Assembly (NCBI RefSeq): GCF_000024465.1
Contig: NC_014010.1
Coordinates: 62,001 to 126,000 of the forward strand
DNA: 64,000 nucleotides
Direction: 5' to 3'
From: Candidatus Puniceispirillum marinum IMCC1322
GTDB lineage: Bacteria > Pseudomonadota > Alphaproteobacteria > Puniceispirillales > Puniceispirillaceae
This document shows positions 1-64,000 of the stretch, in pieces. The translations under genes were made by a program, and so were the position numbers. Position 1 is the stretch's first letter. Each line of letters opens with the position of its first letter. The notes under the pieces are model-generated. The model did no database searches, was not told the DNA's origin, and saw nothing but the letters and a program-made list of their open reading frames with translations.

Positions 1-1211
1 GCTTTATATTGTGCCATGAATGCTGTGCGCTCGGCCTGTGACATGACATCATCTATATCATCAAAAATCCCGCCACAGCGTTCCTCGACAAGCGTCAGCA
101 GGCCAAATGGCCCGTCATTACGATTGCGAAGCACCACTTTTGCAATGGGCGCAGATAATGCGTCGTCATAGGCTTTTAGGGCGTCGGTTGTGATGCCATA
201 TTGCAAAAGCATTTTGGCAAATATGCGGGTATCGATAATCGCCTGACTGGCGCCATTCGATCCGGTCGGATACATCGGATGCGCCGCATCTCCTATCAAG
301 GCCACACGATTTTCAATCCAGCATTTCAGCGGGTCACGATCAATCATCGGATTTTCATAGGCAGCGTCCGCAGCCTTTATCATGGCTGGTACATCAAGCC
401 AGTCAAACTGAAACGAGCTGAAATGATGCACAAAACTATCTATTTCAACAGGACGGAACCAGCCACTTTTTTCCCAGCCATGCGCAGGATCAACGGCAAC
501 CTCGGCGATCCAGTTAGTCGTTGCCAGACCGTCGGCATCCATTTGTGAAATGGGATAAATTATGACCCGATTGTTCCGCGTCCCAAGCCCGAGAAAAGAA
601 GAGCCTGTTCGTACCGGACGCATGCGTGTGGTGCCGCGCCACATGATCGTGCCACCCCAATGAATGGGCGGCTGTGTTGGGTGCATCTGGGCGCGAATTC
701 TGGAATGAATGCCATCAGCGCCAATCAGTAAGCTGGCTTTTTGCGAGATTATTGTGCCGTCGGCGGTTTCAATGCGCGCGGTGACGCTTTTGTCATTATT
801 TTTATCATAACCTATGACGCGGTGCCCAAGTTTGACCGCATCAGCACCCAGCCTTTCTAACACCTTTTTGTAAAGTAACATATGAAACTGACCACGATGA
901 ACCGCGTATTGTGGCCATTTATATCCAGCCTTTTGGCCGCGTGGTTCACTGTAAATTTCGGCACCATTTAGTCCCAGCAAAGCCCATTCGGATGATTGGA
1001 TGCCAATCGTGTCGAGAGCTGTTGCATCTATGCCAAGGTCGCATAATTCCCGAACAGCATTTGGTTGCAGATTAATGCCCACACCCAGAGGCCGCATGTC
1101 CTGTGCGGTTTCATAAACCATACAGGGAATACCAATCTGGTGAAGGGTCAAGGCCATGACCAATCCGCCAATGCCACCACCGGCAATTATTATCTGATGA
1201 TCATGTTGCAT
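1..1211 (-). CDS. FAD-dependent aromatic-type monooxygenase (3' end outside window)
   Basis: Flavoprotein hydroxylase of the salicylate hydroxylase/PhzS type, expected to use NAD(P)H and O2 to hydroxylate a small, often aromatic, substrate in the cytoplasm. About 403 residues are visible and the C-terminus lies beyond the left edge. Residues 10-15 (GGGIGG) form the N-terminal FAD dinucleotide fold, GADG near residue 165 is the second conserved motif, and GDAAHP near 305 is the FAD ribityl-binding motif. The ATG at 1211 has an AGGTGA ribosome-binding site about 9 nt upstream. It lies 61 bp downstream of the family-3 binding protein on the same strand, so the two may be co-transcribed. The substrate cannot be read from sequence. 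Confidence 0.85.
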   Translation of the reverse strand, partial: MQHDHQIIIAGGGIGGLVMALTLHQIGIPCMVYETAQDMRPLGVGINLQPNAVRELCDLGIDATALDTIGIQSSEWALLGLNGAEIYSEPRGQKAGYKWPQYAVHRGQFHMLLYKKVLERLGADAVKLGHRVIGYDKNNDKSVTARIETADGTIISQKASLLIGADGIHSRIRAQMHPTQPPIHWGGTIMWRGTTRMRPVRTGSSFLGLGTRNNRVIIYPISQMDADGLATTNWIAEVAVDPAHGWEKSGWFRPVEIDSFVHHFSSFQFDWLDVPAMIKAADAAYENPMIDRDPLKCWIENRVALIGDAAHPMYPTGSNGASQAIIDTRIFAKMLLQYGITTDALKAYDDALSAPIAKVVLRNRNDGPFGLLTLVEERCGGIFDDIDDVMSQAERTAFMAQYK

Positions 1212-1272
1212 TTATCGATATCACCTGGTTTTACAATAAATAATGACTGTCTATTCTGGGTCGAGACATCCG

Positions 1273-2004
1273 TCATGGCCGCGCAGGCGGTATTGTCAAT
1301 TTTGACAAAACATTATGCTTTTCAAGAGATGCACGAATAAAGCCATTATTGATCAGGGTAGCAACGACATCATTCAAAAATTCAACAATCTCCGGATTGT
1401 TTTTTCTAACACCCATTGCCTGTTTGATCGCGGTGAATGGAGGTTTGATGATCCGATAGCCGGATCTGATCGATAATTCTTCTTCAAGTTTTGGCAGCAA
1501 GCCCGCCAATATAGCGGCCTTTCCCTGCCGAAAACATTCATGCGATTTTGCAATAGATTCTGCTGAAACAATTTCGGCGTTTTTGAAGTTTTCCCGTAAC
1601 CACAACTCATAGGCGCTACGCTCTGATACAGCTATTGTGGCACCCAATCTGTCAACATCACTGTTAGTCTGAAACTCTGAGTCATCACGCACGAGAAAAT
1701 GCGTGTCTATAAGGACATAAGGATCACTAAAATCAATGGTTTTGCCTCGTTCAACTTCAGATGCGATATTACCGATATCCCATAAGTCCTGATCTACGGC
1801 ATCGGCTAATTGTCCTGGCTGGTCAAACAATACAAATCGGCAAGGTACGTCAAGAATTGATGCTACATGCTTGGCTATATCTGGTGAAATGCCAATCGGG
1901 GTGCCATCATCCTGTCGCCCCGAAACAAGCAGACTATTGCCAAGATTAATAGCCACGCGCAAAACACCCGTTGGTGCTAGTGCCTTTTGAAGTGGTTTTT
2001 TCAT
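1273..2004 (-). CDS. Family-3 solute-binding protein homologue without signal peptide
   Basis: 243-residue homologue of the amino-acid-type (SBP family 3) periplasmic receptors. The start of lobe 1 (GVLRVAINLG, residues 13-22), the hinge and the C-terminal lobe are recognisable. Unusually, the protein starts MKKPLQKALAP and goes straight into the fold. In this frame an in-frame stop lies about 30 nt upstream of the ATG with no start codon before it, so no signal peptide can be recovered. It may be a cytoplasmic sensor or enzyme-like relative rather than a transporter receptor; no matching permease or ATPase adjoins it. The ribosome-binding site is weak. Family assignment is good; role unknown. 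Confidence 0.7.
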   Translation of the reverse strand: MKKPLQKALAPTGVLRVAINLGNSLLVSGRQDDGTPIGISPDIAKHVASILDVPCRFVLFDQPGQLADAVDQDLWDIGNIASEVERGKTIDFSDPYVLIDTHFLVRDDSEFQTNSDVDRLGATIAVSERSAYELWLRENFKNAEIVSAESIAKSHECFRQGKAAILAGLLPKLEEELSIRSGYRIIKPPFTAIKQAMGVRKNNPEIVEFLNDVVATLINNGFIRASLEKHNVLSKLTIPPARP

Positions 2005-2353
2005 AAAGTTATGTCCACAGATTAGATGAAATTGTTAGCTATATGTCTGACCAATTTCAAAGATTTGGGAATTTTAGAGACTTTTGATTATCTGGACGTA
2101 TATTTTATTATTTATGATTCAAATTTTAGAAGACTTTATAGGCAATCGCAAGCAAGGAACACTATGATAGCAAGCCTGTTCTGTGTTAAAATAAACTAAT
2201 CTTGAAGGATCTAAATGTTATTAAACAGATATTTGAGAACCAGATATTTGAACAATGTTCCAAACTAATTTTTAGAAATAGGTGATAACGAAATTCGAGA
2301 TCCTGTTGGTCGAAAATTGTCGTTGTAAGCAAAACCAGCCTAGAGGAATGAAA
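2005..2353. promoter_or_regulatory. AT-rich divergent intergenic region
   Basis: 349 bp between the divergent binding-protein gene and the thiolase gene. It is clearly more AT-rich than the flanking genes and must carry both promoters. I see no convincing -35/-10 pair, operator palindrome or small ORF. The only certain signal is the AGAGGA ribosome-binding site at 2342-2347 for the thiolase. Confidence 0.4.
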
Positions 2354-3532
2354 ATGTCGGATTCAGTTGTTATTCTAGGGGGAAAACGCTCTGCCATTGG
2401 TAAATTTGGTGGCGCGTTAGCCGGAACTTCTCCAGCATCATTGGGTAGTATTGTTACCAAAGCGGCGTTAGAAAGCGTTGGTGTTTCGCCACATCATGTT
2501 GATCATAGTGTTTATGGAAATGTACTCCATAGCGAAGCCCGTGATGTTTATATAGCCCGCGTTATCGCGCTTGAGGCAGGATTGCCAACACATGCGCCTG
2601 CGCTAACGGTAAATAGGCTTTGCGGATCGGGTTTGCAGGCCATTATCTCGGCCATTCAGCTTATTCAACTAGGCGATGCCAAAATAGCCATAGGTGGCGG
2701 TGTTGAGTCTATGTCCCGGACTGGTTATCTGTTGCCTCAACTCAGGTTCGGAACAAAAATGGGAGATGCAAGTGCTATTGATATGATGCTAGCGTCGCTT
2801 CATGACCCGTTTGGAAATGGACATATGGGGGTAACCGCAGAAAACATAGCGTCCAAATTCGACGTTTCAAGGGATGAACAAGATAGCTTTGCCCAGCTAA
2901 GCCAGGAACGTGCCGCCTATGCCATCGCCGAAGGCCGGTTCAAAGAACAAATTGCAGGTATTGATATAGGGCGTGGTAAAACCGCAAGTCATTTTGATAC
3001 CGATGAGCATCCACGTGCAACGTCGAAGGAAGATCTTGCAGGGTTGCGGACTATTTTCAAGGAAGATGGCAGTGTTACCGCTGGCAATGCCAGTGGTATC
3101 AATGATGGTGCGGCAGCTGTTGTTCTTGCGAGTGAGCATGAGGCCCAAGCAAAGGGGTTGCAACCAATGGCGCGGGTGCTTTCCTATGGCTTTGCTGCTG
3201 TCCCACCTGAAATTATGGGTGTGGGGCCTGTTCCAGCGTCAAAAATGGCACTTGATCGGGCCGGCATTTCAGTAGGTGATCTGGATGTTGTTGAATCTAA
3301 TGAAGCCTTCGCTGCCCAAGCCTGTTATGTAAGCCGCGAATTAGGGCTTGATCCAGCTAAAGTGAATCCGAATGGCGGGGCCATTGCGCTGGGGCATCCG
3401 GTTGGCGCCACGGGGGCTATCCTGACATTGAAGCTGGTGTATGAACTGCGCCGTATTGGTGGCCGTTATGGATTGGTGACGCTTTGCATTGGAGGTGGGC
3501 AGGGCATTTCACTGGTTGTCGAGGCACTCTAA
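2354..3532 (+). CDS. Thiolase (acetyl-CoA C-acetyltransferase family)
   Basis: 392-residue thiolase that either condenses two acetyl-CoA or cleaves a 3-oxoacyl-CoA. The acylated cysteine sits in NRLCGSG (about residue 90), the general-base histidine in GHPVGATG (about 347) and the second cysteine in LCIGGGQG (about 377), so all catalytic residues are present. The start was set at the ATG at 2354, 6 nt after AGAGGA; an ATG at 2348 abuts that site and a GTG at 2282 has none. It converges on the ABC importer operon and stands alone on its strand. Biosynthetic (PhaA/AtoB) and degradative types cannot be separated by motif alone. Confidence 0.9.
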   Translation: MSDSVVILGGKRSAIGKFGGALAGTSPASLGSIVTKAALESVGVSPHHVDHSVYGNVLHSEARDVYIARVIALEAGLPTHAPALTVNRLCGSGLQAIISAIQLIQLGDAKIAIGGGVESMSRTGYLLPQLRFGTKMGDASAIDMMLASLHDPFGNGHMGVTAENIASKFDVSRDEQDSFAQLSQERAAYAIAEGRFKEQIAGIDIGRGKTASHFDTDEHPRATSKEDLAGLRTIFKEDGSVTAGNASGINDGAAAVVLASEHEAQAKGLQPMARVLSYGFAAVPPEIMGVGPVPASKMALDRAGISVGDLDVVESNEAFAAQACYVSRELGLDPAKVNPNGGAIALGHPVGATGAILTLKLVYELRRIGGRYGLVTLCIGGGQGISLVVEAL

Positions 3533-3686
3533 AACCATCTTTTGATGATACTGATATATAGGTGAAGGTTCAGCCTGATATGGTTGTCTGTAATGGTGGT
3601 GATGCTGTCTTTTGGTCAGCTCATTCATTATGGATGAAACCGAATGAAGGTGCCGTTTTGGACTCAGGACATTAATATTTTTATGG

Positions 3687-5702
3687 TTACAGGTCGTGGG
3701 CTGGAATATGACAGTTAATTACATGGCCCGGGCTGGTCATCTGTGATGGAGGGGTATGAGTCTCGCAGATAGCCCCAACTTTGCGCGGGCAACGGCGCTG
3801 GAATGGACAACCTGATGCTGGGGGGGCCAGTTCGACAACATCGTCGGCGCTCAGTTTTGGCGCGACGTCTGGATTGGGTTCGAGTACAGCCCCTAGCAGC
3901 AGATCAGTATAGGGATGATATGGTGCTTTATAGACATCATCGGCGTGGCCAATCTCGCATAAGCGACCCTGATATAGCACCGCCACCCTGTCTGAAATAG
4001 CCTTCACGACCGCCAAATCATGCGAGACGAAAATATAGGTTGTGCCCTGACGTGTTTTTAACTCGTCGAGCAAGTCAAGAACAGCCGCCTGAACCGAAAC
4101 GTCCAGCGCGGATGTCACCTCGTCGCACAGGACAATCTCGGGTTCTGCAGCAAAGGCACGAGCCACGGCAACGCGCTGTTTTTCTCCGCCAGATAACTGG
4201 CTTGGCAGACGGTCAAGATAATGTGCGCCAAGCCTCACCCGTTCAATGAGTTCAGTGCTACGCTGACGCAAAGCGTCGCCGCTCAAGCCAAAATAGAGTC
4301 GCAGCGGTTGGGCCAGAATTTGTGCTACCGTATGACGTGGATTCAGACTGTCATCCGGATTCTGGAAAATCAGCTGAATCTGACGCAAATTTAGCGCTGG
4401 GCGCTCTTCGACTTTAGCAGTCAACGGGGTCTCGCCATGAAGCGTAATGGCGCCATCCTTTGGTGAAATTAATCCGGCAATCGCTTTTAGAATTGTGGAT
4501 TTTCCACTACCACTTTCGCCAACAAGACCAAGCGTTTCACCTTTTTCGATGGTGATATTGATGCCTTCTACGGTAGCGGGAGAGGGTTTTTTAACGGAAA
4601 ATAGGGTTTCCAGAAAATCAGTTTTAGCATAGCTGATGGCAAGGTTGTTCAACCCTAGCGCTTGCCCAGATTCAACGGTTGTCAAATCGCCTTGTCGTGC
4701 CGGTTTTTTGTTTGCCGTCGGCATCTGGTCAATCTTGTCACTATGAAAACAGCGGACGTCTTCACCGCTGTCTATGGGGATAAGTGGTGGCGACATTGAC
4801 TGGCATTTTTTATCCGCCAGGGCACAGCGGTCGGCAAAGGCGCATCCGTTAATAGCCTCGCCCGGCATTGGTGGTCGCCCGTCCAATGCCATTGGCAAGC
4901 GGGTTTGATTCAAGCGCGGTATTGATGCCAGCAAACCATGTGCATAGGGATGACGTGGCGCCAGCAAAACCTGCCGAGCCGAGCCATTAAGTACAATTTC
5001 ACCAGCATACATCACCACCACACGGTCACAGACCCTCGAGATCGCGCCCAGATCATGGCTGACATAGAGCATTGCCATATTGCGTTCACGCGCCAGATCA
5101 CGGAGCAATTCAAGAATATGCGCCTGCGTTGTTACATCCAGACCTGTTGTCGGCTCGTCAAGTAATAATGCTTCAGGTTCTCCGGCAAGTGCCATGGCGA
5201 TGGCCACCCTTTGCTGTTGGCCACCAGATAGTTCATGCGGATATCGCGTCACCAGCGCGGCCGGATCGGGAAGCCGAACTTGCGTTAGTAGTTCAACAAC
5301 ACGTGCCTTAAATTGCTGGTCATTTAGATCGCTGTGCAGGCGCAAGGCCTCGGCAACCTGTTGACCAATACGCAATGTCGGGGTGAGTGACTGACCAGAA
5401 TTTTGGGGAATGAGAGCCAATCTTCCCCCTCGGATTGCCTGTAGGTCATCGCGGTCAAGTTTGAGCATATCAACGCCATCAAAACTTACACTACCGTCAA
5501 GAGCACGAAGACCACGTTTGAAATAGCCAAGCGCGGCAAGGGCTAGCGTGCTTTTACCGGAACCGCTTTCACCAACAAGGCCAACACTCTCGCCGCGTTT
5601 GATGGTAAGGCTGACATCGCGTAGCACTTTGATCACCTTGCCGGAACGGCTGGAATAGCCAATCGACAAATTCTTGATATCAATAAAGGCTTTTTCACTC
5701 AT
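3687..5702 (-). CDS. Fused double ATPase of an oligopeptide-type ABC importer
   Basis: 671-residue fusion of two nucleotide-binding domains of the DppD/DppF (OppD/OppF) kind, powering import through the two permeases encoded just upstream. Walker A GESGSGKST occurs near residues 45 and 395, and the signature motifs LSGGQQQR near 159 and LSGGEKQR near 504. Each half ends with the cysteine-bearing C-terminal extension typical of peptide importers (CAFADRC, CPFQRRC). The start was placed at ATG 5702, one base after the permease stop, rather than at an upstream in-frame ATG inside that gene. Single-chain double ATPases also occur in YejF and GsiA. The last gene of the operon. Confidence 0.92.
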   Translation of the reverse strand: MSEKAFIDIKNLSIGYSSRSGKVIKVLRDVSLTIKRGESVGLVGESGSGKSTLALAALGYFKRGLRALDGSVSFDGVDMLKLDRDDLQAIRGGRLALIPQNSGQSLTPTLRIGQQVAEALRLHSDLNDQQFKARVVELLTQVRLPDPAALVTRYPHELSGGQQQRVAIAMALAGEPEALLLDEPTTGLDVTTQAHILELLRDLARERNMAMLYVSHDLGAISRVCDRVVVMYAGEIVLNGSARQVLLAPRHPYAHGLLASIPRLNQTRLPMALDGRPPMPGEAINGCAFADRCALADKKCQSMSPPLIPIDSGEDVRCFHSDKIDQMPTANKKPARQGDLTTVESGQALGLNNLAISYAKTDFLETLFSVKKPSPATVEGINITIEKGETLGLVGESGSGKSTILKAIAGLISPKDGAITLHGETPLTAKVEERPALNLRQIQLIFQNPDDSLNPRHTVAQILAQPLRLYFGLSGDALRQRSTELIERVRLGAHYLDRLPSQLSGGEKQRVAVARAFAAEPEIVLCDEVTSALDVSVQAAVLDLLDELKTRQGTTYIFVSHDLAVVKAISDRVAVLYQGRLCEIGHADDVYKAPYHPYTDLLLGAVLEPNPDVAPKLSADDVVELAPPASGCPFQRRCPRKVGAICETHTPPSQMTSPGHVINCHIPAHDL

Positions 5703-5703
5703 G

Positions 5704-6588
5704 CTACATTGGTGCCTTTTGTGCACGATCAATACCCAGCGCTTTGGCGAGGGCATCTGCAGTTAGGTTAATGCCTATAATTAGCGACGAAAGTGCGATC
5801 ACGGGACCAATGACACCCCATGGTGCAAAGGACATGAAACCGCGCGCATCAGAAATCATCAATCCCCAGTCTGGTGTCGGTGGTGACACACCAAAGCCCA
5901 AAAATGACAATGACGAAAAGGCTAACAACATCCACGACCAGCGCATGGCTCCTTCTACCATCAGCGTATCAAGCACGTTTGGTAGTAATTCACGCCATAT
6001 AATGCTGATCCGGCTGTGCCCCCGGGCTTTGGCCGCCCATACAAAATCGCGGGCGATCACATCATGGGTTGCGGCACGGGCAATGCGAATGACAGGAATT
6101 CCATAGAAAAAGGCCAGTGTTGGAATGAGTACTTCGACACCACTGCCAAAGGTCACGATCAGTACCAGCATTTTCAAAATCCAAGGTAGCGACAGAAACG
6201 CATCGACAACCCGCATTAGCACTTCGTCAAGACGCCCGCCAACCAAACCAAAAAGAATACCTGTAAAACCGCCCCAGATAACCGCTAGTGGGGTTGCTAC
6301 ACCAGTCACCAATAATGCCTCGCGTCCACCCATTAGGGTTCGGGAAAATACATCCCGACCAAGATGGTCAGCCCCAAGCCAGTGAATATTGTCAGGTGCC
6401 GAAAGCATGAGACCAGAATTCTGCAATTTAAAATCAAATGGGATTATGTAAGGGCTAATCAGCGCCAGCACGACATGGAACAGAACCAGCGACAAGCCAA
6501 TCGCGCCTGACGGTCGCGATACAAGATCTTTGAGAACTGTAATCGCACGGAAGCTGGATTCGGTTTTTGGGGCGAGTGCTACAGCCAT
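5704..6588 (-). CDS. ABC importer permease, DppC type
   Basis: 294-residue inner-membrane permease of the dipeptide/oligopeptide/nickel importer class. An N-terminal membrane segment precedes a short periplasmic part with the conserved HWLGADHLGRDVFSR stretch. The BPD-transp-1 domain contains the ATPase-coupling EAA loop (RAATHDVIARDFVWAAKARG) near residues 168-187. The ATG overlaps the stop codon of the upstream permease by one base (TAATG), and the ATPase gene begins one base after its own stop, so translation of the three is probably coupled. Confidence 0.92.
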   Translation of the reverse strand: MAVALAPKTESSFRAITVLKDLVSRPSGAIGLSLVLFHVVLALISPYIIPFDFKLQNSGLMLSAPDNIHWLGADHLGRDVFSRTLMGGREALLVTGVATPLAVIWGGFTGILFGLVGGRLDEVLMRVVDAFLSLPWILKMLVLIVTFGSGVEVLIPTLAFFYGIPVIRIARAATHDVIARDFVWAAKARGHSRISIIWRELLPNVLDTLMVEGAMRWSWMLLAFSSLSFLGFGVSPPTPDWGLMISDARGFMSFAPWGVIGPVIALSSLIIGINLTADALAKALGIDRAQKAPM

Positions 6589-7547
6589 TAGTTTCTCGTA
6601 TACATGGTGCGTAGCTTCGGATTGGCGATCATGGTGAGTAAATCTGCAGCCAGATTGACACAGACATAGACGCTGGCCACAATCAGCGCAATTGATTGCA
6701 CTACAGGCAGGTCGCGGTCTGAGATTGAGTCGATCATTAGTCGGCCAAGCCCGGGATAGTTGAACACCACCTCAATCACAACAACACCACCAAGTAGCCA
6801 CGCAATCGTTAAAGCAACAACATTAATCGCTGGCAACAACGCATTTGGCAGGGCGTGACGGAACACCATCTGCCAGTAGGGAACGCCTTTCAGAGTTGCC
6901 ATCTGCACATAATCGCTTGCCATCACCTCAATCACCGACGAGCGCACCATCCGCATTATATGTGCGCACATGACCAGCGATAATACGATGACAGGTAACA
7001 GAATTTCCGGAAAAAATTCTGCTGCCGGGGCGCCAGCAGATGTTAAAACGATACCTGGTAACCATCCTAGCCAGATACTGAAAATCAGTATGAGCAGGGT
7101 TGCCGAGACAAATTCTGGGATGGTCATAGCAAAAATGGCTATAGTCGAGACCATCAAGTCTGGCATACGATCGCGCCACAAGCCCGTGATCACGCCAAGA
7201 AAGAGCGCTAAAGGAACCCCAACACTCATGGCGCATAGCGCTAGTAAAAGTGAGTTTTTCAAGCGGTCGCCAACAATTTTGCTGATTTCTGTTTTACCAT
7301 CGACGGCAAGGCCAAGGTCGCCTGTAACCGCGCCGCCAGCCCATTCGCTAAAACGGTCAATAGCGGGACGATTAAGGTCAAGATCCTTGCGGCATTGCGC
7401 TAGCAATTCGTCATCCGCCTGATATTCGCCCAGATATTGAGTGCAGGCGTCTCCGGGAAGTATTTCCACGCCAGCAAAAATGATTAAAGACACCAGACAA
7501 ACGGTAACAAGGCCCAGAAAAACCCGTCTTATCAACATGAATAGCAT
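6588..7547 (-). CDS. ABC importer permease, DppB type
   Basis: 319-residue membrane permease that pairs with the DppC-type subunit. It has the family's N-terminal membrane anchor (MLIRRVFLGLV), a periplasmic domain of about 70 residues and about five further hydrophobic segments with an EAA-type loop (SDYVQMATLKGVP). The start was placed at ATG 7547, preceded by a GGGGG run at suitable distance; the reading frame stays open further upstream but without a comparable site. It follows the binding-protein gene after a 159-bp gap that contains a stem-loop. Confidence 0.9.
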   Translation of the reverse strand: MLFMLIRRVFLGLVTVCLVSLIIFAGVEILPGDACTQYLGEYQADDELLAQCRKDLDLNRPAIDRFSEWAGGAVTGDLGLAVDGKTEISKIVGDRLKNSLLLALCAMSVGVPLALFLGVITGLWRDRMPDLMVSTIAIFAMTIPEFVSATLLILIFSIWLGWLPGIVLTSAGAPAAEFFPEILLPVIVLSLVMCAHIMRMVRSSVIEVMASDYVQMATLKGVPYWQMVFRHALPNALLPAINVVALTIAWLLGGVVVIEVVFNYPGLGRLMIDSISDRDLPVVQSIALIVASVYVCVNLAADLLTMIANPKLRTMYTRN

Positions 7548-7674
7548 GTATGATGTCCCCCCGTTTGGATGGAAACGTAAACCAAACGTCAATTAAAGTG
7601 AAGGCCAGTGAGTTACCCATATTATTTTGGGTTAGACACTGGCCTACATTTTAGCTGGCCCACATTTCAGCTGG

Positions 7675-7694
7675 TTGTCTGCTCATGCAGACAA
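7675..7694 (-). promoter_or_regulatory. Intercistronic stem-loop after the binding-protein gene
   Basis: Inverted repeat with 8-bp arms (TTGTCTGC / GCAGACAA) around a 4-nt loop, 12 nt past the stop codon of the binding-protein gene on the minus strand. No U-run follows. Such hairpins often protect the upstream message from 3' exonucleases or partly attenuate transcription, which would explain more binding protein than permease. Function is inferred from position only. Confidence 0.5.
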
Positions 7695-7706
7695 TTGATA
7701 GTCAGC

Positions 7707-9188
7707 TTATTTTACAGTCACTTTGTGCCAGCGAATGGTATGGTTTTCGACAGCATCGATGCCACTGACCCGATCATTCATCACATATAGCTTTGAAACA
7801 TGATAGGGGATCAATGTGCCAGCGGTTTCGTAAAGATGCTCCTGCGCTTTTACATAAAGAGCCTTACGCTTGCTAAAGTCCAACTCACGGCGGGCATTGC
7901 CAAGCAAGGCGTCAAAGGCCTCATCCTTGTAATAGGACTCGTTCCACTTTGCTGTTGAGAGATAAATCTCATGCAGAGCAGAGTCGGCAGGACGCTCATT
8001 CCAGCGGGTTGCTGAAACAGTTTTCTGCATCCACGTATCACTCCAGTAACCGTCAGAAGGAACCTGCTTGATTGTCACGCGGATGCCAGCTTTAGCAGCT
8101 TGCTGCTGGTATGCTTCTGCAAGAATTGGCCAAGTAGGCTCCAATGTTGCAACATAAACTTCGACATCAATACCATTTGGATAGCCTGCTTCGGCAAGTA
8201 GCGTTTTCGCGCCGGCAATGTCCTGAGGGCATTTAATGTCAGCATGATACTGGTCATCGGGCTTTACCGGTGTGTCACAAGCAACCGTTGCCGCGCCACC
8301 CATGATGAGCTGAACCAGATCTTCACGATCAGCCGCCATGCGAACAGCTTGACGCACGCGCACATCGTCAAATGGCGCAACGTCGGTGCGGAATACCAAA
8401 CCACGCCAGTTGCCTGTCGGCACTTCCATCAGCTTGAATTTGTTGCTGCTGGCAAACATCGGCTTTTGCTGGTTGGTTACCGTGTTTTCAAAATCAATCT
8501 GGCCACCAAGCAAAGCCTGCATACGGGCCTGTCCATCACCAATGCCAATGATTTCCATTTTGGCAACGCCAGGTGCCCCTTCCCAGTAATCCATATTAGC
8601 TTCCAGCTTGGTAACACCGGCAGCGTCAAAGCTAACTAGTTTGAATGGGCCGGTGCCAATGCCTGATGTAGCGATTGAGTCACCAGACCCCTCTGGAATG
8701 ATTCGCAGACGATAATCCATCAACTGCAAAGGCATGTCGGCAAAAGGTGTCGACAAGGTGAATTTTACAGTCATGCTATCCAGGGCTTCCATTTTTTCGA
8801 TCATTTTGATCGCGGAACGCGCTGGTGATTTGTTTTCTGGATCCAGAACACGATTTAACGTGTAAAGAACATCGGCGGCTTCAAAACTACTACCATCATG
8901 AAATGAGACGCCGCTACGAAGTTTTAATGTCCATTCCGTAGCCGAATTATTCGCGCTCCATGACGTTGCAAGATCGGGACTTGGCGAGCCTTTCATGTCT
9001 GGACGAATAAGACGGCTCATAAGCTTTTCAGTGATTTGCATCACCCGGCCACGCGACGCCGGGTCAAGACTGGACTTGTCACCATAGCCATATTCGTGGG
9101 CTTGTCTGAATGTACCATCTGGTGCTGCTATTGCGCTTGTTCCACTAATTGACAGAATCATCGCAGAAGCAATAATCAGTTTTTTCAT
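7707..9188 (-). CDS. Family-5 (peptide-type) periplasmic solute-binding protein
   Basis: 493-residue periplasmic receptor of the DppA/OppA family. Residues 1-22 are a typical Sec signal peptide (MKKLI, hydrophobic core, ASA-like cleavage near SAIAA). The mature part shows the family blocks RSGVSFHDGSSFEAADVLYT and DVRVRQAVRMAADRE. It is first in a four-gene minus-strand operon with both permeases and the fused ATPase. A strong ribosome-binding site (GAGGAGGAAC) precedes the ATG. The ligand could be a peptide, glutathione, an opine or another small molecule; the family does not say which. Confidence 0.93.
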   Translation of the reverse strand: MKKLIIASAMILSISGTSAIAAPDGTFRQAHEYGYGDKSSLDPASRGRVMQITEKLMSRLIRPDMKGSPSPDLATSWSANNSATEWTLKLRSGVSFHDGSSFEAADVLYTLNRVLDPENKSPARSAIKMIEKMEALDSMTVKFTLSTPFADMPLQLMDYRLRIIPEGSGDSIATSGIGTGPFKLVSFDAAGVTKLEANMDYWEGAPGVAKMEIIGIGDGQARMQALLGGQIDFENTVTNQQKPMFASSNKFKLMEVPTGNWRGLVFRTDVAPFDDVRVRQAVRMAADREDLVQLIMGGAATVACDTPVKPDDQYHADIKCPQDIAGAKTLLAEAGYPNGIDVEVYVATLEPTWPILAEAYQQQAAKAGIRVTIKQVPSDGYWSDTWMQKTVSATRWNERPADSALHEIYLSTAKWNESYYKDEAFDALLGNARRELDFSKRKALYVKAQEHLYETAGTLIPYHVSKLYVMNDRVSGIDAVENHTIRWHKVTVK

Positions 9189-9442
9189 TAGAGTTCCTCC
9201 TCAATTACAAGAGTATCAGGCCTGTCCAAGGGGAGCCTGTTTTTAATGTTGATAATTTATTGAATTGCGTTGGAGCTTTGCCCTACGAATTCCCCCTCAG
9301 GCTTATTGTAACACCCCAAGTATGGATTTACCGTTTGCTGATAACAATTAAAATTAATGAATAGATTTATACAAAAAATGTATGAATTACATTTTTATAT
9401 GCGTATTGCCTATTCTATGAATTTGCAGGAAGCTGTCGGAAC

Positions 9443-10282
9443 ATGGGTTTCTGGAACAGGTGCAAAAGATTTATGGCTATGGAGAATACCGGTATATTCA
9501 AAGAAAATGTAAATATTTTTGCAGTGGGTGGTGGTAGTTTTACCCATGAACAAACGTCAGATAATAGTGATTCGATGCTAGAGGACTATCTGCTGACTCT
9601 GTCACCACCGCATCCAAATATTGGCTATATTGGTCATGCCAGCAATGATGATCCTGATCGAATAGGGGCTTTTTATACGCGCTTTGGTGAGATTGCCCAT
9701 CCTAGCCATTTGCCTGTTACAGCTGACGCAACGGCGGCAAAAGCATTTGTAGCCGATCTGGATATTTTATATGTTGGAGGTGGTTCAACGCTGAAAATGC
9801 TCTCGCACTGGCGCGAAACCGGCATTGCCTCGGTGCTGATGGTGGCTGGACAGCACGGCATGATTCTGTCTGGGGTTAGTGCTGGTGCGATTTGCTGGTT
9901 TGACCAATTGCTACTAAGTACGCCAGAGAATGATTATATTCTGTCTGCAGGTCTGGGGTTAATTGCTGGGAGCGCATGTCCGCATTATAGCAATGAACCG
10001 TCGCGTCAAATTGCTTATGATACCCAGATCAAGGCTGGAAATCTGCCATCAGGCATAGCCATTGATGACGGTGTTGGCGTCCATATCACTAACGGTGTGG
10101 TGGCAAAGATTGTCAGAGCCAGCAACGGAAATGCGTATTTTGTCAAAGCTCGCCCATCTTTTGAAGACTCTTCAGCGCACGAAAAGATAAAAGGTACTAA
10201 TGGGCGTGGGACAATATGTGATGTTGCGCTTTTGAAAGCTGGTGATGAACTGGTTTCTGATACGCATTCAAAAGGGTGTTAG
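9443..10282 (+). CDS. Peptidase S51 family (peptidase E/cyanophycinase-like)
   Basis: 279-residue class-I-glutamine-amidotransferase-fold serine peptidase of family S51, whose known members cut Asp-X dipeptides or cyanophycin. The nucleophile elbow GVSAGA puts the catalytic serine near residue 143. VGGGSTLKML (about 110-119), the PHYSNE segment (about 186) and GIAIDDGVGVH (about 209-219) are family blocks. No signal peptide is visible, so it is probably cytoplasmic. ATGs at 9443, 9473 and 9479 are all possible; none has an ideal ribosome-binding site. It is followed 43 bp later by the MttB-family gene on the same strand, so it may process a conjugate used by that pathway. Confidence 0.82.
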   Translation: MGFWNRCKRFMAMENTGIFKENVNIFAVGGGSFTHEQTSDNSDSMLEDYLLTLSPPHPNIGYIGHASNDDPDRIGAFYTRFGEIAHPSHLPVTADATAAKAFVADLDILYVGGGSTLKMLSHWRETGIASVLMVAGQHGMILSGVSAGAICWFDQLLLSTPENDYILSAGLGLIAGSACPHYSNEPSRQIAYDTQIKAGNLPSGIAIDDGVGVHITNGVVAKIVRASNGNAYFVKARPSFEDSSAHEKIKGTNGRGTICDVALLKAGDELVSDTHSKGC

Positions 10283-10325
10283 AACCCCAAAAAAGGAACA
10301 TATAGTAAAATGCGTGAAGGACGTG

Positions 10326-11867
10326 ATGATGGTAGATGAAGCTAGAACAAGGTTATCAGGAAGAAGCCGACGGCGCGGTGCGAAGCCAGCTATCGAAACG
10401 ATGGCGTCCTTGCATGGTCAAAGAATTGTTGGTAACGGAGGGAGCTTTAACCCACTCAATCCAGAGGGGATTACTGCTGTTCATGAGGTTGCCTGTGAAC
10501 TGCTTGCCGTAACCGGTCTTAGCGAAGCGCCAGCATCAGCCATTCAGCTTGTAGAGGCGGCAGGCGGGCGTGTTAGTGATGCTGGACGTCTATTGTTTCC
10601 AACGTCGCTTGTCGAATTGGCGATCAAGGGATTGTCGCGTGACTTTACACTTTATGGGCGGGCCGAAAACACCGATCTGGTGCTAGCTCAGAACAAGGTT
10701 TATGTTGGCACCGGCGGGGCGTCACCACAGATATTTGATATGCAGTTGGGACGCTATAGGGAGTCATGTCTTAGCGATCTTTATGATACGGCACGGCTTG
10801 TTGATACACTTGACCATATTCATTTCTTCAGCCGCCCTATAGTGGCACGCGATATGGCCGATGTCAGGCGTCTTGACGTGAATACAGCCTATGCCAGCCT
10901 TATGGGGACGCAGAAACATGTTTTTACCAGTGCTAGCAATAGTCAATCCGTTCGCGATATTGCCAATATTTGTTATCAGCTTGCAGGTTCAAAAGCGGCT
11001 TTTCTGGAGCGACCTTTTCTAACTTTGAATGTTAATCACGCCGTACCACCAATGCGTTTTGACAGTGATGCTGTTGAGGTGCTGATAGAGGCGGTGCGGT
11101 GTGGCATTCCGGTGTCGGTGAATACATTTGGTCAACTTGGTGCCTCTAGCCCCGTTACCATCGCTGGCTGTGTTGCCCAAACAACAGCAGAAACGCTAGC
11201 CGGAATGGTGCTTGCATGGCTGGTTGATGAACAGGCGAAAGCCGTGTTTGGTCCGCGGCCAATGATCACTGATCTGCGCACAGGCGCAATGGCTGGTGGT
11301 TGTGGCGAGCAAGCCATGCTGACCGCCGCTGCAACCCAGATGGCCAGGCATTATGGTCTGCCTTCGTCAACTATCGCCGGCGCAACGGAAAGTAAAATTC
11401 CTGATGCACAAAGTGGCTATGAAAAATGTTTGACCGTAAGTCAAACTGTGCAAGCTGGCGCAAATATTGTGACGCAAGCTTGTGGCGCACAGGCCAGTCT
11501 TATGGGCATTTCGTTTGAAGCATTGGTTGTTGATAATGACATGCTTGGCTGTATCTTGCGGGCTACAAATCCGGTTGATATTAGCCCGCAAACGCTTTCA
11601 GCTAGTAATATTGCCGCGGTGGCATGCGGTGCCGGACACTTTCTTGGTGAGGCAGACACCTATGCACGGATGCATTCTGATTTTCTCTATCCGGGGATTG
11701 CTGACCGTTCCGTAATCGATGTCTGGGAAGCTGCAGGCAGTCATGATATCAGGCATGTTGCCGCAGTGCATGCCAAAGAGGTGCTGGAACATCATCATCC
11801 CCGTTACATAGATGCCAAATGTGATGCCATTCTTCGCGCGTCATTGCCCATTGAGCTTGTAATGTAA
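10326..11867 (+). CDS. MttB-family (trimethylamine methyltransferase-like) protein
   Basis: 513-residue member of the MttB superfamily (TIM-barrel methyltransferases). Characterised members move a methyl group from trimethylamine, glycine betaine, proline betaine or carnitine to a corrinoid protein. Family blocks include GTGGASPQIFD (about residues 132-142), the long middle barrel and the C-terminal YARMHSDFLYPGIADR-like segment. There is no in-frame amber codon, so it belongs to the non-pyrrolysine branch. No corrinoid-protein or reactivase gene lies in the window, so the acceptor is unclear. The start is ATG 10326 or 10329, after AAGGA; an upstream GTG would overlap the peptidase gene. Its stop is one base from that of the convergent LysR gene. 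Confidence 0.82.
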   Translation: MMVDEARTRLSGRSRRRGAKPAIETMASLHGQRIVGNGGSFNPLNPEGITAVHEVACELLAVTGLSEAPASAIQLVEAAGGRVSDAGRLLFPTSLVELAIKGLSRDFTLYGRAENTDLVLAQNKVYVGTGGASPQIFDMQLGRYRESCLSDLYDTARLVDTLDHIHFFSRPIVARDMADVRRLDVNTAYASLMGTQKHVFTSASNSQSVRDIANICYQLAGSKAAFLERPFLTLNVNHAVPPMRFDSDAVEVLIEAVRCGIPVSVNTFGQLGASSPVTIAGCVAQTTAETLAGMVLAWLVDEQAKAVFGPRPMITDLRTGAMAGGCGEQAMLTAAATQMARHYGLPSSTIAGATESKIPDAQSGYEKCLTVSQTVQAGANIVTQACGAQASLMGISFEALVVDNDMLGCILRATNPVDISPQTLSASNIAAVACGAGHFLGEADTYARMHSDFLYPGIADRSVIDVWEAAGSHDIRHVAAVHAKEVLEHHHPRYIDAKCDAILRASLPIELVM

Positions 11868-11868
11868 T

Positions 11869-12792
11869 CTAGGTTTTGTTTTTGTGATCACGGACAACCG
11901 GATCATTCTCAAATGCGTCGATCAGAGCATTAGCTAGTTTCCGTGTATCTTGGGTCATCGTATCAACGCCGCGTGTGATAATGGCTATGTGATATCGCAG
12001 TTTTTGCAAGAGAGGGCGAACCATGACGCCGCCATTATTCACAGCCATTCTTGCTGAAAACGGATCAACAATGGCTGGCACCCCAGTTTCACGAACCAAC
12101 GCGGCAGCTGTCAGAAGGTTGGCAACACTATAACGTGCGTTCTTCTGAAGCTTTTTTGATAGACTTGCGTCCATGCCCTGCATTTCGAGCGGATAGACAT
12201 TGCCAAAGGTCACAAACTCCTGATCTCGTGGCATGGTTGTCAGGTCGAGTTTGTCAGATACTTTTGCAAGGGAGTGGTCTGCCGGAAAAAGAGCCACGTA
12301 ATTCACTGCTGTTTGGTAAAGTATGTGAACCCCCTCATAAGGTGGTGAACGTGAAACAATACCAAGATCAAATTGCTGGAGTTGGACGGCATCAACAATG
12401 GCCGGGGTGTTGCGGGCATAGATAACAGTATGGGTCTTATCATTTTTTTTCTGCATCTGTCCGAGAACTTCGGGTAGCACTGATACCGAGAATGTGGGGA
12501 TCACGCCAACGGATATCTTGCCAATAGTATCTTGTCGGATCGATGAGGCTAGGTCATCCAAACGCTCAATGCTGATAAAGGCACTTTCTACCGCCTGATG
12601 AAAGCGTCGTGCCTCAACCGTAGCGACAATACCCCGCCCTTGCCGCACGAATAGGGCAAAGCCAAGGGCGGTTTCCAATTCATGAATCAATCTGGTCACA
12701 CTTGGTTGTGACACACGCATATGATGCGCGGCAGAGGTAATTGTGCCATGCTGCATGACCATATTGAAGGCTCTTAGTTGACGAAAATTCAT
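11869..12792 (-). CDS. LysR-family transcriptional regulator
   Basis: 307-residue LysR-type regulator. The N-terminal winged helix-turn-helix (MNFRQLRAFNMVMQHGTITS, residues 1-20, then AAHHMRVSQPSVTRLIHELE) is followed by a substrate-binding-fold effector domain from about residue 90. It is transcribed divergently from the FMN dehydrogenase operon across 145 bp, the classical arrangement in which LysR controls its neighbour in response to a pathway metabolite. The MttB-family gene converges on it from the other side, so the regulator sits inside the catabolic island it probably governs. Confidence 0.92.
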   Translation of the reverse strand: MNFRQLRAFNMVMQHGTITSAAHHMRVSQPSVTRLIHELETALGFALFVRQGRGIVATVEARRFHQAVESAFISIERLDDLASSIRQDTIGKISVGVIPTFSVSVLPEVLGQMQKKNDKTHTVIYARNTPAIVDAVQLQQFDLGIVSRSPPYEGVHILYQTAVNYVALFPADHSLAKVSDKLDLTTMPRDQEFVTFGNVYPLEMQGMDASLSKKLQKNARYSVANLLTAAALVRETGVPAIVDPFSARMAVNNGGVMVRPLLQKLRYHIAIITRGVDTMTQDTRKLANALIDAFENDPVVRDHKNKT

Positions 12793-12830
12793 TTAAAACC
12801 CCTTTAGCAAAACTATAGGTTTTTTTTATT

Positions 12831-12864
12831 AATTCATTCAATAATTTTATTTGTGTTATGAATT
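12831..12864. promoter_or_regulatory. Candidate LysR operator between divergent genes
   Basis: Interrupted inverted repeat AATTCAT-N20-ATGAATT in the very AT-rich 145-bp gap between the LysR gene and the FMN dehydrogenase operon. LysR proteins usually bind T-N11-A dyads in exactly this location, but this dyad is longer-spaced and, in AT-rich DNA, could be chance. Confidence 0.3.
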
Positions 12865-12937
12865 TTAATTTTGTTACGTTGTATCATGCAAAGGCATGAT
12901 CTGCTGTAAAACGAGCGCCTTGCAAAAAGGTGAAAAC

Positions 12938-14107
12938 GTGTCAAAAAGCCTACTTTCAGTCCAAGAAGCGCGAATTCGCGCTAAAAAGCGCATACCGCAG
13001 ATGATGTTCGACTTTGTCGATGGCGCGTCTGGTGACGAAAGTCTGTGCGGTCTAAACAGCCGTGCGCTGGATGAAATAAGGTTGATGCCCAGGGTTTTGG
13101 TTGATGTTGCAGAACGCAACCTGTCATGCCGCATTCTGGGTCAAGAAACAGGTCTGCCTTTTGGTATTGCTCCAATGGGGATGTGTTCATTGTCTTGGCC
13201 GGGCGCCGACCGGTATATGGCACGTGAAGCGGCAGCAAGGCGTTTCCCTCTTTGTGTCTCAACAGCGTCTTCTGCTACCTTGGAACAGATTATCGAGGAT
13301 GCTGAAGGTCATGCGTGGTTTCAACTTTATGCCGACCAGTCGGGTGACTTTGTTGATGAACTCATCGAAAGAGCAAAGGTTAGTGGTTATGAGGTTTTGA
13401 TCCTTACTGTCGATGTGCCTATTCCATCCGTGCGCACGCGTGATTTGCGAAACGGTTTCACGTTTCCGATGCAATGGGGACCGCGCCAGATATGGGATTT
13501 TGCCACGCATCCGCTTTGGTCGTTGGCCACGGTTGCCAATAGCTTTGCCGCTGGTATGCCGCGGCCAATGAATTATGTAACGTCTTCATTCGGCACCAAA
13601 TTTGTCCGTAACGCCAGCCGTGGACGCGCTAATTGGAGCTTTCTTGAAATGCTTCGTGATCGCTGGCTGGGCAAGCTGGTGGTCAAAGGTGTGCAATGTC
13701 CGCAAGATGCTTTACAGATCAAAGCCATGGGTGCGGATGCAATTTACGTGTCTAATCATGGGGGGCGGCAACTGAACGCTGCACCAACGACAATCGAGTC
13801 ACTGGTGGCTATCCGTAAAGCTGTTGGCAGTACTATGCCGTTGATTTTTGATGGTGGTATTCGTTCAGGTGAGCATGTGATTAAAGCGCTTGCATCAGGC
13901 GCTAATTTTGCCATGTTGGGACGTGGTGCCATGTATGGCATAGGTGCTGCAGGGGCATCAGGCCTGTCGGACATTCTGGACGTCATTAGCAGTGAGGCTA
14001 GTTCTGTCATGGGGTTGATCGGCCATAAAAGCGTTACAGAAATCAGTGCTGCGAACCTTGCCGCTACACATCACAATAATCTATCTAAAGGACTAGACGA
14101 TGCGTGA
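12938..14107 (+). CDS. FMN-dependent alpha-hydroxyacid dehydrogenase/oxidase
   Basis: 389-residue TIM-barrel flavoprotein of the L-lactate dehydrogenase (LldD)/glycolate oxidase/mandelate dehydrogenase family, oxidising a 2-hydroxyacid to a 2-oxoacid. The catalytic His and substrate-binding Arg lie in SNHGGRQLN (about residues 270-278), the FMN phosphate loop in FDGGIRSG and GRGAMYG, and YADQ (about 133) is also conserved. The start was set at GTG 12938, six bases after AAAAAGGTGA; an in-frame ATG at 12896 has no ribosome-binding site. The gene overlaps the next by 8 bp, implying a substrate hand-off: the oxoacid it makes suits the ThDP decarboxylase encoded next. Substrate unknown. Confidence 0.88.
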   Translation: MSKSLLSVQEARIRAKKRIPQMMFDFVDGASGDESLCGLNSRALDEIRLMPRVLVDVAERNLSCRILGQETGLPFGIAPMGMCSLSWPGADRYMAREAAARRFPLCVSTASSATLEQIIEDAEGHAWFQLYADQSGDFVDELIERAKVSGYEVLILTVDVPIPSVRTRDLRNGFTFPMQWGPRQIWDFATHPLWSLATVANSFAAGMPRPMNYVTSSFGTKFVRNASRGRANWSFLEMLRDRWLGKLVVKGVQCPQDALQIKAMGADAIYVSNHGGRQLNAAPTTIESLVAIRKAVGSTMPLIFDGGIRSGEHVIKALASGANFAMLGRGAMYGIGAAGASGLSDILDVISSEASSVMGLIGHKSVTEISAANLAATHHNNLSKGLDDA

Positions 14108-15842
14108 AGATAACAAAATTCGAGGTGGCGCTCTGCTGGCACGGGCACTTCAGGAAAAGGGTGTTGAGCATGTGTTCACCTTGTCAGGCGGATTTTGCAA
14201 CCCTGCGCTTGAAGGTTTTATGGAAGCGCAGATGAAAGTTATAAATTGCCCGCATGAGCAGGTTGCGGGGCATTTTGCTGATGGCCACACTCGTATCACC
14301 CGAAAACCGGCTGTATGTCTTGTTGGGCCTGAGGGATTTGCGAATGCTGTTCCGGCGATGATGGAGGCGTGGGGCGAACGTTCACCAGTTATTTTTGTCA
14401 CTGGATCAAGCACGCTGAAACGTCAGGGTTCGGGAGGCTTTAAGGAAATTGATGATGTTGCCATTGCTGCGCCACTGACCAAATATAGTGCCAGCATTAC
14501 TGATGGTGAACGGATCAACGAATTTGTAGATCGGGCTTATAAAATTGCAACAAATGGCTATCCAGGAGCTGTGCATCTAAGTTTGCCGGTTGATATTATG
14601 TTTTCGTCTTTCCCGGAAAATATAGGCCGACAGGAACGTCCGTTTGATCTGACAGCCCAGCCACCAGCGAAAGCATGGCCCGAACCAGAGCGGTTGCAAA
14701 TGGTATTGGACAAGCTAAGCACAGCGAAACGCCCTGTTTTGATTGGTGGGCATGGCGTATGGTGGACTGGCGCAGAACACTATCTGGAAGCTGCAGGACG
14801 TAAGCTTGGTATTCCTGTATTCAACATCCCTTATCATCAAAAACTGCTTGGTGAGGAATGTGAGGCCTATATGGGGCTTGCTGATATTCATCAGTATCAC
14901 CCGTCAAAAGATGCGTTCCATGAGGCAGATCTGGTGCTGATGGTGGGGGCAAGGCTTGATAACCAGATGAATTTTGGCAACCCGCCTTTATTTCCAGAAA
15001 CGGTTGATCTTGTATGTGTCAACGGCTCGCATGAAGAAATAGAGTTCAACCGCGCCGCTGATTTCGCGTTGTTGTCTGACCCATGCGCGTTTTTGCAGGC
15101 CATGATTGCGCATGGCGATAGCGCGTTATTTACCCTTGGTCGTGAGTGGTATGATTTGAACCGCCAGCGTCGCGCTGACTGGGTGAAAAAAATGATAGCT
15201 GATGTTGAAGCGGAGGCCAGCGCCCCAGAATTTGGTGGCCGCATACATCCGATGCAGTTGGCATTGGATGTTCAAGACGCGATGAATGATGATGACTGGC
15301 TTGTTATCGATGGTGGTAACACCCATTTCTGGTCAGAAATTGCGATCAACCTTGCTGGCTATATGGGCAAGAAATTGGGTGGAATTCTTCATCCTGGCAC
15401 CTTCAGCCTACTTGGTGTTGGTGTGTCTTTTGCTGCGTCTGCGAAGAATATTCATCCTGAAAAGAATGTTGTGCTGATTAGCGGTGACGGTGCCTTTCTG
15501 TCGGGGGGCTTGTCGATCGAAACCGCCTTTCAGGAGAACCTGCCGATTACAATTGTGATTGATAATAATGGCGGCCTTGATTGTATTTCACAACAACAGG
15601 AACGTTTATTTGAAAGTGGTAAGCATTATGCGACTGATTTCCGCGATATTCCTTTCCATTCGATGTTTGAAGGGCTAGGTGGGCATGGTGAATTAGTGAC
15701 CAAGCGCGAAGATATCATTCCCGCAGTAAAACGGGCCATGGCCAGTGGCAAGACTGCCTGTGTCAATGTAAAGGTCAAGGGTGTGATTAGCCCGATTGTG
15801 CTTGCCACGACATCAAAACGAGACAAGGCGTCAATCGAATAG
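14100..15842 (+). CDS. Thiamine-diphosphate-dependent enzyme (acetolactate synthase/decarboxylase family)
   Basis: 580-residue three-domain ThDP enzyme of the acetolactate synthase/benzoylformate decarboxylase superfamily. The activating glutamate is in CPHEQVAG (about residue 53). The ThDP-Mg motif begins at SGDGAF (about 461) and runs about 30 residues to DNNGG. It may decarboxylate or carboligate a 2-oxoacid. The start codon overlaps the end of the FMN dehydrogenase gene by 8 bp, so the two proteins are probably made together; hydroxyacid dehydrogenase plus ThDP decarboxylase is the logic of the mandelate pathway. I cannot assign a characterised subfamily such as IlvB, Gcl or MdlC. Confidence 0.85.
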   Translation: MREDNKIRGGALLARALQEKGVEHVFTLSGGFCNPALEGFMEAQMKVINCPHEQVAGHFADGHTRITRKPAVCLVGPEGFANAVPAMMEAWGERSPVIFVTGSSTLKRQGSGGFKEIDDVAIAAPLTKYSASITDGERINEFVDRAYKIATNGYPGAVHLSLPVDIMFSSFPENIGRQERPFDLTAQPPAKAWPEPERLQMVLDKLSTAKRPVLIGGHGVWWTGAEHYLEAAGRKLGIPVFNIPYHQKLLGEECEAYMGLADIHQYHPSKDAFHEADLVLMVGARLDNQMNFGNPPLFPETVDLVCVNGSHEEIEFNRAADFALLSDPCAFLQAMIAHGDSALFTLGREWYDLNRQRRADWVKKMIADVEAEASAPEFGGRIHPMQLALDVQDAMNDDDWLVIDGGNTHFWSEIAINLAGYMGKKLGGILHPGTFSLLGVGVSFAASAKNIHPEKNVVLISGDGAFLSGGLSIETAFQENLPITIVIDNNGGLDCISQQQERLFESGKHYATDFRDIPFHSMFEGLGGHGELVTKREDIIPAVKRAMASGKTACVNVKVKGVISPIVLATTSKRDKASIE

Positions 15843-15909
15843 ATATTTGTTGAAAGTAAGTTGAGCCTGTTTAATGGATAGTTAGGTGAATATTCTGGAG
15901 GACAAGAAA

Positions 15910-16257
15910 ATGGCTGTGCTGTCATCGCATTTGCTGAACGGCGTTGACGGAACACATGCCGGAAATGTTGCCATATCACTGATAAAGATCGAAGCTGATG
16001 GTTCACGTTTACCTGTGTTTGAGGGCGTGAGCGATGAGGGTGGCCGGTTTACATGTAAGGTGAATGCCGCCAGCGATGCTATCTATGAAATGGTGATTGC
16101 CAGTGGGGCATATTTTGATGTTCGTGCGATACCACATAGTGGCATGAAAATTATGAGTGACATTGTTATTCGATTTACTATGCCAGATATTTCGGCACAT
16201 TATCACATACCGGTGATTATGTCGCCAAACAGCTATTCCTGCTGGTTATCAAGCTAA
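15910..16257 (+). CDS. Transthyretin-like/5-hydroxyisourate hydrolase-like protein, atypical C-terminus
   Basis: 115-residue protein of the transthyretin/HIUase (UraH) fold. The N-terminal block VLSSHLLNG carries the catalytic-type His7, SDEGGRF (about residues 43-49) the conserved Arg, and AHYHIPVIMSP (about 96-106) the second His. Genuine HIUases end in Tyr-Arg-Gly-Ser; here the C-terminus is YSCWLSS, so the signature is lost. No other purine or urate gene is nearby, and the gene sits between a ThDP enzyme and a DmdA-like demethylase. It may hydrolyse a different cyclic intermediate, but that is inference. The start is ATG 15910, 6 nt after TGGAGGAC; an upstream GTG at 15886 is less likely. 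Confidence 0.75.
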   Translation: MAVLSSHLLNGVDGTHAGNVAISLIKIEADGSRLPVFEGVSDEGGRFTCKVNAASDAIYEMVIASGAYFDVRAIPHSGMKIMSDIVIRFTMPDISAHYHIPVIMSPNSYSCWLSS

Positions 16258-16316
16258 GGTCATGTCTGGGTATTATCGTTTTTAGAATGGCCAAGTAGTT
16301 AAATGAAGGAAATTCA

Positions 16317-17432
16317 ATGGCACAATCAGGTCTGAACATGTCGCGGCGCATTCGGCGCTCGCCTTTTACCGACAAGGTAGAAGAATATGGCGTGCGAGGC
16401 TTTAGCGTCGTTAATCATATGTTATTGCCAAAAGCTTTTGAGACAAGTGTTGAGGATGATTATTGGCATCTTCGCGAGCATGTGCAGATATGGGATGTCG
16501 GGGTACAGCGGCAGGTTCAAATAACCGGTTTAGACGCAGCCCGTCTTGTTCAAATGATGACACCCCGCGATGTGCGGCAGGCGAAGATTGGTCAATGTCT
16601 TTATGTGCCCATGATTGATGAAGATGCCGGAATGCTCAATGATCCGGTGTTAATCAAACTAGCTGATGATAAATTTTGGCTGTCTATCGCCGACTCAGAT
16701 ATTTTGCTTTGGGTAAAAGGGCTGGCGCTTGGTTTAAAATTAAACGTTGATGTCGAAGAGCCTGATGTCTCTCCATTGGCGATACAAGGCCCAAAAGCAA
16801 TCGCCTTGATGGCTGACCTATTTGGTGAGGCGATTCGAGATTTGGGCTATTTCCAATATGGCATATTTGATGTGCTTGGTACACGCCAGCTCATTGCGCG
16901 TTCCGGATATAGTAAACAGGGCGGTTTTGAAATTTATCTTCACGGGGGGCATCTTGGGAGTGACCTCTGGGACATGATCTATCAGGCCGGGAAACAATAT
17001 AATATCATGCCTGGCTGCCCCAATCTGATTGAGAGGATTGAGGGTGGGTTAATGTCCTATGGCAACGAATTTACACGTGACAATAATCCGCTTGAATGCG
17101 GATTTGAAGAGCTTTGTTATTTTGGAGATGACATTGACTATATCGGCAAGATCGCGTTGCGCAGAATTGCTGAAGAAGGCCCTCAAAAATTAATTCGTGG
17201 CATAAAATTCGGTGGCGGCAAAGCGCCACCATGTGGCAAGCCCTTTTTGGTTACGACGCGCGACAATATTCATATTGGCCAGATTACATCGGGCATCTAT
17301 TCACCACGTCTTAAATGTAATGTTGGCATGTCGATGATGGCGAAAGGCCATTGGGATTTCGGCACTGTGGTATTCGTTCATACACCCGATGGCATAGTGC
17401 GGGAGGGAACAGTTTCACCTTTGCCATTTTGA
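16317..17432 (+). CDS. dmdA: DmdA-like THF-dependent demethylase (DMSP demethylase family)
   Basis: 371-residue GcvT-fold protein. Its length and its conserved stretches (PFTDKVEEYGV, HVQIWDV, ADSDILLWVKGLA, ARSGYSKQGGFEIY, CPNLIERIEGG, SYGNEF) match my knowledge of DmdA, which moves a methyl from dimethylsulfoniopropionate to tetrahydrofolate to give methylmercaptopropionate. It resembles DmdA much more than glycine-cleavage T protein, but DmdA-like proteins with other substrates exist and dmdB/C/D are not in this window. It closes the operon that starts with the FMN dehydrogenase, which suggests demethylation feeds or follows the hydroxyacid oxidation. The symbol is given for the family. 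Confidence 0.75.
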   Translation: MAQSGLNMSRRIRRSPFTDKVEEYGVRGFSVVNHMLLPKAFETSVEDDYWHLREHVQIWDVGVQRQVQITGLDAARLVQMMTPRDVRQAKIGQCLYVPMIDEDAGMLNDPVLIKLADDKFWLSIADSDILLWVKGLALGLKLNVDVEEPDVSPLAIQGPKAIALMADLFGEAIRDLGYFQYGIFDVLGTRQLIARSGYSKQGGFEIYLHGGHLGSDLWDMIYQAGKQYNIMPGCPNLIERIEGGLMSYGNEFTRDNNPLECGFEELCYFGDDIDYIGKIALRRIAEEGPQKLIRGIKFGGGKAPPCGKPFLVTTRDNIHIGQITSGIYSPRLKCNVGMSMMAKGHWDFGTVVFVHTPDGIVREGTVSPLPF

Positions 17433-17524
17433 AACAATTATCAGGGTGGGCTTTGCTTCACGATTCCTAGCGTCAGACATTGAGAGCCTGAAAATCAGAT
17501 GTTTGAATCTTAAACCGGAAGGTT

Positions 17525-17598
17525 TGGAGCGGCGTGCGGGAATCGAACCCGCGTCTTTAGCTTGGAAGGCTAAGGTCTTACCACTACACAAACGCCGC
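17525..17598 (-). tRNA. tRNA-Gly (anticodon TCC)
   Basis: 74-nt tRNA with encoded CCA. The acceptor arms GCGGCGT/ACGCCGC pair fully; the anticodon stem TTAGC/GCTAA encloses CTTCCAA with anticodon TCC (glycine GGA codons), and the T arm is GCGGG-TTCGATT-CCCGC. The D stem (GTGT/AGAC) has one mismatch. It lies downstream of the DmdA-like gene on the opposite strand and marks the end of the catabolic island; tRNA genes are frequent integration points, but I see no integrase or direct-repeat attachment site. Confidence 0.95.
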
Positions 17599-17850
17599 GT
17601 CTGAAATTGTTTTATAGCTATATTTCCGGTTTGTCCATGCTGTTCCTTTTGCGGTGAAAGGTTATTGCCATTATGCTTGCTGGTGATAATGCATAACCAG
17701 ATGCCCCACATTCCGGTGTTCGGTTCCGGCGCGTTGCTGGCGGGTCACCATTGCATGTCGAACAGACCTATTTTTCAGATTTTGTGACCAGAGGGCTGGC
17801 TGTTCGCTGGATAGCCATATCGTGTGGGGCAACCGCCGGAGGATGCGATA

Positions 17851-18078
17851 ATGTTTCTGGATAGACTGAAAAGATTTAAGCATGGGCCGCGTGACGACCG
17901 CGCAAAATCAGCCCTGAAGACGGTTACATGGCGTGTGCTGGCATCAACAGATACGCTGATTATTTCATGGATACTGACGGGCAATTTCAAGATTGCAAGT
18001 TCGATCATGTCGGTTGAGATCGTGACCAAGATGTTTCTCTATTACGGGCATGAGCGCATCTGGGCGCGGTTTTTATAG
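17851..18078 (+). CDS. DUF2061 small membrane protein
   Basis: 75-residue protein with the DUF2061 pattern: a basic N-terminus, then SALKTVTWRVLASTDTLIISW, a hydrophobic middle and a C-terminal YYGHERIW motif. It probably spans the inner membrane twice. The function of the family is unknown. The start is ATG 17851, seven bases after CGGAGG. It stands alone, convergent with the hydrolase gene that follows. Confidence 0.8.
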   Translation: MFLDRLKRFKHGPRDDRAKSALKTVTWRVLASTDTLIISWILTGNFKIASSIMSVEIVTKMFLYYGHERIWARFL

Positions 18079-18094
18079 CTGTCTTGGGGGCTAA

Positions 18095-19066
18095 CTATTC
18101 CCCCAGCCCCTTGATCCAGTCGAGCATGGCGGTGGTGGCGGCTTTGGTTTGCCCGGGAGAGACAATATCGCCAGCAATCACATGCGAAAATTCATCATCC
18201 TCCGCGCCCATCGTGACAGTGATGCTGGTGGCGGTCGCGCCCCATCTTTCGGCCATGTCAATCGTTTTTGCAGGATCGACAACCTGATCCTCACGCGAAA
18301 AATAGAATAGGGCAGGTGTCTGAACCGCGCTGACATCGGCATTGACCACGGCCTTGACCAATGCCGCCATCGGCAACAGGGCGGTGGTCGGATAGGTGGT
18401 TGTCCAATAGCGTGCATTGAGCGCATTGCGCGGGGGTGACTGGCGCGTGTCACCAAGGATTAAAGGCACCCAGTGGCGCGCCCATGGCCATGTCAGCAAT
18501 CCGGCAAACGGGTTGTTGATGCCGAAATTAGGCGAGACAAAAATAAAGCCTTTCACATCTGCCGACAAAGCAGGGTCGAGCGCCGCCGCCGCGCTGATCG
18601 TAGCGCCAGTCGACGTTGAAATTACGATGGTCTTGTCGCCCAGCCGCCGGCCAATGGCCAAGGCCTCGCCGATATCATACATCCAGTCGGCAATGTCTGC
18701 CTCAGCCATCGCCGCCGCGCCGCGCCCATGCCCGCGTAGGCGCGTATAGAACAGATTGGCACCAAGGCTGGCGGCCAGCTGGTCAGGCACAGGGCTTATT
18801 TCGGCGGAACTGGCCGAAAAGCCATGGATATAGATGATTGATAGCGGGGTTTTCTGTTGCGGCGCGCCAGCCCAGATGATCTGCTTACCAACATTGAGGG
18901 TTATATTGTCAAAGCGCGCTTCGCGTGTCGCCAGATAGGCGGAGATATCATCGCCAAGCACGGCTTCGTCAAAGGCGATGTCAAGCGATGCCGGTTCGCG
19001 CGGTGCCAATGTCCAGACGCTGGCACAAAGCAGAATCAAAATGACAATTATACGAAAGCGCATCAT
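18095..19066 (-). CDS. Membrane-anchored or secreted alpha/beta hydrolase
   Basis: 323-residue alpha/beta-hydrolase. The N-terminus (MMRFRIIVILILLCASVWTL) is a signal anchor or signal peptide. IIYIHGFSAS near residue 80 is the oxyanion-hole segment. The nucleophile elbow reads STSTG near residue 145 instead of the usual G-x-S-x-G, so the first glycine is replaced by serine. REDQVVDP supplies the acid and FSHV the histidine. It resembles lysophospholipase/carboxylesterase types. The start is ATG 19066 after AAAGGGA; a longer frame to 19108 has no ribosome-binding site. Confidence 0.75.
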   Translation of the reverse strand: MMRFRIIVILILLCASVWTLAPREPASLDIAFDEAVLGDDISAYLATREARFDNITLNVGKQIIWAGAPQQKTPLSIIYIHGFSASSAEISPVPDQLAASLGANLFYTRLRGHGRGAAAMAEADIADWMYDIGEALAIGRRLGDKTIVISTSTGATISAAAALDPALSADVKGFIFVSPNFGINNPFAGLLTWPWARHWVPLILGDTRQSPPRNALNARYWTTTYPTTALLPMAALVKAVVNADVSAVQTPALFYFSREDQVVDPAKTIDMAERWGATATSITVTMGAEDDEFSHVIAGDIVSPGQTKAATTAMLDWIKGLGE

Positions 19067-19149
19067 GGCATCCCTTTGGCACATAAGCCGGATGTCATGA
19101 TGGCGCATTATCGGCGGACTGTCACGAAGTGGTTAGCCGATGATCGAAG

Positions 19150-19980
19150 CTAGAACTGGCGTTTGACCTGAACCGTTGTATAGCCAGCCTTGGTGACCTT
19201 TTTGAACGGGTTGATATTGGCGGTGTCCTCTGTCGCGTATTTTTGCTGTGCCACGATCAGCGACCAGCCATTATCATGGTCAACCGATACGGTATGTTCA
19301 TGCGAAATACCCCAAGCGCCTTCGTCAATATTGGTCGCCAGCTTATCTTCATAGGATAGTGACCAGTTATCGGGCTGCATATCATCGCTGACATAGCCAA
19401 GGATATTGGTAAGATTGGCGCGCAGATACAGTCCCGCCTCGCGTTCTTCACTGTCGGTGCGCTGATAGTCTTCTACTTCGGCGTTCCAGGCATCACGCCT
19501 GATAAAGTCCCATTCAATATGCGCACGGGCGGAAAAGGTGCGGCCAGAGAATAGATAGACATAAGGCATAACACGATAGGTAAGGCCGTTGATTTCGTTA
19601 AAATCGCGCTGTGACAAAGTCAGCAATGTGCCTATTTCATGCTGGTCACCTTCGCCAAAGCGATAGCGAAGCCGGGTACCTGTAGCCGAGATATGGTCAT
19701 TATCCTTGGCTTTGTCAGGCGCGACACCATCGACGGTTTTGTTTTCGATTTTGGCGTGCTGGGCGCGGAAATACAGGGTGGCATATGTGGCCACATCATA
19801 TTCACCATAAATGGCAAAAGCTTTCTGATCCATTTCCGATGTTTCATCAAACAGATACTCCCCGACGACATAACCGCCGGTGAATGTCGGATCGCGATAT
19901 TCATCCATCACATCAGCCGCGGCGGGAGCATGTAACATGGCCAGCGCGATCATAAGGCTGGCAGACGATTTGTAATTCAT
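19150..19980 (-). CDS. Probable outer-membrane beta-barrel protein, unrecognised family
   Basis: 276 residues with a signal peptide (residues 1-22, ending APAAA). The mature part is rich in alternating aromatic/polar strands separated by acidic turns (for example LRYRFGEGDQHEIGTLLTLS) and ends in a C-terminal phenylalanine (QVKRQF), the usual signal for outer-membrane barrel insertion. No known family is recognised. It is a single gene on the minus strand between the hydrolase and ferrochelatase. A porin-like or membrane-integrity role is possible but unproven. Confidence 0.6.
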   Translation of the reverse strand: MNYKSSASLMIALAMLHAPAAADVMDEYRDPTFTGGYVVGEYLFDETSEMDQKAFAIYGEYDVATYATLYFRAQHAKIENKTVDGVAPDKAKDNDHISATGTRLRYRFGEGDQHEIGTLLTLSQRDFNEINGLTYRVMPYVYLFSGRTFSARAHIEWDFIRRDAWNAEVEDYQRTDSEEREAGLYLRANLTNILGYVSDDMQPDNWSLSYEDKLATNIDEGAWGISHEHTVSVDHDNGWSLIVAQQKYATEDTANINPFKKVTKAGYTTVQVKRQF

Positions 19981-20113
19981 CAGTTGTCTCTCATAAGTTT
20001 ATTTATAAGAGATAACTAATGTGGCGATTAATAATTGAGATCAATATGCCAAATTCCGACGGTGAGTCGGTAAATAAAGCATTGAAATTATGTTAAAATT
20101 ATCAGGGAGTGCG

Positions 20114-21163
20114 CTATCGTTTCAGATCAACCCAGCCTTTGAGGTTGTCGATGGCGATGTCTTCGATCACCTTCATGCCCGCCGCCGAGTCATTCAGACA
20201 GGGGATATAGCTGAATTTCTCGCCGCCATGCTCGATAAATTCTTCATGCAGTTCAATGTCCAGTTCATCAAGGGTTTCCAGACAATCGGCAACAAAGCCA
20301 GGTGCCATAACCATGACATGTTTCTTGCCCTGTTTGGCCAGATCGACAACGCTGATATCGGTATAGGGTTGCAACCATGGTTCGGAACCAAAGCGCGACT
20401 GAAAGGTAGCATGAAAGCTGTCATCATCCCATTTCAGCGCTTCCTTGAGAAGCCGCGCACTTTTCATACAATGGCAATGATAGGGATCGCCCGCTACAAA
20501 ATAGCTTTTCGGGATGCCGTGAAATGATACAACCAGCGCATCAGGCTTGCCATGCTTTTTGACGGCGGCTTTGACGCTGGCGGCTAGTGCCTTGATATAG
20601 CCCGGATGATCGTGCCAAGGCGGGACGGTGCGCACCGCCGGTTGCCAGCGTTTATCAAGCGCCCATTTGTATAATTCATCATTCACCGTCGCGGTGGTCG
20701 AGGCCGCATATTGCGGATAAAGCGGCATCAATACGATGCGGCTACATCCGGCATCCTGTAATGCCTGTAATTGCCGGTCGATGGCGGGCTGGCCATAACG
20801 CATTGCATATGTGACCATCAGATTATCGCTGTTAAAGGTCCTGGCGACATGCTCGGCTTGCAAACGGGTGATTTTACGCAAGGGTGAGCCGTCGGGATCA
20901 TCCTTTAGCCAGATACGGTCATAGGCGGCCCCCGATTTTTTGGGTCGAACATTCAGGATGATGCCATTGAGGATCACCCACCATAGCAGGCGCGGCACTT
21001 CAATCACGCGGCGGTCAGACAGAAACTGTTTCAGATAGCGCCGCATCGATTTTTTATCGGTGCCATCAGGCGTGCCCAGATTGACCAGAAGCAAGCCGGT
21101 TCTGGCTTGCCCGGGAAAGGTGGGATGATCGGCAGGGGCTTTATTTATCGGCATGGCAGACAC
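20114..21163 (-). CDS. hemH: Ferrochelatase
   Basis: 349-residue ferrochelatase that inserts Fe2+ into protoporphyrin IX in the last step of haem synthesis. TGLLLVNLGTPD near the N-terminus, PLYPQYAASTTA (about residues 170-180), the active-site histidine in VSFHGIPKSY (about 215) and the C-terminal glutamate region ETLDELDIE are all present. ALA synthase, the first haem-pathway enzyme, lies about 1.7 kb away on the same strand, though two unrelated genes separate them. Confidence 0.95.
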   Translation of the reverse strand: MSAMPINKAPADHPTFPGQARTGLLLVNLGTPDGTDKKSMRRYLKQFLSDRRVIEVPRLLWWVILNGIILNVRPKKSGAAYDRIWLKDDPDGSPLRKITRLQAEHVARTFNSDNLMVTYAMRYGQPAIDRQLQALQDAGCSRIVLMPLYPQYAASTTATVNDELYKWALDKRWQPAVRTVPPWHDHPGYIKALAASVKAAVKKHGKPDALVVSFHGIPKSYFVAGDPYHCHCMKSARLLKEALKWDDDSFHATFQSRFGSEPWLQPYTDISVVDLAKQGKKHVMVMAPGFVADCLETLDELDIELHEEFIEHGGEKFSYIPCLNDSAAGMKVIEDIAIDNLKGWVDLKR

Positions 21164-21239
21164 TCTTTAAACATCACGTCCTAGATATGTAGGGACTTGA
21201 TGCGGTGGCGTCCAGCCTTTCGCGCGAAAAGACCTTAAA

Positions 21240-21905
21240 CTATGGTTTTGTCGGGTCAGCAACCTTGCGCAAATAGGGCTTTATCGTCTGCCAGCCATCG
21301 GGAAATAATGTCCATGCCTCATCATCCGATACCGAGGGCACAATGATAACATCATCACCATGCTGCCAATCAGCTGGTGTGGCCACTTTATGCGTCGCTG
21401 TTAGTTGCAATGAATCGATTGTGCGGATCAATTCGGCGAAATTGCGCCCCGTGGCCATCGGATAGGTCAATGTCAGCTTGATCCGCTTGTCAGGCCCGAC
21501 GATGAATACCGACCGGACGGCCTGATTTTCGACCGCCGTGCGGCCGGCATGGCTGGTGCCTTCTTCACGCGGCAACATGTTATATAGTTTGGCAACAGCA
21601 AGTTCGGTATCGGCGATGATCGGATAATTAGGCATATGTCCGGTGACATCAGCGATATCCTGAAGCCATGAATTATGATCTTCGACCGGATCAACCGACA
21701 GGCCGATGACTTTCACATTGCGGGCTTCAAATTCAGGCTGTAATCCGGCCAGTGCACCCAGCTCGGTTGTGCAAACGGGCGTAAAATCCTTTGGATGCGA
21801 AAACAGAACGCCCCAGCTATCGCCAAGCCATTCATGAAACGACAGATCGCCTTGCGTTGTCTGCGCGGTAAAATCAGGCGCTATATCATTGATTCGTAGT
21901 GACAT
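21240..21905 (-). CDS. 1-Cys peroxiredoxin (Prx6 type)
   Basis: 221-residue thiol peroxidase that reduces H2O2 and organic hydroperoxides. The peroxidatic cysteine is in DFTPVCTTE near residue 45 and is the only cysteine in the protein, so it is a true 1-Cys enzyme needing an external reductant. The long C-terminal dimerisation domain, typical of Prx6, is intact. The start is ATG 21905, preceded by AAGGAGA; a frame extension to 21947 lacks a site. Monocistronic. Confidence 0.92.
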   Translation of the reverse strand: MSLRINDIAPDFTAQTTQGDLSFHEWLGDSWGVLFSHPKDFTPVCTTELGALAGLQPEFEARNVKVIGLSVDPVEDHNSWLQDIADVTGHMPNYPIIADTELAVAKLYNMLPREEGTSHAGRTAVENQAVRSVFIVGPDKRIKLTLTYPMATGRNFAELIRTIDSLQLTATHKVATPADWQHGDDVIIVPSVSDDEAWTLFPDGWQTIKPYLRKVADPTKP

Positions 21906-22036
21906 TTTTGTCTCCTTAGGCTGTATTGGGTGATCATGCACAGGCATGCGGCTATCGCAGCCGAAATCACGTCATATATCAGACATGGGACTCAGTTTGC
22001 GGGATACAATATGACGGGGATGACTATTTTAATTTA

Positions 22037-22060
22037 GCGTTTTGAAACGCAAAATTTTGC
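22037..22060 (-). terminator. Overlapping palindromes downstream of the orphan gene
   Basis: GCGTTT-tg-AAACGC at 22037-22050 overlaps the perfect palindrome GCAAAATTTTGC at 22049-22060. They lie about 65 bp beyond the stop of the AT-rich orphan gene and upstream of the peroxiredoxin gene. They could act as a weak terminator or as an operator for the peroxiredoxin; no clean U-run follows. Confidence 0.35.
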
Positions 22061-22124
22061 CTTTTACGGATAAAGGCGCAAAGCCATACGCTAGGAAGTC
22101 CTAAGATGTCCGATGATCACTTTG

Positions 22125-22859
22125 TTATTCATTTTTAATCGCTTTGCATAAAATGGTAAAAGCAACATCAATTCGAGAAACAAATTGTTTTTCAAGCTCA
22201 GTGTACGTGCTTTGGAATTTCGTATTTGTTGTCCATAAAAAATCCATCATAATTGCAGTTGAATCTATGATTAGTGTTTCATCTGTCATCCTTGTTTTTA
22301 GCAGATGATCGGTTTTTAGCAGATGACCGGTAATAATTTCATCATCATATTTCCACAAATTCTCTTTGATCAATGTGTCAATAAAAAAGAGTTTCTTTTC
22401 TTCTTCAGTAATAAAAGTTAAAAAATCTTCACTATCTGAAAATGAGTTATTCTCAATTAGATTTTTTAACCTACCCTGGCTTGCTAGACCAAGCGCCCAT
22501 AATTGGCTGCCAAGCGTTTCAAAGGCTGAGCCATCTCTTTTTTCTTTTCTACAAAGTGTCGCAACATATGAAACTATCAAGCTCATATATGTCGCTTTCA
22601 TAACTAACTCTTCACCTTCGACAATTTGACGGTAGGTGCTTTGAAGAATTTTGACTGATTTTATGAAGTTACCGCGCAAACGTTCATAGTCTGCTAGCTT
22701 TTTAATTATGGGAATATCAATGCAAGTATTTTCGCTTTTATGGATTTCAAGTGCTTCTATAATGTATTTTATAGCAATGTCTATGTCAGTTTTTTTGGCG
22801 GCAGTTGCTGCTTTAAGCAATCGAGAAATTTCTGGGTTTGGTTTCTCTAAGACAATCAT
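22125..22859 (-). CDS. Unrecognised AT-rich protein, predicted all-helical
   Basis: 244 residues, no recognised family, no signal peptide or membrane segment. The sequence is rich in Lys, Ile, Asn and Glu and looks helical; residues 1-100 have a TPR-like feel (KKLADYERLRGNFIKSVKILQ) but no clear repeat consensus. The gene is visibly more AT-rich than its neighbours, which suggests recent acquisition. Near residues 178-189 a GHLLKTDHLLKT stretch reflects an in-frame tandem duplication of 18 bp in the DNA. It lies 25 bp downstream of ALA synthase on the same strand and could be read through from it. Confidence 0.6.
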   Translation of the reverse strand: MIVLEKPNPEISRLLKAATAAKKTDIDIAIKYIIEALEIHKSENTCIDIPIIKKLADYERLRGNFIKSVKILQSTYRQIVEGEELVMKATYMSLIVSYVATLCRKEKRDGSAFETLGSQLWALGLASQGRLKNLIENNSFSDSEDFLTFITEEEKKLFFIDTLIKENLWKYDDEIITGHLLKTDHLLKTRMTDETLIIDSTAIMMDFLWTTNTKFQSTYTELEKQFVSRIDVAFTILCKAIKNE

Positions 22860-22884
22860 TTATGCTCTCTTTTGCCCAGATGAA

Positions 22885-24120
22885 TTACCCAGATAGTCCA
22901 GGTTGGCGCGCCTGATCGGATTCGGCGGTGGCACGGGAAATGGCATTTTCCAGCGCGTTCACAAGATGCGCGATCATGGCATCGGCATGAAACGGGCCAG
23001 GGGTCAGACGTAGCCGTTCGGTGCCTTTGGCAACGGTGGGGTAATTGATCGGCTGGACATAGATATTATAGTCATCAAGTAACAGCCGGCAAACGCGGGT
23101 ACAGGTGGCGGCATCACCAATCATGACCGGCACGATATGCGTTGGCCCGTCGAGAAACTCTATCTGCGTGGCGCGTAACGCCGCTTTCAGCTTTTCAGCC
23201 TGAATTTTTTGCTGGTTTCGAGGCTTGTCATGCGCCCGAATATGCCGCACCGATGCCAATGCTGTGCTGGCAATGGCAGGCGGCAGGGCGGTTGAAAAAA
23301 TAAAACCAGACCCGTAACTGCGCACAGCGTCACAAATCACATCATCAGCCGCGATATAGCCGCCAATCGTGCCAAAGGCCTTGCCAAGCGTGCCCTGAAT
23401 GATGTCGATATCGTTATCCAGACCAAGCATCTGGGCGATGCCGCCGCCATCGGTGCCATACATGCCAACAGCATGAACCTCATCAAGATAGGTCAGCGCG
23501 TTATAACGTTTGGCCAGGTCGATAATGTCGGCAATCGGGCTGATATCACCATCCATCGAATAGACCGATTCAAAAATGATGATCTTTGGCCGGTCAAGCG
23601 GCTGGCTTGCCAGTAGCGATTCCAGATGCGCAACATCATTATGGCGGAAAATAGCCTTTTCAACCCGTGCATGACGAATGCCGGAAATGATCGAGGCATG
23701 ATTCATCGCGTCAGAAAAGACAATGCAGTCATTCAGCAAGCCAGCAAGGGCGCTGATACTGGCTTCATTAGCGACATAGCCGCTGGTAAGAACCAATGCA
23801 CGTTCTTTGTTATGCAATGATGCTAGTTCCTGTTCCAGCGCAACAATCGATGCGCTGGTGCCCGAAATATTGCGGGTGCCACCAGCGCCAGTGCCATGCT
23901 GACCAGCTGCATCTTGCAGGGCGGCGATCACGTCGGGATGATGCCCCATGCCGATATAATCATTCGAACACCATACCGTGACATCGCGTTTACCATCGGG
24001 GGCGTTCCAGACAGCCTGAGGATGCGCGCCAACAATGCGCTCAAGCTCAACAAAGTGGCGATACCGATTTTCGGCCACTAGTTGATTGAGCTTGCTTTTA
24101 AACGCATCGCGGTAATTCAA
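22885..24120 (-). CDS. hemA: 5-aminolevulinate synthase
   Basis: 411-residue PLP enzyme that condenses glycine and succinyl-CoA to 5-aminolevulinate, the alphaproteobacterial (Shemin) entry to haem. [13 protein letters not shown] (about residues 49-61), the aldimine-stacking region, [23 protein letters not shown] and the PLP lysine in [13 protein letters not shown] (near residue 245) are conserved. The length matches the family (about 400-410). Together with ferrochelatase nearby, it shows that the organism makes its own haem. Confidence 0.95.
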
Positions 24121-24292
24121 CTGCCGTCTCCAGCCTAACAGGGTGCCTTAATGCCCTCTGTTGCGTTTGGTGGCGTTCTAAGCTTAGGGCTATTAACCAA
24201 TGGTTGCTAACCTTCGCGCAAAAGCGGTTAATGTAACGAAACACGGAACCAAAACATCAAAGACAAACGAACGCTTCTTAGATAGTCACTAG

Positions 24293-24320
24293 GGATGTGA
24301 TATCGCGAAATATCACATCC
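24293..24320 (-). terminator. Inverted repeat downstream of formate dehydrogenase
   Basis: Perfect 11-bp arms (GGATGTGATAT / ATATCACATCC) around a 6-nt loop, 26 bp past the stop codon of the formate dehydrogenase alpha gene, which reads towards it. No U-run follows on either strand, so it may terminate inefficiently, stabilise the message or be an operator for ALA synthase, transcribed away from it on the same strand. Confidence 0.45.
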
Positions 24321-24345
24321 GTATAGAGGGTATATGGCCGTTGAG

Positions 24346-27120
24346 CTATTCTGCCGCAGCTTCGACCACTGTTTCAAGCCTTGCGGCCGAAAATTTCAAT
24401 TCGGGGATCTTGCCATATGGGTCAAGCGCCGGATTCGTCAGCATGTTGGCAGGGGCTTCGTTAAAGCAGAAAGGAACGAAGATCATACCCGCAGGCAGTT
24501 TCGGGTCAACCCGGGCAGCCAGCGCAATTTCACCACGACGCGTCACGACACGGATCAGATCACCAGCCGATACCTGTAATGATTGCAGATCAGATGGTGA
24601 GACATGTACCTCTGGCTCTGGCTCGAGGGCGTCAAGAACGGTTGCCCGCCTTGTCATCGAACCGGTATGCCAATGTTCCAGCAGACGTCCGGTGGACATC
24701 ACAAGCGGAAATTCAGCATCAGGCATTTCATCAGGCGGCAATACATCTGCCGGTGTCATCCGTCCGCGTCCCGACGCGGTCGGGAAACCATCGCCGAAGA
24801 TCACATCCTTGCCTTCGCTGTTTTCATCAGCACATGGGTAGGTAACGGCATCTTCCTTGAGCAAGCGATCCCATGTAATGCCAGTCAAAGACGGCATAAC
24901 CATGCGCATTTCGCCAAAAATATCCCGGGCATGTGTATAGCTCCAGCTTAGGCCCATGCGGTTGGCAAGTTCCTGAATGATCCACCAATCCTGTCTAGCG
25001 TCGCCTGGTGGGTCGATCGCCTGACGCCCCATCTGCACGCGGCGGTCAGTGTTGGTAAAGGTACCATTCTTTTCCGGAAAGGCCGAAGCAGGCAGGATTA
25101 CATCGGCAAAAGCGGCCGTTTCGGTCATGAAGATGTCCTGCACAACCAGAATATCCAGATTCGCCAGCGCCGCGCGGGCATGCGCCTGATCAGGATCCGA
25201 CATGGCCGGATTTTCGCCCATCACATACATCGCCTTGATGTCACCATTATAGGCGGCGTCGGTAATTTCAACGACGGTAAGGCCTTTTTCCGGATCCAGC
25301 TTGGCGTTCCATAGATTTTCGTATTTAGCGCGGATTTCAGGGTCGCCAACAGGCTTGTAATCAGGGAAGAACATCGGGATCAGACCCGCGTCAGATGCGC
25401 CCTGAACGTTATTCTGGCCACGAAGCGGATGCAGACCAGCGCCGGGCTTGCCAACATTGCCTGTCAATAAGGCCAGCGAAATCAAACAGCGTGAATTGTC
25501 AGTGCCATGCGTATGCTGTGAGATGCCCATGCCCCAGAAAATCATCGCGGCTTTGGCATTGGCATAGCCACGTGCCACGTCGCGGATTGTGTCGGGCGCA
25601 ATACCACAAATGGCCGACATAGCCTCAGGCGTTGAACTGGCGGTACGGGCTTTCAGGTCTTCAAAACCTTCGGTTTGATTTTTGACATAATCACTATCAT
25701 AGAGGCCTTCGTCGATAATGACATGAATCAGACCGTTCAACAGCGCCACATCAGTGCCCGGAACAAAATTCAGTGATTCTTCGGCATAGCGGTCAAGTGC
25801 CTGACCGCGGGGATCCATGACATAAAGCTTGGCACCCTTTTGGGCAGCGTTCTTGATAAAGGTCGCGGCAACCGGATGGTTCACTGTCGGGTTTGAGCCG
25901 ATCACGATAATGGCATCTGAATTGCGACATTCGGAAAAGGAGGCGGTGACAGCACCAGAACCAATATTTTCCAGCAAAGCAGCGACCGATGACGCATGAC
26001 ACAACCGTGTGCAGTGATCGACATTATTGGTCTTAAAGCCAGTACGTACAAGCTTTTGCACGAGATAGGCTTCTTCATTACTACCCTTGGCCGAACCAAA
26101 GCCCGACATGGCTGATGGACCATAGGTGTCACGCACATGATTGAGTTTGCCCGCGGCAAGATCAAGTGCTTCTTCCCAACTTGCTTCGCGGAAATGGGTG
26201 AGTGGATTGCTGGCGTCAAAGGGCAGGGAGTCTGACTTGGCAACATCATCGCGGCGGATCAGGGGCGTTGTCAGGCGTTCCGGATTGGCAACATAATCGA
26301 AACCATAACGGCCTTTGACACAAAGCCGACTTTTATTGGCTGGGCCTTGACGACCCGAAACAGCCACGATTTTTTCATCTTTGATATTGAATGTTAGCTG
26401 ACAGCCAACACCGCAATAAGGACACACGGAATCGACATGGCGGTCAGGCGTGATTGCCAGCTTCTGGCTGTCATCAAGCAGGGTTTTGGGCATCAGGGCA
26501 CCTGTTGGACAGGCCTGAACACATTCACCACAACCCACACAGGTGCTGGCACCCATATCATCACCAAAATCAAACACGATATGCGCATCAGCACCGCGAC
26601 CAGCCAAGCCGATCACATCATTGACCTGCACTTCGCGGCAGGCGCGAACGCACAAGCCGCATTGGATGCAAGCGTCCATATTGACGGCAATAGCTGGATG
26701 TGAACTATCAGGTTCGGCTGACATGCGCGCTGGAAAACGGCCGCTTTCAACGTCCTGTGTTTCGGCATATTTCCACAATTCGGAATCCGGATCATGCGCA
26801 GATTCACGCGCAGGTTGATCGGAAACAAGCAATTCCATGACCATTTTACGTGCCGTGGTGGCGCGGTGGTTCTGGCTGTTTACCACCATGCCTTCGCTTG
26901 GGGCGCGGATACATGATGCCGCCAAGACCCGTTCACCCTCAATTTCAACCATACAGGCCCGACAATTGCCATCAGGGCGGTAGCCATCATCATCTTTGTA
27001 ACATAGATGCGGAATATCAGTGCCAAGGCGTGCCGCAGCCTGCCATATGGTTTCGTCAGCTTCGGCGCTAACATCCTTGCCATCGAGAATAAAATTAATC
27101 GGTGTTTTCGTATCAGTCAT
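24346..27120 (-). CDS. fdsA: NAD-dependent formate dehydrogenase, alpha subunit (Mo/W-bisPGD)
   Basis: 924-residue catalytic subunit that oxidises formate to CO2. Domain order: N-terminal [2Fe-2S] ferredoxin domain (CYKDDDGYRPDGNCRAC, about residues 40-56), a His/Cys cluster segment, two [4Fe-4S] clusters (CIQCGLCVRAC; CVGCGECVQAC), one more cluster (CPYCGVGC), then the molybdopterin domain. The active-site residue in CTRLCH (about 370) is cysteine, not selenocysteine. The order matches FdsA/Fdh1A. It lies 67 bp downstream of the beta subunit gene. ATG 27120 is the likely start; an upstream GTG at 27135 is possible. fdhD- or fdsD-like accessory genes do not follow. Confidence 0.93.
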   Translation of the reverse strand: MTDTKTPINFILDGKDVSAEADETIWQAAARLGTDIPHLCYKDDDGYRPDGNCRACMVEIEGERVLAASCIRAPSEGMVVNSQNHRATTARKMVMELLVSDQPARESAHDPDSELWKYAETQDVESGRFPARMSAEPDSSHPAIAVNMDACIQCGLCVRACREVQVNDVIGLAGRGADAHIVFDFGDDMGASTCVGCGECVQACPTGALMPKTLLDDSQKLAITPDRHVDSVCPYCGVGCQLTFNIKDEKIVAVSGRQGPANKSRLCVKGRYGFDYVANPERLTTPLIRRDDVAKSDSLPFDASNPLTHFREASWEEALDLAAGKLNHVRDTYGPSAMSGFGSAKGSNEEAYLVQKLVRTGFKTNNVDHCTRLCHASSVAALLENIGSGAVTASFSECRNSDAIIVIGSNPTVNHPVAATFIKNAAQKGAKLYVMDPRGQALDRYAEESLNFVPGTDVALLNGLIHVIIDEGLYDSDYVKNQTEGFEDLKARTASSTPEAMSAICGIAPDTIRDVARGYANAKAAMIFWGMGISQHTHGTDNSRCLISLALLTGNVGKPGAGLHPLRGQNNVQGASDAGLIPMFFPDYKPVGDPEIRAKYENLWNAKLDPEKGLTVVEITDAAYNGDIKAMYVMGENPAMSDPDQAHARAALANLDILVVQDIFMTETAAFADVILPASAFPEKNGTFTNTDRRVQMGRQAIDPPGDARQDWWIIQELANRMGLSWSYTHARDIFGEMRMVMPSLTGITWDRLLKEDAVTYPCADENSEGKDVIFGDGFPTASGRGRMTPADVLPPDEMPDAEFPLVMSTGRLLEHWHTGSMTRRATVLDALEPEPEVHVSPSDLQSLQVSAGDLIRVVTRRGEIALAARVDPKLPAGMIFVPFCFNEAPANMLTNPALDPYGKIPELKFSAARLETVVEAAAE

Positions 27121-27187
27121 CGTTATATCTTTCACCTAAATCTGAGTGGCTAGCAAAGTCAGTTATGATTGGTATCCGGTTTGGTCG

Positions 27188-28921
27188 TTATTTTACAATA
27201 TCTTCAGGAAAATGCTTCATCACGCTGGTCAGAGGATTGGATGCCGCCTGACCAAGGCCGCAAATGCTGGCATCACCCATGGCAATCGATAATTCGCCCA
27301 ATAGATTGACATCAGGATTTGCGCTTTGCATCAATGTCACTGCCTTTTCGGTGCCATTCCGGCATGGGGTGCATTGCCCGCAGCTTTCATGCGCAAAGAA
27401 TTTTAACAGATTTGTCGCGGCGTCCCACATATTATCCTGATCGGATAATACGACGACTGCATGCGAGCCTACAAAACAGCCTTCCTCGGCAAGTTTGCCA
27501 CCAAAATCAAGCGGAATATCACTTTTGCTTGCGGGCAGAATACCACCGGAGGCACCGCCAGGGAGATAGCCTTTGAAGCTATGTCCATCAGCCATGCCGC
27601 CGCATAGGGCAATCAATTCTTCAACAGTCGAACCGGCAGGAGCCACGATCACACCAGGCTTGGCAACACGGCCAGAAACCGAATAGCTGCGTGGCCCGGG
27701 ATGTCCGTCTTTGCCCTGATTGTTGAACCAGTCGGCACCTTGTTCGACAATGTCACGAATCCAGTATAGCGTTTCGACATTATTGACCAGCGTCGGGCGG
27801 TCAAAGATGCCTTTTTCAGCGACAAAGGGCGGGCGGTGACGCGGCAGGCCGCGTTTACCCTCGATCGACTCGATCATGGCTGACTCTTCGCCGCAAATAT
27901 AGGCACCAGCACCGCGGCGCAGATGCAACTCGGTATGATCGGTTAAGCCTGCCGCTTCGACAGCCGCCAGCTCTTCTTTTAGCAAGGCAATGATTTCTGG
28001 GTATTCATCACGCATATAGATGTAACAAGCATCGATGCCCACAACCTTGGTTGCGATCAGAATGCCTTCAATCATACGGTGGGGGTCATTTGATAAATAT
28101 AGGCGGTCCTTAAAGGTGCCCGGTTCGCCCTCATCACCATTGACTGCCATCAGGCGTGGTCCGGGCTGGCCTGAAACAATGCGCCATTTACGTCCAGTCG
28201 GGAACCCCGCACCGCCAAGACCACGTAAAGCTGTGTTATCCAGAACGGACAAAACATCTTCGGCGGTTTTCTCGCCTGCCAGCAAAGCTTTGAGCAGGCT
28301 ATAACCACCATCGGCGACATAATCATCAAAACGGCGTGCGGTTGCCGGAATTTCCGGATGTCCGTCTTCTTCAACGGCTTTCAGCGCTTCAAAGCTGGCA
28401 TGTTCGACAAGTTTGTGACCAACCGCGGCGGCAGGCGCCTTGTCACAAGCGCCAATGCAAGGCGCAGGAACAAAACGCACCTTGTCACTGGCATAGGGTT
28501 GTAACTTTTCAAGCATGGTTTCACCGCCAGCCATCATGCAGGAAAGTGACGTGCAAACGCGAACGGTACAAAGCGGTGGGGCTGTTTCATCTTCTTTAAC
28601 AAGATCAAAATGGTCATAGAAGCTGGCAACTTCCCAGACTTCGGCCATCGGAATGCGCATGATATGGGCAAGCGCTGCCAGATGCCGTGCAGATAGGTGT
28701 TTTTCACTATCTTGTATCATGTGCAGATATTCAATCAGCATATCACGGGTGGGGCTGATATTACCCAGTAGCGCGCGCACTTCGTCAAGCGCAACAGGGT
28801 CAAGCATACGACCTTTTGGTTTGTATCTTCCTTTGCCGCGGCTGGGTGTGCCAGCGCTGCTAAAATCGTCTGACTTATCGCGACCGGTGTTCGGTAAATT
28901 ATCCACCAGCATTTCTCCCAT
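27188..28921 (-). CDS. fdsB: Formate dehydrogenase beta subunit, fused NuoE/NuoF-like
   Basis: 577-residue diaphorase subunit that passes electrons from the alpha subunit to NAD+. It is a fusion: an N-terminal thioredoxin-fold [2Fe-2S] domain (CTSLSC and CIGACD, about residues 115-165) corresponds to NuoE/FdsG, and the C-terminal part to NuoF/FdsB with the FMN/NADH loop RGLGGAGFPTGRKW, GDEGEPGTFKDR, GAGAYICGEE and a [4Fe-4S] motif CGQCTPC. The same fusion is known in the methylotroph Fdh1B subunit. The start is uncertain: ATG 28921 or 28912; the first 40 or so residues are low-complexity and not conserved. Confidence 0.92.
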   Translation of the reverse strand: MGEMLVDNLPNTGRDKSDDFSSAGTPSRGKGRYKPKGRMLDPVALDEVRALLGNISPTRDMLIEYLHMIQDSEKHLSARHLAALAHIMRIPMAEVWEVASFYDHFDLVKEDETAPPLCTVRVCTSLSCMMAGGETMLEKLQPYASDKVRFVPAPCIGACDKAPAAAVGHKLVEHASFEALKAVEEDGHPEIPATARRFDDYVADGGYSLLKALLAGEKTAEDVLSVLDNTALRGLGGAGFPTGRKWRIVSGQPGPRLMAVNGDEGEPGTFKDRLYLSNDPHRMIEGILIATKVVGIDACYIYMRDEYPEIIALLKEELAAVEAAGLTDHTELHLRRGAGAYICGEESAMIESIEGKRGLPRHRPPFVAEKGIFDRPTLVNNVETLYWIRDIVEQGADWFNNQGKDGHPGPRSYSVSGRVAKPGVIVAPAGSTVEELIALCGGMADGHSFKGYLPGGASGGILPASKSDIPLDFGGKLAEEGCFVGSHAVVVLSDQDNMWDAATNLLKFFAHESCGQCTPCRNGTEKAVTLMQSANPDVNLLGELSIAMGDASICGLGQAASNPLTSVMKHFPEDIVK

Positions 28922-28994
28922 AAAAGCATCATATACTAGGCTATAGCTTATTATTCGTAACAACATGCAAAACGAATGTCTTTACAAACATTAG

Positions 28995-29189
28995 CTATGA
29001 ACTGATAGGGGGCGTCATGGTTTTTTCAGATACCGCCAGCAGATCCACATACGCACAATTTATCAGCTGTTTGCCGACATGCTCAAAGTTCACCGTTACA
29101 TTCAGACCGACAATCGATTGCACCTGACCAATACCCCAATCAGGGCGTTCAGGATGTCTCACAAAATCCCCAAGTTCAAAATACAGCAT
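28995..29189 (-). CDS. DUF3553 small protein
   Basis: 64 residues matching the DUF3553 pattern: FVRHPERPDWGIGQVQSI in the N-terminal half and VNFEHVGKQLI after it, an SH3-like beta fold that resembles the nucleic-acid-binding tail of UvrD/CarD-type proteins. Function unknown. The ATG at 29189 has a GGTGAC ribosome-binding site. It lies between ctrA and the formate dehydrogenase operon and has its own short transcript or leads into that operon (73-bp gap). Confidence 0.75.
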   Translation of the reverse strand: MLYFELGDFVRHPERPDWGIGQVQSIVGLNVTVNFEHVGKQLINCAYVDLLAVSEKTMTPPISS

Positions 29190-29513
29190 GTTGTCACCAT
29201 GGTTATGTGTGATCTGTTCCGGCTAAGCCCGACAATACCATAAATACGACAGCGTTAAAATGCTGTCGATAGGTCATATGCCCTTTGTACCTTATGGTGA
29301 TTATCGGGGGATGTCGATGATTGGGGATTGTCGAATATCGGGGTCAAATAGAAAATGGCCAGCATGATGCTGGCCATTCAGGGAGAGACTTTGGTTTGGC
29401 GTTTAATTTAACCAATCATTGATGAAGTTTAACAAGACACATCAAATAATATTAACAAAACATGAAGATGTCTGTGCGCATTCTGCTTGGTTTGAAACAT
29501 CTAGTGGCCAAGG
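29190..29513. other. Intergenic stretch between DUF3553 gene and ctrA
   Basis: 324 bp without a gene. It contains the ctrA terminator hairpin at 29354-29378. Between 29400 and 29460 it is AT-rich with several TTAA half sites, but no correctly spaced TTAA-N7-TTAA CtrA box that I can see. The remainder shows nothing further beyond the presumed promoter of the DUF3553 gene. Confidence 0.5.
29354..29378 (-). terminator. Rho-independent terminator of ctrA
   Basis: Perfect 10-bp stem (AATGGCCAGC / GCTGGCCATT) with a 5-nt loop, followed on the minus strand by TTTCTATTTG. It lies about 135 nt past the ctrA stop codon and ends that transcript before the DUF3553 gene. Confidence 0.8.
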
Positions 29514-30218
29514 TTAAATGGATTGTTCGGCAATTTCGAAATCGGGGGTTTCACGCAGGATATAGCCTTGTCCCCATACCGTATCGATATTCAGCCCGGA
29601 GGCCCCGGCATTGTCGAGTTTACGGCGTAATTTGCACATAAAGACGTCAATGATCTTTGGCTCAGGTTCGTCAATACCGCCATAGAGATGGTTCAAAAAG
29701 GCATCTTTACTCAACACTGATCCCTTACGTAGCGCCAGAAATTCGACAATGCGGAATTCCTTGCCAGTCAGATTGAGCTGCTTGTCGCCAATCTTGGCGT
29801 AATTGCGGCTGAGATCAACGGTGAGATTGCCAGCGGTGACAACCGCCGAACTATGACCATTGGTGCGCCGGATAATCGCGTCCAGATTGGCCATCAATTC
29901 ATATCTATCGAAGGGTTTGGTAAGATAGCCATCGGCACCAGCACCAAGCGCTGCAATCTTGTCATCAATGCCACTATTACCAGAGACAACAAGTATTGGC
30001 ATGGGTAAGTGATGCTTGCGGATCAAGCGGGCCAGCCGGGTGCCGTTGCCATCAGGAAGGTTTATATCAAGCAAAACAGCGTCGATACGATTATGTCGCA
30101 ATTCAGCAAGTGATGCCTCAATTGTATGGGCAACTGTGCTGAAATGCCCAGCTTCATCAAGGGTCATACCGATCACGTCTGCAATAACTGGATCATCTTC
30201 AACAATAAGAATATTCAT
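29514..30218 (-). CDS. ctrA: CtrA-type response regulator
   Basis: 234-residue OmpR-class response regulator. The receiver has the acidic pair VEDD (residues 7-9), the phospho-acceptor in LLDINLP (about 51-53) and the LTKPF lysine (about 102). The C-terminal winged helix matches CtrA closely (LTGKEFRIVEFLALRKGS, FLNHLYGGIDEPEPKIIDVFMCKLRRKL, VWGQGYILR). CtrA controls cell-cycle and motility genes in alphaproteobacteria. The receiver is less like Caulobacter CtrA than the DNA-binding domain, so a paralogue cannot be excluded. The start is ATG 30218, after AGAGGT; a longer frame has no site. Confidence 0.82.
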   Translation of the reverse strand: MNILIVEDDPVIADVIGMTLDEAGHFSTVAHTIEASLAELRHNRIDAVLLDINLPDGNGTRLARLIRKHHLPMPILVVSGNSGIDDKIAALGAGADGYLTKPFDRYELMANLDAIIRRTNGHSSAVVTAGNLTVDLSRNYAKIGDKQLNLTGKEFRIVEFLALRKGSVLSKDAFLNHLYGGIDEPEPKIIDVFMCKLRRKLDNAGASGLNIDTVWGQGYILRETPDFEIAEQSI

Positions 30219-30592
30219 CGATACCTCTTTCCTTATTTGTGCGCCCTTTAGCAGAGCAAAATTGCGGCAAAACGCGCCGCCACATGTAAGTTCGAAGGTG
30301 AAAAGACAGAACACGTATAATAAAACAATAATTCACACGAACGTTGGCTTAGTGCAAAAGTTAAAGGAACATGAACAAGATCTCAAATCACATATGCGTG
30401 ATTAACTTTTTAATAATGATTTTCAATGGTTAACGGTGCTAGGCCGCGAAACTGACCCAAAAAATATACTTGATTGGTAACGAAATACGGTGTAGGTGAA
30501 GGGCAAATTTTGGTCTGTTGAATTCACGTCTCGGGGCTGTACGGCCTGACAAGTTATTGCCCTGCAATTAATATTGACGAATAGGTTTTGAA
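30219..30592. promoter_or_regulatory. Divergent ctrA-dksA promoter region
   Basis: 374 bp between divergent ctrA and the DksA-like gene, the longest gap in the window. It is AT-rich around 30320-30430 with TTAA half sites near 30360, 30404, 30410 and 30429, but none in the exact TTAA-N7-TTAA spacing of CtrA boxes. Both promoters must be here; I cannot place them reliably. No ORF of note. Confidence 0.45.
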
Positions 30593-31054
30593 ATGACTTC
30601 GATAACATCAAAAACAAAAACCACTTCCGAGTCAGCGTCGCTAGGTCTGCTACCCGAAGGGTACCGGCCGAGTGATAGCGAAGAATTCATGAATCCGATG
30701 CAGTTGCTGTATTTCCGCAAAAAGCTGGAAGATTGGCGCGCCGAGCTGATTGATGAAGCAGGTGCCACGATCTCAGGGTTGTCGCAGGAAAACCTGCATC
30801 AACCGGATCAAATGGATCGGGCACAAATCGAAAGTAACGCCGCGCTTGATCTGCGCACGCGTGATCGTGAGCGTAAATTACTGCAAAAAATCGAAGCGGC
30901 CTTGCGCCGGATCGATGATGGCAGCTATGGCTATTGCGTTGAAACCGATGAACCGATCAATCTACGCCGTCTGGAAGCGCGCCCGATTGCCTCATTGAGC
31001 CTGCATGCACAGGAACGGCATGAGCGCATGGAACGTGTGCATCGCGACGATTAA
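30593..31054 (+). CDS. dksA: DksA-like RNA polymerase-binding regulator with one cysteine
   Basis: 153-residue DksA/TraR-family protein, which acts with ppGpp in the secondary channel of RNA polymerase. The coiled coil (about residues 35-105) and the C-terminal globular part (YGYCVETDEPINLRRLEARP) are plain. The four zinc-binding positions of E. coli DksA here read Cys, Thr, Ser, Ala: only Cys114 remains, so no zinc is expected. Variants that lost part of the site are common in alphaproteobacteria. Start ATG 30593 with AGG eight bases upstream. Confidence 0.88.
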   Translation: MTSITSKTKTTSESASLGLLPEGYRPSDSEEFMNPMQLLYFRKKLEDWRAELIDEAGATISGLSQENLHQPDQMDRAQIESNAALDLRTRDRERKLLQKIEAALRRIDDGSYGYCVETDEPINLRRLEARPIASLSLHAQERHERMERVHRDD

Positions 31055-31391
31055 CGTTTCGGTTATCTTTCATCATTAGACCTATGACGGTTCCTGATTG
31101 ATTGGATTGGGCGCTGATCCCTTTGAAATATGGGGGCGGGGCATGCTTGCGCGTCGCCCCTGTGTCGCCCCTGTGTCGCCCCTGTGTCGCCCCTGTGTTG
31201 CCTCATATGCTACCCTGATGCTCAATGAATCAGCAAAAATAGAACAAAAAGTGAAAATGCTCTTGAAATAGGAACAAAAACAGTACAAAATGATTTCATG
31301 ATGAATTTTTAACCGGCAATGTCAAAAGGTTCATTGAACCAAAATTTGGACATGGACACTGCCGGGTAGCTATGCAACATGGAGGCATAAA
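31055..31391. promoter_or_regulatory. dksA-recA intergenic region with recA promoter
   Basis: 337 bp holding an 11-bp tandem repeat (31153-31202) and the recA leader. Alphaproteobacterial LexA boxes follow GAAC-N7-GAAC; here only imperfect forms occur, GAAC-N7-GAAA at 31242-31256 and GAAC-N7-GTAC at 31272-31286, plus a palindrome GGTTC-att-GAACC at 31328-31340 that could be an alternative operator. SOS control is likely for recA but the exact site is not settled. Confidence 0.35.
31153..31202. repeat. 11-bp tandem repeat, four copies plus a partial
   Basis: GTCGCCCCTGT repeated four times without spacing from 31153 to 31196, then GTTGCC. It lies about 100 bp downstream of the DksA-like gene. 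The unit is 11 bp, so it is close to one helical turn, and it is not palindromic. A slippage-prone minisatellite is the simplest reading. Confidence 0.9.
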
Positions 31392-32495
31392 ATGGCTGGT
31401 GTAGTGGTGGATATGAAAATGAAGGATAACGACAAGAATCAGGCGCTGGAAGCGGCAATCGGACAGATTGAAAAGGCGTTTGGCAAGGGGTCAGTGATGA
31501 AACTTGGCCAGCGGGAATCGGCAGTTGATGTTCAGTCGATTTCAACAGGGTCACTGGGGCTGGATATTGGCCTTGGCATTGGCGGCTTCCCGAAAGGCCG
31601 GATTGTCGAAATATATGGTCCTGAATCTTCAGGTAAAACAACCTTGGCATTGCATGCGGTTGCCGAAGCCCAGAAAGAAGGCGGTAACTGCGCCTTTGTC
31701 GATGCCGAACATGCGCTGGATCCGGCCTATGCAAAAAAGTTGGGCGTTAATATCGATGATCTGCTGATTTCACAACCGGATGCTGGCGAACAGGCGCTGG
31801 AAATTGCCGATACGCTGGTGCGTTCGGGTGCCATTGATGTGCTGGTTGTTGATTCGGTGGCGGCATTGGTGCCGCGTGCGGAACTTGAAGGCGAGATGGG
31901 TGACCATCATGTCGGTTTGCAAGCCCGTCTGATGAGTCAGGCGTTGCGTAAATTGACCTCGTCAATTGCCCGGTCTAACTGTCTGGTTATCTTCATTAAC
32001 CAGATCCGTTTGAAAATTGGCGTTATGTTTGGCAATCCGGAAACAACAACAGGTGGTAACGCGTTGAAATTTTACGCTTCGGTTCGCCTTGATATCCGCC
32101 GTATTGGGGCGATCAAGGACCGTGATGAAGTGGTTGGTAACCAGACCCGCGTTAAAGTTGTCAAAAACAAGGTTGCGGCACCGTTCCGTACCGTCGAATT
32201 TGATATTATGTATGGTGAAGGCATTTCTAAAATGGGTGAGCTTCTTGACCTTGGCGTTGCCGCAGGCATCGTTGAAAAGTCGGGTGCTTGGATTTCCTAT
32301 AAGGGTGATCGGTTGGGACAGGGGCGTGAAAACGCCAAAAATTTCCTACGTGAAAATACCGAAATCGCAAATGAGATCGAAAGTGCGATCCGTCAGAATG
32401 CCGGACTTGTTGGCGATGCAATGCTTGATAATTCGATTGCCGATTCACCCGAGGCTGATGTACCTGAGTCTCCGGATGCACCGCTTGATGCATGA
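31392..32495 (+). CDS. recA: Recombinase RecA
   Basis: 367-residue RecA, the strand-exchange ATPase and SOS coprotease. Walker [10 protein letters not shown] is near residues 76-84, the Walker B-type [10 protein letters not shown] region near 150, and L1/L2 loops and the acidic C-terminal tail ([14 protein letters not shown]) are present. ATG 31392 follows GGAGG. An N-terminal extension of about 16 residues before the first conserved block is normal for the group. Confidence 0.98.
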
Positions 32496-32556
32496 TGCGT
32501 AACAGCGCACAGATCATGGCAATGCGGGCCTGATCGGAAGCGATGCCATAATATTT

Positions 32557-32593
32557 AAAAGCCGGGTTTCCGAAATGGAGACGCGGCTTTTTT
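32557..32593 (+). terminator. Rho-independent terminator of recA
   Basis: Stem AAAAGCCG / CGGCTTTT with an inner GTTTC/GAGAC pairing, followed by a run of T. It lies about 60 bp past the recA stop codon and separates recA from alaS. Confidence 0.85.
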
Positions 32594-32789
32594 GTCACAT
32601 GTAAAAGTCGCATGGGCAAATTTGCAAACGACCCTCTATGATAAGTAAAATGCTATGATGATTCTGGCGTAACGATTGCCAAAATTACAACAGAATATGA
32701 AGATAGACTGGACAGGGCGCCAACCTCACGGCTACAACGCTTGAACGAACGGACTTTTAACAGGCATCAAGACGGCAGGTATAATTGTA

Positions 32790-35429
32790 ATGGCAAGCGT
32801 CAACGATATTCGCGCGACCTTTCTGGAATATTTTAAAGATAACGGTCATCAGGTGGTCGATTCCAGCCCACTGGTTCCGCAAAATGATCCAACCCTGATG
32901 TTCACGAACGCTGGCATGGTGCAGTTTAAAAATCTGTTTACCGGTTTGGAAACACGTGATTATGTGCGCGCAGCAACGTCACAGAAATGTGTGCGTGCGG
33001 GTGGTAAGCATAATGATCTTGAGAATGTAGGCTATACGGCGCGGCATCATACATTTTTCGAAATGCTGGGAAATTTTTCCTTTGGTGATTATTTCAAGGA
33101 AAATGCCATCGAATTGGCCTGGAACCTGATTACGCGTGAATACGGACTGGACGCCAGCAAGCTGCTTGTCACTGTCTATCATGAAGATGACGAAGCGGCT
33201 GATCTATGGAAAAAAATCGCCGGGCTAAATGATGACCGCATTATCCGCATTGCCACGTCAGATAATTTCTGGGCCATGGGTGACACTGGCCCTTGTGGTC
33301 CCTGTTCGGAAATCTTCTATGATCATGGTGATCATATCCCTGGTGGGCCTCCGGGATCACCGGATGAAGATGGTGACCGCTTTATCGAAATCTGGAATCT
33401 GGTGTTCATGCAGTTTGAACAGACCGCCAATGAACGGATCAATCTGCCAAAACCATCGATTGATACAGGTATGGGGCTAGAGCGAATTGCCGCGGTGCTG
33501 CAAGGCAAACATGATAATTATGATATCGATTTGATGCGCGCCTTGATCCAGGCTTCGGCTGAGGCGGCGAATGTGGCGGCTGATGGTGACCATAATGTGT
33601 CACATCGTGTTGTTGCCGATCATTTGCGGGCGTCGTCATTTCTGATTGCCGATGGGGTTCTGCCCTCTAATGAAGGCCGCGGTTATGTGTTGCGCCGGAT
33701 CATGCGTCGCGCCATGCGGCATCTGCATCAGATGGGGTGTCAGGATCCGACCATGTGGCGGCTGGTGCCAGCTCTGGTTGCCGAAATGGGTGGGCATTAT
33801 CCCGAACTTGGACGGGCGCAGGCGCTTATCACCGAAACATTGAAGCTGGAAGAAGGCCGGTTCAAGGAAACGCTTGGACGTGGCTTGCGCATTCTGAATG
33901 ATGAGGTAGCGGGCAAGGCCGCTGGCGGTGTGCTGGATGGCAAGACCGCTTTTAAACTTTATGACACCTATGGGTTTCCGCTTGATCTGACGCAGGATTT
34001 TATGCGTGGCTATGAATGGGATGTTGATCTGGATGGTTTTAATTCGGCCATGGAAGCTCAGAAGGCCGCTGCCCGTAAAGCCTGGAGCGGATCAGGTGAT
34101 GCCGCCACCGAAACTATCTGGCTTGATCTTGGCCAGCAACTGGGCGCGACCGAATTTTTGGGCTATAGCACTGATACTGCCGAAGGGCAGGTAACAGCAT
34201 TGGTGCGTGATGGTGCCGCTATCGCGAGCGCTGCCGCAGGCGAAGATGTGCAGATCATCACCAATCAAACACCGTTTTATGCCGAGTCAGGGGGACAGGT
34301 TGGCGATACTGGGGTAATCAGCTGGGCTGATGGCGCGGCCGATGTTGCCGATACGTTCAAAACCCCGATGGGTATGTTCGTGCATCGGGCAACGATTACC
34401 AAAGGATCGCTGGATGTTGGCAATGATGTCCGGCTGGATATTGATGTTGCGCGACGACTGCGTCTGCGGGCAAACCATTCGGCAACGCATCTTTTACATG
34501 AAGCCCTGCGCGAGGTGCTTGGTGAACATGTGGCGCAAAAGGGGTCAATGGTTGGACCCGATCGATTGCGGTTTGACTTTTCCCATCCTAAAGCCATGAC
34601 AGAAGATGAATTGGCGCGCGTTCAGGCGATCGTCAATAGCCGGGTGCAGATGAATTCGGATGTTTCAACCAGAATCATGACCCCCGAAGCCGCAATCGAG
34701 CTTGGGGCACTGGCATTGTTTGGCGAAAAATATGGAGATGAAGTGCGGGTCGTGCAAATGGGCGGGGAAACCGACATCAAAGGCCGCTCGGCATGGTCAG
34801 TTGAATTATGCGGTGGAACGCATGTCAATCGTACCGGTGATATCAGTATTCTGAAAGTCATTGGCGAATCTGCGGTTGCTGGTGGCGTAAGGCGGATTGA
34901 AGCGGTAACGCAGGCCGGAGCGGTTGAATGGATTGAACATCGTGAACGGATTTTGAGCCACACTGCCGAATTGTTGAAAATTGCCCCTGAACAGCTGGCT
35001 GATCGTGTTGCCAAACTGCTTGAGGATAATAAGCGCGCCGAGCGTGATATCACCATGATGCGGCGAAAATTGGCGGCTGGCGGTGATGCTGGTGGTGCTG
35101 GTTCCGAACAAATCAACGGGGTTAATTTTGTTGGTCGCCTTATGGAAGACACGCCTGCGCGTGAGTTAAAGTCAATGGCTGACGAAATGAAGCAAGGGCT
35201 GGAAAATGCCGTGATCTGTCTTGTCGCTACCGATAGTGGCAAGGCCTCGATTGTCGTTGCTGTTACTGATGATCTGGTTGATGCAAAGAATGCTGTTGAT
35301 CTGGTGCGGGTCGGTTCGGCCGCGCTGGGGGGTGGCGGTGGTGGTGGCCGCCCCGATATGGCACAGGCCGGTGGCCCTAATGCAGATGATGCCGGGGCGG
35401 CGTTAAAGGCAGTTGCCGCCGCGCTCTAG
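32790..35429 (+). CDS. alaS: Alanyl-tRNA synthetase
   Basis: 879-residue class II synthetase charging tRNA-Ala. The N-terminal catalytic core begins [17 protein letters not shown]; the editing-domain zinc motif HSATHLLH (about residue 566) and the CGGTH motif (about 673) are intact. The C-Ala glycine-rich tail ([18 protein letters not shown]) closes the protein. Length is normal (about 880). It follows recA, a conserved alphaproteobacterial gene order, but the recA terminator separates the transcripts. Confidence 0.98.
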
Positions 35430-35459
35430 GGCATGGCCGATGCAGATATTTCAGATAAG

Positions 35460-35493
35460 AAAAACCGGTAGCAGAAACTGTTACCGGTTTTTT
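35460..35493. terminator. Bidirectional terminator between alaS and icd
   Basis: Inverted repeat of about 10 bp per arm (AAAAACCGGTA / TTACCGGTTTTT) with flanking A and T runs on both sides, so it can end both the plus-strand alaS and the minus-strand icd transcripts, which converge here. Confidence 0.88.
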
Positions 35494-35516
35494 CGTAATA
35501 ATATGTCGGCTGTGCT

Positions 35517-36731
35517 TTACGACATCGCCTTTTGCAAATTCTGGTCAATCGCGTCAAGGAAGCCGTCAGTATCGAGATAAGGCTGTGCCGATGAAATCAG
35601 TAGCGCCAGATCCTTGGTCATATGGCCTTTTTCAACAGTGCTGATACAGACCTTTTCAACAGTATCGGCAAATGCCGCAACATCAGGTGTTTCATCGAAT
35701 TTTGCCCGATAGCTCAAGCCTCGCGTCCAGGCAAAGATCGAGGCAATCGGGTTTGTCGATGTGCTTTTGCCCTGTTGGTGCTGGCGATAATGGCGCGTGA
35801 CAGTGCCATGCGCCGCTTCGGATTCAACCGTCTTGCCATCAGGCGTCATAAGTACGGATGTCATCAGACCCAATGATCCAAAGCCTTGTGCCACGGTGTC
35901 TGACTGCACGTCACCATCATAGTTTTTACAAGCCCAGACAAAGCCACCATCCCATTTCATGGCACAAGCAACCATATCGTCGATCAAACGATGTTCATAG
36001 CTGATGCCTGCATCTTTGAACTTATCTTCAAACTCGGTCTCGAACACCTCTTGGAACAGATCCTTGAAACGGCCATCATAAGCTTTCAGGATTGTGTTTT
36101 TAGTCGATAGATAGACTGGCCACCCAAGATCAAGGCCGTAATTCATGCAGGCGCGGGCAAAACCGCGAATGGAGTCATCCAGATTATACATCGACATGGC
36201 AACGCCACTTGATGGAAAGTCGAACACTTCGCGCGTCACAGCAGGGCTTCCATCGGCTGGTTGAAAGGTCATGGTCAGTTTGCCGGCGCCTTCGGTTACA
36301 AAATCAGTAGCTCGATACTGATCGCCAAAGGCGTGACGGCCAATCACAATTGGACGGGTCCAGCCTGGCACCAGACGCGGCACATTCTGACAGATGATTG
36401 GCTGGCGGAATACAGTGCCGCCCAGAATGTTGCGGATAGTGCCATTCGGTGAACGATACATGCTTTTGAGATTGAATTCTTTAACACGGTCTTCATCAGG
36501 TGTGATGGTCGCGCATTTGACGCCAACGCCATATTCCTTGATCGCATTGGCGGCGTCGATTGTGATCTGGTCATCTGTTTCATCGCGCTTTTCGATGCCA
36601 AGATCATAATATTTGAGGTCAATATCCAGATAGGGGAAAATCAGCTTGTCTTTGATCTTCTGCCAGATGATGCGGGTCATTTCATCGCCATCTAATTCGA
36701 CTACTGGCGTTTTTACTTTGATGCGGGACAT
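35517..36731 (-). CDS. icd: NADP-dependent isocitrate dehydrogenase
   Basis: 404-residue homodimeric, eukaryote-like (IDH subfamily II) isocitrate dehydrogenase, oxidising isocitrate to 2-oxoglutarate in the TCA cycle. N-terminal [34 protein letters not shown] around residue 94-109 and the NADP-binding [16 protein letters not shown] near 308-323 are diagnostic. Length matches the subfamily. Monocistronic, with its own terminator. Confidence 0.96.
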
Positions 36732-36870
36732 GCTTTTTCCTCAAAATTTGTCAGGCCGGGGGCTGTTACAGGCCGTTAAAATTTGGCAAAGGGCGGCTTG
36801 TAAATATGACGCTTTTTAAGCATAAAATGGATAAAAAACAAGTGTTCTGGGTGGATTTGCCCTTTTATTA

Positions 36871-36892
36871 GCTGGTTCTTGGCTGGTTCTTG
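36871..36892. repeat. 11-bp unit in two tandem copies
   Basis: GCTGGTTCTTG occurs twice head-to-tail, followed by GCCAG, in the 199-bp gap between icd and the LOG gene. It may be minor slippage; the unit length matches the 11-bp repeat upstream of recA but the sequence does not. Confidence 0.7.
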
Positions 36893-36930
36893 GCCAGTAG
36901 GCTGAAAATATTCAACCGATAGCTCAATTG

Positions 36931-37473
36931 TCAGGCAAATTTATCCAGATGATTGCCCAACTCTTCGAGATTCTGCGCGACCTCAAAATGGTCTATATGG
37001 TCATTATGCATGAAGTCATTGTCAATCACCGACTGGAACAGCGCAAGCAGGTGATCCCAATAGCCATTCTGGTTCAGTATGATGATTGGTTTGCTGTGTT
37101 GTTTTAACTGTCGCCAGGTAATGACTTCCATGGTTTCGTCCAATGTACCAAGGCCGCCCGGTAAAATGACAAAGGCCGATGAAATATCATACATCATGGC
37201 TTTGCGTTCATGCATTGAATCAACAAGATGCAGATCTTTGACATCAGGATGCCCGACTTCAATATCATTTAAAAAATGGGGAATAATACCTGTTACATGC
37301 CCATTGCCGGCAATGGTGCCATCGGCAACTGCGCCCATGAGCCCCATCTTGCCACCGCCATAAACAAGACCAAGGCCGCGTGAAGCCAGCATTCTGCCCG
37401 TTTCAGTCGCAACATCGCGATAAATTGGATTATTGCCGGTGGCGGCACCGGTAAAGACACATATTTTCTTCAT
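36931..37473 (-). CDS. LOG family protein (cytokinin riboside 5'-monophosphate phosphoribohydrolase-like)
   Basis: 180-residue LOG protein, a Rossmann-fold enzyme that cuts the N-glycosidic bond of AMP or N6-modified AMP. The motif PGGLGTLDE (about residues 105-113) with GGGKMGLMG near 40 is the family signature. Such genes are widespread in bacteria that make no cytokinin; AMP nucleosidase-like activity is plausible. Older annotation may call it a lysine decarboxylase, which is not supported. Confidence 0.9.
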   Translation of the reverse strand: MKKICVFTGAATGNNPIYRDVATETGRMLASRGLGLVYGGGKMGLMGAVADGTIAGNGHVTGIIPHFLNDIEVGHPDVKDLHLVDSMHERKAMMYDISSAFVILPGGLGTLDETMEVITWRQLKQHSKPIIILNQNGYWDHLLALFQSVIDNDFMHNDHIDHFEVAQNLEELGNHLDKFA

Positions 37474-37576
37474 GAAGATATCCTGTTGATCGATGGTAAC
37501 TACGGTATGTATTGAACCTACAGTAATTTAGGATTACGCTTAAACTGTTATTTATCACAAAGATGGAATTTAGACC

Positions 37577-38674
37577 GTGCGATTAAAGATTTTCTTATTA
37601 ATTTCGGTGGGTGCCATTCTGGCCGCCTTTGCGCTTGGTTGGGTATTCCTATCTGACGATAATATCACGGCGGTAGAGCCGCAAAGTGCGGAAGTTCTGG
37701 ACATACCCAAACCAGAAAAGACAGCCCCTGAACAAGACACGGCCGCACCATCACAAGAGACGACACCAACTAGCGATAGTGAAGATCAAAAGACCAACGA
37801 TTCAGCAAGCGTGACTGATGATAAAACCACGCTGGAAATAGATATAGCGCGGGTAAAGCCTGATGGCGCGGCTGTATTTGCTGGCAAGGCAGCGCCGAAT
37901 GCAAAAATCCGTGTGTTTGAACAAGATATTCTGCTGGGTGAGACGGTGGCTGATGAAAATGGCGAGTGGGTTGTCGTACTTGAGCGCCCGCTGGCACCGG
38001 GACAGCATCTGGTGATGATCGGCATGGAAACCGAAGATGGCCAGAGTGAGCTGGCGGATATAACGCTTGCCATTGAAATTGACGATTCTGAGTCTGTGCA
38101 GCCTTTGGTGGCATTATTGCCGCAAACCGAAACCGATATGCCGAAATTGTTACAGGCACCTGAGACTGAGGCAGAAACACAGGCTGAAGTTAGCAGCCCA
38201 GAAAATGATGCCGCCATGCCGCTTGTGGCGCCGCGTTCGATTGTATGGCTTGATCAGGAGCGCATCTCGATTGCAGGTATGTCACGCGGTGGCGTGCGTC
38301 TATTGGTTAGCCTTGAGGATCAGAAATTTGCCGATGTAGCTGTGTCTGATCAGGCGGGGCAGGACGATCATGAATGGCAGGTATCCGGCGCCGTTGATAT
38401 GACCAAAGCGGGCTTTGAGATGATGTTCAATCTGCTTGATGAAAACAGCCAATCTGTTGCTACCTACAGGTTACCCCTTGTCACCAGTGATCTTCAAAAA
38501 GGTCTGGATGGAAGCGATCTGGTTATTGTGCAAACGGGTGATGCCTTGTGGCGTATTGCCTATCGCCGATATGGCGAGGGTGTACGCTATGTCGATATAG
38601 TGCGCCAGAATGCGGCAGCAATTAATGACCCGGATCTCATTTTTCCTAATCAGGTGTTTGCAGTTCCCGAATAA
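37577..38674 (+). CDS. Membrane-anchored LysM protein
   Basis: 365 residues: an N-terminal signal anchor (residues 1-25), an acidic, Pro/Thr-rich linker, an Ig-like beta domain around residues 95-170 (GAAVFAGKAAPNAKIRVFEQD), a second beta-rich region (about 215-300), and a C-terminal LysM-like domain starting at VIVQTGDALWRIAYRRYGEG (about 314-363). LysM binds peptidoglycan, so it probably sits in the periplasm tethered to the inner membrane. It starts with GTG 37577 and has no clear ribosome-binding site. Its context (LOG, lipid genes) says little about its role. Confidence 0.82.
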   Translation: MRLKIFLLISVGAILAAFALGWVFLSDDNITAVEPQSAEVLDIPKPEKTAPEQDTAAPSQETTPTSDSEDQKTNDSASVTDDKTTLEIDIARVKPDGAAVFAGKAAPNAKIRVFEQDILLGETVADENGEWVVVLERPLAPGQHLVMIGMETEDGQSELADITLAIEIDDSESVQPLVALLPQTETDMPKLLQAPETEAETQAEVSSPENDAAMPLVAPRSIVWLDQERISIAGMSRGGVRLLVSLEDQKFADVAVSDQAGQDDHEWQVSGAVDMTKAGFEMMFNLLDENSQSVATYRLPLVTSDLQKGLDGSDLVIVQTGDALWRIAYRRYGEGVRYVDIVRQNAAAINDPDLIFPNQVFAVPE

Positions 38675-38725
38675 TCATATCTCGCATTTTGGGGTGTCTA
38701 AATCATATGATATGATGGCTGATAA

Positions 38726-39553
38726 ATGGATGCAGCTGATCTATGGCAAACAGGCAAGGTGATGATGGCTAACGACTCTGCAACTGGATTGATGGCATCA
38801 GGGCGAGGTATCTTTGGCCGTATTGCCGATGATGGATGGATGGTTGTGGCTGTGGCTGGTGGTGTGACCATCGTGCTGAGCCTGATTTATCTGCCGCTAG
38901 GTACCTTTGCGCTGGGCCTCACATTGTGGTTTGCCCATATCATGCGGATGCCCGAACGCCAGCGTCCAGATAATGACGCAGCCATTCTTGCCCCTGCTGA
39001 TGGCGTGATTGTCGATATTTCTGATGCGCGCTATCCGTCGCCATCTTTGCCGCAGGATGATTTATCGAATACGGCCGAAAAGGGGCTACGTGTGACAATA
39101 CGGACATCTCTGGCGGATATGCAGTGGCAATGTAACCCTGTCAGTGGCCGTGTGCTGGATAATCTGCTGATCCCCGGGCAAAGAAAACATCTTGGTGGTA
39201 CCGATTGTTTTGCTTATAAGCCTGCCTTTGACAAGGATGTGCTGGCGGCAATCAGAGCTGGCAATGAACGTCGTGAAGTTCGGTTTTTATCAGATAACAA
39301 CAGGCATGTTACGCTTGTGCAATTGGCCACAGCCAGCGCACGCAAGCTTGTATGTCGCCTACCAGAAGGCAAGCATATCAAAGCAGGTGACAGTTTTGGC
39401 ATGTCACATCTGGCAGGTTTGATTGATCTGTTTGTGCCGTCGGATCATGATGCGGCTATCGCCATCGGGCAACATTGTGTGGCTGGCGAGACGATCCTGG
39501 CGCTGCCTGCAACAAAGGCGCAGACAAAATCTGTTTCAATAACTGATGTTTGA
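38726..39553 (+). CDS. Phosphatidylserine decarboxylase-like protein, catalytic residues lost
   Basis: 275 residues aligned by eye to phosphatidylserine decarboxylase: a hydrophobic hairpin near 40-72, PADG at about 90 (the aspartate position), PVSGRV near 140, and the C-terminal barrel. The proenzyme self-cleavage site of real Psd (Gly-Ser in F-G-S-R-x-D) here reads LAGLID (about residues 228-234), so the serine that becomes the pyruvoyl group is absent. The NVHVNR-type histidine block reads ADMQWQCN, so the His is absent too. It overlaps the following CDP-alcohol phosphatidyltransferase by 8 bp. Probably a non-catalytic or re-purposed homologue. Confidence 0.7.
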   Translation: MDAADLWQTGKVMMANDSATGLMASGRGIFGRIADDGWMVVAVAGGVTIVLSLIYLPLGTFALGLTLWFAHIMRMPERQRPDNDAAILAPADGVIVDISDARYPSPSLPQDDLSNTAEKGLRVTIRTSLADMQWQCNPVSGRVLDNLLIPGQRKHLGGTDCFAYKPAFDKDVLAAIRAGNERREVRFLSDNNRHVTLVQLATASARKLVCRLPEGKHIKAGDSFGMSHLAGLIDLFVPSDHDAAIAIGQHCVAGETILALPATKAQTKSVSITDV

Positions 39554-40154
39554 CGCGAAGCTTCGTCCGGTTGTTGACACCATGCTCAAGCCGACTGGCC
39601 AGCACCTTGCCAGATGGGGCGTCACCGCAAATCAGGTGACTGTTTTTGGTGGCTTCATGGGTCTGGCGGCGGCAGTCAGCATTGCATTCGATGCCTTGCT
39701 GATCGGGTTGGGCTTTATTCTGGTCAACCGACTTGCTGACGGTCTTGATGGGGCTGTGGCGCGGGCGTCGGGTGCCAGTGATTTTGGCGGCTATCTGGAT
39801 ATTGTTTTTGATTTTATTTTCTATAGTTCGATTCCGTTTGCTTTTGCGCTGAACGATCCGGCGAACGGCCTGGCTGCATGTTTCCTGATTTTTAGCTTTA
39901 TTGGTACGGCGACCAGCTTTTTGGCTTTTGCTATCATTGCTGCCAAGCGCGGCATAGTGACGGAGTCTCGTGGCAAAAAACAATTCTATTATCTTGGTGG
40001 CTTGACCGAAGGTGCCGAGACCATCATTCTCTTATGTCTGATGACACTAATGCCATCATATTTCACGATGTTGGCAGTGGGTTTTGGTGTCTTATGCTGG
40101 ATCACAACTGCGATACGTATTGGCGATGCGTTCCGGATGTTTTCATCTGATTAG
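39546..40154 (+). CDS. CDP-alcohol phosphatidyltransferase family protein
   Basis: 202-residue integral membrane enzyme, about five to six membrane segments. The CDP-binding motif DG-x2-AR-x7-G-x3-D-x3-D spans roughly residues 66-87 (DGAVARASG then GGYLDIVFD), so all acidic positions are present. It joins an alcohol head group to CDP-diacylglycerol (PssA, PgsA or Pcs type), but I cannot name the alcohol; the preceding Psd-like gene overlaps it by 8 bp, which recalls the pssA-psd pair, though that partner looks inactive. Confidence 0.82.
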   Translation: MFDAKLRPVVDTMLKPTGQHLARWGVTANQVTVFGGFMGLAAAVSIAFDALLIGLGFILVNRLADGLDGAVARASGASDFGGYLDIVFDFIFYSSIPFAFALNDPANGLAACFLIFSFIGTATSFLAFAIIAAKRGIVTESRGKKQFYYLGGLTEGAETIILLCLMTLMPSYFTMLAVGFGVLCWITTAIRIGDAFRMFSSD

Positions 40155-40183
40155 GCGCGAAGATAGATAACAGGCGGTAGGTG

Positions 40184-42496
40184 ATGAAATTTGAAATAGG
40201 TCAAGGGCTGACGCGCATAGAAGATCACCGGCTTGTAACTGGTGCTGGGGTCTATACCGATGATGTCAAGGCTGGCGAAGGGTTGCGCGTGGGCTTTCTG
40301 CGCGCGCCGTTTGCCCATGCAAAATTACTATCGCTTGATGTCAGTGCCGCAGCAGACGCCCCCGGGGTAGTGCTGGTGGCCACACAGGCGGACCTTGATG
40401 CCGATAACATTGGTGAAATTGCTTGTAAGAATGTCGTTGTTAATAGTGATAACAATCCGATGCCTATGGTTACCAAGCCCCCAATGGTTCGGGATATTAA
40501 CCGCTATGCTGGTGATATTGTGGCAATGGTTGTGGCGGATAGCCAGATGCATGCCGATAATGCACTTGATCTGATCGAGGTTGATTTCGACCCGCTGGAC
40601 GCTGTTACCGATGTCTATGCTGCGGTGGCCGAAGGCGCGCCCCAATTATATTCAGAATATCCGTCAAATATCGCCTTTGACTGGCAGAAAGGTGATCCGG
40701 CCGCCACAAAGGATAGTTTTGCCACCGCCAAGCAGGATGGGCACAAAATTGTCGAGGTGGATGTCATCAATGGCCGGGTTATTGTCAATTCGGTTGAGAC
40801 ACGGCCCATTATCGCGGCACCTGGTGATGATCCCGATACGCTTTTGATATGGTGTGGGACGCAAGGTGCGCGGTCTATTTCGACGCAGATTGCCGATGCA
40901 CTGAACATGCCCCATGATGCGGTTCGTGTTCTGACACATGATGTTGGCGGCAGTTTTGGTTTCAAGATTTTTCTGCATCCAGAACAGGTGCTGGTCAGTT
41001 GGGCGGCGCGCACGCTTGGTAGTTTGGTGCGCTGGCAACAGCCACGTTCTGATGGATTTCTCTCGGATATACAAGGTCGGGATACGCGAACCAAAGCGCG
41101 TGCGGTGATTGATGATAGTGGGCGTATTCTGGCCTATGAAGCCGATGTGCATGCCAATATGGGTGCGTGGTTATCTAATTTTTCAACGGCTATTCCGACA
41201 ATTTCAGCCAATTCAGCCTTGACAGGTACCTATGATATTCCGGTGGCAAGCTTGCGCGTGCGCGGGGTTGTGACAAATACCCCCGCTATTGATGCCTATC
41301 GTGGTGCAGGACGCCCAGAGCTGATTTACGCATTGGAACGGTTGCTAGATCAGATCGCGTTTGAAACCGGTATCAGCCGCGTTGATGTAAGGCGGCGTAA
41401 TCTTATCAAGGCAGATCAGATGCCCTATCCCATGGCGGTTGGCATCACCATTGATAGTGGAGATATGCCAGCCTTGTTTGAAACCGCATTGCAGCGTGCC
41501 GACTGGGACGGGTTCGCCGCCCGACGTGAGGCTGCGCATGTCAAGGGGCTGTATCGCGGTATCGGTCTTGGTATGTATCTTGAGAAAAGCGGTGATGGCA
41601 GTGATGGCGGTGTGCATATCAGCTTTGCGGCCAATGGGTATATGACGGTGTTGGCATCACAACAATGTAACGGTCAGGGGCACCGGATGACGCTGACCCA
41701 AATTCTGTCTGACAAGCTGGGCTATGATGCTGATAAAATCACTGTCCAGCAAGGTGACTCGGCGACCATGCCCGAAGGCACAACAGGCGGGGCAAGGATG
41801 ACAGCATTGATTGGTTCGGCTGCTGCCAAAGCGTCAGCCAGCATTATCGAAATGGCGCGCCCACAGGCGGCGCAAAAGCTGGATTGTGCTCTGGATGATC
41901 TGGCTTTTGACGATGGCATCTTTGCCGATAAAGCCAGTAACCGGTCAATCACGCTTGCGGATCTGGTCATCGCGCTTGCCGATGAAAAAACCCCGCATAT
42001 GTTTGATATTCGCCAGCCTTATGCCAGTGATGGCCCCAGCTATCCTTATGGTTGTCATATTGCCGAGGTCGAGATTGATCCGGCAACCTGTAAAGTGAAG
42101 CTTGACCGTTTTACCTGTGTCAATGATTTTGGCGTCGTTATCAATCCGGTCATGCTGGAAGGTCAGATACAAGGCGGCATCGTTCAGGGCATAGGGCAGG
42201 CACTTTATGAGCATGTTGTCTATGACGATCAGGGACAGCTTCTGGCTGGATCATTGATGGATTATACATTGCCGCGTGCTGATCATATTCCGATGCTGGA
42301 TATCACTATGCGCAATACGCCGTGTCAGAATAACGCTCTTGGGGTAAAGGGAGCTGGGCAAGCTGGCGCAATCGGGGCACCACATGCGGTCATTTCGGCA
42401 GTTTGCAATGCGCTGTCGATCCCCCATATAGATATGCCCGCTACACCGTCATCAATCTGGCAGGTGATGCAGACGCGAAATATTACCGCCGCATAA
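40184..42496 (+). CDS. CoxL form-II-like molybdenum hydroxylase large subunit
   Basis: 770-residue molybdopterin-binding subunit of the xanthine dehydrogenase/aerobic CO dehydrogenase family. RIEDHRLVTGAGVYTDD at the N-terminus, GGSFGFK near 265 and the active-site motif AYRGAGR near 372 place it with form II (BMS/OMP-type) rather than form I CO dehydrogenase (AYxCSFR). Near residue 723 the usual catalytic Glu (VKGxGE) is Gln here (VKGAGQAGAIG). No medium FAD subunit or small [2Fe-2S] subunit adjoins it, so its partners must be elsewhere. The start is ATG 40184 after GGTAG. Substrate unknown. Confidence 0.85.
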   Translation: MKFEIGQGLTRIEDHRLVTGAGVYTDDVKAGEGLRVGFLRAPFAHAKLLSLDVSAAADAPGVVLVATQADLDADNIGEIACKNVVVNSDNNPMPMVTKPPMVRDINRYAGDIVAMVVADSQMHADNALDLIEVDFDPLDAVTDVYAAVAEGAPQLYSEYPSNIAFDWQKGDPAATKDSFATAKQDGHKIVEVDVINGRVIVNSVETRPIIAAPGDDPDTLLIWCGTQGARSISTQIADALNMPHDAVRVLTHDVGGSFGFKIFLHPEQVLVSWAARTLGSLVRWQQPRSDGFLSDIQGRDTRTKARAVIDDSGRILAYEADVHANMGAWLSNFSTAIPTISANSALTGTYDIPVASLRVRGVVTNTPAIDAYRGAGRPELIYALERLLDQIAFETGISRVDVRRRNLIKADQMPYPMAVGITIDSGDMPALFETALQRADWDGFAARREAAHVKGLYRGIGLGMYLEKSGDGSDGGVHISFAANGYMTVLASQQCNGQGHRMTLTQILSDKLGYDADKITVQQGDSATMPEGTTGGARMTALIGSAAAKASASIIEMARPQAAQKLDCALDDLAFDDGIFADKASNRSITLADLVIALADEKTPHMFDIRQPYASDGPSYPYGCHIAEVEIDPATCKVKLDRFTCVNDFGVVINPVMLEGQIQGGIVQGIGQALYEHVVYDDQGQLLAGSLMDYTLPRADHIPMLDITMRNTPCQNNALGVKGAGQAGAIGAPHAVISAVCNALSIPHIDMPATPSSIWQVMQTRNITAA

Positions 42497-42524
42497 TATG
42501 GTACTTAGTTAAATTGGAGAAATT

Positions 42525-42935
42525 ATGTCTGACAAAATCATCAAAACCGATGCCGAATGGCGCGATATGCTGACCGATGAGCAATATCACATCACCCGCG
42601 AACATGGCACCGAGCGCGCCTTTACCGGGGCGCTATGCGATAATCATGCAGATGGCACTTATCAGTGTATTTGCTGTGGGGCGGATCTGTTTGATAGCGA
42701 TACGAAATTCGAATCAGGCAGTGGCTGGCCCAGCTTTTACCAGCCTGCCGAAAATGGTGCGGTTGGTGAGACCGAGGATCGTAGTTTATTCATGCGACGT
42801 ACCGAAGTGCATTGTAACCGCTGTGATGCGCATCTAGGCCATGTGTTTCCCGATGGGCCACAACCAACAGGCTTGCGCTATTGTATCAATTCGGCATCGC
42901 TGGATTTTGTCGATAAAGACGCAGAGAGTGAATAA
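42525..42935 (+). CDS. msrB: Peptide-methionine (R)-S-oxide reductase
   Basis: 136-residue MsrB, repairing methionine-R-sulfoxide. Two zinc-binding CxxC motifs (CICC about residue 43, CNRC about 92), GSGWPSF near 65 and the catalytic cysteine in RYCINSASL near 122 are all present. 28 bp separate it from the CoxL-like gene upstream, so it may share that transcript, with a GGAG site before its ATG. Confidence 0.95.
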
Positions 42936-42958
42936 GCTACTATGGGGCTGGAAAAGCG

Positions 42959-43059
42959 AACTCGCACCAGCGTAACGTTGTTACGCTTTCGCCGGGGGAG
43001 AAACGGCGGTGCGAGTTGCATTGTCTTTAGCCCTATCGGAGGGGAACGCGGCTAAAGAC
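42959..43059 (+). ncRNA. Strongly structured intergenic segment, candidate RNA or terminator
   Basis: Between the msrB stop and the convergent EF-hand gene lie two successive structures. An outer 10-bp stem (AACTCGCACC at 42959-42968, GGTGCGAGTT at 43008-43017) encloses two hairpins: GCGTAAC-gtt-GTTACGC at 42970-42986 and CGCCG/CGGCG at 42990-43008 (overlapping one base with the outer stem). A second hairpin has 10-bp perfect arms (GTCTTTAGCC at 43023-43032, GGCTAAAGAC at 43050-43059) and a 17-nt loop with CGGAGGGGA. There are no U-runs. I do not recognise an Rfam family; a REP-like element is another reading. Confidence 0.45.
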
Positions 43060-43106
43060 CTCATTGATGTGCGTTCACTGGCATAGGCTGTTAGTTATAT
43101 TGATGG

Positions 43107-43505
43107 CTAGCTTTCGGACATGCCTTGGCCATGTGAACGATCGCGCTTATGCTTGTCATGATGTTTATAATGATGTCGCCGTGGCAATTCGTCTGGTTGC
43201 AACAACCCATCAGCATTCACGTCCAGCTTTTCAAACATAGTTACCATTTTGGCGTTATATTCTGCCGGTGCAATCATGCCGTCCTTGTTGGTGTCAAGCA
43301 TATCGAACCGGCTTTGCTGTCGCGCTAGCATCTCATCGCGGCTGATCATGCCATCATTATTCACATCGATTTTTTTGGCAGAAAACATGCTGTGATGGCG
43401 ATCTTTGCCAAATCCACGGTCTTTTGCCATTGCGAGGCCAGCAACTAGGCCGCCTGAAACAAGCAAGCCAACGCCAAGAATAATAGGGAGCTTTAGATTT
43501 TTCAT
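43107..43505 (-). CDS. Secreted three-EF-hand calcium-binding protein
   Basis: 132 residues. Residues 1-28 look like a signal peptide (MKNLKLPIILGVGLLVSGGLVAGLAMA). Three EF-hand loops follow: DVNNDGMISRDE (about 47-58), DTNKDGMIAPAE (about 72-83), DVNADGLLQPDE (about 98-109), all with Asp/Glu at coordinating positions. The tail is His/Lys rich (HHYKHHDKHKRDRSHG). Probably a periplasmic Ca2+-binding protein, related in layout to the EF-hand proteins of other alphaproteobacteria. The start is ATG 43505; a 5-codon extension is possible. Confidence 0.85.
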   Translation of the reverse strand: MKNLKLPIILGVGLLVSGGLVAGLAMAKDRGFGKDRHHSMFSAKKIDVNNDGMISRDEMLARQQSRFDMLDTNKDGMIAPAEYNAKMVTMFEKLDVNADGLLQPDELPRRHHYKHHDKHKRDRSHGQGMSES

Positions 43506-43750
43506 AATATGTCCAGTCAATATCGTTCAATCAGTTAGGTGTCATCGGGTCAGCCCGTAAGTGGGTGATGACAGGCCAACACCGGTGACACATCAATGTT
43601 TAGGCAGTAATAGCGGCGCAAAAAGGGCGCGGCTGTGACAATTTCTCGTAAATCTTGTGGCGAATTTATGTGCGTTCATAAATTTATCTGAGTGGATAAA
43701 GCGCACGTGCTTGGGTATGATGACGGGTTTTCTACAATCGGATTAATGTC

Positions 43751-44590
43751 ATGACTGAACAAACACCTGCCGTACCGCTTATCACAGGCACAACAAAGCT
43801 CTTTGGCGTGATTGCGCATCCATCAGCGCATGTACGCGCGCCAATGGTATTTAATGAGCGTTTTGTTGCCGAGCAACGCGATCATCTGATGATCCCGATT
43901 GATGCAACGCCAGCGTCGCTGGTCACCGTCATGGATGGATTGCGGGCGATGGAAAATTTTGGCGGTCTTACCATCACCATTCCTCATAAGGTGCCGATTG
44001 CGCAGATGTGCGACGAGCTGGGCGAAGCTGCACGTGTTTGTGGCGCGGTAAATGCCGTGCGCTTTGGTGAAGATGGTCGCCTCTATGGTGATATTTTTGA
44101 TGGTGCCGGTTTTGTGGCCGGACTGGCGCTAAAGGGACATGACATTGCAGGCAAGCGTGTTTTGATGATGGGGGCAGGCGGTGCCGCACGGGCAATCGCG
44201 GTGGCTTTATGCCAAGCAGATGTGGGTGAGATTGCAATTGCCAACCGTACGCGTGACAAGGCCCAAAATCTGGTTGATGCGATGGTACAGGGGGCAGGCT
44301 ATACACAGGCGCATGTTCTGGACAATATGGCCGAAGCGGCTCTGGAAGCTGCGCGTGATGTTGATGTCATAATAAATACAACGTCGCTTGGTCTGCATGC
44401 AGGTGATGCTTTGCCTGTAGCGCTGGGTACTGTTCGCCCTGATACCCTGATTGCCGATATCATAATGGTGCCAGAACGAACCGAATGGCTGGCTCTGGCC
44501 GAAGATAAAGGTCTGCCTACGCATTATGGGCGTCATATGCTTGATTGTCAGCTTGAGCTGATTGGGCGGTTTATCGGGGCTCTGGATTAA
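43751..44590 (+). CDS. Shikimate dehydrogenase-like protein
   Basis: 279-residue AroE-fold NAD(P)-dependent enzyme. The catalytic lysine is in TIPHK (about residue 79) and the nucleotide loop is GAGGAARAI (about 142-150). The substrate-binding N-terminus reads AHPSAHVRAP where AroE has a Ser-x-Ser-Pro stretch, and the N-T-D-G motif reads FDGAGF (Asp retained, Asn/Thr lost). It therefore looks like a shikimate/quinate-dehydrogenase paralogue rather than the AroE of aromatic synthesis. Single gene with no pathway neighbours. Confidence 0.72.
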   Translation: MTEQTPAVPLITGTTKLFGVIAHPSAHVRAPMVFNERFVAEQRDHLMIPIDATPASLVTVMDGLRAMENFGGLTITIPHKVPIAQMCDELGEAARVCGAVNAVRFGEDGRLYGDIFDGAGFVAGLALKGHDIAGKRVLMMGAGGAARAIAVALCQADVGEIAIANRTRDKAQNLVDAMVQGAGYTQAHVLDNMAEAALEAARDVDVIINTTSLGLHAGDALPVALGTVRPDTLIADIIMVPERTEWLALAEDKGLPTHYGRHMLDCQLELIGRFIGALD

Positions 44591-44705
44591 ATCAGCAAGT
44601 TTCCTATATATAGGGTTAATAGGAAATTGAATTAGTTGGTCGGTGCCGTTATAACGGCAGTCTTGATGGTAATGGCGCGGCCATACCTAGATTAAGAGGA
44701 TGATT

Positions 44706-45110
44706 ATGTCAGATACGGCAAATGTTTGGACTGATGAGCGCTTGGAAAAGTTGAAGGTCCTGTGGAGTGAAGGCTTGTCTATTTCGCAAATTGGTGAGGC
44801 GCTGGGTGTATCGCGCAATTCGATTGCTGGCAAGGCGCATCGCATGGGATTGCCAAAGCGGCCATCACCAATTGCCAAAACCAAATCATCAACAGTCAAG
44901 CCTGTGGCGGCAGTACCAGAGCCAGATCGCGAAATGCCACTTCGGCTGGAATTACGCAAACTTGAATGGTCACGTAGCAAATGTTGCTGGCCAACAGGTG
45001 ACCCAAAGTTTAACGGCTTCACATTTTGTGGTGATGCCATTGTGCCGGGAAAACCTTATTGTCTGACCCATTGTCAGGAAGCCTATACAACTTCGCGTGA
45101 CTCCAGCTAA
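44706..45110 (+). CDS. gcrA: GcrA-type cell cycle regulator
   Basis: 134-residue GcrA. The N-terminal sigma-70-interacting/DNA-binding helix (VWTDERLEKLKVLWSEGLSI) and the VSRNSIAGKAHRMGLPKRP block are hallmarks, and the C-terminal Cys-rich part (CCWPTGDP, FCGDAIVPGKPYC) matches. In Caulobacter GcrA promotes transcription from CcrM-methylated GANTC promoters and works opposite to CtrA. The start is ATG 44706, six bases after AGAGG; an ATG at 44700 lies too close to that site. Four bases separate it from the next gene. Confidence 0.92.
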   Translation: MSDTANVWTDERLEKLKVLWSEGLSISQIGEALGVSRNSIAGKAHRMGLPKRPSPIAKTKSSTVKPVAAVPEPDREMPLRLELRKLEWSRSKCCWPTGDPKFNGFTFCGDAIVPGKPYCLTHCQEAYTTSRDSS

Positions 45111-45112
45111 TC

Positions 45113-47728
45113 ATGTTGAAACATCGTTCTGGCTATATGCCGCCTGCCTATCTGGTGATCGCGGCGCATCTTGATATTAGTATTTTTGATGATCAGACGC
45201 TTGTGACCACGCGTCTCGAGCTGACCAAGAACCCTGATGCGGGGACTGGTGCCAATGAGATGCGTCTCAATGGCCGTGATCTGGAATTAAAACGCCTGTC
45301 TATCGATAATATCGAAATAGCCAAAGATGACTGGCCACTTGATGATGCGGGTATCCATCTGACAAACCTGCCAGAAAGCTGTGTCGTGGAAAGCCTGTCG
45401 GTCTGTCATCCAGAAACAAATACCGCCCTTGAAGGCCTGTATTTGTCGGGTGGGATGTATTGTACCCAGTGCGAGCCAGAAGGTTTCCGGCGTATCGGCT
45501 TTTACCCGGATCGCCCTGATGTGATGACCATATTCACCGTGCGGATCGAGGCGGATATTGCCTATCCGCAATTACTGTCTAATGGCAATCTTGTTGAAAC
45601 AGGTGCGGCCTCGGAAGGTCGGCATTTTGCCGTCTGGCATGACCCGCATCCAAAACCAAGCTATCTTTTCGCCTGTGTTGTTGGTGATCTTGAATGTGCC
45701 GAGGATAACTTTATAACGGCGTCCGGACGTGATGTTGCCCTGCATATCTATGTGGAAAAGGGTAATGTTGGCCTTACAGGTCATGCGATGGATTCGCTTA
45801 AACGTTCAATGAAATGGGATGAAGACCGTTTTGGGTTGGAATATGATCTCGATCTTTTCCAGATTGTTGCCGTTAGCCATTTCAATATGGGCGCAATGGA
45901 AAATAAGGGTCTGAATATCTTTAACAGCAAATTTGTGCTGGCCGATACGAATACGGCAACCGATACCGACCTGCATCGTGTTGAGTCAATTGTGGCGCAT
46001 GAATATTTCCATAATTGGACAGGCAACCGTGTGACCTGTCGCGACTGGTTCCAGCTAACCTTGAAAGAAGGGCTGACAGTTTATCGCGATCAGTGTTTTT
46101 CGGCTGATACACATGATGAAGGCGTGCAACGCGCCGATGATGTCAGCCTGTTACGGGCAGCGCAATTCCCCGAAGACCGAAGTCCCACAGCGCACCCAAT
46201 CCGGCCTGAAAGCTATCGTGAAATCAATAATTTCTATACCGCCACTGTCTATGAAAAAGGCGCTGAAGTGATCCGGATGATGGCGGCGTTTCTGGGCCGT
46301 GATGGTTTCCGCAAAGGGATGGATCTGTATTTCAAACGGCATGATGGTTCGGCGGTGACCTGTGACGATTTTGTCGCCGCACTTGCCGATAGCAATGATA
46401 TTGATCTTTCAGGGTTTGCCCGCTGGTATGAACAAGCAGGCACCCCGCATTTGTCAGTCAAACGTGTGGCTGGCGGGAAAGCGACTATTACCCTCGATTT
46501 TGAACAGACACTGCCAGAAACCGCGGCGAAGACCCCGCGTAATGCAGTACCCATTCCGGTCAGGTTGGGCTTTCTTGATGCGGCAGGACATCCGGTTGCC
46601 ACCAGCTTGACACCCGATGGTGTCAGCGCTGATGAGCATGTGGTTCTGATGCAAACAGCAACGCATCGTCAGTCATTTCATGCGGCGTCTGGGGGTGGTG
46701 ATGTTGCGTTGACGCCAAGTCTATTACGTAATTTTTCGGCACCGGTGGTGCTGGCGGATGACCTTAGCACGGCTGAACGTCTGCATCTCATGGCACATGA
46801 TACGGACCGGTTCAACCGCTGGGATGCAGCCCAAACGCTGGCGGCGGACGCAATCGTTGCCGCGGCAACAGGCGGTAATAGCCTGGATGCCGATGCCGCT
46901 GCCTTGTCTGGTGCCTATCGAAATATTCTGGGTGAAGCTGATTTGCTTGATGCGTTCAAAGCCAGCATGTTTGCCTTGCCTGGGGTATCGGTGCTTGAAA
47001 GTCGTCTTAAACCGGCTGATCCAGTGGCTCTGTATCATGCGCGTATGCGCTTGCAGGCGGCGCTTGGTGATGGTCTGGCGGATATTATTGCCACATATCT
47101 CAAAGATGACGCACGCCATGCGCTGCAAGCCAGTGACGGTGGTCGGGCGTTGCTAAATGCGTTGCTTATGCTTGGCGTAGCGGCGTCAAGCGCTCAGGCC
47201 GAGGACATTGCTGCAGCACAGGTGCTAGACGCGAATATGACCTTGTCGCAAGGGGCTGTCATGGCGCTTAATAACAGTACATCAACAGCGCGCGATGTCG
47301 GGCTTTCGGCCTTTCATGACCGCTGGCTTGATAATCCCCTTGTTATGGAAAAATGGTTCCAGATGGAATCGATGTCGGTTGTTGGTGGCACCGTCGCACG
47401 GCTCAAGACTTTGATGCAACATCCGTCATTTGATCCGAATAACCCGAATAAGTTACGGGCGGTGCTAGGGGCATTTATGTCGGGTAATCCGGTGCATTTT
47501 TATGCTGAGGATGGCTCAGGCTTTGCGTTTATCGCCGATTGTCTGATTGATATTGATAGCCGTAACCCGCAGATTTCGGCGCGTATGGTATTACCACTTA
47601 CCCGCATGTCTGCCTATGATGATCGCCGAAAAGCCCAAATGATGGCGGCCTTGCGCCAGATTGACAACGCTAAGCCATCAAATGATCTTGCCGAAATTGT
47701 TGAAAAGACATTGGCCGCAAACAGCTAG
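45113..47728 (+). CDS. pepN: Aminopeptidase N
   Basis: 871-residue M1 metallo-aminopeptidase that trims N-terminal residues from peptides. GAMEN (about residues 262-266) binds the substrate N-terminus, HEYFHNWTGNRV (about 295-306) supplies two zinc His plus the catalytic Glu, and the downstream third ligand Glu lies in LKEGLTVYRD (about 318). The C-terminal alpha/superhelical domain is complete. Length matches the E. coli-type PepN. It starts two bases after gcrA's stop. Confidence 0.95.
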   Translation: MLKHRSGYMPPAYLVIAAHLDISIFDDQTLVTTRLELTKNPDAGTGANEMRLNGRDLELKRLSIDNIEIAKDDWPLDDAGIHLTNLPESCVVESLSVCHPETNTALEGLYLSGGMYCTQCEPEGFRRIGFYPDRPDVMTIFTVRIEADIAYPQLLSNGNLVETGAASEGRHFAVWHDPHPKPSYLFACVVGDLECAEDNFITASGRDVALHIYVEKGNVGLTGHAMDSLKRSMKWDEDRFGLEYDLDLFQIVAVSHFNMGAMENKGLNIFNSKFVLADTNTATDTDLHRVESIVAHEYFHNWTGNRVTCRDWFQLTLKEGLTVYRDQCFSADTHDEGVQRADDVSLLRAAQFPEDRSPTAHPIRPESYREINNFYTATVYEKGAEVIRMMAAFLGRDGFRKGMDLYFKRHDGSAVTCDDFVAALADSNDIDLSGFARWYEQAGTPHLSVKRVAGGKATITLDFEQTLPETAAKTPRNAVPIPVRLGFLDAAGHPVATSLTPDGVSADEHVVLMQTATHRQSFHAASGGGDVALTPSLLRNFSAPVVLADDLSTAERLHLMAHDTDRFNRWDAAQTLAADAIVAAATGGNSLDADAAALSGAYRNILGEADLLDAFKASMFALPGVSVLESRLKPADPVALYHARMRLQAALGDGLADIIATYLKDDARHALQASDGGRALLNALLMLGVAASSAQAEDIAAAQVLDANMTLSQGAVMALNNSTSTARDVGLSAFHDRWLDNPLVMEKWFQMESMSVVGGTVARLKTLMQHPSFDPNNPNKLRAVLGAFMSGNPVHFYAEDGSGFAFIADCLIDIDSRNPQISARMVLPLTRMSAYDDRRKAQMMAALRQIDNAKPSNDLAEIVEKTLAANS

Positions 47729-47755
47729 CTAGACACTAGATTGACCCTGCAAGAA

Positions 47756-49156
47756 CTAGCGCCGCAAGAAAGCCGGTATATGGCCTGTTGCTTCCAGCGT
47801 ATCGCCTTGGCAGTCAGGTGGTGACGGTAATTCGTCTTTAGTGTTGCCGTTACGGTTTTTCTGGCGCGGCTCTTTGGTGTTATGATCTTTTGGCTTGGTT
47901 GAGGAAGCTGGTTTTTTATCAGCCTTTGTGCTGACTTTATCAGCTTCTTTAGCCGCGGGTTTTTTACCACGACCGGCGGGTTTTTTATCAGTGTCTTTCG
48001 CCGTTGATGTTTTGGTCTCGCTTGCGTCGTCGCCAGCATCTCCAACAAGCGGAATTGTCTTGCCGATCAGGCTTTCGATAGCGCTGATATAGCGTTTATC
48101 ATCCTTGCCAGCGGCAATCGTAAAGGCGCGGCCAGATTTGCCTGCACGCCCCGTACGGCCGATGCGGTGGACATAATCTTCGGCATTCATCGGGACATCA
48201 AAATTAAATACATGGCTGAGGCCAGCGATATCAAGACCACGGGCGGCGACATCCGAGGCAATCAATAAAGGTACTTCGCCTTTTTTGAATTTATCCAGCG
48301 CTTCCAGACGGGCTGACTGGGTCATGTCACCATGCATCGCCACTGCCGAAAACTCATGTTTTGTCAGCGATTTTACCAAGGTTGAAATATCGCGTTTCCG
48401 GTTACAGAAGATAACCGCATTTTTAACCGTTTCCACCCGCAATAAGTCACGCAGAACGGCCCGTTTGCTTTTCACGTCAGTCCATTGCAGATGTTGCGCC
48501 ACGGTATCGGCTGTTGATGCAGGGGGGGCAACCTCGATGATTTTCGGATTGCTCACAAATTTATGGCTGATTTTATGAATGTCATCCGACAAAGTTGCCG
48601 AGAAAAACAGCGTCTGACGCAAAGGTGGCAGCAAGCTGACAATGCGCTCAACATCGGGGATAAAGCCCATATCAAGCATGCGATCAGCTTCGTCAATCAC
48701 CAAAACTTTAACATCATTCAGCATGACCTTGCCACGTTCAAAATGGTCAAGCAAACGACCCGGCGTTGCGATCAGCACATCTACACCCTTATCAAGCGCG
48801 GTATTCTGATCGGAAAAGCTGACGCCACCAATCAAAAGCGCCATATTCAATTTGTGATGGGTGCTGAATTTCTCAAAGGATTCGGCGACCTGGGCAGCAA
48901 GTTCGCGTGTTGGTGCCAGAATGAGTGAGCGTGGCATTCGCGCTTTGGCGCGGCCTGATGCCAATATATCGATCATTGGCAAGGTAAAGGATGCGGTTTT
49001 ACCCGTGCCAGTCTGGGCTGAACCCAAAATATCACGACCCATCAATATGATAGGGATCGATTTCTCTTGAATAGGGGTGGGGCTTTCATAACCTAATTCG
49101 GCTACAGCCTGACTAAGCTCATCACTGAGACCGAGGTCAGAAAATTTCAAGGACAA
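47756..49156 (-). CDS. DEAD-box RNA helicase (RhlE-like)
   Basis: 466-residue ATP-dependent RNA helicase. Q motif (FSDLGLSDELSQAVAELGY), Walker A AQTGTGKT (about residues 46-53), DEAD at about 153, SAT at about 185 and HRIGRTGRAG near 330 are intact. From about residue 385 to the end there is a low-complexity Lys/Asp/Ser tail (TDKKPAGRGKKPAAKEAD and so on), typical of RhlE-like enzymes that bind RNA through a basic tail. It converges on the aminopeptidase gene. Confidence 0.93.
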   Translation of the reverse strand: MSLKFSDLGLSDELSQAVAELGYESPTPIQEKSIPIILMGRDILGSAQTGTGKTASFTLPMIDILASGRAKARMPRSLILAPTRELAAQVAESFEKFSTHHKLNMALLIGGVSFSDQNTALDKGVDVLIATPGRLLDHFERGKVMLNDVKVLVIDEADRMLDMGFIPDVERIVSLLPPLRQTLFFSATLSDDIHKISHKFVSNPKIIEVAPPASTADTVAQHLQWTDVKSKRAVLRDLLRVETVKNAVIFCNRKRDISTLVKSLTKHEFSAVAMHGDMTQSARLEALDKFKKGEVPLLIASDVAARGLDIAGLSHVFNFDVPMNAEDYVHRIGRTGRAGKSGRAFTIAAGKDDKRYISAIESLIGKTIPLVGDAGDDASETKTSTAKDTDKKPAGRGKKPAAKEADKVSTKADKKPASSTKPKDHNTKEPRQKNRNGNTKDELPSPPDCQGDTLEATGHIPAFLRR

Positions 49157-49280
49157 CTTCCTTTGAACATTTAATAAGGCGGATAAGGCATAGCAGAAAA
49201 TTCTGCTATCAAACTATCTGATGCGGTGATACAGAGGAAACGCCGCAAGGTCAATCTTTCATTCAGATAAGCCGCATGAC

Positions 49281-49994
49281 ATGACCCCATTTACCCCCAT
49301 TTTCATTCCGGGTTTGCTATGTACCGCAGATTTGTTTGCCGCCCAGCTTGCCCATTTAGACACCACGCAAAGACTGTTCAAAGTCGCCGATACATCACAA
49401 GAGGACACTATTACCGCTATGGCTGGACGGGCGCTGGCGATGGCTGATGGCATGTTGCTGCCGGTCGGTTTGTCGATGGGAGGCTATGTAGCACTGGAAA
49501 TGGCACGCCGCGCGCCAGACCGGATTGCGGGATTGGCATTATTGAATACCACTTGCCGGATTGATAGTGCGGCACATCGCAGACAGCGTGAACAAGCTAT
49601 CAATTTGGCGCATAGTGACCGTTTCAAAGGGGTAACACGGCATCTTTTACCCCGCTTGTTATCGCCAGATGCGGTGAATGATCCGCATATAGCCCGCCGC
49701 GTGCTGAAAATGGCTGATGATATTGGCCGGCAAACCTTCATCCAGCAACAGACCGCGATCCTTGGTCGGCAAGATCAAAGCGAGATATTGCGGGCATTCA
49801 GACAGCCGATATTGATTTTATGTGGCACGCTTGATGTGCTGACACCGCCCAAGCTATCTGCAGAAATGGCTGCCCTGTGCCCACATGCTGATTATCGCTT
49901 ATTGGACGGCGTCGGGCATTTATCCTCGATGGAAGCCGAAAGCGCGGTTATTGACGCCTTGCAGGCTTTGTTTGATAGGGTTGATGCGGCCTAG
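49281..49994 (+). CDS. Alpha/beta hydrolase
   Basis: 237-residue cytoplasmic alpha/beta hydrolase. The nucleophile lies in GLSMGGYVALEM (about residue 66-77), the acid in CGTLDVLTPP (about 178-187) and the histidine in GVGHLSSME (about 212-220). A carboxylesterase/BioH-like hydrolysis of small esters is likely; substrate unknown. The start ATG 49281 has no strong site. It converges with parE, 7 bp apart. Confidence 0.82.
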   Translation: MTPFTPIFIPGLLCTADLFAAQLAHLDTTQRLFKVADTSQEDTITAMAGRALAMADGMLLPVGLSMGGYVALEMARRAPDRIAGLALLNTTCRIDSAAHRRQREQAINLAHSDRFKGVTRHLLPRLLSPDAVNDPHIARRVLKMADDIGRQTFIQQQTAILGRQDQSEILRAFRQPILILCGTLDVLTPPKLSAEMAALCPHADYRLLDGVGHLSSMEAESAVIDALQALFDRVDAA

Positions 49995-50001
49995 CTGGCG
50001 G

Positions 50002-51990
50002 TTAAACGTCCAGATTGGCTAGTGCATCTTCGGCATGATCGCGGATATAGCCAAAACGCAGTTCAGCCTTTTTGCCCATAAGCGTATTGACCAGCTGATC
50101 GGTGGTGCGTCGCAGATCAGCGCCAATGCTGTCACGTTGTGGCAATTCAACCTTTAGCAGGCGACGACTTGCCGGATTCATGGTGGTTTCCTTGAGCTGG
50201 GCTGGGGGCATTTCACCAAGTCCCTTAAAGCGGCTGATATCGATTTTGCCGCGTTTGTCAAAACCAGTTTCCAACAATGTGTCTCGCTGGGCATCATCCA
50301 GCGCATAAAGCGTTTTGCCACCCTGATTAATACGATAAAGCGGGGGCTGGGCAAGATAGAGCCGACCTGCTTCGATCAATTGGGGCATTTCACGATAGAA
50401 ATAGGTCATCAGCAAGGCAGCAATATGGGCGCCATCGACATCGGCATCTGTCATGATGACAACACGCCCATAGCGTAGATCATCGACTTTGAAGTCCTTG
50501 CCTGGGCGCACGCCAAGCGCCAACGCCAGATCGGATAGTTCCTGATTGCCGCTGAGTTTTTCAACCGTTGCGCTGGCGACATTCAAAATCTTGCCGCGTA
50601 GAGGCAAAACGGCCTGCGTTTTACGATTACGGGCCTGTTTTGCCGAACCGCCCGCCGAGTCCCCCTCGACAAGGAATAATTCGGTCAGATCAAGATCGTT
50701 TGAAGTGCAGTCAGCCAGCTTGCCTGGCAGGCGCAGACGGCGTGTTGCCGATTTACGCGCCACTTCCTTTTCCTTTTTGCGCCGCTTGCGTTCTTCGGCG
50801 CGTTCAATAGCGGCCTCTAGCAGAAAATTGGCGCGTGCCGAGTCGGCAGATAGCCAATGTTCAAAGCGATCGCGCACCGCCTGTTCGGTCATGCGGGTAG
50901 CATCGGTTGACACAAGCCGGTCTTTGGTCTGGCCCTGAAACTGCGGATCGCGCAAAAATACCGACAGCATGACGCCGGTATTGGCCAGCACATCATCGGC
51001 GGTCAGGTCAGCCGCTTTGCGGTTGCCCGCCAGATCACCATAATTACGCAAGGCACGCACGATCGCCTGACGAAAGCCGGTTTCATGCGTGCCGCCCGAT
51101 GGCGTTGGCACCGTGTTACAATAGGAATGGAAAAAACCATCTTCGCCGGCACCAAGCCAAGTGATCGCCCATTCGAATTTCTGCCCGTCAAGCTCGGCAA
51201 TTTCGGCAAAAGGCGTTGAAACCATCAATGCCTTGTCGCGGGTCACATCATTCAGATAATCGGCAAGTCCGCCCGGATAATGCAGCACAGCTTCGGCTGG
51301 CACCGGATCATTATCCGCCAATAAGGCCGGATCGCATTGCCATCTGATTTCGACGCCAGCAAACAAATAGGCCTTTGACCGCGCCATCCGGTATAAGGTG
51401 GACGGGCGGAAATGCGCCTTTTCCCCAAAGATTTCAGTGTCAGGCGTAAAGGTCACCGTGGTGCCGCGACGGTTTGGTGCGCCGCCGATTTCGGTCAACG
51501 CGTCCAAAGGCTTGCCGCGTGAAAATGATTGCTGATACAGCTTTTTGTCGCGGGCGATTTCAACCAACAGCGCGCTTGATAGCGCATTCACCACCGACGC
51601 GCCAACCCCATGCAGACCACCAGATGTTGCATAGGATTTGCCGGAAAACTTACCCCCCGCATGCAAGGTTGTCATAATCACCTCAACAGCGGATTTGTCG
51701 GGAAATTTGGGATGATTACCCGTTGGCATGCCGCGGCCATTATCGCGGATCGACAAGGTCGTGGCAGATTCGAGATGAAAATCAATGCGGTTGGCATGCC
51801 CCGCGACTGCCTCATCCATCGAATTATCGAGAATTTCAGCCGCCAGATGATGATAGGCGCGCTCGTCGGTGCCGCCAATATACATGCCCGGCCGGTGGCG
51901 CACAGGCTCCAGCCCTTCAAGCACCTCAATATTCGACGCATCGTAATTGTCATCGGATGCCGCATTGCCAAACAGGTCAGACATATTCAT
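50002..51990 (-). CDS. parE: DNA topoisomerase IV subunit B
   Basis: 662-residue GHKL ATPase/TOPRIM subunit of topoisomerase IV, decatenating chromosomes with ParC. IEVLEGLEPVRHRPGMYIG (about residues 21-39) and EILDNSMDEA (about 52-61) form the ATP site; TOPRIM motifs ELFLVEGDSAGGSAKQARNR (about 428) and TDADVDGAHI (about 507) are intact. The short length and the absence of the GyrB C-terminal insert favour ParE over GyrB. The start is ATG 51990 or 51984. Confidence 0.92.
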   Translation of the reverse strand: MNMSDLFGNAASDDNYDASNIEVLEGLEPVRHRPGMYIGGTDERAYHHLAAEILDNSMDEAVAGHANRIDFHLESATTLSIRDNGRGMPTGNHPKFPDKSAVEVIMTTLHAGGKFSGKSYATSGGLHGVGASVVNALSSALLVEIARDKKLYQQSFSRGKPLDALTEIGGAPNRRGTTVTFTPDTEIFGEKAHFRPSTLYRMARSKAYLFAGVEIRWQCDPALLADNDPVPAEAVLHYPGGLADYLNDVTRDKALMVSTPFAEIAELDGQKFEWAITWLGAGEDGFFHSYCNTVPTPSGGTHETGFRQAIVRALRNYGDLAGNRKAADLTADDVLANTGVMLSVFLRDPQFQGQTKDRLVSTDATRMTEQAVRDRFEHWLSADSARANFLLEAAIERAEERKRRKKEKEVARKSATRRLRLPGKLADCTSNDLDLTELFLVEGDSAGGSAKQARNRKTQAVLPLRGKILNVASATVEKLSGNQELSDLALALGVRPGKDFKVDDLRYGRVVIMTDADVDGAHIAALLMTYFYREMPQLIEAGRLYLAQPPLYRINQGGKTLYALDDAQRDTLLETGFDKRGKIDISRFKGLGEMPPAQLKETTMNPASRRLLKVELPQRDSIGADLRRTTDQLVNTLMGKKAELRFGYIRDHAEDALANLDV

Positions 51991-52163
51991 CTCATATCAG
52001 GTTGAAACAGAATGCGGTCAGGCCGCCATCTGCAAGGTTTTCCATTACTACCGTATCTTGCGATGAATATAAAGCCTTACCGCCATATATGGCGTTGATG
52101 GGGTTAACGTTTTTTTAAAGTTTGGTTGTTATCCTAGCTTTCACATTATTTTGGGAGACATCA

Positions 52164-52646
52164 ATGTCATTGAAACAACAACATGGTGCCGTGGCGGCAT
52201 TATTTATATTGGCCGGGTGTGCATCCGAGTCAGCCAGTATTGATATTTCCGGCTATGCACCGGTGATCGATGTGAAGGGGCAGGGCTATGATGTTGCTTC
52301 CTATCATCAAGATCTGGATGAATGTCGCATGTTGGGGATGCGGGTGCAGACAAGCTATGAAGCGCAACGCAAAAAGGAAATTGAGGATGCGCAGAAATCG
52401 GCACTGATTGGAGCGCTGGCTGGTGCTGTTCTTGGTCAGGTTGTTGGCGATACCAACGATTATCATACGGGGCGTTCGGCTACTGCTGGGGCAATTTATG
52501 GTGGTGCAATCGGCGCGGCGTCAGGTGCTAGTAACATTGACTATTCAAGAACTATTGCCAAGTTTGGCCCAACCGGCGTTGTTGACAGATGCATGAGAGA
52601 CCGTGGCTATAAAATCCTATCTGCCGAGGGCTTTGGCGGAGGGTAA
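52164..52646 (+). CDS. Glycine-zipper outer-membrane lipoprotein
   Basis: 160 residues with a lipobox (ILAGC, Cys near residue 18), so it is lipidated after cleavage by signal peptidase II. The middle contains a glycine-zipper, ALIGALAGAVLGQVVGD and GAIYGGAIGAASGAS, that resembles the OmpA/17-kDa rickettsial antigen type of membrane-inserting segment. The C-terminus has CMRDRGYKI, a common ending in this family. The start is ATG 52164 after GGGAGA. It is followed 5 bp later by a secreted-protein gene. Confidence 0.8.
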   Translation: MSLKQQHGAVAALFILAGCASESASIDISGYAPVIDVKGQGYDVASYHQDLDECRMLGMRVQTSYEAQRKKEIEDAQKSALIGALAGAVLGQVVGDTNDYHTGRSATAGAIYGGAIGAASGASNIDYSRTIAKFGPTGVVDRCMRDRGYKILSAEGFGGG

Positions 52647-52651
52647 AAGGA

Positions 52652-53224
52652 ATGTTCAGAATTACTGCTCTTTTCAGCATCTTCATGGTGTGTCTGTTTA
52701 TTCTTCCAAAGTTGGCAATGGCTGAAACAGTCATCCGAACTCATAAAGATTGGCAGGTGAGGTTGATCACTGATGATTTTACCGATGAAACAAGTGTTAT
52801 TTTAAATACAATTATTGAGGATATTGAAGAAGATTTTTCGCGCAAACGCGGCATTGTTCTTATCGGTTCACAATTTTCAAACAAAAAAACCGAGGATATG
52901 CTTGTCATCAAGTGTGACCAGGCAAATACAAAACCCTATGTCGTCATTCTAACCAACGAGAGGGTAAATGGTGATGGCACGCGTAATATTGAATATCGCG
53001 TGGATAAAAGGCCACCACAAAAGACATTAATGAAGACAAATGAAAACTATCTGATGGTGTTTAACCATCGAAAAGCTAGCCAGTTTATAAGTAACATTCG
53101 ATCTGGAAAGATGCTTATCGGTCGGTCAAGTGATAGGGAATCAGGTCTCATAAAATTCAAAATTCCGATTGAAGGGTTCAATGATATTGAGAGTGAACTT
53201 TATCGTTATTGCAAACCGCATTAA
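52652..53224 (+). CDS. Secreted protein, unrecognised family
   Basis: 190 residues with a signal peptide (residues 1-24, ending MA-E). The mature part is Lys/Asp/Ile rich, with no membrane segment or known motif; two cysteines (VIKCDQ, YRYCKPH) could form a disulfide. The gene is more AT-rich than its neighbours. It follows the glycine-zipper lipoprotein by 5 bp and is probably co-expressed, so an envelope role is likely. No function is proposed. Confidence 0.6.
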   Translation: MFRITALFSIFMVCLFILPKLAMAETVIRTHKDWQVRLITDDFTDETSVILNTIIEDIEEDFSRKRGIVLIGSQFSNKKTEDMLVIKCDQANTKPYVVILTNERVNGDGTRNIEYRVDKRPPQKTLMKTNENYLMVFNHRKASQFISNIRSGKMLIGRSSDRESGLIKFKIPIEGFNDIESELYRYCKPH

Positions 53225-53537
53225 ATGTCTGCATGAACACTGACCATGATGTGCTTATCGGTCAGGGTGATGGTGCATGGATTGTCACTTCGGTTTTGTA
53301 ACTAGATCATCCATGACTGTGGGCTTTTAAGCAAGCATGGCCAAGGTCACATGATGTTTTCAGTCGGCTATGCAAAGCTTGTCGCTCATCATTGGTCAGA
53401 TTTTTTAATCGTAGTGACATGAATAAGTTTTAAATTGTTTAACAGTTTATCCAAATAAAACCCCCGAACCGCAAAGGCGATCCGGGGGTTTCGTTCAGGC
53501 TGTTTATTCGGCGTAATGCAGAATTAAGTAATGCCTA
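53225..53537. other. Intergenic region before glnA terminator
   Basis: 313 bp between the secreted-protein gene and the convergent glnA. It holds the glnA terminator near its right end; otherwise I see no ORF, RNA gene or repeat. Confidence 0.6.
53457..53491 (-). terminator. Rho-independent terminator of glnA
   Basis: Stem CCCCCG / CGGGGG with a 16-nt loop, 47 bp past the glnA stop. On the minus strand it is followed by TTTTATTTGG; it also reads as a hairpin with T-run on the plus strand, so it may be bidirectional. Confidence 0.85.
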
Positions 53538-54947
53538 TTAGTATGAGTAATACATCTGGAATTCGACTGGATGCGGTGTGTGCTCGAGTGCGATGACTTC
53601 TTCCATCTTGAGCTCGATATAGGCATCGATCTGTTCGTCGGTAAATACGTTACCTGCGGTCAGATAGGCACGATCAGCGTCAAGTGACTCAAGCGCTTCA
53701 CGCAAAGATGCACATACTGTCGGGATCTGCTTTAGCTCTTCGGCAGGCAGATCATACAAGTCTTTGTCCATGGCATCGCCCGGGTGGATCTTGTTCTGGA
53801 TACCGTCAAGGCCAGCCATCAGCATGGCCGAGAAGGCCAGATATGGGTTCGCGGTTGCATCCGGGAAGCGGACTTCGACACGCTTGCCATTTGGCGAATT
53901 CACATGCGGAATACGACATGATGCAGACCGGTTCTTTGACGAATAGGCCAGCAACACAGGGGCTTCATAACCCGGGATCAGACGCTTGTAGCTGTTGGTT
54001 GATGCGTTGGTGAAAGCGTTCAATGACTTGGCATGCTTGATGATGCCGCCAATGTAGTAAAGCGCACTTTCAGACAGGTCAGCATAGCCATTGCCCGCAA
54101 ACAGAGGCTTGCCATCTGTCCAGAGTGACTGGTGCACATGCATGCCTGAGCCGTTATCGCCAGCGATCGGCTTTGGCAGGAAGGTTGCCGTCACGCCATA
54201 GGCATGGGCAACCTGATGCACGGCATATTTATATAGCTGCATATTGTCAGCCGTTTCAAGCAAGGTGCCGAACTTCACACCCAACTCATGCTGTGACGGC
54301 GCCACTTCATGGTGATGCTTTTCAACGCTAACACCCATACCAGCCATGACAGTCAGCATTTCGCCACGGATATCCTGGCCGCTATCAAGCGGGGGAACCG
54401 GAAAATAGCCGCCTTTGACGCCCGGACGGTGACCCATATTGCCTTCGGGATAGTCGGTGGCGCCGTTATAAGGGCCTTCGACTGAATCGACCTGATACAT
54501 GGCACGATTCATTGAGACGTCGATTTTGACATCTTCAAAGATAAAGAATTCGGCTTCTGGTCCAAAGAAAGCAGTATCGGCAATGCCGAGACCTTCCATA
54601 TGGGTCAAAGCGGCCTTTGCTGTTCCGCGTGGGTCGCGCGAATAGGCGGCACCTGAACCTGGTTCCAGCACGTCACAGAACAATGCCAAAGTCGGCTGGG
54701 CAAAGAACGGGTCGATATAGGCGCGATACAGGTCAGGCATCAAGGTCATATCGGACTCATTGATGGCTTTCCAGCCTGCGATTGACGAACCGTCAAACAT
54801 GAAGCCTTCGGCCAATGTTTCTTCATCGATTGTGTCGATATGCTGGGTTACATGCTGCATCTTGCCGCGCGGGTCGGTAAAGCGCAGATCAACATAGGTA
54901 ATATCATTTTCACGGATCATTTCCATGATAGCTTTTGCGTCAGACAT
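53538..54947 (-). CDS. glnA: Glutamine synthetase type I
   Basis: 469-residue dodecameric GSI, making glutamine from glutamate and ammonia. [19 protein letters not shown] (about residues 48-66), [10 protein letters not shown] (about 131), [12 protein letters not shown] (about 209-220), the [15 protein letters not shown] loop (about 260-274) and the adenylylation site in LYDLPAEEL (about 397) are intact, so it is a regulated biosynthetic enzyme. glnB lies 97 bp upstream in the same direction, the usual alphaproteobacterial glnB-glnA operon. Confidence 0.97.
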
Positions 54948-54974
54948 ACTGGAATCCTTTCATGTCTTTGGTCA

Positions 54975-55032
54975 TTTGCCTGTGGTTTGATATAGGCAAA
55001 ATAAGGTCATATCCGGCAAGATATCCCGCCGG
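54975..55032 (-). promoter_or_regulatory. glnB-glnA intercistronic stem-loops
   Basis: Two inverted repeats in the gap: TTTGCCT/AGGCAAA at 54975-54981/54994-55000 (7-bp arms, 12-nt loop) and CCGGC/GCCGG at 55013-55017/55028-55032 with a 10-nt loop. They may stabilise the glnB message or set the glnB:glnA ratio. No U-run. Confidence 0.4.
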
Positions 55033-55044
55033 GGTTTACATAGA

Positions 55045-55437
<393 letters not shown>

Positions 55438-55649
55438 TCACATATAAAGCGTCTGATTTGGATTGCATTTCCCATAATAGCGTCAGATCACTTATTTAAC
55501 TGACACATAGTCTTGTGTTATGCGTGTCTAAACAAGACGGGCTTGGTTCTAGACTTATGGGTGATGACTGATTTTCAAGAAATTGACTATAGATTAAGCA
55601 GGTTGCTTAAATTTTGTGCAAAGTTGGCTCTGGCTGATTTCATTCAGCT

Positions 55650-56522
55650 TTAGGTGAATTTGCGGAAAAAACGGGTGCGATCAAACATATCTTCAAGGTT
55701 TTCCATGCGTGTGCGGGTGTTTGGCCAGATTCGCTCCTGAATTTCGGCAATCATAATCTCAAGCAAGAGCAGGTTGGTCACTGACGAATCCCATGCCGAT
55801 GGCACAGCAATCTGGTTGGTAAAGCTATAGGTGGCAAATTTACTGACAGGTGAGCCCCATTGATCGGTAAATAAGATAATTTTTGCACCCTTTTCAGACG
55901 CAATTTCGGCAAGTTTCAAAGTGCTGGTCTCATAACGTCTGATGTCAAAAACAATCACAATATCGTTCTCTTTGACATCAAGCAGGTAATGCGGCCATGC
56001 GTTTGAAATAGACTGAATATGCGTCACATCAGGACGTATTACCTGCAAATGCAGGAACATATATTCAGCCAAAGCGCGAGTGATTCGTCCACCAACGACA
56101 AAAACACGCTGATCGATATTGGCGACCAGCGCGCATGTCCGATCAAATGTTTCGGTATCAAGCTGGCCAAGTGACTGGCTGATATTGCTGATGACGGCAT
56201 CGGTAAAGCGGTTCAGAATATGTCCGGTTGGTGCCTTTTCGGACCATGTTTCACGCTTGGTGATCGGGTCGGATATTTTGGCTTCAATTTCCAAACGAAG
56301 CGCGGCCTGAAAATCAGGGAAACCCGAAAAATCAAGCTTTTGCACCATGCGGGCAACAGTGGGTGTCGATACGTCGGCGCGTTTGCCAAGCGTGGTGATG
56401 GTACCAAGTCCCGAAGCTGGATAATTTTCCAGAATACAGGCGGCAAGCTGGCGCTCAGCCCGCGTCAGATTGTCAAACTGGCTTTTCAGCCGTTCAGCTA
56501 CAGTCAGGTTTTTATCGGTCAC
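55650..56522 (-). CDS. MurR/RpiR-family transcriptional regulator
   Basis: 290-residue regulator with an N-terminal RpiR-type HTH (LTVAERLKSQFDNLTRAERQ, ADVSTPTVARMVQKLDFSGFPDFQ) and a C-terminal SIS sugar-phosphate-isomerase-fold ligand domain (RVFVVGGRITRALAEYMF, NDIVIVFDIRRYETSTL). It is divergent from the N-formylglutamate-amidohydrolase-family gene, with 118 bp between, and a perfect palindrome sits there. The start was set at GTG 56522, six to seven bases after GGAGAGG; an ATG at 56537 falls inside that ribosome-binding site. Confidence 0.9.
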   Translation of the reverse strand: MTDKNLTVAERLKSQFDNLTRAERQLAACILENYPASGLGTITTLGKRADVSTPTVARMVQKLDFSGFPDFQAALRLEIEAKISDPITKRETWSEKAPTGHILNRFTDAVISNISQSLGQLDTETFDRTCALVANIDQRVFVVGGRITRALAEYMFLHLQVIRPDVTHIQSISNAWPHYLLDVKENDIVIVFDIRRYETSTLKLAEIASEKGAKIILFTDQWGSPVSKFATYSFTNQIAVPSAWDSSVTNLLLLEIMIAEIQERIWPNTRTRMENLEDMFDRTRFFRKFT

Positions 56523-56591
56523 GTAACACCTCTCCATTGTAAATTACTACACATTAAAGCCAGAGATGAAGAATTTTTTTCAGTAAATTTC

Positions 56592-56621
56592 TTGACAGGG
56601 CGTTTAAAGATGAAGAATTAT
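56592..56621 (+). promoter_or_regulatory. Candidate sigma-70 promoter of the catabolic operon
   Basis: TTGACA at 56592-56597 is a perfect -35 box, followed by 17 bp and then AATTAT at 56616-56621 as a -10-like element. It would start transcription within about 20 bp of the first ATG of the operon, and the candidate operator overlaps the -10. Confidence 0.5.
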
Positions 56622-56627
56622 CTTCAT
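56610..56627 (+). promoter_or_regulatory. Palindromic operator, probably for the divergent RpiR regulator
   Basis: Perfect dyad ATGAAGA-atta-TCTTCAT, overlapping the -10 region of the operon promoter and ending just before its AAGGAG ribosome-binding site. A second half-site, AGATGAAGAATT, repeats 45 bp upstream at 56564-56575. The position fits repression by the divergent RpiR-type protein. Confidence 0.6.
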
Positions 56628-56640
56628 AAGGAGTTGCATG

Positions 56641-57423
56641 ATGACTGTTATCGATGATGATTATGCAGAAAATACCAAGCAGGTTGCCACATTGGTCAAT
56701 CCGCAAGCGACTTCGCCTATTCTGCTTGTCTGTGAACATGCCTCAAATTTCATTCCGTCTGAATATAAGGCGCTGGGTCTATCCGATGATGATCAGGCCA
56801 GTCACATTGCCTGGGATCCGGGCGCGCTGGGGCTATCCCATCATTTGGCAGATATGCTTGATGCGCGTCTTGTCCATAGTAATGTGTCGCGGCTAATTTA
56901 TGATTGTAACCGTCCTCCCGAAGCGCTTGACGCGATGCCTGCGTCAAGCGAAGGCAGGGCGATTCCTGGCAATCAGGTGATTGATGAAGATGAGCGTGCG
57001 CGACGGGTTGCGCGGTTTTATGATCCATTCAAAAGCCTGTTGTCAGATGTGCTGGCGTCAATGTCGGATAAACCGGTTCTGGTGACGATTCACAGCTTTA
57101 CGCCCATTTATCGGGGCCAGGCACGAGATGTCGAATTTGGCATCCTACATGATAGTGATCAGCGTCTTGCCGACCTCATGCTTGAACATGCATCAAGGCA
57201 TACGACGCTAAAGGTCATGCGGAATGAACCTTACGGTCCCCAGCATGGGGTTACCCACACGCTCAGGCAGCATGGTTTGGAAAATGGCTATCTGAATGTG
57301 ATGTTAGAATTTAGCAATGCGCTTTTACATACTGATATTGCTCAAAAAGAGATAGCTGAGATGATTGCAGCATTATTACGTGATGTGCTTGGGAAGTTGC
57401 ATAAAGGTGAGGTGGCGGCATGA
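56641..57423 (+). CDS. N-formylglutamate amidohydrolase-family hydrolase
   Basis: 260-residue zinc amidohydrolase of the N-formylglutamate deformylase superfamily. LLVCEHASNFIP (about residues 28-39), AWDPGALGL near 59, DCNRPPEA near 90 and TIHSFTPIYRG near 145 match the family. HutG acts in histidine breakdown, but no hut gene is nearby; here the gene heads a cluster with a TRAP transporter, a gamma-glutamyl ligase and two dehydrogenases, so an N-acyl- or gamma-glutamyl-substrate is more likely. The start is ATG 56641 (or 56638), after AAGGAG. Confidence 0.82.
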   Translation: MTVIDDDYAENTKQVATLVNPQATSPILLVCEHASNFIPSEYKALGLSDDDQASHIAWDPGALGLSHHLADMLDARLVHSNVSRLIYDCNRPPEALDAMPASSEGRAIPGNQVIDEDERARRVARFYDPFKSLLSDVLASMSDKPVLVTIHSFTPIYRGQARDVEFGILHDSDQRLADLMLEHASRHTTLKVMRNEPYGPQHGVTHTLRQHGLENGYLNVMLEFSNALLHTDIAQKEIAEMIAALLRDVLGKLHKGEVAA

Positions 57424-57551
57424 TGGTGGCGCAATGGCGTTGGCAAGATAAGCCGAGGCATTTGTTATTATTGATGAGTCGTTGGGCGGCTGAATAAAAT
57501 CTGTTGATTAAGTGCGTTTGAGAATAATTAACAACCAAAGAGGAGACGAAA

Positions 57552-58598
57552 ATGAAAAAACTTACTAAAAGACAATTCTTAGGTGGCTCGGCCGTTGTTG
57601 GCGCGGCGGCGACATTAGGTGCGCCGGCGATACATGCACAACAAGCCATTAAGTGGCGCTTCCAGACTTATGCAGGTGCGGCACTTGGTGAGCATGTAAC
57701 AAAGCCGGTGATTGACAAGATCAATGAAGCCGCCAAAGGCGAGCTTGAAATCGAGCTTTATTATGCTGATCAGCTAGTGCCAACTGGCGAGTTGTTCCGG
57801 GCTTTGCAGACAGGTACCATCGATGCCGTTCATTCGGATGATGATTCAATGGCATCACCAGCTGAAGTACGTGTGTTCGGTGGCTATTTCCCAATGGCAA
57901 CACGTCATGCGCTGGATGTGCCAGTTCTGTTTCACCAATATGGTTTGGCTGATATCTGGACCAAGGCCTATGAAAAGGTTGGCGGCGTAAAATGGCTGTC
58001 AGCAGCAGGTCAGGATCCGTGTAACTTTAACACCAAGAAAGAGATCACCAGCTTGGCCGATCTTGATGGTTTGAAGCTATACACATTCCCGACAGCTGGG
58101 CGTTTCCTGAGCCAATTTGGCGTTGTGCCGGTTTCGATCCCTTATGAAGATACCGAAGTGGCGGTTCAGACAGGTGAACTGGATGGCATGTCATGGTCGG
58201 GTATTACCGAGGATTATACTGTTGGGTGGGCGGATGTTACTGACTACTTCCTGACCAATAATATTTCTGGTGCCTGGATTGGTTCATTCTTTGTCAATGA
58301 AAAGCGCTGGGCTGATCTACCTGAGCATCTGCAAAGTGTGGTCATGTCGGCTATTGAAAGCGGGCATCATTACCGTAACCAGTGGTATTGGGGTGGTGAG
58401 GCCAAGCTACGGGCAACAGGAACCAAGCTTCAGCTTCGCTCAATTCCGCAGAATGAATGGCGTGAAGTCGAAGATGCTGCCGATAAATTCTGGCAGGAAA
58501 TCTCAGAAACTGGGGAAACCGCCGAGAAGATTGTGAATATTTTCCGTGATTACCGGAAAGTTATTAATTCGGCCGGGATTCCATATTCGTTCTCGTAA
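57552..58598 (+). CDS. TRAP transporter substrate-binding subunit (DctP family)
   Basis: 348-residue periplasmic receptor of a DctPQM (TRAP-T) transporter. The N-terminus KLTKRQFLGGSAVVGAAATLGAPA resembles a Tat signal with KR in place of RR. The mature part shows the family blocks (ALQTGTIDAVHSDDD, DLDGLKLYTFPT, ELDGMSWSGITED). It precedes the small and large permease genes, with a hairpin between. The ligand is unknown; an organic acid, taurine or amine-type solute would fit the downstream genes. Confidence 0.9.
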   Translation: MKKLTKRQFLGGSAVVGAAATLGAPAIHAQQAIKWRFQTYAGAALGEHVTKPVIDKINEAAKGELEIELYYADQLVPTGELFRALQTGTIDAVHSDDDSMASPAEVRVFGGYFPMATRHALDVPVLFHQYGLADIWTKAYEKVGGVKWLSAAGQDPCNFNTKKEITSLADLDGLKLYTFPTAGRFLSQFGVVPVSIPYEDTEVAVQTGELDGMSWSGITEDYTVGWADVTDYFLTNNISGAWIGSFFVNEKRWADLPEHLQSVVMSAIESGHHYRNQWYWGGEAKLRATGTKLQLRSIPQNEWREVEDAADKFWQEISETGETAEKIVNIFRDYRKVINSAGIPYSFS

Positions 58599-58611
58599 AA
58601 TATCTGCTACG

Positions 58612-58648
58612 CTCACTAGGCCTGTTTCGGCAGGCTTAGTGAGTTTTT
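58612..58648 (+). terminator. Attenuating hairpin between TRAP dctP and dctQ genes
   Basis: CTCACT/AGTGAG outer arms and GCCTG/CAGGC inner arms, followed by TTTTT at 58644-58648, so it looks like an intrinsic terminator placed inside an operon. It would make more binding protein than permease. Confidence 0.7.
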
Positions 58649-58670
58649 CTTCATATTAAGGTCAGAACCC

Positions 58671-59216
58671 TTGCATTTACTTCATTCCTATGTTGCGACA
58701 ATAGACAAGCTGAATTATCGGTTTGGCCGCTTTGCGATGTATTTGCTGCTGGTTATGCTGGCTATTTTATTTTGGTCATCTATTTCAAAAGTATTTTTCC
58801 GCCCGTCTTTATGGACGCTTGAATTAGCGCAGTTTGTCATGGTCGGTTATTATATGATTGGTGGTCCATATTCGATTCAGATGGGTAGCAATGTGCGCAT
58901 GGACCTGCTTTATGGCCGCAAAAGTGATTATGAAAAGGCATGTATTGACGCGGTCACGGTGATTTGTCTTTTCGTGTTTTTATGTTTTCTTTTATATGGT
59001 GGCATTAACAGCCTGTCCTATTCATTACAATTTAGCGAACGAAGCTATTCAGCGTGGCAACCCTATATGTGGCCGGTCAAACTGGTCATGGTCGTAGGGA
59101 TTGTTTTGATGTTACTTCAATCTGTTGCAGAGTTTTTCCGTGACATTATCAAAATCAAATCATTAAAAAATGACGCATCAAAGCATGATTCATCAGATCA
59201 TGTGGGAGACGCATGA
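58671..59216 (+). CDS. TRAP transporter small permease (DctQ)
   Basis: 181-residue membrane protein, four predicted helices, with the DctQ-type WTLELAQFVMVGYYMIGGP and LLYGRKSDYEKACID stretches. The most likely start is a TTG at 58671 with AAGGT about eight bases upstream; the next in-frame ATG would remove the first membrane-entering residues. Its stop overlaps the dctM start by ATGA. Confidence 0.85.
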   Translation: MHLLHSYVATIDKLNYRFGRFAMYLLLVMLAILFWSSISKVFFRPSLWTLELAQFVMVGYYMIGGPYSIQMGSNVRMDLLYGRKSDYEKACIDAVTVICLFVFLCFLLYGGINSLSYSLQFSERSYSAWQPYMWPVKLVMVVGIVLMLLQSVAEFFRDIIKIKSLKNDASKHDSSDHVGDA

Positions 59217-60538
59217 TGTCTTACGAAGCGATTGCAATATTAATGTTCTCGTCGATGATGTTGTTGCTGATGACCGGGCAACGGGTGTTTGCCGCGATTG
59301 GCTTTGTGGCTGTAATTTCAGCTTTTTTTCTATATGGCACTGGCGGATCGGAGCTTGGCTTTACCGCGTCGATGAAGCTGATGAAATGGTACCCGTTGCT
59401 GACATTGCCGATGTTTGTTTTTATGGGTTATGTGATGTCGGAAAGCCGCATCGCTGATGATCTATATCGCATGTTTCATGTCTGGATGGGGCCGATAAAT
59501 GGTGGTCTTGCGATTGGTACGATCGCGCTAATGGTGCTGATTTCGGCCATGAATGGTCTGTCGGTGGCGGGAATGGCTATTGGCGCGACGATTGCCTTGC
59601 CAGAATTGCTCAAGCGCAACTATGACAAGATCATGATTACCGGTGTCATTCAGGCTGGATCGTCTCTTGGCATTCTGGTGCCGCCATCTGTGGTGCTGGT
59701 GCTATATGCGATGATTGCACGCCAGCCTGTGGGGCAATTATGGCTTGCGGGTGTGTTTCCGGGATTGATGATGGCGTTTCTGTTTATCGTCTATGTAGCA
59801 GTTAGATGCCGGTTACAACCGCATCTAGGACCTGCACTTAAAGACGAAGAACTGAATATACCGATGCAGGAAAAAATGCGTCTTTTGCGGGCAGGTTTGT
59901 TGCCGGTATTCATCTTTGTCACGATGATGGTGCCGTTTGTGAATGGCTGGACCAGTCTGGTTGAAAGCTCGGCTTTGGGTGCGGTATCGGCCTTTGTTGT
60001 GGCGTGCCTAAGGGGGCGGATGTCGCGCGAGGTCTTTGAAAATTCAATGCGCAAGACATTGGGTATTTCATGTATGTTCATGTGGATCATTCTGGCGGCA
60101 TTGGCCTTTGGCGCGGTCTTTGACGGGCTGGGTGCCGGACGTGCGTTGGAAAATCTATTTGTCGGGCAATTGGGTCTGAACCCCTGGGTGATCATTATTC
60201 TGATGCAATTGTCATTTTTGCTGATGGGTACATTTCTGGATGATACGGCGATGTTGGTGATCGTGGCACCGCTTTATGTACCGTTGGTCAAGGCATTGGG
60301 TTTTGATCTTGTCTGGTACGGGGTGCTTTATACAATCACCTGTCAGATTGCCTATATGACGCCGCCATTTGGCTATAATCTGTTTTTGATGAAAGCTATG
60401 GCACCACCTAATATCAGCATCATCGATATTTACCGGTCGGTCATTCCGTTCGTATTTGTGATGGTGTTGGCTTTGGTCATGGTCATGGTATTCCCGGAAA
60501 TTGCGCTGTGGTTGCCAGACTATGTCTATAATAAATAA
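59213..60538 (+). CDS. TRAP transporter large permease (DctM)
   Basis: 441-residue transport subunit with about 12 membrane helices. Family motifs: NGLSVAGMAIGATIALPELLKR (about residues 117-138), GVIQAGSSLGILVPPSVVLVLYAMI near 145-169 and the C-terminal half PPFGYNLFLMKAMAPP. It uses a Na+ or H+ gradient to move the ligand delivered by DctP. It overlaps dctQ by four bases. Confidence 0.93.
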   Translation: MMSYEAIAILMFSSMMLLLMTGQRVFAAIGFVAVISAFFLYGTGGSELGFTASMKLMKWYPLLTLPMFVFMGYVMSESRIADDLYRMFHVWMGPINGGLAIGTIALMVLISAMNGLSVAGMAIGATIALPELLKRNYDKIMITGVIQAGSSLGILVPPSVVLVLYAMIARQPVGQLWLAGVFPGLMMAFLFIVYVAVRCRLQPHLGPALKDEELNIPMQEKMRLLRAGLLPVFIFVTMMVPFVNGWTSLVESSALGAVSAFVVACLRGRMSREVFENSMRKTLGISCMFMWIILAALAFGAVFDGLGAGRALENLFVGQLGLNPWVIIILMQLSFLLMGTFLDDTAMLVIVAPLYVPLVKALGFDLVWYGVLYTITCQIAYMTPPFGYNLFLMKAMAPPNISIIDIYRSVIPFVFVMVLALVMVMVFPEIALWLPDYVYNK

Positions 60539-60612
60539 TGTTGATCGCTTTACCTGTCTGATTGATGGGGCCCGTTAGATTGCAGGGCATTTGAAAATGA
60601 GGATAACAGCTT

Positions 60613-61980
60613 ATGAAACCTAATCTTTCTTTTGATGAACTAAAGACGCAGGTTGCCGACGGACGCATTGATACGGTTATTGCCGCCTTTCCTGATATGC
60701 AGGGTCGTTTGATGGGTAAGCGCTTTCATGCTCAGTATTTTGTTGATAGCGCATGGGAAGAAACGCATTGCTGTAATTACCTGATTGCAACTGATCTGGA
60801 AATGGAAACGGTAGAGGGCTATGCCTCGACCAGCTGGGAATCCGGTTATGGTGATTACATCATGCGGCCTGATATGGACACGTTGCGGGTAACGCCCTGG
60901 CTGGAAGGAACGGCAATGGTGCTATGTGATCTGCTCGATCATCACACGCATGATCTGGTGCCACATGCCCCGCGTACAGTGTTGAAAAAGCAGTTGGCGC
61001 GACTAGCTGATTATGGTTTGAAAACGGCCAGCGCGACCGAACTAGAATTTTTTGTGTTTCGCGAGAGTTTTGACGCGATGCGTGATAAAGGCTATCGCGA
61101 TATGACCCCGATCAGCGCCTATAACGAGGATTATCATATCTTCCAGACCACCAAGGAAGAAGGATTGATGCGCCAGATCCGTAACGGGTTGTTTGGTGCC
61201 GGTGTCGCGGTTGAAAACACCAAAGGCGAGGCCGATGCCGGTCAGGCGGAAATCAACATCCATTATGCAGATGCGCTATCAATGGCGGATACGCATGTGC
61301 TGGTCAAAAATGCGGTAAAGGAAATCGCCTTTTTAAATGACCGCGCTGTAACCTTTCTGGCAAAATGGCATCATGACGCGGCTGGCTCGTCTAGCCATAT
61401 ACATCAGTCATTATGGACAGAAGATGGCAAACCTGCCTTTTTTGATGACTCTGCCCCCCATGGCATGTCCGAATTGATGCAGCATTATCTGGCTGGACTG
61501 CTAGCACATGCCAGTGAAGTTACCTATTTTCTGGCGCCCTATATCAATTCATATAAGCGCTTTGCCAAAGGCACCTTTGCCCCGACAAAGGCAATCTGGT
61601 CAGTCGATAACCGCACCGCCGGTTACCGTGTGGTGGCCCCCGATACGAAAGGCGTGCGCGTTGAATGCCGCGTTGGTGGATCGGATCTGAATCCGTATCT
61701 GGCGTTGGCGGCGCAACTGGCTGCCGGGCTGGCAGGAATTGACGCCAAGCAAAAGCTGGAGCCGGAATTTAGCGGTGATGCCTATAATGCAGAAGCTGCA
61801 CGGTCGATCCCCGAAACGCTACGTGAAGCCACGGTGGCACTGGATGAGTCACGTATGCTACGCGATGCAATGGGCGATGACGTGATTGATCATTATGTCC
61901 GTGCCGCACGCTGGGAGCAGGAAGATTTTGACCGCAAGGTGACAGATTATGAAGTCGCCCGCGGATTTGAGCGAGGCTAG
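60613..61980 (+). CDS. Glutamine synthetase-like gamma-glutamyl ligase
   Basis: 455-residue GlnA-superfamily ligase of the PuuA/GlnT kind, joining glutamate to an amine via gamma-glutamyl phosphate. ELEFFVFRES (about residues 142-151), GEADAGQAEINI (about 205-216), HHDAAGSSSHIHQSLW (about 254-269), and the C-terminal SDLNPYLALAAQLAAG are clear. The adenylylation tyrosine motif of GSI (LYDLP) is absent, so it is not the regulated ammonia enzyme. Placement with an alcohol and an aldehyde dehydrogenase suggests an amino alcohol or polyamine substrate. Confidence 0.87.
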   Translation: MKPNLSFDELKTQVADGRIDTVIAAFPDMQGRLMGKRFHAQYFVDSAWEETHCCNYLIATDLEMETVEGYASTSWESGYGDYIMRPDMDTLRVTPWLEGTAMVLCDLLDHHTHDLVPHAPRTVLKKQLARLADYGLKTASATELEFFVFRESFDAMRDKGYRDMTPISAYNEDYHIFQTTKEEGLMRQIRNGLFGAGVAVENTKGEADAGQAEINIHYADALSMADTHVLVKNAVKEIAFLNDRAVTFLAKWHHDAAGSSSHIHQSLWTEDGKPAFFDDSAPHGMSELMQHYLAGLLAHASEVTYFLAPYINSYKRFAKGTFAPTKAIWSVDNRTAGYRVVAPDTKGVRVECRVGGSDLNPYLALAAQLAAGLAGIDAKQKLEPEFSGDAYNAEAARSIPETLREATVALDESRMLRDAMGDDVIDHYVRAARWEQEDFDRKVTDYEVARGFERG

Positions 61981-61981
61981 C

Positions 61982-63364
61982 ATGTCATCATATCTGAAAT
62001 GTATTTCGCCGATTGATGGATCGATCTATGCCGAGCGTCCGTTGATGGACAAGGCGGCGGCTTTTGACGCGGTCAAACATGCTGGCGATGCGCAGGCCGC
62101 CTGGGCGATGCGTCCGCTTGACGAACGTGTGGCAATTGTCCGTGATGCGGTGGCGCGTATAGGTGACATGAATGACCAGATTGTCCCCGAACTAGCGTGG
62201 CAAATGGGACGGCCGGTGCGCTATGGTGGTGAATTTGGCGGCTTTACCGAGCGAGCCAGCTATATGGCTGATATTGCCGATGCGGCATTAGCCCCGATCA
62301 TGATTGAAGATAGTGATAGCTTCACACGTTATATAAAGCGCGTGCCGCATGGCGTTGTTCTGGTCATTGCGCCGTGGAATTATCCTTATATGACAGCGAT
62401 CAATACGGTTGCGCCCGCGTTAATAGCTGGCAATGCGGTAATGCTGAAACATGCCTCGCAAACGCCGCTGGTTGGTGAAAGGTTAGCACAGGCATTTCAG
62501 GCTGCTGGCATGCCCGAAGGCGTGTTTCAGAATGTGTTTATGGGGCATGATGTGACAGCTGATCTGATTGCGGCAAAGTCATTCGGTTTTGTCAATTTCA
62601 CCGGGTCGGTTGATGGTGGCAGGCATATCGAGACAGCGGCGGCAGGCACCTTTACCAATCTCGGACTGGAGCTTGGCGGTAAAGACCCGGGTTATGTCAT
62701 GGAAGATGCCGATCTGGATGCGGCGGTCGATACATTGATTGATGGCGCGATGTTCAATTCGGGGCAATGCTGTTGCGGGATCGAACGGATATATGTCACG
62801 GCAAGCCTGTATGATGATTTTGTTGCCAAGGCGGTCGCGATTGTCAGCGGCTATAAGCTGGGCAACCCGCTGGATAGCGATACCACATTGGGGCCAATGG
62901 CGCAGGCGCGCTTTGCCAATGAGGTGCGGGCGCAAACAGCCGAGGCCATTGAAGCTGGTGCCACCGCCTTGATCGATCCGGCCTTGTTTCCAGAAGATGA
63001 TGGCGCCTATCTGATGCCGCAAATTCTGGTTGATGTGGATCATTCGATGCGGGTGATGCGCGAAGAATCCTTTGGTCCGGTTGTAGGAATCATGAAAGTG
63101 GCTGATGATAATGAGGCTGTGCGGCTGATGAATGATAGTGATTTTGGCCTGACCGCGTCACTATGGACAAAAGACATGGCACGGGCGACTGCGATTGCCG
63201 ACCAGATCGAAACTGGCACCGTTTTTGTCAATCGCTGTGACTATCTTGACCCGGCTTTGTGCTGGACAGGGTGCAAGGATACCGGTCGTGGCGGCGGGCT
63301 TTCCGAAATCGGCTATCACAATGTGACACGGCCAAAATCTTTCCATTTTAAAAAGGCACTATAA
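61982..63364 (+). CDS. NAD(P)-dependent aldehyde dehydrogenase
   Basis: 460-residue ALDH, oxidising an aldehyde to the acid. APWNYPYMTAINTVAPALIAG (about residues 130-150), NFTGSVDGG (about 203), the general-base Glu in LELGGKDPGYV (about 228) and the catalytic cysteine in NSGQCCCGIER (about 262) are intact, as is EESFGPVVG near 362. It starts at ATG 61982, one base after the ligase stop, after GCGAGG; a longer frame inside the ligase gene is unlikely. It probably oxidises the aldehyde made by the following alcohol dehydrogenase. Confidence 0.92.
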   Translation: MSSYLKCISPIDGSIYAERPLMDKAAAFDAVKHAGDAQAAWAMRPLDERVAIVRDAVARIGDMNDQIVPELAWQMGRPVRYGGEFGGFTERASYMADIADAALAPIMIEDSDSFTRYIKRVPHGVVLVIAPWNYPYMTAINTVAPALIAGNAVMLKHASQTPLVGERLAQAFQAAGMPEGVFQNVFMGHDVTADLIAAKSFGFVNFTGSVDGGRHIETAAAGTFTNLGLELGGKDPGYVMEDADLDAAVDTLIDGAMFNSGQCCCGIERIYVTASLYDDFVAKAVAIVSGYKLGNPLDSDTTLGPMAQARFANEVRAQTAEAIEAGATALIDPALFPEDDGAYLMPQILVDVDHSMRVMREESFGPVVGIMKVADDNEAVRLMNDSDFGLTASLWTKDMARATAIADQIETGTVFVNRCDYLDPALCWTGCKDTGRGGGLSEIGYHNVTRPKSFHFKKAL

Positions 63365-64000
63365 TGACATTAACTGCTAATTGGTCTTATCCCACCGCAA
63401 TCCGTTTTGGCGCTGGCCGCATTGGTGAAATTGCCGATGCCTGCGCTGTAGCTGGCATGAAGAAGCCGCTTCTGGTGACGGATAAAATGCTGGCCAGCCT
63501 GCCGATTACAACGGCAACACTCGATTTGATGGAAGCGGCTGGTCTGGGCAGGGGGCTGTTTAGCGAGGTTGATCCAAACCCGACGGAAGGTAATGTCAAT
63601 GATGGTATTGCCGCCTATCGTGCAGGCGGGCATGACGGGGTGATCGCCTTTGGCGGTGGCTCGGGACTGGATCTTGGCAAGGTGATCGCCTTTATGGTGG
63701 GGCAAACGCGCCCGCTATGGGATTTTGAGGATGTTGGCGACTGGTGGACGCGCGCCGATGCCGATGCGATTGCGCCGATTATTGCGGTGCCAACAACCGC
63801 CGGAACCGGGTCCGAAGTGGGGCGCGCCTCGGTCATCACCAATAGCCAAACGCATGAAAAGAAAATCATTTTTCACCCGAAAATTCTGCCAACCGTGGTT
63901 ATTGCCGATCCCGAACTGACCGTTGGCATGCCCGGTTTTGTAACGGCTGGCACCGGCATGGACGCGCTATCGCATTGCCTTGAGGCATATTGTTCACCGC
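63364..64000 (+). CDS. Iron-containing alcohol dehydrogenase (3' end outside window)
   Basis: N-terminal 212 residues of a group III Fe-ADH. AFGGGSGLDLGKVIA (about residues 98-112) binds NAD and PTTAGTGSEVGRASVI (about 143-158) is the family motif; a metal-ligand His-type segment (MDALSHCLEAYCSP) closes the visible part. Its ATG overlaps the ALDH stop by one base (TAATG), so it is translationally coupled. It probably oxidises an alcohol to the aldehyde for the ALDH, or runs in reverse. Confidence 0.9.
   Translation, partial: MTLTANWSYPTAIRFGAGRIGEIADACAVAGMKKPLLVTDKMLASLPITTATLDLMEAAGLGRGLFSEVDPNPTEGNVNDGIAAYRAGGHDGVIAFGGGSGLDLGKVIAFMVGQTRPLWDFEDVGDWWTRADADAIAPIIAVPTTAGTGSEVGRASVITNSQTHEKKIIFHPKILPTVVIADPELTVGMPGFVTAGTGMDALSHCLEAYCSP

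What the first reader, a model, noticed from the sequence alone, without database searches (positions are those of the whole stretch)
38726..40154. Phosphatidylserine decarboxylase homologue that lost its self-cleavage serine, coupled to a CDP-alcohol phosphatidyltransferase
The Gly-Ser of the F-G-S-R-x-D proenzyme site reads LAGLID, and the conserved His region (NVHVNR type) reads ADMQWQCN, while the PADG Asp and the overall fold remain. A protein that cannot make the pyruvoyl group cannot decarboxylate. It overlaps a CDP-alcohol phosphatidyltransferase by 8 bp, so a structural, regulatory or new enzymatic role in head-group synthesis is possible.
Basis: partly seen in the sequence, partly recalled or inferred. 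Interest (0 to 1): 0.58.

Follow-up and report, generated by a model that had tools for sequence, protein, structure and literature searches.

The report
Dead decarboxylase paired with lipid synthase
A marine bacterium and its relatives keep a copy of a lipid-making enzyme that has lost its self-activating site, next to a second lipid synthase of unknown product, which suggests it now serves as that synthase's helper rather than as an enzyme.

Summary
ORF 38726-39553 is a genuine phosphatidylserine decarboxylase (PSD) homologue (PF02666, E 6.8e-21) without the Gly-Ser self-cleavage site or the catalytic His; the PADG Asp remains. The genome has an intact psd beside a pssA-like gene elsewhere. 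The loss is old and the protein is under selection: of 61 family genomes, the 55 with the neighbouring CDP-alcohol phosphatidyltransferase (CAP) all carry this protein ('PsdX') directly upstream, 0 of 55 with Gly-Ser; dN/dS is 0.08-0.21 in the 20 closest pairs. The unit is lysM-psdX-CAP; 21 sister-family loci have the CAP without psdX. The CAP does not look like a PS synthase: it is 45% identical to E. coli YnjF. In one genus (10 genomes) neither pssA nor a psd with an intact site was found, yet psdX-CAP stays, so a role in PS/PE synthesis is unlikely. In 22 of 22 psd-pssA-CAP operons of other Alphaproteobacteria the psd site is intact; where psd touches CAP without pssA, 4 of 5 lack it. Best explanation (0.6): an uncleaved, membrane-anchored pseudo-decarboxylase acting as partner or headgroup-binding subunit of the YnjF-type CAP. 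The partnership is inferred, not shown.

The parts
38726..39553 (+). psdX: PSD-fold protein without self-cleavage site (275 aa as called; true start perhaps at 38762 or 38765)
38834..38944 (+). predicted long helix, taken as membrane segment (residues 37-73)
   Evidence: helix H37-73; the membrane location is inferred from its hydrophobic letters
38993..39004 (+). PADG (residues 90-93), Asp92 = conserved Asp of the PSD triad
39116..39133 (+). DMQWQC (residues 131-136) in place of DVHVNR: catalytic His replaced by Gln133
39410..39421 (+). LAGL (residues 229-232) in place of FGSR: Gly-Ser replaced by Ala230-Gly231
39546..40154 (+). YnjF-type CDP-alcohol phosphatidyltransferase (202 aa), signature DGLDGAVAR...GGYLDIVFD intact
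39546..39553 (+). 8-bp overlap psdX/CAP
37577..38674 (+). first gene of the unit: protein with Big_6 and LysM domains; a LysM-pattern gene is upstream of psdX in 52 of 54 family loci

Best explanation
PsdX is a pseudo-decarboxylase: a PSD-fold domain on a membrane helix that stays uncleaved, makes no pyruvoyl group and does not decarboxylate. It most likely entered between lysM and CAP in the ancestor of its family (Puniceispirillaceae, the SAR116 clade) and has been kept with the CAP ever since. It most likely works as an accessory subunit of the YnjF-type CAP, binding it and/or the head group of its substrate or product through the old active-site pocket and so stabilising, steering or regulating it. 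Shown by sequence: the site loss, its spread through the family, purifying selection, strict pairing, intact CAP signature, persistence where no PS/PE pathway was found. Inferred: absence of cleavage, membrane anchoring, physical contact with the CAP and the lipid-binding role.
For: 0 of 55 family orthologues have Gly-Ser, and none of the 55 has both a Ser and a His at the two columns. Co-occurrence: 55 of 61 family genomes have the CAP, all 55 with psdX directly upstream; in the other 6 (51-77% complete) neither was found. dN/dS 0.076-0.213 in the 20 closest pairs. Order lysM-psdX-CAP in 52 of 54 (the other 2 lack upstream DNA). CAP signature residues are invariant in 28 of 28 but for one near-invariant Arg. 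Genus g7: no PssA-type match and no intact-site psd found in 10 of 10 genomes (6 at least 90% complete), pair kept. In the core genera the pocket is re-specialised rather than drifting: Gln133, Gln135, Gly231, Arg177, Arg183, Glu184, Arg211 in 27-28 of 28, absent from 5 canonical sequences. In the class, intact site in 22 of 22 psd-pssA-CAP operons, missing in 4 of 5 direct psd-CAP pairs. The model has the PSD fold (Foldseek 9.5e-6 to PsiD, 2.6e-3 to E. coli PSD, prob 1.00).
Against: No direct evidence of a complex; no fusion of the two was noticed, though none was searched for. The pocket substitutions fixed in the core genera are not conserved in g2, g6, g7, g8, g10, g11, so one shared ligand is uncertain. 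Three g8 sequences have a Ser at the site column, without the Gly or the His, and 9 of 55 have a His without the Ser. Site-less PSDs also occur away from this CAP: g7 PsdY, G106, G242, G385. One of the five direct psd-CAP pairs (G134) keeps the intact site. In 56 of 83 CAP loci outside the family no psd was seen in the DNA fetched and E. coli ynjF has none beside it, so the CAP does not generally need a PSD-like neighbour.
Confidence: 0.6

Rival explanations
1. PsdX is a new enzyme: the pocket lost pyruvoyl chemistry but gained another reaction on the CAP's product (for example hydrolysis or transfer at the head group).
For: In the core genera polar residues specific to PsdX (Gln133, Gln135, Arg177, Arg183, Glu184, Arg211) are fixed in 27-28 of 28; the genes are adjacent in all 55.
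Against: Across 51 family rows the 25 columns conserved at 85% or more are mostly Gly, Pro, Ala and hydrophobic; of the five polar ones, Asp92, Arg182, Arg206 and Thr256 are shared with canonical PSD and only Glu184 is new. No conserved new catalytic set.
Confidence: 0.15
2. PsdX serves the LysM-domain protein or another envelope process, not the CAP; the gene order is only a shared operon.
For: A LysM-pattern gene is the other constant neighbour (52 of 54); the fold is also that of EIIA-Glc (Z 14.2) and, at Z about 8-9, of M23/LytM-type domains, some of which are envelope regulators.
Against: 21 sister-family loci have the CAP without psdX, 20 of them with lysM; in the five psd-CAP pairs outside the order no LysM pattern was seen in the DNA fetched.
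Confidence: 0.12
3. PsdX still decarboxylates through an unusual mechanism, giving PE in genomes that lost canonical psd.
For: Some E. coli mutants next to the Ser (G253A, T255A) or at the His still cleave slowly (PMC7952604).
Against: No Ser, Thr or Cys at residues 228-234 of the window protein; S254A of E. coli stays uncleaved and H144 mutants make no PE. The window genome has an intact psd, and in g7 no pssA was found either.
Confidence: 0.04
4. psdX is a decaying gene carried along with its neighbours.
For: It evolves faster than the CAP (40-46% against 57-63% identity to the window copy); two of the 55 copies have broken frames (L024, L034), in draft genomes.
Against: dN/dS 0.076-0.213; present in 55 of 55 genomes with CAP; 41 invariant columns in 25 core sequences.
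Confidence: 0.03

Closest known systems
Bacterial phosphatidylserine decarboxylase (Psd, EC 4.1.1.65; PF02666), e.g. E. coli PSD 7cnx/6l06
   Same: Homologous domain, PSD fold, conserved Asp, Asn-Glu-Arg and Ala-Arg motifs, N-terminal hydrophobic segment
   Different: No Gly-Ser, no catalytic His, so no pyruvoyl group expected; below all 11 NCBIfam cut-offs, three of which the canonical paralogue passes
YnjF-type CDP-alcohol phosphatidyltransferase (E. coli b1758; PF01066)
   Same: CAP 45% identical over its whole length, signature intact, same leading weak NCBIfam hits
   Different: No PSD is annotated within the 12 kb around E. coli ynjF; here the CAP follows lysM and psdX
EIIA-Glc (e.g. 1f3g, 3our)
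   Same: Highest Z among the aligned solved chains (14.2, 127 residues, rmsd 2.9); an uncleaved binding module. That it works alike is my analogy
   Different: No sequence-level relation shown; EIIA-Glc is soluble and phosphorylated on His (recalled); PsdX has an N-terminal hydrophobic helix
Canonical psd-pssA-CAP operon of other Alphaproteobacteria
   Same: Psd gene upstream of the same CAP family
   Different: There pssA lies between and the psd site is intact in 22 of 22

Membership tests
Phosphatidylserine decarboxylase (active, pyruvoyl-dependent) | PF02666 domain above curated cut-off | tested here: met
   75.3 bits against 22
Phosphatidylserine decarboxylase (active, pyruvoyl-dependent) | Gly-Ser self-cleavage site | tested here: not met
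   Ala-Gly at 230-231; 0 of 55 orthologues have Gly-Ser
Phosphatidylserine decarboxylase (active, pyruvoyl-dependent) | Catalytic His (E. coli H144) | tested here: not met
   Gln133; 9 of 55 family members keep a His, none of them with the Ser
Phosphatidylserine decarboxylase (active, pyruvoyl-dependent) | Triad Asp (PADG) | tested here: met
   Asp92; 50 of the 53 rows with the column filled
Phosphatidylserine decarboxylase (active, pyruvoyl-dependent) | NCBIfam equivalog cut-off | tested here: not met
   below all 11, e.g. 104.4 against 252 and 111.3 against 315; control: canonical paralogue passes 3 of 11, e.g. 276.4 against 252
Phosphatidylserine decarboxylase (active, pyruvoyl-dependent) | PSD fold | tested here: met
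   Foldseek prob 1.00 to PsiD and E. coli PSD; Z 11.0, 142 residues, rmsd 2.7 to 7cnx; a prediction, pLDDT 79.6
Phosphatidylserine decarboxylase (active, pyruvoyl-dependent) | Self-cleavage and decarboxylation in vitro | not testable with these tools
   needs bench work
YnjF-type CDP-alcohol phosphatidyltransferase | D..DG..AR.......G...D...D signature | tested here: met
   DGLDGAVARASGASDFGGYLDIVFD; signature invariant but for one near-invariant Arg in 28 sequences
YnjF-type CDP-alcohol phosphatidyltransferase | Full-length homology to YnjF | tested here: met
   45% identity over 202 aligned positions
PssA | NCBIfam TIGR00473 score | tested here: not met
   23.9 against 107 bits; note that the pssA-like gene beside canonical psd also misses the cut-off (92.7) though pssA is its best hit
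PI-phosphate synthase / archaetidylinositol-phosphate synthase | NCBIfam equivalog cut-off | tested here: not met
   44.8 against 170 and 70.7 against 180 bits; E. coli YnjF scores alike, 41.9 and 63.2
EIIA-Glc | Beta-domain fold | tested here: met
   Z 14.2, 127 residues, rmsd 2.9; similarity of fold only
EIIA-Glc | Phosphorylatable active-site His | not tested
   not examined

The most novel reading that the evidence does not exclude
Loss of the pyruvoyl site turns PSD into a lipid-synthase subunit: in several alphaproteobacterial lineages (the SAR116 family, family f50, family f167), PSD genes that come to lie directly against a YnjF-type CAP lose the site independently and become head-group-binding partners that set what phospholipid the CAP makes, including in bacteria that no longer make PE.
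Probability: 0.25. Interest if true: 0.8.

Novelty: new variant of a known kind. Interest (0 to 1): 0.58.

Why it matters
PSDs are textbook self-processing enzymes; a conserved, selected, site-less branch tied to one lipid synthase would be a pseudoenzyme in phospholipid synthesis. It also gives a handle on the YnjF-type CAP, a family shared by E. coli and SAR116 for which the held library has no paper under that name. And it flags marine bacteria in which the PS/PE pathway was not found.

Tried and rejected
Rejected: misalignment or sequencing error (55 of 55 orthologues agree); recent decay; regulator of canonical PSD/PssA (pair kept in g7 where neither was found); CAP as PssA, PIPS or AIPS (the cut-offs alone are weak evidence, since the gene beside canonical psd also misses the pssA cut-off).

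Led nowhere: a profile of 25 core PsdX rows found no solved chain by sequence at E 0.01, although the fold search did. Paper searches: inactive PSD (0 papers; 3; 23, 15 listed; 31, 10 listed), YnjF (0), PSD with SAR116 (0), PSD with EIIA (2), Puniceispirillum with phospholipid (3), PSD with CAP in Alphaproteobacteria (1). No title or abstract start in these listings describes this pair; the papers themselves were not opened except passages and one section of PMC7952604 and passages of PMC11813361 (they speak of fatty acids, and the head-group names searched do not occur). The library is open-access PMC only.

Limits: the tree (69 rows) joins all 31 PsdX rows apart from canonical PSDs at 91/75, below its own confidence mark, and warns of long branches; the number of independent losses is unsure. 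One search's match list was cut, so PF02666 outliers of the class were picked from its genome table: 6 weak genomes and 9 with several matches. Of the 6 weak ones the site was read in G106, G242 and G385; G129, G207 and G364 were not resolved. dN/dS was computed on pairs above 72% identity and the 20 closest are given. L024, L034 and L046 (broken frames or contig end) were dropped but counted. flags an in-frame TGA in the matches L024, L025 and L031; the last two seem to be the natural stop. LysM genes were recognised by a letter pattern, checked by Pfam in the window and in L147.

Full report
What is there. The finding spans two overlapping genes, 38726-39553 (PSD-like, here called PsdX) and 39546-40154 (a CDP-alcohol phosphatidyltransferase, CAP), both on the + strand, overlapping by 8 bp. 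PsdX matches PF02666 at 6.8e-21 and no other Pfam family above its cut-off. Aligned with the genome's canonical PSD at G000:C1:1234019-1234537, its site reads HLAGLID for RFGSRVD and ADMQWQCNP for FDVHVNRAP, with PADG kept. In E. coli PSD self-cleavage uses D90/D142-H144-S254; S254A stays uncleaved and H144 mutants make no PE (PMC7952604: passages and section 8 read).

The genome has the normal pathway elsewhere. PF02666 gives two matches in the 2,753,527-base genome: the canonical one (143 bits) and PsdX (76 bits). The canonical one passes 3 of the 11 NCBIfam cut-offs of the models it hits; PsdX passes none of its 11. PF01066 gives three matches: one that passes the pgsA cut-off, one of 268 aa beside canonical psd whose best hit is pssA (92.7 bits, below the cut-off of 107), and the CAP of the window.

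The family. With the PsdX protein, 31 of 61 genomes of the same family (the window's own included) give close matches (genera g1, g4, g5, g9; E below 1e-29); the other genera carry more divergent copies found beside the CAP. The CAP profile matches 55 of 61 family genomes; the 6 misses are 51-77% complete and show no PsdX either. I read PsdX beside the CAP in all 55: 54 and the last. None has Gly-Ser. Three (all g8) have a Ser at that column without Gly or His; 9 of 55 have a His (six g2, one g11, two g9) without the Ser; Asp is kept in 50 of the 53 rows with the column filled. The commonest letter at the Ser column is Gly. A separate scan of named genomes gave 26 loci, with titles such as SAR116 cluster bacterium and Candidatus Puniceispirillum sp., all 26 with the CAP next door; these probably overlap the unnamed set and are not counted again.

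Selection. In the 20 closest PsdX pairs dN/dS is 0.076-0.213, in the 20 closest CAP pairs 0.049-0.328. PsdX is a working protein. In 28 core rows the old active site carries its own fixed residues: Gln133 for His, Gln135 for Asn, Gly231 for Ser, with Arg177, Arg183, Glu184 and Arg211, each in 27-28 of 28 and absent at these positions from five canonical sequences. Outside the core these vary, which counts against one common ligand.

Gene order. lysM-psdX-CAP holds in 52 of 54 family loci; the other two lack upstream DNA. In the sister families f2, f175 and f176 I read 21 of 54 CAP-bearing genomes: none has a psd in the stretch fetched, and in 20 of 21 a LysM-pattern gene lies directly before the CAP; the remaining one has no room upstream. 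The simplest reading is that psdX entered between lysM and CAP in the family's ancestor; loss in the sisters is not excluded.

The rest of the class. The CAP profile matches 87 of 385 class genomes; I read the locus in all 83 outside the family. In 22 the order is psd-pssA-CAP and the psd has FGSR and a His of the HVNR/HINR type in 22 of 22 (L074 moved by hand from 'direct'). In 5 the psd lies directly before the CAP without pssA: f50 (three genomes, FGG), f167 (one, MVN) and f76 (one, intact FGSQ with His). In 56 no psd was seen, but 27 of the 83 loci had only 1.5 kb of flank. In the three f50 genomes and the f167 genome no other PF02666 match reached E 0.01. So site loss goes with direct contact to the CAP, though the three f50 cases are one lineage and the tree cannot count origins safely. 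Against exclusivity, site-less PSDs without this CAP beside them also exist (G106, G242, G385).

Independence from PE. In genus g7 (10 genomes, 6 at least 90% complete, one of these 7% contaminated) PF01066 gives at most two matches per genome and none of the PssA type (the list was cut near 34 bits, far below PssA-type scores), and PF02666 gives only matches of about 29 bits or less. PsdX was read in all 10, and in 7 a second site-less protein, PsdY (FGG, no His). In 5 of these 7 PsdY shares its stretch with a Glu_synthase-family gene (Pfam-checked in L041), as the canonical psd-pssA-fur locus does in g6 (L047), so PsdY may be what is left of canonical psd. psdX-CAP is retained. The pair is therefore unlikely to serve PS or PE synthesis; draft genomes mean that absence is probable, not proven.

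The CAP. Its best NCBIfam hit, archaetidylinositol-phosphate synthase, is at 70.7 bits against a cut-off of 180; its profile finds solved chains labelled CDP-diacylglycerol--inositol 3-phosphatidyltransferase (6h53) at 6.4e-8 and AF2299 at 1.2e-7. It is 45% identical over its length to E. coli YnjF, which shows the same leading weak hits. No paper in the held library contains the word YnjF. I recall that E. coli does not make inositol lipids, so an inositol acceptor is unlikely for the whole family; this is recall, not a test.

Structure. The model (pLDDT 79.6, pTM 0.69) shows one long N-terminal helix and a beta domain. Foldseek's top eight hits are chains of three decarboxylases: PsiD (9.5e-6), E. 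coli PSD (2.6e-3) and an arginine decarboxylase, all at probability 1.00. VIA-align puts EIIA-Glc first (Z 14.2, 127 residues, rmsd 2.9) and E. coli PSD at Z 11.0 (142 residues, rmsd 2.7); part of that order may come from solved PSDs being cut into two chains. The CAP model is a helical bundle (pLDDT 85).

Mechanism. Shown by sequence: site lost, loss spread through the family, protein selected, pair strict, CAP signature intact, pair kept where no PE pathway was found. Inferred: PsdX stays uncleaved, sits on the membrane by its helix, and works with the CAP as a binding or regulatory subunit, in the way EIIA-Glc works by binding partners (recalled). Probability 0.6. A new enzyme activity (0.15) and service to the LysM protein (0.12) are the main rivals.

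Novelty. PSD, CAP and pseudoenzymes are known kinds. No title or abstract start listed describes a conserved site-less PSD paired with a YnjF-type CAP; the papers were not read through. I rate it a new variant of a known kind.

Noticed in passing
L039, L041, L050, L052, L088, L091, L093 (genus g7): A second site-less PSD (PsdY, FGG loop, no His), in 5 of these 7 loci with a Glu_synthase-family gene as at the canonical psd locus of g6, in genomes where no PssA-type gene was found: these bacteria seem to have lost the PS/PE pathway but kept the PSD fold.
   Followed up: partly
G242:C4:9467-9955 (L246, L258): A 3.7-Mb alphaproteobacterial genome (100% complete) whose only PF02666 match at E 0.01 is site-less (RRLGGWCD, no HVNR) and lies by an ABC transporter, with no YnjF-type CAP in L246.
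   Followed up: partly
G385:C2:145178-146276 (L244, L256): Two site-less PSD-like genes in tandem (loops FTG and LGG) in a 0.8-Mb genome.
   Followed up: no
G106:C179:5065-5556 (L242): PSD-like protein that keeps DVHVLR but reads FGGE at the cleavage site; no YnjF-type CAP within 1.5 kb.
   Followed up: no
L167 (G134): Sole PF02666 match of a 67%-complete genome, directly before a YnjF-type CAP and still with FGS and His: a possible intermediate state.
   Followed up: partly
G515, G442, G446: Members of sister families with the CAP but no PF02666 match at E 0.01: possible further losses of PE synthesis (G442 and G446 are 86% and 83% complete).
   Followed up: no
window 40181-42496: Molybdopterin-binding xanthine/CO-dehydrogenase-type large subunit right after the CAP, a similar frame also after it in L261 (by eye); MsrB (SelR) follows at 42525.
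   Followed up: no
window 38726-38765: A Shine-Dalgarno-like AAGG before Met13/Met14 suggests the called PsdX start is 12-13 residues too early.
   Followed up: no
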